DNA of 26,343 nucleotides from a virus. The stretch covers positions 1 through 26,343 of the IMG/VR virus record IMGVR_UViG_3300042292_001106; one strand, 5' to 3'. Shown piece by piece: positions 1-26,343 of this stretch. How positions within the stretch are numbered: the first letter of the stretch is position 1; every line of letters begins with the position of its first letter. Both the position numbers and the translations under genes were made by a program. Below the pieces are notes generated by a model. That model was not told the DNA's origin and did no database searches. It saw only the letters and a program-made list of their open reading frames with translations.

Positions 1-162
1 CAGGTACTGGAACAGGTACTGGAACAGGTACTGGAACAGGTACTGGAACAGGTACTGGAACAGGTACTGGAACAGGTACTGGAACAGGTACTGGAACAGG
101 TACTGGAACAGGTACTGGAACAGGTACTGGAACAGGTACGAGTACTGGAACAGGTACGGGGA
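1..162 (+). repeat. 12-bp tandem repeat coding (Gly-Thr)n
   Basis: The unit caggtactggaa occurs 11 times without a mismatch from base 1 to 132, then decays into variants to about 162 (act to acg, an inserted acgagt, gga to ggg). In the coding frame it reads ggt-act-gga-aca, that is Gly-Thr-Gly-Thr. The array is cut by the left edge, so its full length is unknown. A unit divisible by three means copy-number change preserves the frame. Identical codons in every copy point to recent expansion by slippage or recombination. Confidence 0.97.
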
Positions 163-737
163 CCGACACCACAAACGCATGGCTATTAATAGCAGGTGTG
201 GACGGTGAAGAATTTGATAGCGGCTTATTTGATGAAGTTGTAAATTTGCCGCCAGGTACACCTAGTAGTTTAAGCGGTACCGCAACTGGAAATGAAGCAA
301 ACGTTTCAGGTTACACGTACACACAAAACACACCAAGTAAAGCATGGTTGATACAACATGAACAAGATACTCAAAATGCTATTGTACAGGTAACAGATTT
401 AGTTGGCGTGGTCATTAGACCTGCATCTATAAAACTACAAGATACTAATTCTATTTTAATAACGTTTACCGCAGCTACATCAGGTATAGCACAAATTGCG
501 TTAATTAAGCCATCGGTGGTTATACCAGTATCGACTACTCCTGCAATAGTTAAAACGTTCGTTCAGACAACTGCAAGCACTACTTGGAAAATACAACACA
601 GCCTAGGGTATATGCCTATTATTAGTGTTTACGTCAACGGTATCTTAACATTACCTTCACTAACAGTACATGATACTTCTAATTCAGCTACTTTAACGTT
701 TGGTGCAGCAGTAGCTGGGCGTGCACAATTACTTTAA
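3..737 (+). CDS. Tail fibre protein, C-terminal part (5' end outside window)
   Basis: The frame is open from the left edge, so the real start lies outside; the in-frame GTG at 198 is only the first start-like codon after the repeat. The visible protein begins with about 40 residues of alternating Gly-Thr from the 12-bp repeat, then a short region ([14 protein letters not shown]), then two copies of a 60-65 residue module at about 312-506 and 552-734. Each copy has an aromatic-rich start, a Trp-x-x-x-His core ([20 protein letters not shown]), and an end like [14 protein letters not shown] low-complexity linker followed by small beta-rich repeats suits the distal part of a phage fibre or another virion surface protein. 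The following genes on the same strand continue the structural theme. The fibre role is inferred; the exact product is unknown. Confidence 0.7.
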
Positions 738-781
738 TAATAATTCTAAATATATGATTATCTTATTTTTACAGAATTGAT

Positions 782-985
782 ATGATACACGAACAAACAG
801 ATCCAGCTAATATTTGGTTAGTACAACATTCATTGAATTCTATTTCACCTGTAGTAACAACCTGGTTGACAACGTCAGGTGGTGTTGAAATGGTTATACC
901 AAGAGAAGTTTCAGTGATAGATGAAGATAACCTTCGAGTCATATTTACCCAACCTCAAACAGGTGCGGCTGTGGTTAACATTTAA
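782..985 (+). CDS. Small single-module virion-type protein (67 aa)
   Basis: A complete small protein that is essentially one copy of the Trp/His module seen twice in the preceding fibre gene. It has IWLVQHSLNSISPVVTTW near the start (W12, H16), a central PREVSVIDEDN segment and an ending like RVIFTQPQTGAAVV. The match to the shared pattern over its whole length is the main evidence that so short a frame is a gene. It begins 45 bases after the preceding stop with only a weak ribosome site (acagaattgat before ATG). It is followed 15 bases later by another single-module protein. It is probably a small structural or fibre-decorating protein; the function is not known. Confidence 0.7.
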   Translation: MIHEQTDPANIWLVQHSLNSISPVVTTWLTTSGGVEMVIPREVSVIDEDNLRVIFTQPQTGAAVVNI

Positions 986-1000
986 TAGGTTCTAAAAATA

Positions 1001-1219
1001 ATGAGTGCTTTTACATACACGCATACGCAAGCATTATCGTCTAATAATTGGACGGTACAACATAATTTAAGTAGTAGATATGTTAATATTGATGTTATTG
1101 TACTGATGGACGGAAAATACCAAACAATTTGGCCTAAATCAGTGTCATTACCAGATGCTAATACAGCTACTGTTATTTTTTCTTCACCTATGACTGGTTT
1201 TGTAAGGGTGGGAGCGTAA
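1001..1219 (+). CDS. Small single-module virion-type protein (72 aa)
   Basis: A second stand-alone copy of the module: FTYTHTQALSSNNWTVQHNL at the N-terminus (W17, H21), WPKSVSLPDANTATVIF in the middle and SSPMTGFVRV at the end. The order of features is the same as in 782-985 and in the fibre gene. A ribosome site (taggttc) lies about 10 bases upstream. The stop codon at 1217-1219 directly abuts the next start at 1220, so the two genes are probably translationally coupled in one structural operon. It is likely a small virion protein. Whether it assembles with the fibre or the three downstream paralogues cannot be read from sequence. Confidence 0.72.
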   Translation: MSAFTYTHTQALSSNNWTVQHNLSSRYVNIDVIVLMDGKYQTIWPKSVSLPDANTATVIFSSPMTGFVRVGA

Positions 1220-2362
1220 ATGCATAATATAGCGAACATTAATGTTACCGGTCAATGTATTATATCGGATGACTTAGGTAATATTATATTAGATAAAACT
1301 AATGCTATTCACCCAATGAACGTTTCACGCGCTTTTGCGAGAGGTTTATCGAACGAACCTAACCAATATATTAAACGATTAGCTTTTGGAAACGGTGGTA
1401 CCTTCGTAGATATAGCTCAAAACATCACTTACAATAACGTCAATGATGGTATATACCCCGATATAGCTGGATATAAATCAAGGTTGTATAATGAGACTTA
1501 TTCGGAAATAGTGGATGAACTAGATAATGTCATAGGTAGTGGTCCAGGAGCATCTAAAAAAGATGACCCTGAAAGTTCACCAAACAGTTTATATGGACCC
1601 GGTGTTGTTAGTGTCGAACAGCAAAACTTAACAACAAAATTATGGAATTCTAAGGTTATAACTACCTGCGTACTTAATCGCAATGAACCAACTAGTCAAT
1701 ATGTTTCAGATCTAAATGGAACTGTCGATGCTGCTAATTCCGTTTTTGAATTCGATGAACTTGGTTTGTTTATTGGTGGAGTTACCTCAGATGTACCGAC
1801 AAGTGGTGTTCAATCGGTGTCATTTATGACACCAAACCTATACGTCAATACAGGGTTAGTAATCAATACTAATTATACACTAACTGTAACCGTTGATAGT
1901 AAAACATTAGCATACCAAATATACACTGACCAAAAATACGCGTATATGACGACAGTAAATAACGTCGATGTCTATACCATTCGTTTTGTTGATTTAGTTA
2001 CATTATTAAATGATTCAATGCCTCAATTAACAGTTACAATGTTAGAAGGTAATGCAATTAATGGTTCGTATTTTGGCTATATGTCTTTTACCAGTAAAAC
2101 AACCGGTATTAACTCAGAAGTTTATATAAAAGAAGAAACCAATAATTCTGATTGGTTATTTGGAAATATTCAATTATTTGCAGGTACAAATGAACCAATT
2201 GCAGGTGTTAGTATAGGTACGCAAAATAACCCTAATGAACCAGCAGCGGAAGCTGCAAGAATGATAACACATTTGATATTTGAACCAATTCGTAAACCAA
2301 TGAATAGAACCTATATTGTTAAATATATTTTAGATATCGTTGTAGCGCAGACAATCAAATGA
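1220..2362 (+). CDS. Tail/baseplate-type structural protein, paralogue 1 of 3 (380 aa)
   Basis: First of three consecutive paralogues. The shared N-terminus (about residues 8-95) has G-x-C-I-I-S-D-D, LDKTNAIHPMNVSRAFARGL, LAFGNGGT, a Tyr/Asn/Asp segment ending NDGIYPDIAG, and LYNETYSE. A second conserved block is FDELGLF (178-184), and a third is ITHLIFEPIRKP (349-360) with a beta strand after it. About 165 residues separate the last two blocks; paralogue 2 has only about 25 there, so a domain seems inserted (about 190-340). The start has a good ribosome site (gggag) and abuts the upstream stop. Its stop overlaps the next start as ATGA. I know this pattern only as an unnamed phage structural family; the baseplate/fibre role is inferred from neighbours. 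Confidence 0.72.
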   Translation: MHNIANINVTGQCIISDDLGNIILDKTNAIHPMNVSRAFARGLSNEPNQYIKRLAFGNGGTFVDIAQNITYNNVNDGIYPDIAGYKSRLYNETYSEIVDELDNVIGSGPGASKKDDPESSPNSLYGPGVVSVEQQNLTTKLWNSKVITTCVLNRNEPTSQYVSDLNGTVDAANSVFEFDELGLFIGGVTSDVPTSGVQSVSFMTPNLYVNTGLVINTNYTLTVTVDSKTLAYQIYTDQKYAYMTTVNNVDVYTIRFVDLVTLLNDSMPQLTVTMLEGNAINGSYFGYMSFTSKTTGINSEVYIKEETNNSDWLFGNIQLFAGTNEPIAGVSIGTQNNPNEPAAEAARMITHLIFEPIRKPMNRTYIVKYILDIVVAQTIK

Positions 2363-3084
2363 AATATTTACCAGTCTATGTAGAAGGTCATTGTTTAATA
2401 ACGGATGATTTAGATCAGGTTCATTTAAACCAACTAAATTCTGTCCATTCTGAAAATATGTCGCGCGTTATAGCGCGTGGGTTAGCGCACGAATTTAATA
2501 ATGGTATTTTTCGAATAGCTTTTGGTATCGGTGGTACAACATACACAAACCAAAGTATTACCTATAATACTGTGAATGATACAGGTTGGGATGCAACTTT
2601 ATATAACGAAGTTTATTCAAAATCAGCTCAATTTGGATCTATACATGATATTGTAAGTACAGATAAAACAACATCTGGTGTAGGTACTGCTAGCTTAGAT
2701 AAAGATCGTATTTCACAAACGGTCATATCGTGTAAGATTGGTAAGTTAGAACCTGCTGTACTAAACGGTGTTGAGCAGTTGCAGTCTGATTTTAAACCAA
2801 TTCATTATAATTCATTAGCTGAAAAATATTATGTCGAGGGTCAAAACCCATTTATATTTGATGAAATTGGCTTGTTCACAGATGGGGTACCGTTAAATGA
2901 TATTAATGGACATAAAAACAACCCAATTGATAGTTCACTAGAATTTAGAAGATTGTTAACTCATTTGACATTTTCACCTGTCATGAAAGCAGGTAACCGT
3001 ATCTTTAACATCAAATACACATTAACTGTTTATGTTAATCGTACTGTTGATGCTCCTTCATTAACTATTATTAGACCATCGTAA
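2359..3084 (+). CDS. Tail/baseplate-type structural protein, paralogue 2 of 3 (241 aa)
   Basis: The compact member of the tandem family. It keeps the N-terminal block (EGHCLITDDL, NMSRVIARGLAHE, IAFGIGGT, LYNEVYS), the FDEIGLF block (167-173) and LLTHLTFSPV (199-208). The region between the last two blocks is only about 25 residues, so it lacks the insertion of its neighbours. It also lacks the PDxAGxKS stretch found in paralogues 1 and 3. The start overlaps the previous stop in ATGA, indicating coupled translation. The next gene begins two bases after the stop. It probably represents the ancestral core fold of the family. Function is not recognised beyond a likely virion structural role. Confidence 0.72.
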   Translation: MKYLPVYVEGHCLITDDLDQVHLNQLNSVHSENMSRVIARGLAHEFNNGIFRIAFGIGGTTYTNQSITYNTVNDTGWDATLYNEVYSKSAQFGSIHDIVSTDKTTSGVGTASLDKDRISQTVISCKIGKLEPAVLNGVEQLQSDFKPIHYNSLAEKYYVEGQNPFIFDEIGLFTDGVPLNDINGHKNNPIDSSLEFRRLLTHLTFSPVMKAGNRIFNIKYTLTVYVNRTVDAPSLTIIRPS

Positions 3085-3086
3085 TT

Positions 3087-4355
3087 ATGTATAAAATCTC
3101 AGGACATTGTTTAATAACTGATGAAGCAAATAATGTTATTTTAGATAAAACTAATGACATTCACCCAGGTAATTTCGCTCGTGCTATATCTCGTTCATTA
3201 GCAAATGAAAGTAGTTATTGGATTAATAGCATGGCTTTTGGTTGGGGTGCAACAATAAAAAAATACGACGGTACGTATACTAAGTATAGTCCTAATGACG
3301 GTATTGCTCCTGATTATGCTGGGTGGAAATCATCACTATATAATGAAACGTTTCGAAAATATCTTGATCCTATATCATTAGGTAGCAATACGACTATTGA
3401 AGATGCTATCACACCTCCGGTTATTCCTATCACAACTACACCAATATACACGGAAACTCATAGAAATACTAACGGTGTTGTTAGTTATGTTGATAACAAT
3501 AAATCTATTGTTGAAATTAATTGCATATTGGATGTTGATGAACCTGACGATGGTAAAGTGCTTACATTTGATGAGATAGCGTTGTATACTGGTCCCGTTT
3601 ATAGCACTATAAGTAGCTACCAAGATGTAATGGTAGATACATCTATTAACACTATATACAGCTCAGGTAACATATTAACGATAACTATCAAAGTAGATGA
3701 TTCAACGTTTATGCTTAGTTTCACTGTTACAGGGTCGACATACGATGATATTGTTAACAATTTAAATAAAAAATTACGTAATTATTATTGCTATGCTGAA
3801 TTAAAGTCAGATAGAATTAGATTTCATAACAATTATAAAGTCGTTAAAATTGTTAGTTCGTCTTTCTTAACAGGTTTAACTATAAATGATACGGTTATTG
3901 TTGATAACCCTAAATCATTAGCTAGTGTCGCAGAGAATGGTACGTTTAAAAATAATCCTATGACGCCTGACCTTGAAAAACCAAGGTTATTAACTCATTT
4001 AATATTTGAACCTATTGATAAACCAAGACTTAGTACATATTATATCAAATATAAGCTAACTATTGAAGTTGAACCTACACCCAAGAAAGATAATAACCTC
4101 GAATTTGTACTACCAAATGACTATAGAATGGTTAATACATATGAGTATAATGCGGTTCTACCGTCTAGAACATGGGTTGTTTTCCACCAATTAGGTTATA
4201 CACCTAGAGTTGATGTTTTTAATGATGGTGTGATGTTAGTTAAAGATAACGATTATTCTTTGTCATATGGTGACGCTGGTACTGAAAATGCAGCAGATAA
4301 TCAAGTTACAATTAGGTTTAAAGTACCACAGACAGGAACAGCAAGATTTTATTAA
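3087..4355 (+). CDS. Tail/baseplate-type structural protein, paralogue 3 of 3, with C-terminal fibre module (422 aa)
   Basis: It shares SGHCLITDE, VILDKTNDIHPGNFARA, LYNETF, FDEIALY (161-167) and LLTHLIFEPIDKP (301-313) with the two genes before it. It is closest to paralogue 1, including NDGIAPDYAG. An insertion of about 130 residues sits between the FDE and LTH blocks and looks beta-rich. After the family core, at about residues 349-422, comes one copy of the Trp/His module (TWVVFHQLGYTPRVDVF, ending FKVPQTGTARF), so this is a fusion of two elements otherwise encoded separately here. The stop codon lies in a strong hairpin. A structural role is inferred; the product family is unnamed to me. 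Confidence 0.72.
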   Translation: MYKISGHCLITDEANNVILDKTNDIHPGNFARAISRSLANESSYWINSMAFGWGATIKKYDGTYTKYSPNDGIAPDYAGWKSSLYNETFRKYLDPISLGSNTTIEDAITPPVIPITTTPIYTETHRNTNGVVSYVDNNKSIVEINCILDVDEPDDGKVLTFDEIALYTGPVYSTISSYQDVMVDTSINTIYSSGNILTITIKVDDSTFMLSFTVTGSTYDDIVNNLNKKLRNYYCYAELKSDRIRFHNNYKVVKIVSSSFLTGLTINDTVIVDNPKSLASVAENGTFKNNPMTPDLEKPRLLTHLIFEPIDKPRLSTYYIKYKLTIEVEPTPKKDNNLEFVLPNDYRMVNTYEYNAVLPSRTWVVFHQLGYTPRVDVFNDGVMLVKDNDYSLSYGDAGTENAADNQVTIRFKVPQTGTARFY

Positions 4356-4365
4356 TCTTGCTGTT
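4337..4365 (+). terminator. Hairpin terminator between convergent genes
   Basis: A perfect 12-bp stem: aacagcaagatt at 4337-4348 and aatcttgctgtt at 4354-4365, with loop ttatt. The stop codon of the upstream + strand gene (4353-4355) spans the loop/stem boundary, so the last codons form one arm. The tail on the + strand is T-rich but interrupted (tgagttta). It sits between convergent genes ending at 4355 and 4379 and could act in both directions. Confidence 0.8.
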
Positions 4366-4378
4366 TGAGTTTAACTTA

Positions 4379-4582
4379 TCAGTTAAAATTAACGATTCTT
4401 AGATCAAGAATGTTTTTGTACGATGACATAGCTTCTAACTGTAGTTTTAGTAAATCGACACTTGCAGGTTTGGTTACTTCTTTTGATTCTACTTTTTTAA
4501 TATAATCAGTTAACAATATGATTTTATTAGTTAAGTCAATTTGTTCGTTAACTACACGTTGTTGCCAGTCCTCTAAGCTCAT
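4379..4582 (-). CDS. Small phage protein, crAss001_48-like (67 aa)
   Basis: A short, mostly helical protein: an EDWQQRVVNEQ start, a Leu-rich helix (LTNKIILLTDYI), then LLKLQLEAMSSYKNILDLRI. This order (W/Y-QQRV-x-E, DL-x-K, then LL-x-x-Q-x-x-x-M-x-x-Y-x-x-x-L-x-x-RI) resembles a widespread family of small phage proteins catalogued as crAss001_48-related, whose function I do not know. The start overlaps the stop of the upstream gene as ATGA, so the two are coupled. The identification rests on recalled pattern similarity only. Confidence 0.6.
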   Translation of the reverse strand: MSLEDWQQRVVNEQIDLTNKIILLTDYIKKVESKEVTKPASVDLLKLQLEAMSSYKNILDLRIVNFN

Positions 4583-5031
4583 GCAGGTTTGCCTTTTGTT
4601 GCTTTTGCAACTTGATCAAAAGATGGTGGGTTAGCTGTTGCAACAGGTTCAGGAGTAGATGCTAAATTTTGCTCACCAACTGGAGTGTAATTATAATTAG
4701 TAGCACTGTGTCTATTTGTACCAAACGGTAAAATTGTACCACTGGGTGTAATTTGACGTACTAATTGGTTAAAATAAATTAATGCGTTAACACCATTACC
4801 TAAGGTGTTTTGTTCTAAAACCTTCCACAATTCATCGTATAATGTAGCGTTACGGTTAACAAGAATTGTTTTTAATCGTTGTCTATCGATTGCGTCTAAT
4901 GAATCCAATGTAAAATAGTAAATGTCCCCGTTAGGAAAACGTTTAACAATTGCACATTCTGATAATACACCTGTACCATCTAAATCTAACCATTCAACAA
5001 ATCTATAACGTGACTGCATTGATTGTACCAT
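4579..5031 (-). CDS. Hypothetical phage protein (150 aa)
   Basis: The ATG at 5031 is chosen over the longer in-frame start at 5076 because GGAGAG lies at the right distance before 5031. The protein has a conserved-looking N-terminal part (RYRFVEWLDLDGTG, FPNGDIYYFTLDSLD, ALIYFNQLVRQITPSGTI) and a Pro/Ala/Thr-rich C-terminal tail (PEPVATANPPS) ending in a Lys-rich stretch. No catalytic motif is visible. A perfect T4-late-like TATAAATA box upstream suggests late expression, hence perhaps a virion or assembly role, but this is inference. It is coupled by a 4-base overlap to the small helical protein downstream. Confidence 0.7.
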   Translation of the reverse strand: MVQSMQSRYRFVEWLDLDGTGVLSECAIVKRFPNGDIYYFTLDSLDAIDRQRLKTILVNRNATLYDELWKVLEQNTLGNGVNALIYFNQLVRQITPSGTILPFGTNRHSATNYNYTPVGEQNLASTPEPVATANPPSFDQVAKATKGKPA

Positions 5032-5082
5032 AATAATAACTCTCCAATAAATATATTTTTTAAAATTTGTTATCAAAAATTT

Positions 5083-5090
5083 TATTTATA
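5083..5090 (-). promoter_or_regulatory. T4-type late promoter box
   Basis: The minus strand reads TATAAATA exactly, the T4 late promoter consensus, with no sigma70-like -35 needed. It lies about 52 bases upstream of the start at 5031 and its ribosome site. The gp55-like late sigma gene in this window makes a late-promoter reading reasonable. Confidence 0.6.
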
Positions 5091-5144
5091 TACGTATTTT
5101 TTTGGGTTGTTGAAATATGTTATTGATTCATAAGGGTATTAAAA

Positions 5145-5447
5145 ATGGAAACTTTTCTTCACACACATTATTATTTGCTGTTTGTTGTTAGTGTTGCAGC
5201 AGGTATGATTTCTCATTATGTAAAAAAACGTGCTAAAGCTGAAACAGCAGTTTCATTACAAGACTGGTTTGGAAGTATTAATATATTTGGTACTATTGCA
5301 TCATTTGCGACATCAATGTTAGCGACATTGAGCGCTATTTCAGCAGACTTAGTAACACCTGAAATGAGTCTAACAACAATAATGTATATTGGACTCACAA
5401 CAGGCTACGCTGCTGACTCTGCAGCAAATAGCGATAAAGCTGAATAA
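5145..5447 (+). CDS. Small membrane protein, possible holin-like (100 aa)
   Basis: Three hydrophobic segments can be seen at about residues 7-23, 45-66 and 74-92. A basic loop (HYVKKRAKAE) follows the first. The C-terminal segment TTGYAADSAANSDKAE resembles the ends of short phage membrane proteins often annotated as putative holins. Size and topology would fit, but no lysis partner is adjacent. The start is preceded by aaggg at good spacing. It stands alone on the + strand between minus-strand genes, so it needs its own promoter in the AT-rich gap 5032-5144. Membrane location is well supported by composition; the holin role is speculative. Confidence 0.65.
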   Translation: METFLHTHYYLLFVVSVAAGMISHYVKKRAKAETAVSLQDWFGSINIFGTIASFATSMLATLSAISADLVTPEMSLTTIMYIGLTTGYAADSAANSDKAE

Positions 5448-5448
5448 A

Positions 5449-6462
5449 CTATTTTAAACTTAACATTGGTATAATGTAATCTAGATTTTTACTCAAATAT
5501 CGTAATTGATTTTTATTGAGCATTTTTGTGAATCTAAATCTATCAAAATTCCTGTTTGTATTAAACTCATTTTGAATAGTGTTAAACATAATTTCTTGAA
5601 CATGTGGTGGTTGGTAAGTTAAGTTAGTTAATATTTTATTCTCATCAAATATCTTACCTACCACCATTATTCTTCCTTCATGGTCGGTCCATTCACAATT
5701 CATTAGATTAGTATGTTTGTATGGATCTTCAAATGCTTCTCTGATTTTTTTTGATCTATATCTTGGAAACGCTGATAATACATTATCACCGGAATCACCT
5801 CGCATATATTTGTGATACAAATAATAATCAACACTATCATATCCATTATTCTCTAATGTACGGTACTTCATTGTAGCTGGATCGACTAGTTTAACACGAT
5901 CATACCTCATTAACTGAATCATATCCTTATCAGAACTAACAATCGTGATATCATGATTGTCAATCAATTCGACAGGTATGCTACCATTATCAGTTGCTTG
6001 ATCGTCTCCACCGTAAACTCTACATACACCAGCTATTAGATCATCAGCTTCTAATAAATTCGCTGATAAACATACCATTGCTGTCGTATCACGTAACAGT
6101 TGTTCAAAATCTACAGTAAATTTTTTGAACATTTGGTACATCTTCTGTTCGTTAGGTGACATTGACTGACGACGGTTACCTTTATAAGCACGTTGACTAT
6201 AGCAATCATCAGATTTAGAGTAATCATCTCTCCAATTGAATCTGTCAAAGACGCATACCATTTTTGTTGGTTTTAGTTCTTTGTAAAATTTGTTTAATGA
6301 TAAGATAGATGTATGAAGCGCATGTCGTACTTGAATATCATCTTGTTCTTCTTCCGTCATTGTGTTTTTAATAAAAAAAGGAGTACCATGACCCGCATCT
6401 TTTTTTGCAAAAAACGATTTATACAAGACGTTAGACATATCTAATACGAGTAAATGATTCAT
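5449..6462 (-). CDS. rnh: RNase H / 5'-3' FEN-family nuclease (T4 Rnh-like)
   Basis: It carries the PIN/FEN metal-binding signature in order: LLVLDMSNVLYKSFF with D8, VCVFDRFNWRDDY with D73 followed by RAYKGNRR, LLEADDLIAG (E138, D140, D141), IVSSDKDMIQL (D178, D180) and RGDSGDN (D223, D226). In T4 the homologous enzyme removes RNA primers and nearby DNA from Okazaki fragments and works with the replisome. The length (337 aa) is close to T4 RNase H (about 305). The start overlaps the upstream stop by one base (TAATG). It lies at the promoter-distal end of a minus-strand run that also encodes the sliding clamp, in keeping with a lagging-strand role. All acidic residues expected for catalysis are present. 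Confidence 0.88.
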   Translation of the reverse strand: MNHLLVLDMSNVLYKSFFAKKDAGHGTPFFIKNTMTEEEQDDIQVRHALHTSILSLNKFYKELKPTKMVCVFDRFNWRDDYSKSDDCYSQRAYKGNRRQSMSPNEQKMYQMFKKFTVDFEQLLRDTTAMVCLSANLLEADDLIAGVCRVYGGDDQATDNGSIPVELIDNHDITIVSSDKDMIQLMRYDRVKLVDPATMKYRTLENNGYDSVDYYLYHKYMRGDSGDNVLSAFPRYRSKKIREAFEDPYKHTNLMNCEWTDHEGRIMVVGKIFDENKILTNLTYQPPHVQEIMFNTIQNEFNTNRNFDRFRFTKMLNKNQLRYLSKNLDYIIPMLSLK

Positions 6463-7151
6463 TAGATAAACGCCATTTCTTCAGATACAACTTTGATTTT
6501 ATCAGTATGTATACGCGCTAACAAAGCTGTACATTCTTCATGTGTAGGAAATGTACGAATAAATGATGCTACTGAGTCGTTAAACACGTTAACAGCATAT
6601 GGACGAGATTCACTCGTTTCCATAGAAAATAATTGATCAATGTTTGTATCAACCACATCTCTTGTGTATATCATTATTTTAGATATTTCTTCACTTGTTA
6701 ATGGTTCCCACATTTTTTCTAATGCATCTGTAGAATTAGTGAAATATTCAGATGTTTTTTCGTCGTATTCATCATAATTAGATTTTTCTGACTCATCAAG
6801 CATCTCATAATCAAACATTGATGTTAATGAGCTGACTTTTTTGTTTACATATACTGGTATTTCACCGTAATGAGCTTTTAATTTATCTCTGATTTCATCA
6901 GGGTAAAATAATGATGAATTTAAACCTTTTGTATAGTACGATAATCTTAAATCTTCATCGTTCTTTGCTTCAAGGTCTTTAATAATGTATACAAATACAT
7001 ACTTGTCATCAAATAAATTAGTTACATTTTGACCTGTAAAATCTACAATATCGATGTCTAAATAGTCAACACCAGGTGTTTCAGGCAATATCGCTAATTT
7101 ACCTGCATCCGTTTTGATGAAATCTTGTGCTGCTTTTGTTATATTTGTCAT
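6462..7151 (-). CDS. Hypothetical acidic phage protein (229 aa)
   Basis: The ATG at 7151 is chosen because an AGGA motif lies five bases upstream and it starts 8 bases after the preceding stop; the longer in-frame start at 7193 would overlap that gene. The protein is acidic with a very acidic middle (ESEKSNYDEYDEK, about residues 115-135). The N-terminal half looks mixed alpha/beta (YLDIDIVDFTG, YVFVYIIKD) and the C-terminal half helical. No known motif is recognised. It sits between RNase H and the small paralogues/clamp. In T4 the rnh neighbourhood holds late-transcription and helicase-loading accessory genes, so a replication accessory role is possible, but no similarity is visible. Confidence 0.75.
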   Translation of the reverse strand: MTNITKAAQDFIKTDAGKLAILPETPGVDYLDIDIVDFTGQNVTNLFDDKYVFVYIIKDLEAKNDEDLRLSYYTKGLNSSLFYPDEIRDKLKAHYGEIPVYVNKKVSSLTSMFDYEMLDESEKSNYDEYDEKTSEYFTNSTDALEKMWEPLTSEEISKIMIYTRDVVDTNIDQLFSMETSESRPYAVNVFNDSVASFIRTFPTHEECTALLARIHTDKIKVVSEEMAFI

Positions 7152-7158
7152 TTTAATC

Positions 7159-7422
7159 CTATTCATATTCACTGGTTGTGGTTGATTTGTCAAATAGTTT
7201 TTCTCCTAATTTGACAACCAATGTTTGCATCCACTTCTTAACTACCGTCTCATCAGCAGTGCCTGCAAACCCTTTTTTACGCAAATACTCTACAAAATTT
7301 TCATCCCATTCGTATGAGACTTCTTCCACATTGCGTTCTGGATGCATTTGTACCGTTAAAGTAAAAACACATGTATCTTTTGCTACTTCTTTTATTTCTT
7401 TTTTCTTTTTAAACCATAACAT
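7159..7422 (-). CDS. Small tandem-duplicated phage protein, copy B (87 aa)
   Basis: Paralogue of the gene just upstream: EWDENFVEYLRKKGFAGTADETVVKKWMQ aligns without gaps to the corresponding part of the 75-aa neighbour. Both start with a short hydrophobic/basic segment (MLWFKKKKEIKE here). The shared part looks like a helical motif of about 30 residues with F-V-E-Y-L-R, a Gly-rich turn and W-M-Q. The gene begins one base after the stop of its paralogue, so the pair is coupled. Function is not recognised. The basic N-terminus could contact nucleic acid or membrane, but this is speculation. Confidence 0.72.
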   Translation of the reverse strand: MLWFKKKKEIKEVAKDTCVFTLTVQMHPERNVEEVSYEWDENFVEYLRKKGFAGTADETVVKKWMQTLVVKLGEKLFDKSTTTSEYE

Positions 7423-7423
7423 G

Positions 7424-7651
7424 TTATGTACCTAATCTTGGGTCGTTACTGTCGCAAATATTTTGCATCCATTGCTCGACTATTAACTCATCTGAATCAC
7501 CAACGTATCCGTTAGCTCTTAAGTATTCAACAAATTCATTGTTCCAATCTAATTTGAATTTGTACCCGTGTTCAGGGTCGTGAGTAGTCTCGAGTATGTT
7601 GACGTATGGCTCTATTGTTTTTGTCTTTTTCTTAAATATGTTCTTTAACAT
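7424..7651 (-). CDS. Small tandem-duplicated phage protein, copy A (75 aa)
   Basis: It starts MLKNIFKKKTK, a hydrophobic/basic leader like its neighbour's, followed by the shared segment DWNNEFVEYLRANGYVGDSD and LIVEQWMQ. The real ribosome site is probably the strong AAGGAGAAC about 12 bases upstream of the ATG. That sequence is also the 3' arm of a 9-bp inverted repeat in the leader, so translation may be modulated. It follows the sliding clamp gene after a 100-base gap with possible promoter elements. No functional family is recognised. Confidence 0.72.
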   Translation of the reverse strand: MLKNIFKKKTKTIEPYVNILETTHDPEHGYKFKLDWNNEFVEYLRANGYVGDSDELIVEQWMQNICDSNDPRLGT

Positions 7652-7663
7652 ATGTTTCTCTCT

Positions 7664-7737
7664 GTTCTCCTTGAGTGTCCTGAATGGTAGATATTATTTT
7701 ATACAATGTATTAAATATTATTAGCGTTAAGGAGAAC
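7664..7737 (-). promoter_or_regulatory. Leader inverted repeat that can mask a ribosome site
   Basis: On the minus-strand transcript GTTCTCCTT (7737-7729) is followed 56 bases later by its exact complement AAGGAGAAC (7672-7664). The second arm is the Shine-Dalgarno region of the gene starting at 7651. The AT-rich spacer between the arms includes TATAAAAT, one possible promoter -10 or degenerate late box. The arms are perfect; a regulatory role is inferred. Confidence 0.45.
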
Positions 7738-7751
7738 TAAGGATATAATGG

Positions 7752-8450
7752 TTATTTTTTCTTTGGAATATAGACGCCAACACCGTTAATTACACAATGA
7801 AATAAATCTTTTTCCATAATAAAGTATTCACCTGTGTCGCTACCTTGAATAGCTTTCAAAATATACGCAATTGGGTATCTAACTATAAAATTCACATCTT
7901 GAGTTTCATCCTGGATATTTACTGCTGTTCCTTCTGAGTATAGTAATTCATCATTATCACCATCTAATATTTTGTACGATACTTCATTATCTTCCGATTG
8001 TATAACAATTTCATCAGATTTCATAGCACGTTTTGACTTATTCAATATATCGTACAGTTTATCTGATATTGTAAACCGATATAAAGGTAGTACAGCTAAC
8101 GATGAAGGAGGTTTAATTTTTTTTGTATTAGCGCATCGATAACCAACTTTCATCTTTTTTGATTTAAATTTCAATGATTTAGCGTCGCCATCTGAAAAAT
8201 CAAATATGCACTCAACTTCAAGGTCTTCAGGTTCAATTAATGTTATTCGACTTCCTAGTACGTCTAATCTGTTAATTCCAATTGATGCACACCCAATATC
8301 ATTATCACATAATGTAAATATCGCTGCTGTTGCATTATCGCTAATACCTGATACTTTATCTGGATACATGATAATAGATTCAATTCCAAATTGTTTTGCT
8401 ACTGCTACAGACGATATCAAATTATCTACTGTTTTTGTGTCTAATATCAT
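7752..8450 (-). CDS. 45: Sliding clamp, T4 gp45-like (232 aa)
   Basis: Length matches T4 gp45 (228 aa). The N-terminal order of features also fits: a helix DTKTVDNLISSVAVAKQFGI, a short strand IIMYPDKVSGI, a core strand pair, then a segment (SIGINRLDVLGSRITLIEP) that resembles the conserved helix-strand in which gp45 has DLNGFLGILSLV. The second half repeats the helix/strand alternation (TISDKLYDILNKSKRAM, YPIAYILKAIQ). Clamps ring DNA and tether polymerase; in T4 the clamp also activates late transcription with gp55. It is directly downstream of the polymerase (stop to start 10 bases, AGGGA ribosome site), which supports the call. Sequence similarity is weak, so the assignment relies on size, pattern and context. 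Confidence 0.68.
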   Translation of the reverse strand: MILDTKTVDNLISSVAVAKQFGIESIIMYPDKVSGISDNATAAIFTLCDNDIGCASIGINRLDVLGSRITLIEPEDLEVECIFDFSDGDAKSLKFKSKKMKVGYRCANTKKIKPPSSLAVLPLYRFTISDKLYDILNKSKRAMKSDEIVIQSEDNEVSYKILDGDNDELLYSEGTAVNIQDETQDVNFIVRYPIAYILKAIQGSDTGEYFIMEKDLFHCVINGVGVYIPKKK

Positions 8451-8460
8451 TTTTCCCTAC

Positions 8461-11400
8461 CTAAAAATTAAATAATTCATCAGCATGCACAGTTTGTGCT
8501 GTTGGCACTGATACGTCAATAGCTTTTAATATATTTTGCAACGGGTTATCAACTAACCTTGATAGTTGTTTTGTTTTGTCGATTTGAGGTACGAAGTTTT
8601 CCATAAACCAATCAGGTATGTGTTCAATATCAGATGGTAACGCGATTGAAGTGAACTTACCTAACATCTTGGTTTTTAAATAGTAAACACGAATTTTCAT
8701 ACCAGATGTTATTATTTCTGTATCGTTATCTCCGTATTCCTTTAACCTTTCATTAAAATGCAACGCTGCTGCTACGTTACCGGGTAATCTCGCTTTTACG
8801 CCATCAACACGATATACCATTTCGTATTTTTCAAGATTATTAACATTCTTTGGTAATCCAACATCTACTAGATTATCAAATGCCATTAATCCTTCTTTAT
8901 AGTTGACGATATCAATAGCTATCGTACTCCAATCTTCACCATATAATAACCGTCTAATAAAGTCTGTAAGTTTAGCTGAAATAATTTTTGGTAATGTTGT
9001 CTTTTTAATATCAAGACCCATAATTTTCATTTTATCAACAGTTTCACCTTCATTATCTACAACATGTAAGATGTATCTTTTCTTTTCAACAAATAACCCA
9101 TGGTCACTTACAACTTCACGTCCACATTTTACTTGTAAGTCGTATTCTGGTTGACAATGAAACGCTTTTCTCATAAATGCTGGGTATGATTGATTTACAG
9201 CTTCTGCTACTGCATCAGCAAATTCGATAGCTTCTTCTTTATTGTTTGCTGGCACTGTAAAATATGTCGAATCTGTGTCACCATAGACTACAACCTGAGA
9301 AGAAAATTCACCATTGAATTTAGGACCATCTAAAGCCATCTCATGTGTTACAAAACCAGGATGATAATATTCTTTATGATCTAAATCTACTAAATCAGCT
9401 AATGATGCAGGCTGTACTGTACTACTATCATCTTCAATCTCATCAGTAAATTCAAATTCGCCGTCTTCTTCTGCTAAACGCTTACTCGTTTCTTTATTAA
9501 TGTTATCAATAATAGCCATACTTTCGTAAATAGGAAAATCAATATAGTATTCACCGTCGATAATATAGTTAGTCTGCCTACATTGATGTCTTAAAATTTG
9601 GCGACTAGTACCTGTGGTCGATTCACCTAACTCTAATCTGAAAAACCTGAAATTGTAGTTACTTAAACAACCATAAGTTGAGTTTAATTTAATTTTGAAA
9701 ATGTATTGTAATCGGTTGTAATACTTAGACTTTTCTGTAATTTCAAAATACTGATCTTTATCATAATCAGTTCTTTCTACAGCATGACCTGACGAGAAAT
9801 CATATTTTAAAGCTTCTGCCTCTTTAACATACTTTCTCATTTCAGCTTGAAACACTTTGCGTTGTGAATACCATTTAGCTAATAATGAAGGAATAATACC
9901 TAACTCTTTCTGTGTAAATACTGTTCCATAACCACTTACAGCCCAACATTGTTCTGCGAAATAATCAACCCATTCTTGAGTTTTCTTTGTTTCATATGAA
10001 CCATTATCATACTTAATAGTAATATCATCTTCAATACCTTCAAAGATTTTAGTCCAATCTTTAATATTATTTTCAAATTGTCCAATAACAGTTTCAGGAC
10101 TAATATTAATAGCTCGAATTGCTGATGGGTAAAGTGAATTTATATCAATAGAACAAATCCATTTATGCAAACCTCTTTGAGGAAATAATACATAAGCTCC
10201 TTGAATTTTACCGTCTCTTGTATCCCATCTATCAGGAACGATTCTATCGATCTCATAATGACAATAATTAACGATTGCATTATCTACCATTCGTACCGTA
10301 CCAAAGATATGATTAAACTGATTAGTACTAGAATGAATCATATCATTTGCTAACTGAATATAAGTTAGCTTTGTTTCAAAACCTTTTAGAATCTCCGTAT
10401 CACGAACATTGTATCGTAAAAAATGATTAAAATCGTTTGTATATAGCTGTTCTAATGAACCAGGGTATGTTAGTTTTTTAAGATGAGGTAAGTGATCTTC
10501 AGCTACAGACTCCAATTTAAAGCTAGCACGTTCACCACCTTCAAACTTCTTAAATAGTTCAAGGTAATCAAGTTGAACACGACCGCTATAATCTACACGT
10601 AATTGTTTAGCACCTTTGACAAATAATTCTCGAAACATTGGTGTATTAGCACCTTCGAAACTTAATCGTTTGAATTGATCAGCTCCTAATACCATTTCGA
10701 TACGTCTTGCTACATATGGATCATCGAAACCATTTGAATTATGAGTTTCAATACCATTACATACGAAATAATCTTTCTCTGTCATTATATCATACATCGT
10801 AACGTCTTCCAACTGCTCTATGCTACGAATTTTCACTATAATATAATCATCTGTTACAAATTTACGTAACCGTTTTGACGATGAGTTACTAATCGATACA
10901 GGTTCAATTTTGTTTTCAATGTGTGATTTACGTTTAGGGTGTATTAAACTCAAACTATCATATAAATGTTTGTTTGTTTCATAATTTGGTATAGCTAATG
11001 ATGTTGACCCACACCCGGATACATATACATCGTTCCATAATAATAATTTGTTCATCGTAAACATATCATTATTATAGTTGCATAAATTGATGGCTCCAAC
11101 CTCTTGTGTAATCCAACCATCTCCATCAACAAAACCACTAAAAAATGCGGTAAATTGGGTAAATGATAACCTTGATAATAAAGTAACATCTAAACGCTTA
11201 TGCCTGTTTGAGTAAATCATCATATGCAGAAATGAGAATTTGTTACTTGCGGGTATACCTCTATAGTAACAACCATCTCTACTAGGTTTGAGATCCAAAT
11301 TTAGTTTATTAACTAAGTTTTCATTAAAAGCAACATTCGTATAGTGTTGCATAACTTCAATATACTTGTTACACATACTATACTTTTTATCGTAATTTGA

Positions 11401-12882
11401 ATAAAATCCGTCTGTATATATGAACCCTAGCAATTGAAGTATATCTTTTGATATCACTTCATTTGGGTTCATTTCATACATTGTGGTTTTACCACTATCT
11501 ACTGTCTTAAAGTATACAATATCATCTCGTAACCATTCATGAACCATTTCTTTTGGTATTGTACTGTATACATCGTTTAACCTAATAGCTAATTTTTTCC
11601 GTTTAGCGTAAACATTCTCATCATTAATGATAGTTTTGATTGTTTCAGGTACACAACTAAGTATTTGTTCAATCAACGATTCAGTATGAATGTAGATCTC
11701 AACACCCGATTCAAAAAGCTGTTCAAAATGATCTATTATCAAATCACGGTAGGTGAGGTCTCGGTTTACGTTTTTATGACGATGCATCATAACGTAAACA
11801 TCAGTATCACTATCATTCACGAGATCTACCACTTCATGTAACGGTAAGTCTTGTTTTGTTTTTAACAAATTACCTAAGCTTGAATAGTTCGTATGGTTTT
11901 TAGTAAATACAGGAAATACGTGATCGGCTGAGGTTTCAACAATAGTACCTGTATATGTTGTTAACCTATACGATTTTTTAACACCTGTGTTTTTATGTGC
12001 TCGTATAGTTCCATGCATCATGGTTTGTTGACCAGCTTTTACCGATTTTATTGGTAAAATTCTATCTGATAAGAATACACTTTCGTTTTCAGATACACAG
12101 TTCCAACCAGACAGCAAACTTGCGTCTTCTATCTCATCAAGATAAGCTAATAACAGCTCTTTTTCGTTTTTATAAAATCTAATTTCAGTTAATTCATGTA
12201 AAGATTGATCAATTGTGCTGAGATCAAAACCCGGAGGGGGTACTGCCATTACGATCGACTTATCTAACCATTGCTTGTATATTGATACTGCATTGATTGG
12301 TGCATATGGATTTAGAGGACTACTAAAACCAACAGGACCTTCATAAGCTAAGCTTGAATGCGGGTATAATTTCCAATACTTATTTTTTGGATCGTAAACT
12401 TCAATTGTTAATTGTTGTTTAGCTGATAAGTTGCGTATCTCACCTATCGGTGTATCAATTACTTTTTCAGTTCCAACCATTCTTGCTTTTGCTACAAAAT
12501 CATCTCCATACGAGATAGTTTTGTAATCTACTTCGATATCATACAGAAGAACGTTTAATGTAGCTGATGGTTTTTCGTAATAATGTTTTGATAGAACTTT
12601 TGTATCTGGTGAAATATCAGATTCATATAACTTCAGATTTTTTTCTGTTAGTAGGTATTTTCTAGCTTGTCTGAACTCTGTATATGTATCAAACTCATAC
12701 TTTGTGAGCTTTTCATTAAAAACACTTGTAAACTCACCGTCGTCTTTTTTAACATAAAACTCAAAAACTCCTGGATGTCGTTTAAGTGTGTTTTTACCGT
12801 CAATACATTCCCATACAAGAACTTCATCGCTATTGATGAAGCCTCTGTCATCACGTTTCATTATAGCGCTAATATAAGTCAT
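8461..12882 (-). CDS. 43: Family-B replicative DNA polymerase with in-frame intein (1473 aa precursor)
   Basis: The host protein has exonuclease motif I LLYDIEV (D115, E117), motif II split by an intein (GWN at 259-261 and SNGFDDPYVARR from 716) and motif III YNVRDTE (D828). The polymerase motifs are A (SIDINSLYPS, D913), B (KIKLNSTYG, about 1063-1071) and C (VYGDTDS, D1202 and D1204), with KKRY at 1267-1270. Without the intein (C262-N715) it is 1019 residues, somewhat longer than T4 gp43 (898). The C-terminus ends ELFNF, like the acidic/Phe clamp-binding tail of T4 gp43. All catalytic residues are present, so spliced protein should polymerise and proofread. GAGG precedes the ATG. The clamp gene follows 10 bases downstream and a small gene lies just upstream. 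Confidence 0.95.
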   Translation of the reverse strand: MTYISAIMKRDDRGFINSDEVLVWECIDGKNTLKRHPGVFEFYVKKDDGEFTSVFNEKLTKYEFDTYTEFRQARKYLLTEKNLKLYESDISPDTKVLSKHYYEKPSATLNVLLYDIEVDYKTISYGDDFVAKARMVGTEKVIDTPIGEIRNLSAKQQLTIEVYDPKNKYWKLYPHSSLAYEGPVGFSSPLNPYAPINAVSIYKQWLDKSIVMAVPPPGFDLSTIDQSLHELTEIRFYKNEKELLLAYLDEIEDASLLSGWNCVSENESVFLSDRILPIKSVKAGQQTMMHGTIRAHKNTGVKKSYRLTTYTGTIVETSADHVFPVFTKNHTNYSSLGNLLKTKQDLPLHEVVDLVNDSDTDVYVMMHRHKNVNRDLTYRDLIIDHFEQLFESGVEIYIHTESLIEQILSCVPETIKTIINDENVYAKRKKLAIRLNDVYSTIPKEMVHEWLRDDIVYFKTVDSGKTTMYEMNPNEVISKDILQLLGFIYTDGFYSNYDKKYSMCNKYIEVMQHYTNVAFNENLVNKLNLDLKPSRDGCYYRGIPASNKFSFLHMMIYSNRHKRLDVTLLSRLSFTQFTAFFSGFVDGDGWITQEVGAINLCNYNNDMFTMNKLLLWNDVYVSGCGSTSLAIPNYETNKHLYDSLSLIHPKRKSHIENKIEPVSISNSSSKRLRKFVTDDYIIVKIRSIEQLEDVTMYDIMTEKDYFVCNGIETHNSNGFDDPYVARRIEMVLGADQFKRLSFEGANTPMFRELFVKGAKQLRVDYSGRVQLDYLELFKKFEGGERASFKLESVAEDHLPHLKKLTYPGSLEQLYTNDFNHFLRYNVRDTEILKGFETKLTYIQLANDMIHSSTNQFNHIFGTVRMVDNAIVNYCHYEIDRIVPDRWDTRDGKIQGAYVLFPQRGLHKWICSIDINSLYPSAIRAINISPETVIGQFENNIKDWTKIFEGIEDDITIKYDNGSYETKKTQEWVDYFAEQCWAVSGYGTVFTQKELGIIPSLLAKWYSQRKVFQAEMRKYVKEAEALKYDFSSGHAVERTDYDKDQYFEITEKSKYYNRLQYIFKIKLNSTYGCLSNYNFRFFRLELGESTTGTSRQILRHQCRQTNYIIDGEYYIDFPIYESMAIIDNINKETSKRLAEEDGEFEFTDEIEDDSSTVQPASLADLVDLDHKEYYHPGFVTHEMALDGPKFNGEFSSQVVVYGDTDSTYFTVPANNKEEAIEFADAVAEAVNQSYPAFMRKAFHCQPEYDLQVKCGREVVSDHGLFVEKKRYILHVVDNEGETVDKMKIMGLDIKKTTLPKIISAKLTDFIRRLLYGEDWSTIAIDIVNYKEGLMAFDNLVDVGLPKNVNNLEKYEMVYRVDGVKARLPGNVAAALHFNERLKEYGDNDTEIITSGMKIRVYYLKTKMLGKFTSIALPSDIEHIPDWFMENFVPQIDKTKQLSRLVDNPLQNILKAIDVSVPTAQTVHADELFNF
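10738..12099 (-). other. Intein with LAGLIDADG homing endonuclease in the DNA polymerase (454 aa)
   Basis: The element runs from C262 to N715 of the precursor. The N-terminal splicing block begins CVSENESVFLSDR. Block B is GTIVETSADHVFPVF. The C-terminal block is MYDIMTEKDYFVCNGIETHN, with the expected penultimate His and terminal Asn, followed by Ser+1 of the host. Two LAGLIDADG-type motifs lie in between: LLGFIYTDGF (about 484-493) and FSGFVDGDGWI (about 581-591), each with an acidic residue in the catalytic place. All splicing residues look intact. The insertion splits exonuclease motif II between GWN and SNGFDDPY. The boundaries are exact on the standard C...HN/S rule. Confidence 0.93.
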
Positions 12883-12893
12883 AACACCTCAAA

Positions 12894-13082
12894 TTAATCT
12901 TCGTATTCATCCATTATTGGCTTAGCAACCACTTTATAGCAGCCTGACTGTCTTGTAAAAACAAATCTTTCACCTGACATAGAATCAACAACCATCTGTA
13001 TCTTATGACCTGGTAATGGTGTTTGTACTATTAGTTTGTATACTTGGTTGTTACCAGTTATTTTAATATATTTTTCGTTCAT
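12894..13082 (-). CDS. Small hypothetical protein upstream of polymerase (62 aa)
   Basis: A short protein that looks beta-rich: YIKITGNNQVYKLIVQTPL, KIQMVVDSMSGERFVF, then CYKVVAKPIMDEYED. The stop at 12894 is 11 bases before the polymerase start, so it belongs to the same operon. A ribosome site AAAGGA lies seven bases upstream of the ATG. That site is part of a small hairpin (TCCTT/AAGGA). T4 has the translational repressor RegA next to gene 43, but this protein is about half RegA's length and no similarity is evident. Function unknown. Confidence 0.68.
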   Translation of the reverse strand: MNEKYIKITGNNQVYKLIVQTPLPGHKIQMVVDSMSGERFVFTRQSGCYKVVAKPIMDEYED

Positions 13083-13089
13083 TTTATAG

Positions 13090-13130
13090 TCCTTTCTGTA
13101 AGGAGAGAGGGTGAATTCTATTCACCCTCT
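13090..13130 (-). promoter_or_regulatory. Double hairpin in the intergenic leader before the polymerase operon
   Basis: On the minus strand a perfect 10-bp stem, AGAGGGTGAA (13130-13121) and TTCACCCTCT (13115-13106) with a 5-base loop, is followed at once by a second small stem TCCTT/AAGGA (13104-13090). The AAGGA arm of the second stem is the ribosome site of the gene starting at 13082. The first stem lies just after the stop of the DsbA-like gene. It could be a weak terminator (no T run), an RNA-stability element or a processing signal. Confidence 0.55.
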
Positions 13131-13136
13131 GTTTCA

Positions 13137-13415
13137 TTATTCGTGGTCGTTCACTTCAAAGATACTTTCGTATAAAATTTCAAACGTATGCTGTTCACTC
13201 TGTTTATCACGGAAGTTTTGTTTGTAATATGTATCAACTAATTGTTTGAAGTGTTTGGTCGAGATATTAGCTTCATCTTTTGCATGAGCAAAGATATCTT
13301 TATAATGACTGCGTTGATCTTCTATATTTTGAAGACATAAAGCAGCTTCTTCAACCATACCTCTGATTTTTTTGCGATCTGCTGGCGATGATGGGACAAT
13401 CGTTTCTTCTGACAT
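13137..13415 (-). CDS. dsbA: DsbA-like dsDNA-binding protein, late transcription (92 aa)
   Basis: A small, helical, charged protein with RKKIRGMVEEAALCLQNIED near the start, then RSHYKDIFAHAKDEANIS, KHFKQLVDTYYKQNF and a C-terminal FEILYESIF. This succession (a helix with xRIE/NIED, K-x-I, a D-E-x-x-I-S segment, the Y-Y-K-Q-N-F motif and L-Y-E-S-I at the end) matches what I recall of T4-type DsbA proteins. Those bind double-stranded DNA near late promoters and stimulate late transcription. The size (92 vs about 89 aa in T4) agrees. It has its own likely promoter (TTGATT-N18-TATAAT) and a ribosome site GAGG buried in a hairpin. It sits upstream of the polymerase operon. Confidence 0.65.
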   Translation of the reverse strand: MSEETIVPSSPADRKKIRGMVEEAALCLQNIEDQRSHYKDIFAHAKDEANISTKHFKQLVDTYYKQNFRDKQSEQHTFEILYESIFEVNDHE

Positions 13416-13416
13416 A

Positions 13417-13452
13417 ATATACCTCGTTAAAAAGATTAATAACGAGATATAT
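13417..13452 (-). promoter_or_regulatory. Hairpin that buries the ribosome site of the DsbA-like gene
   Basis: On the minus strand atatatctcgtta (13452-13440) can pair over 13 bp (one G-U) with taacgaggtatat (13429-13417), leaving a 10-base loop. The GAGG ribosome site lies inside the 3' arm and the ATG (13415) follows one base later. The 5' arm overlaps the -10 box. A transcript from the local promoter would therefore lack part of the arm, while read-through RNA would form the full stem. Confidence 0.55.
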
Positions 13453-13480
13453 TATAATATAATCAGTTATATAAAATCAA
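13451..13480 (-). promoter_or_regulatory. Sigma70-type promoter before the DsbA-like gene
   Basis: TTGATT (13480-13475) and TATAAT (13456-13451) on the minus strand are separated by 18 bases. The -10 is a perfect consensus and the -35 matches in four of six positions. The element starts directly after the stop of the hub gene. A host-polymerase (early or middle) promoter is likely. Confidence 0.55.
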
Positions 13481-15886
13481 CTACCTAGCTTTGTAGAATG
13501 GATCCACTGCATATTTTGGAAAGTTTTTCCGTTTATTTAACCATGTACCTGCATCTTGAACTCGAATACCACCTGCACTTGATGCTGATTCAGATATCTG
13601 CAATTTACCTGTATTTGGATCTTGGATAACTTGTACAATGTGGTCGATACCTTTGTATCTTCCTGCGCCTGTACTTCCTGCGCCATAATCAACGCCAATT
13701 ACCATACCTGGTTTGAGGTTATCAGTATTAACACTTGATCCTGTTAGCTCTTGACCAGATGCATTACCGACAGTTTGTACAATACCAGCAGCTGTATTAC
13801 CCTTTTTCATTAAGTTGTAGCCATCTGTGATATTTGGATCATTTGCATTAGCAGCAGCTTCTTTAGTGTTTGCTAAAACCCAACCTGAACAATCAACTTT
13901 ACCAGAATTTGGGTCTCTAGCTCCCAATTCATATTTTACACCTTTATCGAGTGCGTTATTAGTACCTGATACTAAACTATCATTTAATGATTTAGTACTT
14001 CCTGTACCTCTTGTACCTGATGGTACTTGCGTATCATTTGTTGATGGTGTAGTCGATGATGATGGTAATTCATCAACAGTTTGAGGTTTATAAGTACCAC
14101 CATGCTGTTCGTACCATTTTAATAATGTAGCTTCACTATGCGCTTTTAATGATGACCATGTCCCTGGTAATTTTCTAATCGCTTCAGCTGGTTTACCTTG
14201 TACAACAAGATCATAAGCACCTTTTGATTTCATTAATGATATAGCCATGCGATCTTGCGAACTAGGTGAAAAATCACCACCACATGATGCTTTTAGTCCA
14301 TCAAATGTACCAACGAGAATTTGGTATTTACCAGCAGGTGTATGTTTCGTACCGCTAGTCGACCATGGTTTAACATGCCATGGATGTGTCGCATAACCTT
14401 CAAATAATACACCGGTCCATCGTACGTTATAACCATTATCGCCGCGACCGTATGTACCTTCAGCATGAGATAACATTTCTAAGAACGCTTTTACATTAGC
14501 TCCTTTTGTTTCATTAATCGCGCTATCTGCTGGTTTGCTAACTGACGTAGATTTTTTTGGTGGGTTCTTACCAGCTATAGTACCTTCTTTTGTATTAGAT
14601 TGGTCTGCCATTGACTGTAATTCTAGGAATTGAACAAACTCACCTTTTGTAAATTTACTTGTTATTTTCTTAATTGTAAAATGAAGTTTATCCATCCAAA
14701 ACGGGGTACTATAAAAATTATCATTATCACCTAATATCGCACCTTGCATATATGAAGGTTTCGGTGATCTAATATTAATACGAACTTTTAATAGCCCGGA
14801 TTGATTTGCTCCTGTTTTTGCTGCATGTTCATCTTTTTTTGCTTTCACTGCTGATGGAGATGGATCAGAGTACGTATCCGAAGGTAGTACATAACCTGCA
14901 AGCAATAAAGGATTACCAACAATTTTCAATGTACTGTTTGTACTCGTTAGCATATTAGAGATTTGATCAGATATGTTCTTTCTTGCAGCAAATAACGTTT
15001 CTGGACTTAATGATCCGCTACCTGTACGTAGCGGATCAACTGTTGTTAATCCAACATGATCGTTAGGGGTATCAGCTAATATGCTATTAGATCGTACTCT
15101 CGATGTAGAAGTATCTCTTGCTTCACCAGCATTTGTGTTGGGTTTTTTATTTGTTGTGGTCTCATTATCTGGTAATATATCTTTATTGGTGTTGCTTGCT
15201 GTTGGGTGCACAACTTGAATAGATTTTAATGAATTGAAAGCTAATTTCACATTCATATCAAATTGTATTACATCTACATTAACACCTGTGTAGATGTAAT
15301 CATATTCGAGTACATCAGGTAATTTTGAAAAATCTTCAGCTTGTTGATTAGATTGTGCTGTAGTTCCGCCGTTGGTACCTGTACTTGAGCTGCTACCTGA
15401 GGGTGTTGCTACATCAGCGCCAGGTTTCATAGGTCTTGTGAACTTCTCGATATGGTAAGTAACGATTTGTTCTTTTGTATTAGGATCTGTAGATAACGTA
15501 CTACTGATACGCGGTGCGTATGTTTTTGGGTTGTTTGGATCGGTGTTATCTACGTTCATCATATCTTCATGAACAGCTTTACTCATTAACATGATATTCG
15601 TTAATGCATCTGGTATTTTATCGCCAATAGCTGTTTGAAATATGATTGGATCAGCTTGTTTGGGAACTGATGGTGAGGTACTAGGTGTTAAATTTGGATT
15701 TTGTGAATTTCCTGTGTTGAGATCAGCGGTTGAACCTACTATTTTTAAATCGGTAGACGGTTTAGCATCTATTAGCGATGGTGTTAATTTGGGGTTACCT
15801 ACCGTAGTGTCTGCAGCTGCATCAACCTTATCGTATGCAGATGGTTCAAGTTTAAAATTTGGGTCAAGATTTGATTCACTGGTCAT
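13481..15886 (-). CDS. Baseplate hub protein with lambda R-type muramidase and NlpC/P60 peptidase domains (801 aa)
   Basis: Residues 1-80 are Pro/Thr/Asn-rich linker. About 80-430 looks like a hub/VgrG-type core (LKIVGNPLLLAGYVLP, LLKVRINIRSP, KITSKFTKGEFVQFLELQSM). Residues 463-600 resemble phage lambda endolysin R, a lytic transglycosylase: FLEMLSHAEGTYG with likely catalytic E476, HTPAGKYQILVGTFDG, DFSPSSQDRMAI and the terminal WYEQHGG. After a Ser/Thr/Gly linker (605-635), residues 645-800 look like NlpC/P60: KVDCSGWV with C666, GIDHIVQVI with H749 and a polar third-residue candidate at E766. T4 gp5 carries one lysozyme; here two different activities, glycan and peptide cleavage, are fused. 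No ribosome site precedes the ATG; the upstream stop is five bases away, suggesting re-initiation. Confidence 0.82.
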   Translation of the reverse strand: MTSESNLDPNFKLEPSAYDKVDAAADTTVGNPKLTPSLIDAKPSTDLKIVGSTADLNTGNSQNPNLTPSTSPSVPKQADPIIFQTAIGDKIPDALTNIMLMSKAVHEDMMNVDNTDPNNPKTYAPRISSTLSTDPNTKEQIVTYHIEKFTRPMKPGADVATPSGSSSSTGTNGGTTAQSNQQAEDFSKLPDVLEYDYIYTGVNVDVIQFDMNVKLAFNSLKSIQVVHPTASNTNKDILPDNETTTNKKPNTNAGEARDTSTSRVRSNSILADTPNDHVGLTTVDPLRTGSGSLSPETLFAARKNISDQISNMLTSTNSTLKIVGNPLLLAGYVLPSDTYSDPSPSAVKAKKDEHAAKTGANQSGLLKVRINIRSPKPSYMQGAILGDNDNFYSTPFWMDKLHFTIKKITSKFTKGEFVQFLELQSMADQSNTKEGTIAGKNPPKKSTSVSKPADSAINETKGANVKAFLEMLSHAEGTYGRGDNGYNVRWTGVLFEGYATHPWHVKPWSTSGTKHTPAGKYQILVGTFDGLKASCGGDFSPSSQDRMAISLMKSKGAYDLVVQGKPAEAIRKLPGTWSSLKAHSEATLLKWYEQHGGTYKPQTVDELPSSSTTPSTNDTQVPSGTRGTGSTKSLNDSLVSGTNNALDKGVKYELGARDPNSGKVDCSGWVLANTKEAAANANDPNITDGYNLMKKGNTAAGIVQTVGNASGQELTGSSVNTDNLKPGMVIGVDYGAGSTGAGRYKGIDHIVQVIQDPNTGKLQISESASSAGGIRVQDAGTWLNKRKNFPKYAVDPFYKAR

Positions 15887-15891
15887 AATAG

Positions 15892-17088
15892 TTATCGTTT
15901 AGGTATTGTTAAACTGTCAGTGATAGCTTTAGCAATAACACTATCAAATTTTGTTGCCGCATCAATTTTAGCATTCTGTAAAGACGTGTCAGGGTCTTGA
16001 CCTTTAGATATCGATTGATTAAACAAATTATCACGATAATCCTTATATTTTTGATAATTCGTTTGATCCATCACACGAAGCTTATCTTCACCGTAGTTGA
16101 TTGTTGCCATATCATACTGTGATTGATTTAAAACACCTGTTGAATTTTTTTGACTTTGGGTGTTTTGTGTAGATTGTGTGGGAATCGAGGACGTACTTTG
16201 AGCTGTTTGATCTGTAAAGTTTTGTGGTTTTTCACTAGGTGTGTTATTTTTTGTTAACGGTTGTGTACCGTTGAACGTGTTTCGTTGATCATCTGATACA
16301 ATATCCATTTTATATTTTGGATCATTATACGCAGGATCTAACACAACTTTATATTTGTATGTAGGTTGATCTGGAAATGCTTCTTGTGATAATTTTGTAT
16401 TGTTGTTAAGTTCGTTTTCGTACTTAGTGATAGCGTCAGGTATAGCTTCTGGTAAAGTGGTAGACATCCCACCGATTTTACCAATGCTGTGATGATTTGC
16501 TGCACTATTAAATAACGGGGTACATTCAATATCGTAATGACAGCCTCTATTAGTCATTGACATTTTTATCTCTGTTAATACAAATGTCAATAAATTAACA
16601 TCACTTATAACATGAGGTTTTGATGTATTATTATCATCAGGGTACCCCATGAATATAATCTTTAATCCATAATGTAATTCTTGTACTCCTGGTAACCCTA
16701 AATTACTAGCAACAACTTCAAGCACCCCTATAAAATCAGCTGTATACGGCTCTACTATTTCAATTTTAAGAGAAACACCCTGCTCATTAGTAGCATTGTA
16801 GCTATGCGTTGAACCGTTAAGAGATAACCCATAATCTAATGTAACAGAATCAATTGAAAATTCAACATCTTTCATTGAATTATACACTACAATATATGTA
16901 CTCCCAGATACATCTTTTGTATCATATTTGTACTGTGGTCCACCTTCGGGGTGAAGATATCGACTTAAATCGGAAACATCTTCATCTTTATCAATATTTG
17001 TAAGTGCAACATCATCTTTTGCGCACATCAATACGAAATGATACTGCGAACCACGATATACATGCAACGGGTTAGGTACTTTTGCCAT
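15892..17088 (-). CDS. Baseplate hub-type protein (398 aa)
   Basis: The N-terminus PNPLHVYRGSQYHFVLMCAKD is a pattern I associate with phage baseplate hub subunits. It is followed by beta-rich stretches (FSIDSVTLDYGLSL, GVSLKIEIVEPYTADFIGVL, LHYGLKIIFMGY, LLTFVLTEIKMSMTNRGCHYDIECTP). The first half thus resembles a tail-tube-like hub domain. From about residue 210 it turns Asn/Gln/Ser/Thr-rich (low-complexity, about 265-330) and ends with a charged helical part. Length matches T4 gp27 (391 aa). It is translated just before the two-enzyme hub protein, so the two probably form the tail tip together. It starts one base after the previous stop. Confidence 0.6.
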   Translation of the reverse strand: MAKVPNPLHVYRGSQYHFVLMCAKDDVALTNIDKDEDVSDLSRYLHPEGGPQYKYDTKDVSGSTYIVVYNSMKDVEFSIDSVTLDYGLSLNGSTHSYNATNEQGVSLKIEIVEPYTADFIGVLEVVASNLGLPGVQELHYGLKIIFMGYPDDNNTSKPHVISDVNLLTFVLTEIKMSMTNRGCHYDIECTPLFNSAANHHSIGKIGGMSTTLPEAIPDAITKYENELNNNTKLSQEAFPDQPTYKYKVVLDPAYNDPKYKMDIVSDDQRNTFNGTQPLTKNNTPSEKPQNFTDQTAQSTSSIPTQSTQNTQSQKNSTGVLNQSQYDMATINYGEDKLRVMDQTNYQKYKDYRDNLFNQSISKGQDPDTSLQNAKIDAATKFDSVIAKAITDSLTIPKR

Positions 17089-17089
17089 A

Positions 17090-17371
17090 TTAAATCATAC
17101 CTTCTGTGAACCGCATAGGTGAAGGTATCGTTAGTACCACACCTTCAATAAATTCATCATAAACATCAACAATATCATTGTACTGCAAAATGAACCACAT
17201 TACTTCAGATGTACCATAAATATCATTCGCCATTAAATCAGGTCGTCTATGATATTTCTTTGATATTGTTACGGTTAAATCATCGTACGATTTTGTAAAA
17301 GTTTTCCGTGTCCAGAAACTTGTACTATCGGTTGTACCACCTTTTGTGGATCTACTATATTTTTCTACCAT
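17090..17371 (-). CDS. 53: Baseplate wedge protein, T4 gp53-like with LysM-like fold (93 aa)
   Basis: After a polar N-terminus with FWTRKTFTKSYDDLTVTI, residues 44-84 follow the gp53/LysM-type pattern: RPDLMANDIYGTSEVMWFIL, then QYNDIVDVYDEF and VVLTIPSP. Single-domain wedge proteins of this type in phages and contractile injection systems bind baseplate components (P-x-L-x-A-x-x-x-Y-G, W-x-x-x-x-x-N-x-I, then G-x-x-L-x-I-P). Context agrees, between a tube/baseplate connector-like gene and hub genes. The spacings to the neighbours are one and two bases. It is shorter than T4 gp53 (196 aa), keeping only the LysM-like part. Confidence 0.6.
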   Translation of the reverse strand: MVEKYSRSTKGGTTDSTSFWTRKTFTKSYDDLTVTISKKYHRRPDLMANDIYGTSEVMWFILQYNDIVDVYDEFIEGVVLTIPSPMRFTEGMI

Positions 17372-17373
17372 AA

Positions 17374-17967
17374 TTAAAATGAGGGTAATGTTCCACTACG
17401 ATAAGATGCTAAGTTAAATTGCTCATATTCAGCCGCTGAATGTTGCTCCAGTAACTTAAATGACAATGTGGTTACTAACGGAAAAGGAATACCACCTAAA
17501 TCGTCATTTTCACCATTTGATGATGTTGGTATATAGTCACAATCATTAGGAAATGTAAAACTTACTGATTCTACAACAACTGGAATCTTTTTGAAATAAC
17601 CAAGACATGAAAAAAACAACACTTCTGGTGGAGATCCTAACCAATTCATAAGATCTTTTGATAATGGACCTGAAGTATCTCCAAAAAAAGCTTTGGTCCA
17701 TGATTTCATTATTAGTATACGTTCTAAGTTTGCTCTTGCTTCTTGTTGGTTGCGCGAGACAATTTTAAGGTCGGTAATTTCAAATGCGCGACTTGGAGAT
17801 TTCGAGTAAACGTGAAAATCACCAACCATATGAGCAGGTGATAGCGTTTCATATGCTGCTGTGTTGGTTTCATATATAACAGGCATAGTATTAAACACGA
17901 CTATTTTTTGTGAAATCGGTCCTTCTAGCCGTAATTTAAACTTATTTTGCTGTGCGTCTGGTAACAT
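17374..17967 (-). CDS. Baseplate/tail-tube connector-type protein, gp48/gp54-like (197 aa)
   Basis: The sequence has the order seen in phage baseplate proteins that cap or start the tail tube: FEITDLKIVSRNQQEARANL, RILIMKSWTKAFFG, LGSPPEVLFFSCLG, VPVVVESVSFTFPNDCDYIP-type strands (written here in part), then FPLVTTLSFKLLEQHS and EYEQFNLASYRSGTL near the end. I recall such proteins labelled baseplate or tail-tube-initiator in T4-like and other myoviruses, but cannot decide between gp48 and gp54 types. It is the first gene of the minus-strand baseplate run, with a near-consensus late box 30 bases upstream and a weak ribosome site. Confidence 0.55.
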   Translation of the reverse strand: MLPDAQQNKFKLRLEGPISQKIVVFNTMPVIYETNTAAYETLSPAHMVGDFHVYSKSPSRAFEITDLKIVSRNQQEARANLERILIMKSWTKAFFGDTSGPLSKDLMNWLGSPPEVLFFSCLGYFKKIPVVVESVSFTFPNDCDYIPTSSNGENDDLGGIPFPLVTTLSFKLLEQHSAAEYEQFNLASYRSGTLPSF

Positions 17968-17996
17968 ATCGTACTCGGTAAAGACTATTCATTTAG

Positions 17997-18004
17997 TATT
18001 TATT
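17997..18004 (-). promoter_or_regulatory. Near-consensus late promoter box for the baseplate run
   Basis: The minus strand reads AATAAATA, one mismatch from the T4 late TATAAATA. It lies 30 bases upstream of the first baseplate gene start at 17967, a distance suited to a short leader. AT-rich surroundings make chance matches common, so this is tentative. Confidence 0.4.
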
Positions 18005-18032
18005 TTTAACTATAGATTGTTAAAAATAAACG

Positions 18033-18081
18033 TTGAAAAATCTATTATAAATCTATTATATTATTCTATTTGAGGTCAAAA
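18033..18081 (+). promoter_or_regulatory. AT-rich promoter region of the sigma/recombination operon
   Basis: This part of the 114-base divergent gap holds TTGAAA at 18033, TATAAATC at 18046 (one mismatch from the late box), the nine-base direct repeat tctattata at 18041 and 18052, and the ribosome site gagg at 18072 serving ATG 18082. A promoter must lie here since genes diverge, but which box is used cannot be decided by eye. Confidence 0.4.
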
Positions 18082-18615
18082 ATGACAAAGCGTGCACCAA
18101 GAAATTATTTAAGTAATTACAACTTATTAGAACAGATAGCTATAAGCAAAGAAAATAAGAAAATGAGCAATGAATTATTAAAAATGCTTACCTTATTATG
18201 CGACAGATTTGCAACCCGTGGTAACTTCTCCTCATATACTTATCTAGAAGATATGAAGATGAACGCATTAGTTAATTTATGTAACACCTGGGGAACATTT
18301 AACGCTGAACGTTCGAGTAACCCCTTTGCTTATTATACACAATCAATTAAAAATTCTTTTATTCAGTACCTCAAAGTAGAAAAGAAACAAAGAAACATAA
18401 GAGATAGGTTATTAGTTGATTGTGGTGCTAGTCCGTCTCACACATATGCGATTGAAGCATCTATGGAAGGTAATCATATTGTCGATCCAGCTTTATTGTA
18501 TATTAGACGTGATAATTATGAATTTATGAATAAACCTCCAGAAGAATTGAGCGTTATTGATGAACTGGACGCTAAAGCTGATGCAGATGTTCTTGTATTA
18601 GGTGAGGAATTCTAG
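18082..18615 (+). CDS. 55: Late-transcription sigma factor, T4 gp55-like (177 aa)
   Basis: The ATG at 18082 is preferred over the in-frame TTG at 18070 because gagg lies six bases before it. The middle region aligns with T4 gp55: RFATRGNFSSYTYLEDMKMN corresponds to the gp55 segment around RFNFSGYTQSWKQEM, NPFAYYTQSIKNSFIQYL to NPHAYITQACFNAFVQRI, and both continue into a basic KxEKKQR stretch. This is the sigma region 2-like part that recognises the late promoter box. The length is near T4's 185 aa. The acidic C-terminus (DADVLVLGEEF) may correspond to the clamp-binding tail of gp55. It heads the + strand operon followed by gp47 and gp46, the same neighbourhood as in T4. Confidence 0.87.
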   Translation: MTKRAPRNYLSNYNLLEQIAISKENKKMSNELLKMLTLLCDRFATRGNFSSYTYLEDMKMNALVNLCNTWGTFNAERSSNPFAYYTQSIKNSFIQYLKVEKKQRNIRDRLLVDCGASPSHTYAIEASMEGNHIVDPALLYIRRDNYEFMNKPPEELSVIDELDAKADADVLVLGEEF

Positions 18616-18643
18616 TTTATACTAAACAATTAAGAGATATTAT

Positions 18644-19666
18644 ATGAAATTGAAAAGGGGTTTGCTGTTTACGGATATTCATTGGGGTAAGAAACAAAAC
18701 TCTGATGCACATAATGATGATTGTACTAATTTTATTGAATTTTTTTGTGAAAATGTAAAAATTCATAATATTGATCACGTTATATTCCTGGGTGATTGGT
18801 TTGAACATAGAAACGCAATTAATATCTCTACATTAAACTACGCATACCGTGGAGCTAAGCAATTAAATGATTTAGGTATACCGGTGTATTTTATTGTCGG
18901 TAACCACGATATGTACACAAAGGTACATAGAAATATCTATGCTACAATCGAATATAACGAATTTAAAAACTTTCATGTAATTGATCAACCTTTATTGGAA
19001 CCTAAAATTGGTAAAGGTGTTTTATTATGCCCCTATTTAATTCATGAAGAATATAATACCTTAAACAATTATGATGTTCAACATGTTTATGGTCATTTTG
19101 AATTTAATGGGTTTGTTTTAACAGGTGAAACTAATACTTTTTCAGGTGGCTATGATCACACAGATTTTAAAAGATTTAAACGTATTTTTTCTGGACATTT
19201 CCATAAACGTCAAATTACAGGTAATGTCATTTATATCGGAAATACATTCCCAATGGATTTTTCTGATGCAAATGATGTCGATAGAGGTTGCGCTATTCAC
19301 GACCATAGCAATGATACTGTTACTTTTATAAATTGGAAAGAGTGTCCAAAATATATTAGAACTAGCTTATCTGAGATTATTAATGGTACCATCGATATTC
19401 CAGATAACGCGACGGTATCATGCTTAGCAGATATTAATATGGAATATAGTAAAATGATGACACTGAAAAGTGAAATATCAAAAACCTATAACCTTAGCGC
19501 GTTAACTATTACTGAACCCTCGGTAAGTGTTGCCGATGGTGAAGAAGAAGAAATTGAAGATTTAACTACTTCTAATACCCATGAATCAATCATTAATATG
19601 CTTAGTTCGATATCCAATAATGCTATTGATAATAACCAGCTCGTAAAGTTGTATAAAAAGCTATAA
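18644..19666 (+). CDS. 47: Recombination endonuclease subunit gp47 (Mre11/SbcD-like)
   Basis: A metallophosphoesterase with all expected motifs: LLFTDIHWG (D11, H13), FLGDWFEHRN (D51), IVGNHDMY (N87, H88), YGHFEF (H151) and SGHFHKRQ (H185, H187). The protein is Mre11/SbcD type; with gp46 it forms the nuclease that resects DNA ends for recombination-dependent replication. Length equals T4 gp47 (339 aa). A C-terminal acidic stretch (GEEEEIEDL, about 296-304) is followed by a short helix that may bind the gp46 coiled coil. The start is preceded by aagaga. It lies between the sigma factor and gp46, as in T4. Confidence 0.93.
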   Translation: MKLKRGLLFTDIHWGKKQNSDAHNDDCTNFIEFFCENVKIHNIDHVIFLGDWFEHRNAINISTLNYAYRGAKQLNDLGIPVYFIVGNHDMYTKVHRNIYATIEYNEFKNFHVIDQPLLEPKIGKGVLLCPYLIHEEYNTLNNYDVQHVYGHFEFNGFVLTGETNTFSGGYDHTDFKRFKRIFSGHFHKRQITGNVIYIGNTFPMDFSDANDVDRGCAIHDHSNDTVTFINWKECPKYIRTSLSEIINGTIDIPDNATVSCLADINMEYSKMMTLKSEISKTYNLSALTITEPSVSVADGEEEEIEDLTTSNTHESIINMLSSISNNAIDNNQLVKLYKKL

Positions 19667-19714
19667 TAACATATTATAATCATTATACTTCTTAAATTAG
19701 ATTACTGGTGAACT

Positions 19715-21448
19715 ATGCTTACGTTTATAGATATAGAACTTAAAAACTTTCTAAGTTATGGTAATGTTGCTACGAAAGTTCATTTAGATCGTGGTAGCGT
19801 TATTTTAATTTCAGGTCAAAATGGTACAGGTAAAACAACATTAATTAATGCTGTTTATTATACCTGTTACGGTGATTCATTAACAGAGTGTAACGCTGAT
19901 GAATTAATCAATAACATAAACAACCATGATATGGTTTGCACTGTTACGTTTAATCAAGCAGGTACTGGGTATTATAAAATTGTACGTGCTCGTAAAACAA
20001 AAGCTGGTAACTATGTAAAATTCTATCATAATCCAAACGAAAATGAATTTCTTGATGAACATGAAAAAACATTAGATAGTACCCGCAATACAGACGCATT
20101 AATTATTGATACAATAGGTATACCTTCTGATATGTTTAAGCGTATGGTTATTATATCAGCTATTAATACATCGTTTTTAAATATATCTGTCGCTCAACAG
20201 TCAAGCTTTATGGAACGGTTATTTGATCTACATCTGCTTGCTGATAAAGCTACTATTTTAAAAACGCACATCAAAGCAACAGAAGAACAGATTAAAGATC
20301 AAGTAACTAAAATTGATCGTATCAAACAAGAACAAAGTAGATTAGATACGCAAATACTAAACGCTAAATCAAAAGCGTCATCGTTTGATGAAAATAAAGT
20401 AACTCAAATTGGTATGTATAAATCGCAGTTATCAATGATTGAATCAATTGATTTAGATAAAGAGCGTGAATTATATGATAAATCTGTTACCGTAAAAACT
20501 GAAGTGACCGGTATTAAACAACAGCAATCTACTATTAGCAATCAGTATCTTAAATTTACACAGTTAAAAGATAAACATGAACATGAATTAGTGTTATTAA
20601 AAGCTAATAAATGTCCTTATTGTGAACAACAGTATACTAACGAAGAAAAAATAGCACAAAACGAACAAGCTATCGATAAATGCGAAAAAGATATTAACGA
20701 AATGCTTGAGTATTTGACAGAATTAGATGTAGAGTTATCAGAAAAATCTGAAGCTCATAAAAAAATAATTAGTGAATTATCAGTTACAAATTTAGAAGAA
20801 TTGTTGAGTATTCGTAATAAAGCTGATATTATTCAAGGGAAAATTAACGATTTGCATGATAGTAATAATGTATATTTGGAACAGTTAGCTGAATTAGAGC
20901 AAATTCAGCTTGACCCTTGTGATTACGAAAGTCTTGATAAATTAAAATCAATTGTTGAACATCAACAGTTTTTATTGAAATTGTTAACTAAGAAAGACAG
21001 CTTTATTCGTAAAAATCTTTTATCTTCAAATTTAAAATTTTTAAATCAAAGATTAGAACATTATTTAAATGAGTTAGAGTTACCTTACAGGGTATCGTTT
21101 AACTCTAATATGACAGCTGATATTAAGTATTTGGGTAGAGCTATAACTTTTTCTAATCTGTCTCACGGTCAAAGATCTCGAGTTAATATAGGTTTAACTA
21201 TGGCTTTTAGAGATGTTAGACAAAAAATGTGTAGCCCTGTTAATATCTGTTGTTTGGATGAGGTTTTAGATATTGGGTTAGATTCAAAAGTTATGTCATT
21301 AGCTATTAAAATGCTAAAGCGTAAAGCATCGGAAGATAAAATAACAATGTATATTGTAACTCATAAAGATGAGATATCGTCATTGTTCGATAACGTCATG
21401 AATGTCTACATGGAAAATGATTTTAGTAAAATCTCTTTTAATGCTTAA
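19715..21448 (+). CDS. 46: Recombination endonuclease subunit gp46 (Rad50/SbcC-like ATPase)
   Basis: An SMC/Rad50-type ATPase with the full motif set: N-terminal FKNFLSYG-like segment, Walker A GQNGTGKTT (34-42), a coiled-coil arm (about 180-430) with the zinc hook CPYC at 300-303, ABC signature NLSHGQRSRVNIGL (481-493), Walker B INICCLDEVLD (D515, E516) and H-loop H550. Length is close to T4 gp46 (560 aa). It works with gp47 to open and resect DNA ends. A 48-base gap separates it from gp47, with ggtga as ribosome site. No defect is visible. Confidence 0.95.
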   Translation: MLTFIDIELKNFLSYGNVATKVHLDRGSVILISGQNGTGKTTLINAVYYTCYGDSLTECNADELINNINNHDMVCTVTFNQAGTGYYKIVRARKTKAGNYVKFYHNPNENEFLDEHEKTLDSTRNTDALIIDTIGIPSDMFKRMVIISAINTSFLNISVAQQSSFMERLFDLHLLADKATILKTHIKATEEQIKDQVTKIDRIKQEQSRLDTQILNAKSKASSFDENKVTQIGMYKSQLSMIESIDLDKERELYDKSVTVKTEVTGIKQQQSTISNQYLKFTQLKDKHEHELVLLKANKCPYCEQQYTNEEKIAQNEQAIDKCEKDINEMLEYLTELDVELSEKSEAHKKIISELSVTNLEELLSIRNKADIIQGKINDLHDSNNVYLEQLAELEQIQLDPCDYESLDKLKSIVEHQQFLLKLLTKKDSFIRKNLLSSNLKFLNQRLEHYLNELELPYRVSFNSNMTADIKYLGRAITFSNLSHGQRSRVNIGLTMAFRDVRQKMCSPVNICCLDEVLDIGLDSKVMSLAIKMLKRKASEDKITMYIVTHKDEISSLFDNVMNVYMENDFSKISFNA

Positions 21449-21511
21449 TATGTAAATAGCAAATACTATAGCGTACATACCGATATATACTATTTTGTTT
21501 AGGGAACAACA

Positions 21512-22000
21512 ATGGTCTATATCGGTATTGATCAATCGTATACATCTACAGGTTATTGTGTTGTAGATCAAGATGTTATTGAGTTTGGTACAATTAAAAC
21601 AGATCCAACGGATTCAATATACCGTAGAGCTGGTCATGCTGCTGATGAAATTATTGACCTTATCAACAAATACCCTGACGCAAAAATATCAATCGAAGGC
21701 TTAGCATTTGGCATTAGGGGTAGTGCAACTCGTGATTTAGCAGGGTTGCAATTTGTTATTCTCGATAGAATTTATAACCACACACGTATTGATGATGTTC
21801 AGATCATTACACCAAAAACAATAAAGAAATTTGCCACTGGTTCTGGTGGTAGTACAAAAAAGAAAGTAACCAAAAAAGATATGTTTGATTCTTTACCTGA
21901 AGATATTCAAGCATTGTTTAAATCACAACATAAACCAACAAACGGACTTTACGACGTCACAGATGCGTACTATTTAGCAAGGACGCACCAATCAATATGA
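21512..22000 (+). CDS. RuvC-like Holliday junction resolvase (162 aa)
   Basis: An RNase H-fold resolvase. The start is YIGIDQSYTSTGYCVVD with D7, followed by ISIEGLAFG with E62 and, near the end, YDVTDAYYLARTH with D148 and D151; together these form the RuvC acidic tetrad. The length is typical of RuvC (about 170). A basic patch (STKKKVTKKD) before the last motif probably contacts DNA. T4 uses an unrelated endonuclease VII (gp49) for this step, so this phage has a different solution for debranching. A ribosome site aggga precedes the ATG. The stop overlaps the next start in ATGA. Confidence 0.87.
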   Translation: MVYIGIDQSYTSTGYCVVDQDVIEFGTIKTDPTDSIYRRAGHAADEIIDLINKYPDAKISIEGLAFGIRGSATRDLAGLQFVILDRIYNHTRIDDVQIITPKTIKKFATGSGGSTKKKVTKKDMFDSLPEDIQALFKSQHKPTNGLYDVTDAYYLARTHQSI

Positions 22001-22260
22001 AAGCATACCCAATAAATACTAGATCTATCCCCGACATTCTTAATGTTTTTAACCAATATACAGGTACAACCGTGAAGCTCAACGAAATTATGAACCCACC
22101 AGATATTATTGCAATGGATGTTCCGTTGTTTATTCGTATGCTTGAGTGGGCAAAAGAAGATGCGCAAACAGACATGCAACTACATGCTGCTGTTGAAAAA
22201 ATATTACATCTTAATAAAACATTAACAATGGCTGAATACAGCGAAATAACAAACGTATGA
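21997..22260 (+). CDS. Hypothetical phage protein (87 aa)
   Basis: A small protein with a helical second half: MDVPLFIRMLEWAKEDAQTD, then MQLHAAVEKILHLNKTLTMA and EYSEI. I have a recollection of similar LEWAxEDAxxDMxLH segments in short phage proteins but cannot name a family or function. Both ends overlap neighbours by four bases (ATGA at 21997 and at 22257), so it is translated as part of a tight three-gene chain from the resolvase to the zinc-ribbon protein. The overlaps and coding character argue that it is a true gene. Confidence 0.75.
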   Translation: MKAYPINTRSIPDILNVFNQYTGTTVKLNEIMNPPDIIAMDVPLFIRMLEWAKEDAQTDMQLHAAVEKILHLNKTLTMAEYSEITNV

Positions 22261-23195
22261 CCGTTCAATATAAATGTAATGTATGTAATCGTACCATAGA
22301 AGTTTCTGAAAATAAGCATGGTTTAGATGTGTTCGGCAATTGCATTATTACTAAACTATGTAAAGGTACCTTATTTTTTGTAAAAAACAACCCAAATATA
22401 TTGCGTAACACGTTACCTGAATCGTCAAATCTACCAGATTGGACATTTACACCGCAAGTCGTAACATTTACACAAAATAACGCAAGATCTATTTGGAAAT
22501 TTAAGCATACTTTAACAGCTGCGCCATCGTTATCGGTGTATATATGGACCGTAAAAAATAATAAACCGGTGATGCACCACTTAACAAATAACGAGTATAC
22601 GTATACTATTACTGATAGTTACCTTGAAATTAAGTTTGGTACAAAATATAGCGGTTCTGTACAATGCGTTGTTCGTAATACATCAGCTGTATCACAACCA
22701 CCAAAAATTGATAATACATTTGTAAAAGTTTCAACCAATAGTTTAGTATCGATAGCTGTACATTCACATAATAAACTGTTCGTTGCAGGTGATACTGATC
22801 CAATTACAGGCAATACAACAGTACATAATAATGCGCTGTCTATATTATTAAATGAAGTGCAGATAAATTACGATCTTGGTTCAAATGACCCTGGTCAAGC
22901 GTGGGGTAATATTAATCAGGTTTATGTGTATGGCAATTCATATGACGTGAGCACATTTAATATTGTCGTCGATACATCCTCAAGTATACATAATTTTTCA
23001 GCATATAGGTATATTGGCGAAGATCCGATGATGTATATTTTAATGTCTAATAGTGATGATTATGTCGATAAAATGTATAATAAAATCGTAAATATTTTTG
23101 AACTAACTGTTGAAAACAACTATATTAAAAATAATGAATTATATGTAAGTCCTTCTATTATTAGAGATTGCTACCCGCATATTAAACTTGTTTAG
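22257..23195 (+). CDS. Zinc-ribbon virion-type protein with Trp/His module (312 aa)
   Basis: The N-terminus YKCNVCNRTIEV with C7 and C10, followed by GNCIITKLC with C29 and C35, forms a plausible four-Cys zinc ribbon. Then PNILRNTLPESSNL leads to a Trp/His module (about 68-141: RSIWKFKHTLTAAPSLSVY, YLEIKFGTKYSGSVQCVVR), the same element as in the fibre block at 1-4355. The rest (145-312) looks beta-rich with FVKVSTNSLVSIAVHSHNKLF. I recall phage proteins with this zinc-ribbon plus module arrangement, annotated only as structural or hypothetical. It is odd to find it in a replication/recombination operon and tightly overlapped with the small gene before it. Function unknown; a structural role is inferred. 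Confidence 0.72.
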   Translation: MTVQYKCNVCNRTIEVSENKHGLDVFGNCIITKLCKGTLFFVKNNPNILRNTLPESSNLPDWTFTPQVVTFTQNNARSIWKFKHTLTAAPSLSVYIWTVKNNKPVMHHLTNNEYTYTITDSYLEIKFGTKYSGSVQCVVRNTSAVSQPPKIDNTFVKVSTNSLVSIAVHSHNKLFVAGDTDPITGNTTVHNNALSILLNEVQINYDLGSNDPGQAWGNINQVYVYGNSYDVSTFNIVVDTSSSIHNFSAYRYIGEDPMMYILMSNSDDYVDKMYNKIVNIFELTVENNYIKNNELYVSPSIIRDCYPHIKLV

Positions 23196-23230
23196 TTAGT
23201 TGTTTTGTTAATAATAATGATCTATAATGA

Positions 23231-23275
23231 TAAGGAGAGATTAGAAATTTCTCCTTTTCTCCTTAGGTCTCCTTA
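23231..23275 (+). promoter_or_regulatory. Purine SD-like sequence followed by three anti-SD copies
   Basis: The 108-base gap 23196-23303 holds TAAGGAGA (23231-23238) and then TCTCCTT at 23250-23256, TCTCCTTA at 23258-23265 and TCTCCTTA at 23268-23275. The first can pair with any of the three (7, 8 and 8 bp). The anti-SD copies resemble the 3' end of 16S rRNA. No gene starts at a normal distance from TAAGGAGA. A leader control element or an unstable hairpin is possible. Confidence 0.5.
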
Positions 23276-23303
23276 ATGATAATCTTTTTTAAGTGTATGA
23301 TAT

Positions 23304-23501
23304 ATGATAGTCAAAAGAATTAGATCTCCTCAAGTCTCTAATGGGGAACAAGATGTTAAAGCACATATTGAAAAATTACAAAAATATATTGTACATTTAG
23401 AAAGAAAATTAATAGAATCTGACCGTAAATTGAAAAAGGAGAAATCAAGATCTCAGGACCTTGAAATTAAAATTAGACAATTACAACGGAAAACCACATG
23501 A
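23304..23501 (+). CDS. Small basic coiled-coil protein upstream of helicase (65 aa)
   Basis: After a short N-terminus (MIVKRIRSPQVSN), residues 18-62 form one long charged helix (DVKAHIEKLQKYIVHLERKL, then heptad-like leucines to QDLEIKIRQLQRK), indicating a coiled coil. It is very basic. Its stop overlaps the helicase start as ATGA, so it is made with the helicase and might be an accessory or oligomerisation partner. Nothing specific is recognised. The ribosome site is weak (aagtg) while the leader contains strong SD/anti-SD elements further upstream. Confidence 0.68.
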   Translation: MIVKRIRSPQVSNGEQDVKAHIEKLQKYIVHLERKLIESDRKLKKEKSRSQDLEIKIRQLQRKTT

Positions 23502-24853
23502 CGCCAGAAAAACAAAAACTATTAATTGAATATTTAATATCTAGTCCAGATATTTTTACTATCACGTCTAATATTATACAACCAAAGTATTTTGATGCTG
23601 AATATAGAAATACTATTCATTTTATTGTAACGTATTATAATAATTTTAGAGCGTTACCTGATATACAGCAAATTAAAGCCGAAACAGACCTACAATTATC
23701 TACTCATGAATTAACAAGAGATAAAGTCGATTATTGTATCATTGAAGTTGAATCGTTTTGTAAAAATAAAGCTATTGAATGTGCTATTTTAGACTCTCCA
23801 GAACTGTTGAGAAACGGGGATTTCGGTGGGATTGAAAAAATTATTAAAGATGCCGTAACGACATCAATTCATAGGTCATTAGGTGTAAGTTTATTTGAAG
23901 ATTATGAAATAGTCTTCAGTGATCAAAATTTTCAACCAGCAATGAGTACCGGATATGATAATTTAGATAACCATTTACATAGTATCGCAGGTAAAGGGTT
24001 TTGTAAAGGTGAATTTGTAGTAATTGCAGGTGCGCCAGGTACAGGTAAATCATTATTTTTAAGTAACTTTGCTGTTAATTATATGGCACAGGGGCAAAAA
24101 GTTCTTTATATTACGTTAGAGCTTTCTTGTGAGATGGTTTTAAGTAGAATTGTAGGTATTGTTACAGATATTCCTCAAACTGAGTTAAGAGCAAGACAAA
24201 ACGAAGCTCGTATTAAATTAAAACAGAAGAAATCACTGATGAGTGATTTACAGATATCGCAATTACCAGCCGGTAGCGATACCAATTCAATTAGAGCATT
24301 ATTGGTTGAGTTGGAGACAAAACAGAAATTTATACCCGATGTTATTGTTGTCGATTATATGGATTTGATGGGTTCAACGGAACGTATTTCAGCAGATAAT
24401 GTTTTTCAGAAAGATAAGAGTATTTCAGAAGCATTACGCAATTTAGGTAGTAAAAATAGCACTGATCTGATATCAGGTGTTAGCGGCGGTGTTAATTGCT
24501 TAATGTTAACAGCTAGTCAGTTGAATAGATCGAGTGTCGATAAAGAAGTAATGAACTTTGCCAATGTTGCTGGTGGTATGTCAAAAGCTAATACAGCTGA
24601 TTATATGTTCGCTATTATTACATCAGATGTTATGAAACAACAAGGTGAAATTGCATTGCAGTTATTGAAAACTCGTTCTAGTGATGGTGTTGGATCGATT
24701 GTACCGTTGAGAGTTAATCGTAAAACATTGAGAATAACCTCAGGTGGTGATAAACAACCTGCTGCACCTGTATTTGCCGTTACTAATGATGAATTGAAAG
24801 CAGCTCAGAACGAAAAACGTTCTAAACTACTCGACCAATTCAAAGATCTTTAA
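23498..24853 (+). CDS. 41: Replicative DNA helicase, DnaB/gp41-like (451 aa)
   Basis: A RecA-like hexameric helicase: the Walker A segment VIAGAPGTGKSLFL has the P-loop at 178-185, LYITLELSCEMVLSRI follows, Walker B is VIVVDYMDL (D286), and TASQLNRSS is a sensor-type motif after it. The C-terminal KTRSSDGVGSIVPLRVNRK matches the DnaB-family arginine-finger region. An N-terminal helical domain (1-140) precedes the motor. Length is close to T4 gp41 (475). It unwinds the parental duplex at the fork 5'-3' and works with a primase, which is not in this window. It is the last gene of the + strand run and ends before a strong hairpin. Confidence 0.9.
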   Translation: MTPEKQKLLIEYLISSPDIFTITSNIIQPKYFDAEYRNTIHFIVTYYNNFRALPDIQQIKAETDLQLSTHELTRDKVDYCIIEVESFCKNKAIECAILDSPELLRNGDFGGIEKIIKDAVTTSIHRSLGVSLFEDYEIVFSDQNFQPAMSTGYDNLDNHLHSIAGKGFCKGEFVVIAGAPGTGKSLFLSNFAVNYMAQGQKVLYITLELSCEMVLSRIVGIVTDIPQTELRARQNEARIKLKQKKSLMSDLQISQLPAGSDTNSIRALLVELETKQKFIPDVIVVDYMDLMGSTERISADNVFQKDKSISEALRNLGSKNSTDLISGVSGGVNCLMLTASQLNRSSVDKEVMNFANVAGGMSKANTADYMFAIITSDVMKQQGEIALQLLKTRSSDGVGSIVPLRVNRKTLRITSGGDKQPAAPVFAVTNDELKAAQNEKRSKLLDQFKDL

Positions 24854-24861
24854 TTAGATAC

Positions 24862-24890
24862 TGAAGCGTTATACTAATTATAACGCTTCA
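24862..24890 (+). terminator. Hairpin terminator between convergent genes
   Basis: A perfect 12-bp stem, tgaagcgttata (24862-24873) and tataacgcttca (24879-24890), with loop ctaat. It lies between the helicase stop (24853) and the convergent fibre gene, whose stop (24878-24880) and last codons (Glu-Ala-Leu) lie in the stem. No long T run follows on either strand; bidirectional use is likely. Confidence 0.8.
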
Positions 24891-26343
24891 AATGTCCAAC
24901 CACCTGTCACTCTTTTAATTTTAGCAATATCTTTATTTGATACACCTGCTGCTGTCGCAACTAAATCAATAGTCGTCAATGGTGTAGAACCCGTTGTTGT
25001 ATCATAAACAGCAAGTTGGCACTTATTATACGTTCCAAAATTAACTTTACCGTTTAATGATATCGTAAAGTAATCAATTGTAGCATCAACTTTTGTTAAG
25101 TCAATATCACATGCTTCATTTTCAATACAAGCTTCAAATGTTGTAAACTGTTTTGCAGTGTTTGTTGGATCGTTTAATTTGTAGTATTTTGTACCATCGT
25201 ACCCATAACCTAGTAAATCCTCGTACATAAATCCTGGATGAACCTGCGTTGACGATGAACCTGGCACTAATGCTGGAGTAGATACACCAGCATAATTAAA
25301 CCGTACTAATTGAGTACCACTTGTACTGTAACCTGTAGCTGCATAATCAGCATCCTTACCTACGTTTGCACTATCAAAGTACCATTTAACGCCAACATGA
25401 ATCTTACTAATACCGACTAATGATGCTGAACCTTGCTGTACAATAGTAGCAGTACCGGTTTTACCTCCGACTGTAATAGGTGTAGGTGCTGTAGCTCGCG
25501 GTCTTGCTGCGACCAACCGTTTAACTTCATCTGCTATTGCTATAGCTCCAGAATGAGCTAAGTCATTAGCATCAAATGGATCGTACGCTATATGTTTTAT
25601 TTTTTCAGCAGTACTCTTAATATTCGCTGCCATGTTTGAAATAGTAGCTATTGATTCTGCAAATTTGTCGTCACATTTTGTTTTTGTAATCAATTGATAA
25701 TCCTGCGTCATCTCAATTGAATTTTCATAATATATCTTTTTACCGTCTGGTATATTAAACGCTGTATTTGAATTTGACTTTCCAAATAAATAATAGGTAT
25801 CAACGAATCTCTTTTGAATTAGATTTTTAGCATCATTTACTGTAAACGGTCTCCCGTATATAAGTTCAATTGCGTATGTAACGTACCTATTACCACGAAT
25901 AAAAAATTCTGTATCATCTGTTGAATAATACCCAGATAGATAATTACTATCACAATGCGCTTTGGTCGTTAAAAACCTATAATAATCAGGATCGTCTGGG
26001 AACTCGTTAATATTCACGGGTATATTATTAAGATCATTAAAAGCTTCTATATGACCTGTGTGTCTTAAGTTGCCAAATTTATCCATTACAGTTCCAGCGA
26101 CATCTACAAATTGTAGTCCAGCTGTTTGATACATATAGATTTTTAATCTACCGAGTTCCTGCTTATTATCAGCGTCACTTGTATCTAACCATAATTGACC
26201 TTCAATAGCTGGTAACGGTACTGCAGTACTACAAAAATTCTCCACTAAATGTATTAAATTATTATTAACAATACGATTAATGTTTACATCGTTTTGGTAT
26301 GGTAATTCTAAAGTGGTAGACGTATTATCAATAGTATTTTCTA
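24878..26343 (-). CDS. Tail fibre protein, C-terminal part (5' end outside window)
   Basis: The frame stays open to the right edge. The GTG at 26245 is not a convincing start, because the frame upstream reads LELPYQNDVNINRIVNNNLI then HLVENFCSTAVPLPA, which continues smoothly into IEGQLWLDTS. The pattern of a repeated N-L-I-x-L-V/I-E-N-F, P-x-P-I-E-G-Q-L-W-x-D-T is one I associate with T4-like tail fibre proteins. The middle contains polar, beta-rich and helical stretches; the C-terminal third (about the last 190 residues) has Gly/Thr/Ser-rich segments such as PITVGGKTGTATIVQQG, ending GGWTFEAL. The product is a probable tail fibre or adhesin. Confidence 0.7.
   Translation of the reverse strand, partial: ENTIDNTSTTLELPYQNDVNINRIVNNNLIHLVENFCSTAVPLPAIEGQLWLDTSDADNKQELGRLKIYMYQTAGLQFVDVAGTVMDKFGNLRHTGHIEAFNDLNNIPVNINEFPDDPDYYRFLTTKAHCDSNYLSGYYSTDDTEFFIRGNRYVTYAIELIYGRPFTVNDAKNLIQKRFVDTYYLFGKSNSNTAFNIPDGKKIYYENSIEMTQDYQLITKTKCDDKFAESIATISNMAANIKSTAEKIKHIAYDPFDANDLAHSGAIAIADEVKRLVAARPRATAPTPITVGGKTGTATIVQQGSASLVGISKIHVGVKWYFDSANVGKDADYAATGYSTSGTQLVRFNYAGVSTPALVPGSSSTQVHPGFMYEDLLGYGYDGTKYYKLNDPTNTAKQFTTFEACIENEACDIDLTKVDATIDYFTISLNGKVNFGTYNKCQLAVYDTTTGSTPLTTIDLVATAAGVSNKDIAKIKRVTGGWTFEAL

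Follow-up and report, generated by a model that had tools for sequence, protein, structure and literature searches.

A probable homing intein in the exonuclease II motif of a T4-like phage DNA polymerase, with relatives in uncultured phages and haloarchaea

The DNA analysed here (the window) is a stretch of 26,343 nucleotides from the virus record IMGVR_UViG_3300042292_001106. On its minus strand, as for all features below, lies the gene of a family-B (T4 gp43-like) DNA polymerase precursor at positions 8461..12882, coordinates that take in an intein and the stop codon. The reading frame is uninterrupted over 1473 residues, matches Pfam DNA_pol_B (2.5e-32) and DNA_pol_B_exo1 (2.5e-7), and can be aligned with RB69 polymerase structures. 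Three parts are delimited by coordinates and by alignment with intein-free polymerases: an N-extein of 261 residues (12100..12882), an intein of 454 residues (10738..12099, residues 262-715 of the precursor) and a C-extein of 758 residues (8461..10737). The N-extein contains exo I, DIEVD (12526-12540), and ends with the GWN of exo II (12100-12108). The C-extein starts with SNGFDDPY (10714-10737), whose Ser is the +1 residue and whose fifth residue is the exo II aspartate, equivalent by alignment to D222 of RB69. Exo III, YNVRDTE (10393-10413), motif A (10123-10146), motif B (9670-9696) and an intein-free motif C, YGDTDS (9268-9285), follow in the C-extein. All exonuclease and polymerase motifs are intact; with the exception of exo I and the GWN, they belong to the C-extein.

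When the gene product is aligned with polymerases that have no intein, from large T4-related phages (XacN1, CM1, Munch, Phosso, SCTP-2, XaC1 and others), the insert falls between GWN and S.GFD.PY. Counted from the RB69 alignment, the junction separates N217 from V218 and lies four residues upstream of D222. Two relatives found in IMG/VR with the C-extein, L151 and L152, have an empty site, GWN/SGGFDDPY (slashes mark junctions, filled or empty), where their polymerases read GWNSGGFDDPYV; identity to the window C-extein is 94% for L151 (main piece) and 85% for L152. The insert is exactly missing from both and is in frame in the window. These empty sites, 40 homologues at the same residue and a predicted fold shared with solved inteins confirm that the insert is more than a chance feature, and the preliminary description, which had an intein splitting exo II at 10738-12099, was right to the nucleotide. 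Ser occupies the +1 position in 76/76 intein-free phage polymerases fetched, a sample biased to relatives of the query, and Val does so in RB69. The empty site in the sampled phages therefore already supplies a splicing nucleophile.

In both L151 and L152 an intein occupies motif C, where the window has none. That of L151 is contiguous in one open reading frame (YGD/S...VHN/TDS); that of L152 is split over two (YGDTD/S...HN/S). An Rfam intron was considered for the interrupted exo I region of L151 and was not supported.

The intein begins with Cys1, ends with His453-Asn454 and is followed by Ser+1, and its other motifs were located in a family alignment. Block B (TTYTGTIVETSADHVF, 11914..11961) has the form G51...S57xxH60 and reads SADH, with Ser where TxxH usually has Thr, and with His60 kept; 20 of the 21 aligned family members share this Ser. 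Both LAGLIDADG motifs retain their aspartates: Asp230 in LLGFIYTDG (11407..11433) and Asp327 in FSGFVDGDG (11116..11142). Block F (VTMYDIMTEKDYFV, 10762..10803) has Asp437, and the block-F His, present in 16/21 members, is Asp here; it is Gln, Gly or Ser in four others. Block G, CNGIETHN (10738..10761), provides the penultimate His and terminal Asn. Cys1, the block-B His, the TDG and DG.G motifs, the block-F Asp and the HN are invariant in the family alignment. Pfam Intein_splicing matches the insert below its curated cut-off (24.6 vs 35.8 bits). An earlier statement that all intein blocks are intact thus holds for the main splicing and endonuclease residues, the LAGLIDADG pair and the HN/S, and needs amending at the block-F His and the block-B Thr.

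An AlphaFold2 model built with 21 family members (pLDDT 89.2, pTM 0.90) shows a LAGLIDADG endonuclease inserted in a HINT splicing domain. Among solved structures it most resembles full inteins that carry LAGLIDADG domains (7qsu, PI-SceI and 2cw7). The Tli VMA intein with its endonuclease (7qsu) is matched at VIA Z 25.6, and the splicing domain fits the Ssp DnaB mini-intein (1mi8) to 1.2 A over 123 residues (Z 18.5). Residues 214-402 of the model match I-Tsp061I (Z 16.6) and show the paired-helix endonuclease fold, with catalytic acidic residues in both motifs.

How widely is this site occupied? IMG/VR was scanned with junction patterns (HN plus Cys, Ser or Thr leading into the exo II motif) and then with an intein alignment. 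The patterns gave 16 and 13 contigs, almost all true inteins with GWN/C upstream; one chance match (L025) was removed after translation. The alignment, of six inteins, gave 35 loci, and polymerase exo II accounted for 33. Altogether, 41 non-duplicate contigs have an exo II intein, the window counted, with 36 full-length inteins that form 21 clusters at 90% identity. In the other 40 contigs, all from uncultured phages, the same residue is the insertion point of a homologous intein. The site had been thought unusual among family-B polymerases; as the same residue is filled in these contigs and in haloarchaeal PolB, it is a recurrent one, and that view fails.

Junctions in the family take the form GWN, GWY or GFN, then C...HN, then C or S. 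Every full-length member (36/36) starts with Cys and ends with HN, while the +1 residue is Cys in 36/41 and Ser in 5/41, the window among the latter. The window intein is homologous to the family from end to end at ~31% identity (E about 1e-50), and in one member, L108, the second catalytic Asp is lost (DGNG). A scan of IMG/VR with the window intein as a single sequence gave no matches. Since only junction patterns and alignment recovered the family, it is easily missed by ordinary searches. None of the best 80 of more than 600 stretches from a scan for polymerase relatives has an exo II insert, and isolate phage genomes, queried with the window intein and six other family members, gave no convincing homologue, only weak matches (E 0.003-0.07).

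The trees of polymerase and intein are in conflict. The polymerases of the window and of contig L112 are sisters (support 98/97) and 56-57% identical, whereas their inteins share only 30% identity, and a sister grouping of the two is rejected by the intein data (p-AU 0.0008). The L112 intein groups instead with those of L117 and L108 (99/97), an arrangement that the polymerase data reject (p-AU 1e-9). Judged by this conflict between sequence trees, the intein is one that has moved between phage lineages. Close intein pairs in one cluster have dN/dS of about 0.12-0.18; the remaining close pairs differ too little to give a useful value.

The flanks of the insert point in a similar direction. Third-position identity between the window and one empty relative is 69/120 within 180 nt either side of the insert vs 311/420 further away (Fisher p 0.0007), and for the other empty relative it is 63/120 vs 273/420 (Fisher p 0.014); the difference is significant only with both flanks pooled, the downstream flank alone giving p 0.06 and 0.15. 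The same near and far comparison between L151 and L152 shows no difference (p 0.51). Local divergence of this kind is as expected from co-conversion of flanks from a divergent donor; with two comparisons only, it is suggestive, not proof, and it could partly reflect a fast-evolving neighbourhood.

A counterpart exists in cellular organisms. A junction pattern tuned to GC-rich sequence found 23 loci in bacterial and archaeal genomes, of which 12 are haloarchaeal PolB inteins at the same residue, with junctions GWN/CLPAD...LVHN/CEDFDVPY; the remaining 11 of the 23 were chance matches, removed after translation. It was this pattern that recovered the haloarchaeal copies, a scan of bacterial and archaeal genomes with the phage intein alignment having given no matches. 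Strong exo II intein matches occur in 12 of the 194 haloarchaeal genomes sampled (~6%), and the breaks in haloarchaeal PolB are confined to exo II and motifs A, B and C, four sites in all. Four haloarchaeal PolB alleles have been described, in the order polB-d (first), a, b and c, with polB-d in 6 sequences of a 118-genome survey (Soucy et al. 2014, PMC4071816). The exo II site is almost certainly this polB-d allele, an equivalence reached by elimination, table order and similar frequency, as the text of that paper gives no coordinates. A profile of the phage inteins scores 80-94 bits against the haloarchaeal exo II inteins, in three consecutive segments, and less than 4 bits against the motif A-C inteins of the same open reading frames. 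The phage and haloarchaeal exo II inteins form one group in a tree (100/99), on long branches and in a small sample.

The insert is very probably an intein that splices in cis and has a LAGLIDADG homing endonuclease nested in it; its position is the exo II (haloarchaeal polB-d) site of the replicative polymerase of a T4-like phage. The precursor would be translated whole. The HINT domain would then splice, by a thioester at Cys1, transesterification to Ser+1 and cyclisation of Asn454 aided by His453, to yield a polymerase with an intact proofreading motif. In mixed infections the endonuclease would cut intein-free polymerase genes at the conserved exo II sequence, and repair would copy the intein, with some flanking DNA, into the cut gene. 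The conflict between trees and the divergence near the insert lend such cleavage indirect support at most. Catalytic activity of the splicing and endonuclease domains is predicted from their residues and fold.

Could the phage exo II inteins and the haloarchaeal polB-d inteins be separate allele lineages that converged on one residue by independent invasion? The two sets are far apart, on long branches, and few other inteins were sampled, all of which leaves some room for this; yet the contrast in profile scores between exo II and motif A-C inteins and the single exo II group in the tree speak for common descent, and independent invasion is unlikely. The element might also splice, as predicted, with a homing endonuclease that is already inactive, and persist by vertical descent only. 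The loss in L108 shows that such decay occurs in the family. The window, however, has both motif aspartates and a confidently predicted endonuclease domain, and the local divergence near the insert suggests recent entry, so that an inactive endonuclease is distinctly unlikely here. A more drastic reading makes the insert degenerate and defective in splicing, the polymerase being broken. The Asp at the block-F His and the Pfam score under the cut-off would agree with it, but this position also varies in the four other members noted above, the essential nucleophiles are all present, and the polymerase frame and its exonuclease and polymerase motifs are intact, as expected of an essential gene in use. 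That the insert is a defective remnant is extremely improbable.

A different proposal grants active splicing and gives it a role as a control, the intein acting as a conditional mutator: precursor that is spliced slowly or not at all, or else a C-terminal fragment released by cleavage, would be a polymerase lacking proofreading, and slow splicing would lower fidelity. An intein at motifs A-C would block synthesis itself. At exo II the cut lies four residues ahead of the D222 equivalent; the N-extein has exo I, while the C-extein has the exo II Asp and exo III together with the whole polymerase domain. Because the polymerase domain lies wholly within the C-extein, a dependence of proofreading on splicing makes structural sense as a possibility. 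Were it true, conditions that slow splicing would raise the phage mutation rate. Against it, 454 extra residues within the exonuclease domain could well inactivate the enzyme altogether, no redox or DNA-sensing feature of a known kind came to light, and the patchy occupancy, the intein-free near relatives and the exchange between lineages give no sign of selection for control. Placement in a conserved active site is, moreover, general among inteins, as it favours their persistence (PMC2814812). The conditional mutator is a very improbable reading. A selfish element fits the patchy distribution and the exchange, and regulated splicing is not indicated.

As a mobile intein the window insert is of an ordinary kind, and haloarchaea already have inteins at its site. 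What seems new is how widely, and in how mobile a form, the exo II allele occurs among uncultured T4-like phages; the queries of isolate genomes yielded none. The open-access literature searched contained no phage intein at exo II or at any exonuclease site, and the phage branch of this allele, with its spread and exchange, appears not to have been described there. A site published, as far as we found, only as a rare haloarchaeal allele thus recurs, and is exchanged, among uncultured T4-like phages, and the inteins of the two groups are homologous. The window, L151 and L152 are close except for the site that is occupied, exo II or motif C, and constitute a good natural set for the study of homing and of how intein sites compete within a single essential gene. 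The window polymerase also offers a clean test case for whether an intein at a proofreading site affects mutation rate.

Among known systems, the haloarchaeal PolB exo II intein is the nearest. It has the same residue and motif (GWN/C...HN/C.DFD.PY), a length of ~450 residues, Cys1, the terminal HN and a LAGLIDADG domain; it differs in its host, a cellular archaeal polymerase, in having Cys at +1 where the window has Ser, and in a similarity that is visible only at the profile level. The Aes123-type PolB inteins (PMC11923092, PMC12707363) share the type of host, the gp43-type polymerases of T4-like phages, but are split, cysteine-less and placed in motif C (DTD/SVY) rather than at exo II. The pol-c inteins of Mimivirus and archaea (YGD/TDS; PMC549080) are likewise LAGLIDADG inteins in an active-site motif of a family-B polymerase, although that motif is polymerase motif C, whereas the window insert is in the exonuclease. 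For the splicing domain, the best sequence match among solved structures is the gp41-1 intein (cyanophage-like; 6qaz), at 51 bits with the family profile; that intein is split and endonuclease-free, and its host is a helicase gene.

Signs of decay are seen among the exo II inteins. A phage contig (L108) carries a member of the family at 950-1975 (-) that retains its splicing residues; its second LAGLIDADG motif reads DGNG, so one active site of the endonuclease is probably gone. The copy in a haloarchaeal genome (G041, locus L189) contains one TGA, one TAG and several fragments, and is apparently either a decayed allele or the product of poor assembly.

At polymerase motif C, the isolate jumbo phage SCTP-2 of Salicola (L004) has an insertion that starts directly after YGD (YGDSVTHDTIISTNNGEYTI) and seems to be an intein. 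In L152, the relative of the window with an 85% identical C-extein, the polymerase gene (5203-8793) is fractured at this motif, with split intein halves on separate ORFs. The same arrangement is found in L013, L022, L121 and L142, and several phages of this fractured set also have the exo II intein.

In the closer relative of the window (L151, 94% identical), within 4160-6000, the polymerase gene is interrupted immediately past exo I by about 1 kb. This insert contains an HNH-like ORF (4605-5606; Pfam HNH E 0.0012, slightly below the Pfam cut-off), and an Rfam search of this break gave no intron match. In the window itself, the polymerase gene is adjoined by a gene for an 801-aa protein (13481-15886, (-)) with no Pfam match at 1e-3; judged by eye, it has stretches reminiscent of a lysozyme-type domain and others of an NlpC/P60-type cysteine peptidase.

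Polymerase ORFs in L108, L111, L114, L115, L119, L120 and L141 stop near profile residues 535-555, between motifs A and B. No intein halves were seen, and several of the seven have a second polymerase ORF downstream, an arrangement reminiscent of Aeromonas phages, whose gene 43 is split.

Follow-up and report, generated by a model that had tools for sequence, protein, structure and literature searches.

Positions 13481-15886 (minus strand) very probably encode the distal half of the tail hub, of the gp27 type, in a contractile phage related to T4 (probability roughly 0.8); the hub is laid out as two adjacent ORFs, the second of which ends in two predicted hydrolase domains. Within the window, i.e., the whole 26,343-base virus record analyzed, this interval is exactly one ORF running from ATG to the stop codon, with a product of 801 aa (P0001), in agreement with the coordinates of an earlier note made on the same DNA. 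That note placed two hydrolases in series on one hub chain and named E476, C666, and H749 as active-site residues; both the serial arrangement and the residue positions hold. From its N-terminus, the protein contains a conserved platform corresponding to the second half of a gp27-type hub (residues 79-432, positions 14591-15652, with the motif DYIYTGxNxD), a predicted lambda R-type lytic transglycosylase domain (residues 463-600, 14087-14500), and an NlpC/P60-superfamily-like cysteine peptidase domain (residues 645-801, 13484-13954), all on the minus strand.

The ORF is surrounded by T4-type replication and baseplate genes, namely, those for a family B DNA polymerase, 5'-3' exonuclease, DsbA, and gp53 (all by Pfam), as well as a weak clamp match nearby (PHROG 223). 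Next to the hub genes lies a baseplate gene for a gp53-like wedge protein of 93 aa (17090-17371, minus strand; Pfam Phage_gp53 E=1.7e-5, PHROG 7145 baseplate wedge 7.4e-13), and then a gene for a 197-aa virion protein (17374-17967, minus strand; PHROG 12050), which is kept beside the hub in relatives. Gene order around the hub is conserved in two of these, L002 and L009. A DNA search with the first 25,000 bases of the window against 50,697 phage records returned no close match. By polymerase sequence, the best-matching cultured phages are the jumbo phages CM1, RAS14, and XacN1 (43-44%), and the nearest cultured polymerase relatives have Stenotrophomonas and Xanthomonas as hosts. In the synteny comparison with XacN1 and RAS14, both phages have matches to the polymerase and RNase H, DsbA is matched in XacN1 only, and the hub was found in neither. 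With the platform, the peptidase domain, and the neighboring 398-aa protein as queries, tblastn against cultured phages gave no match. It appears that the window belongs to an uncultivated T4-related virus of bacteria.

Annotation of the window itself provides no support for a tail hub, and the identity came through relatives and a structural model. An iterative search from the window recovered L002/L003 (73% identical and of the same design), then L009, and then L013-L018. The AlphaFold model of a fused relative, L103, built from 60 rows, has a pLDDT of 66.2 and a pTM of 0.65; for most of residues 1-353 the pLDDT is near 90. All of its 37 PDB matches at E<=1e-3 are tail, baseplate, tail-tip, contractile-injection, or VgrG entries, among them VgrG, PVC and other injection systems, P1, Mu gp44, and the T4 cell-puncturing device. 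For the L103 model, VIA gives Z scores of 13.0 and 10.3 for 8kea and Mu 1wru, respectively. As for T4, 1k28 chain D, which is gp27, aligns with Z of 10.9 over 231 residues at 4.4 Å; this alignment spans model residues 11-624, and therefore both hub halves take part in it. Viral database models sharing the L103 fold include proteins named "phage tail lysozyme domain-containing protein" and "Peptidase M15B", as well as a protein of Agrobacterium phage Atu_ph07, and there are weak tblastn links to Atu_ph07 and the PA5oct group. Because the 801-aa window protein did not model (pLDDT 27.9 from only 2 rows), its fold was taken from L103, and on this modeled fold the platform is assigned to the gp27-type hub family. 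Structure prediction, which the earlier note had proposed as a check, thus yields a gp27-like fold for the relative but none for the window protein itself.

The hub assignment of the earlier note also stands for only part of the structure: the hub continues in the ORF upstream (15892-17088, minus strand, 398 aa), so the note covers the second of two hub parts. The two ORFs are separated by 5 bases and are out of frame, whereas in some relatives their counterparts are joined on one chain. According to phmmer, the 398-aa protein matches 9 of 58 fused hubs at E<=1, and the best-matching stretch is N-terminal in all 9; the best matches are L013 (3.2e-58) and L103 (1.2e-45). The platform matches the portion after the 398-aa-like part, at residues 446-783 in L013 (2.4e-55) and 281-623 in L103 (1.2e-29), and likeness to it at E<=0.01 is found in 63 of the 75 non-redundant hubs of the family described below. 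Separate out-of-frame ORFs occur in the window, L002, and L009 (gaps of 5, 28, and 28 bases, respectively). Judged from these sequence comparisons, the window hub is split, the 398-aa ORF being its first half and the 801-aa ORF its second. In T4 (PMC3004832), gp27 forms a pseudo-sixfold ring with two homologous barrels on one chain. For the lineage of the window we tentatively propose, at somewhat less than even odds, a 3+3 ring of two different chains (398 and 801 aa), the second subunit bearing exchangeable wall-cutting modules. If this two-chain ring is true, having two genes could make it easier to exchange the half that bears the enzymes, with the other half left untouched.

Among the two enzymatic domains, the transglycosylase is the more readily recognized one. 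Residues 465-582 match lambda lysozyme (PDB 1am7) with phmmer E=2.6e-14, far beyond chance, in line with the family named in the earlier note. A tblastn search found 547 phage records, and the matches listed (50 of 547) all fall within residues 425-598. The DNA pattern for the transglycosylase occurs in 528 viral stretches, 455 of which encode a relative. In the alignment of the best 80 of these 455 with the window, the column of E476 (codon at 14459-14461), which aligns with the lambda R glutamate, holds Glu in 72 of 81 rows and gaps in the remaining 9, i.e., Glu in 72 of 72 rows with a letter, while G519, Y521, Q522, and D545 occur in every one of the 81 rows. Residues 463-600 are accordingly classed by homology as a lambda R-type lytic transglycosylase with predicted activity. 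In 78 of the same best 80 loci the stop-to-stop stretch around the domain is short (149-249 aa) and resembles a stand-alone endolysin; the remaining 2 loci belong to the hub of L002 and its twin. The lambda R endolysin has a homologous transglycosylase with the same Glu, but is a stand-alone lysis enzyme, unlike the hub-borne domain of the window. A single clade for the transglycosylases of window/L002 and L013 is not rejected (p-AU 0.44), the L013 branch being very long, and the two may or may not stem from a single capture.

As for the C-terminal domain (residues ~645-801), it is real and conserved, being 86% identical in L002, and its relation to NlpC/P60 is remote. A Pfam scan of the whole 801-aa protein gave no hit, NlpC/P60 included, and the domain alone scores 14.6 bits against NLPC_P60 (PF00877; E 0.033), below the curated cut-off of 23 bits; it falls below the NCBIfam cut-offs too. 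A six-frame PF00877 search found no match in the window, the same search being positive in 12 of 14 control genomes. Because of the score below the PF00877 cut-off and the absence of a six-frame match, the domain was filed only as a relative of the NlpC/P60 superfamily. A DNA pattern for K-x-DCSGWV is found in 13 viral stretches, two of them contigs of L002 and L003. Relatives of the peptidase domain reported by phmmer are L138 (4.7e-28), L147 (1.3e-26), L144 (1.6e-22), L143 and L141 (about 6e-17 and 7e-17), and the incomplete L146 (1.1e-10); L140 and L145 are unconvincing by phmmer, and L139, L142, and L149 have no frame carrying the motif. Over the six aligned members (window, L002 twin, L138, L141, L144, and L147), the candidate nucleophile C666 (13889-13891, motif DCSGW) and the candidate catalytic H749 (13640-13642, motif IDHI) are invariant, and the candidate third residue E766 (13589-13591) is Glu in five and Gln in L138.

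The C666 and H749 motifs stand in NlpC/P60 order, as in MepS, MepH, NlpC, and CHAP. Profile-profile comparison by hhalign with E. coli MepS/MepH/NlpC gives P of 8.7e-5, which becomes 3.8e-4 when YafL and lambda K are added to the E. coli set and 1.8e-5 when YafL and the CHAP row of L013 are added. Controls with 5 unrelated alignments range from 0.17 to 0.74, the hub alignment (A12) gives 0.59, and none of 50 column-shuffle controls against the related target set (A13) falls below 0.099. A PDB profile search with the peptidase alignment places thioredoxin on top (E=0.28) and the NlpC/P60 protein Spr at 0.63; with more rows Spr becomes top at only 0.82, and these matches are weak and mixed. Unlike NlpC/P60 peptidases, the window domain stays under the Pfam cut-off and, when aligned with the E. 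coli proteins, carries a long insert that separates its Cys motif from its His motif. We take residues ~645-801 as a predicted, remote cysteine peptidase of the NlpC/P60 superfamily that is not a Pfam member; the NlpC/P60 identity given in the earlier note therefore survives at the superfamily level only. The domain is also present in giant tape-measure-like ORFs (L141, L143, L144, and L147), and in L147, by eye, it directly follows an SLT-like stretch.

The wider hub family was collected with the DNA pattern DYI[YW][TS]GxNxD, found in at least 120 viral stretches. These loci contain at least 135 ORFs with the motif, all over 250 aa, of which 75 are left at 90% identity; the sample is non-random, being chosen by one motif, and the family is larger than the sample. 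The Pfam scan covered 73 of the 75 (L047 and L069 left out), and a recognized hydrolase is present in 14 of 73, with none recognized in most. Two or more hydrolases are found in 4 of these 14: the window and L002 have the lambda R type and NlpC-like pair (detected outside Pfam), L013 has the lambda R type and CHAP as well as a third stretch that matches PHROG 873 "endolysin", and L095 has SLT plus Phage_lysozyme2. L009 carries a single GH73 on the same hub (PF01832 E=5.3e-27), L017 and L103 carry Phage_lysozyme2, and SLT is present in L099, L123, L114, L023, L062, L054, and L067. By eye, L019 looks SLT-like, and the C-terminus of L045:1446-3881 looks M15 peptidase-like (HxxxxAIDVR, HFHIEYD); with no such Pfam family at 0.01, both were counted as having none, and including them gives 16 of 73. 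L094, L079, L035, and L036 have long Gly/Ala/Ser-rich C-terminal extensions with no domain recognized. Several family members match PHROG 11190, and for this reason its label "head and packaging" is probably wrong.

In the platform tree, computed for 71 of the 75 hubs (without L025, L047, L068, and L069), all hydrolase-bearing hubs fall within a single group of 24 rows, and the 47 other rows are without hydrolase. The window and L002 are sister to L009 (support 100/97), followed by L013 (99/96). Since these neighbors in the tree bear differing enzymes, the C-terminal module must have changed at least once among them. The flanking polymerase is 80-85% identical between the window and L009 despite the changed hub C-terminus. 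Because relatives bear other enzymes or none at the same place, the wall-cutting end has the look of an interchangeable part of the hub. Different hydrolases on the same hub in close relatives constitute a natural set of module swaps, and the DYI[YW][TS]GxNxD motif is a simple marker of a large, mostly unannotated hub family. The suggestion of a host with a tough or modified wall finds no support, because the sister L009 has one GH73 on the same hub and most members have no recognized enzyme.

It is highly improbable that the 801-aa ORF is the equivalent of T4 gp5, i.e., a spike with a tail lysozyme, here with an enzyme of another family. The ORF does lie near a gp53-like gene, as in the T4 order, where gene 5 is close to the gp53 gene, and it does contain a lysozyme-type domain. 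However, the platform family model matches hub proteins (T4 1k28 chain D and Mu gp44) over both halves, the enzymes are C-terminal and not flanked by two spike domains, the 801 aa contain no tandem pair of VxGxxxxx repeats of the gp5 beta-helix type, and Pfam reports no T4-type lysozyme domain in the protein, the lambda R type being there instead. The gp5 candidate was rejected on the platform family, the repeats, and the lysozyme family, and gp27 (the hub) replaces gp5 (the spike) as the yardstick that the earlier note had chosen. There is similarly very little to recommend both domains as a captured endolysin for lysis from within, merely carried on the hub gene: the short, endolysin-like stretches in 78 of 80 transglycosylase loci speak for it, but the hub fusion is kept in L002 (73%), the combination of transglycosylase and Cys peptidase recurs in L013, and other hubs of the family bear tail lysozymes or SLT domains.

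Less remote, though still unlikely, is that the transglycosylase alone acts on the wall and that the C-terminal domain is non-catalytic or serves differently (wall binding, amidase, or self-processing). Scores under the Pfam and NCBIfam cut-offs and the variable third residue would fit such a role, as would the cleavage of TP901-1 Tal itself ahead of its catalytic part, reported in PMC11409707. They are opposed by the Cys and His invariant in all six members and in NlpC/P60 motif order, by the relatives in tape-measure-like ORFs (after SLT-like sequence in L147), and by the CHAP peptidase that L013 carries at the same place. The two-enzyme hub is the preferred reading. By analogy with T4 and TP901-1 Tal, the hub enzymes at the lower end of the tube probably open the wall locally on contraction. 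The transglycosylase domain would cut glycan strands and the NlpC/P60-superfamily domain stem or cross-link peptides; on a threefold hub each enzyme would be present three times, suspended beneath the tube by flexible linkers, sheath contraction would carry the enzymes into the periplasm, and there they would make a local hole for the tube and DNA. Joint cutting of glycan and peptide should open the hole more readily than either alone. In this mechanism we infer the threefold symmetry, virion location, enzyme activities, and timing.

The closest published design is Tal of the Lactococcus phage TP901-1, which, according to PMC11409707, has an N-terminal gp27 fold, a linker, and two catalytic domains on one chain, the first lysozyme-like and the second a D,D-endopeptidase. 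Set in a T4-related phage, the window protein resembles Tal as a hub with two enzymes: both join a hub and (predicted, for the window) murein hydrolases on one chain, though half of the window hub is on a neighboring chain. In contrast to the window, Tal belongs to a non-contractile phage of a Gram-positive host and has a single-chain hub and other enzyme families. Its Gly-rich cleavage site is missing from the window protein, while L009 and L013 have Gly-rich stretches there. The two-enzyme strategy, which the earlier note regarded as a distinct mode of entry, is therefore not new in itself, Tal having been described already (PMC11409707). T4 gp27-gp5 also has a gp27-type hub central in a contractile baseplate together with a tail lysozyme (PMC3004832), but there the lysozyme is single, of T4-lysozyme type, and located on the spike gp5, and gp27 is one chain. 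The phi29 gp13 protein has lysozyme-like and endopeptidase domains at the tail tip; unlike the window protein it is a podovirus knob protein, and the passage of PMC9863714 on it describes no gp27 hub.

According to section 3.1.3 of the same review (PMC9863714), virion lysins carry one catalytic domain in phages of Gram-negative hosts and frequently two in those of Gram-positive hosts; the window hub would be an exception to this single-domain pattern if its host is Gram-negative. A jumbo-phage survey mentions NlpC/P60 proteins that are sometimes tail-associated (PMC7824862). A literature search with most subscription papers outside it found no description of a transglycosylase and NlpC pair on a hub, although this does not prove that none exists. 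The novelty seems to lie in the combination: a gp27-type hub that is split and belongs to a T4-related phage, its lambda R and NlpC-like pair, and the presence of other enzymes at that place in close relatives.

Elsewhere in the window, the DNA polymerase gene (8461-12882, minus strand) has an intein-like insert at residues 293-715 (PF14890 E=2.5e-5, below the cut-off). The L002 polymerase is without this insert and has one at another site instead, with an HNH-looking ORF (L002:9512-10510); the L009 polymerase has an insert too, near the second site used in L002. Three tandem ORFs of 380, 241, and 422 aa with similar N-termini (1220-4355, plus strand) are probable duplicated tail or fiber proteins, and a tandem is also present in L009 at 16885-20044. 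Two small neighboring ORFs (7159-7422 and 7424-7651, minus strand) are apparent copies of each other.
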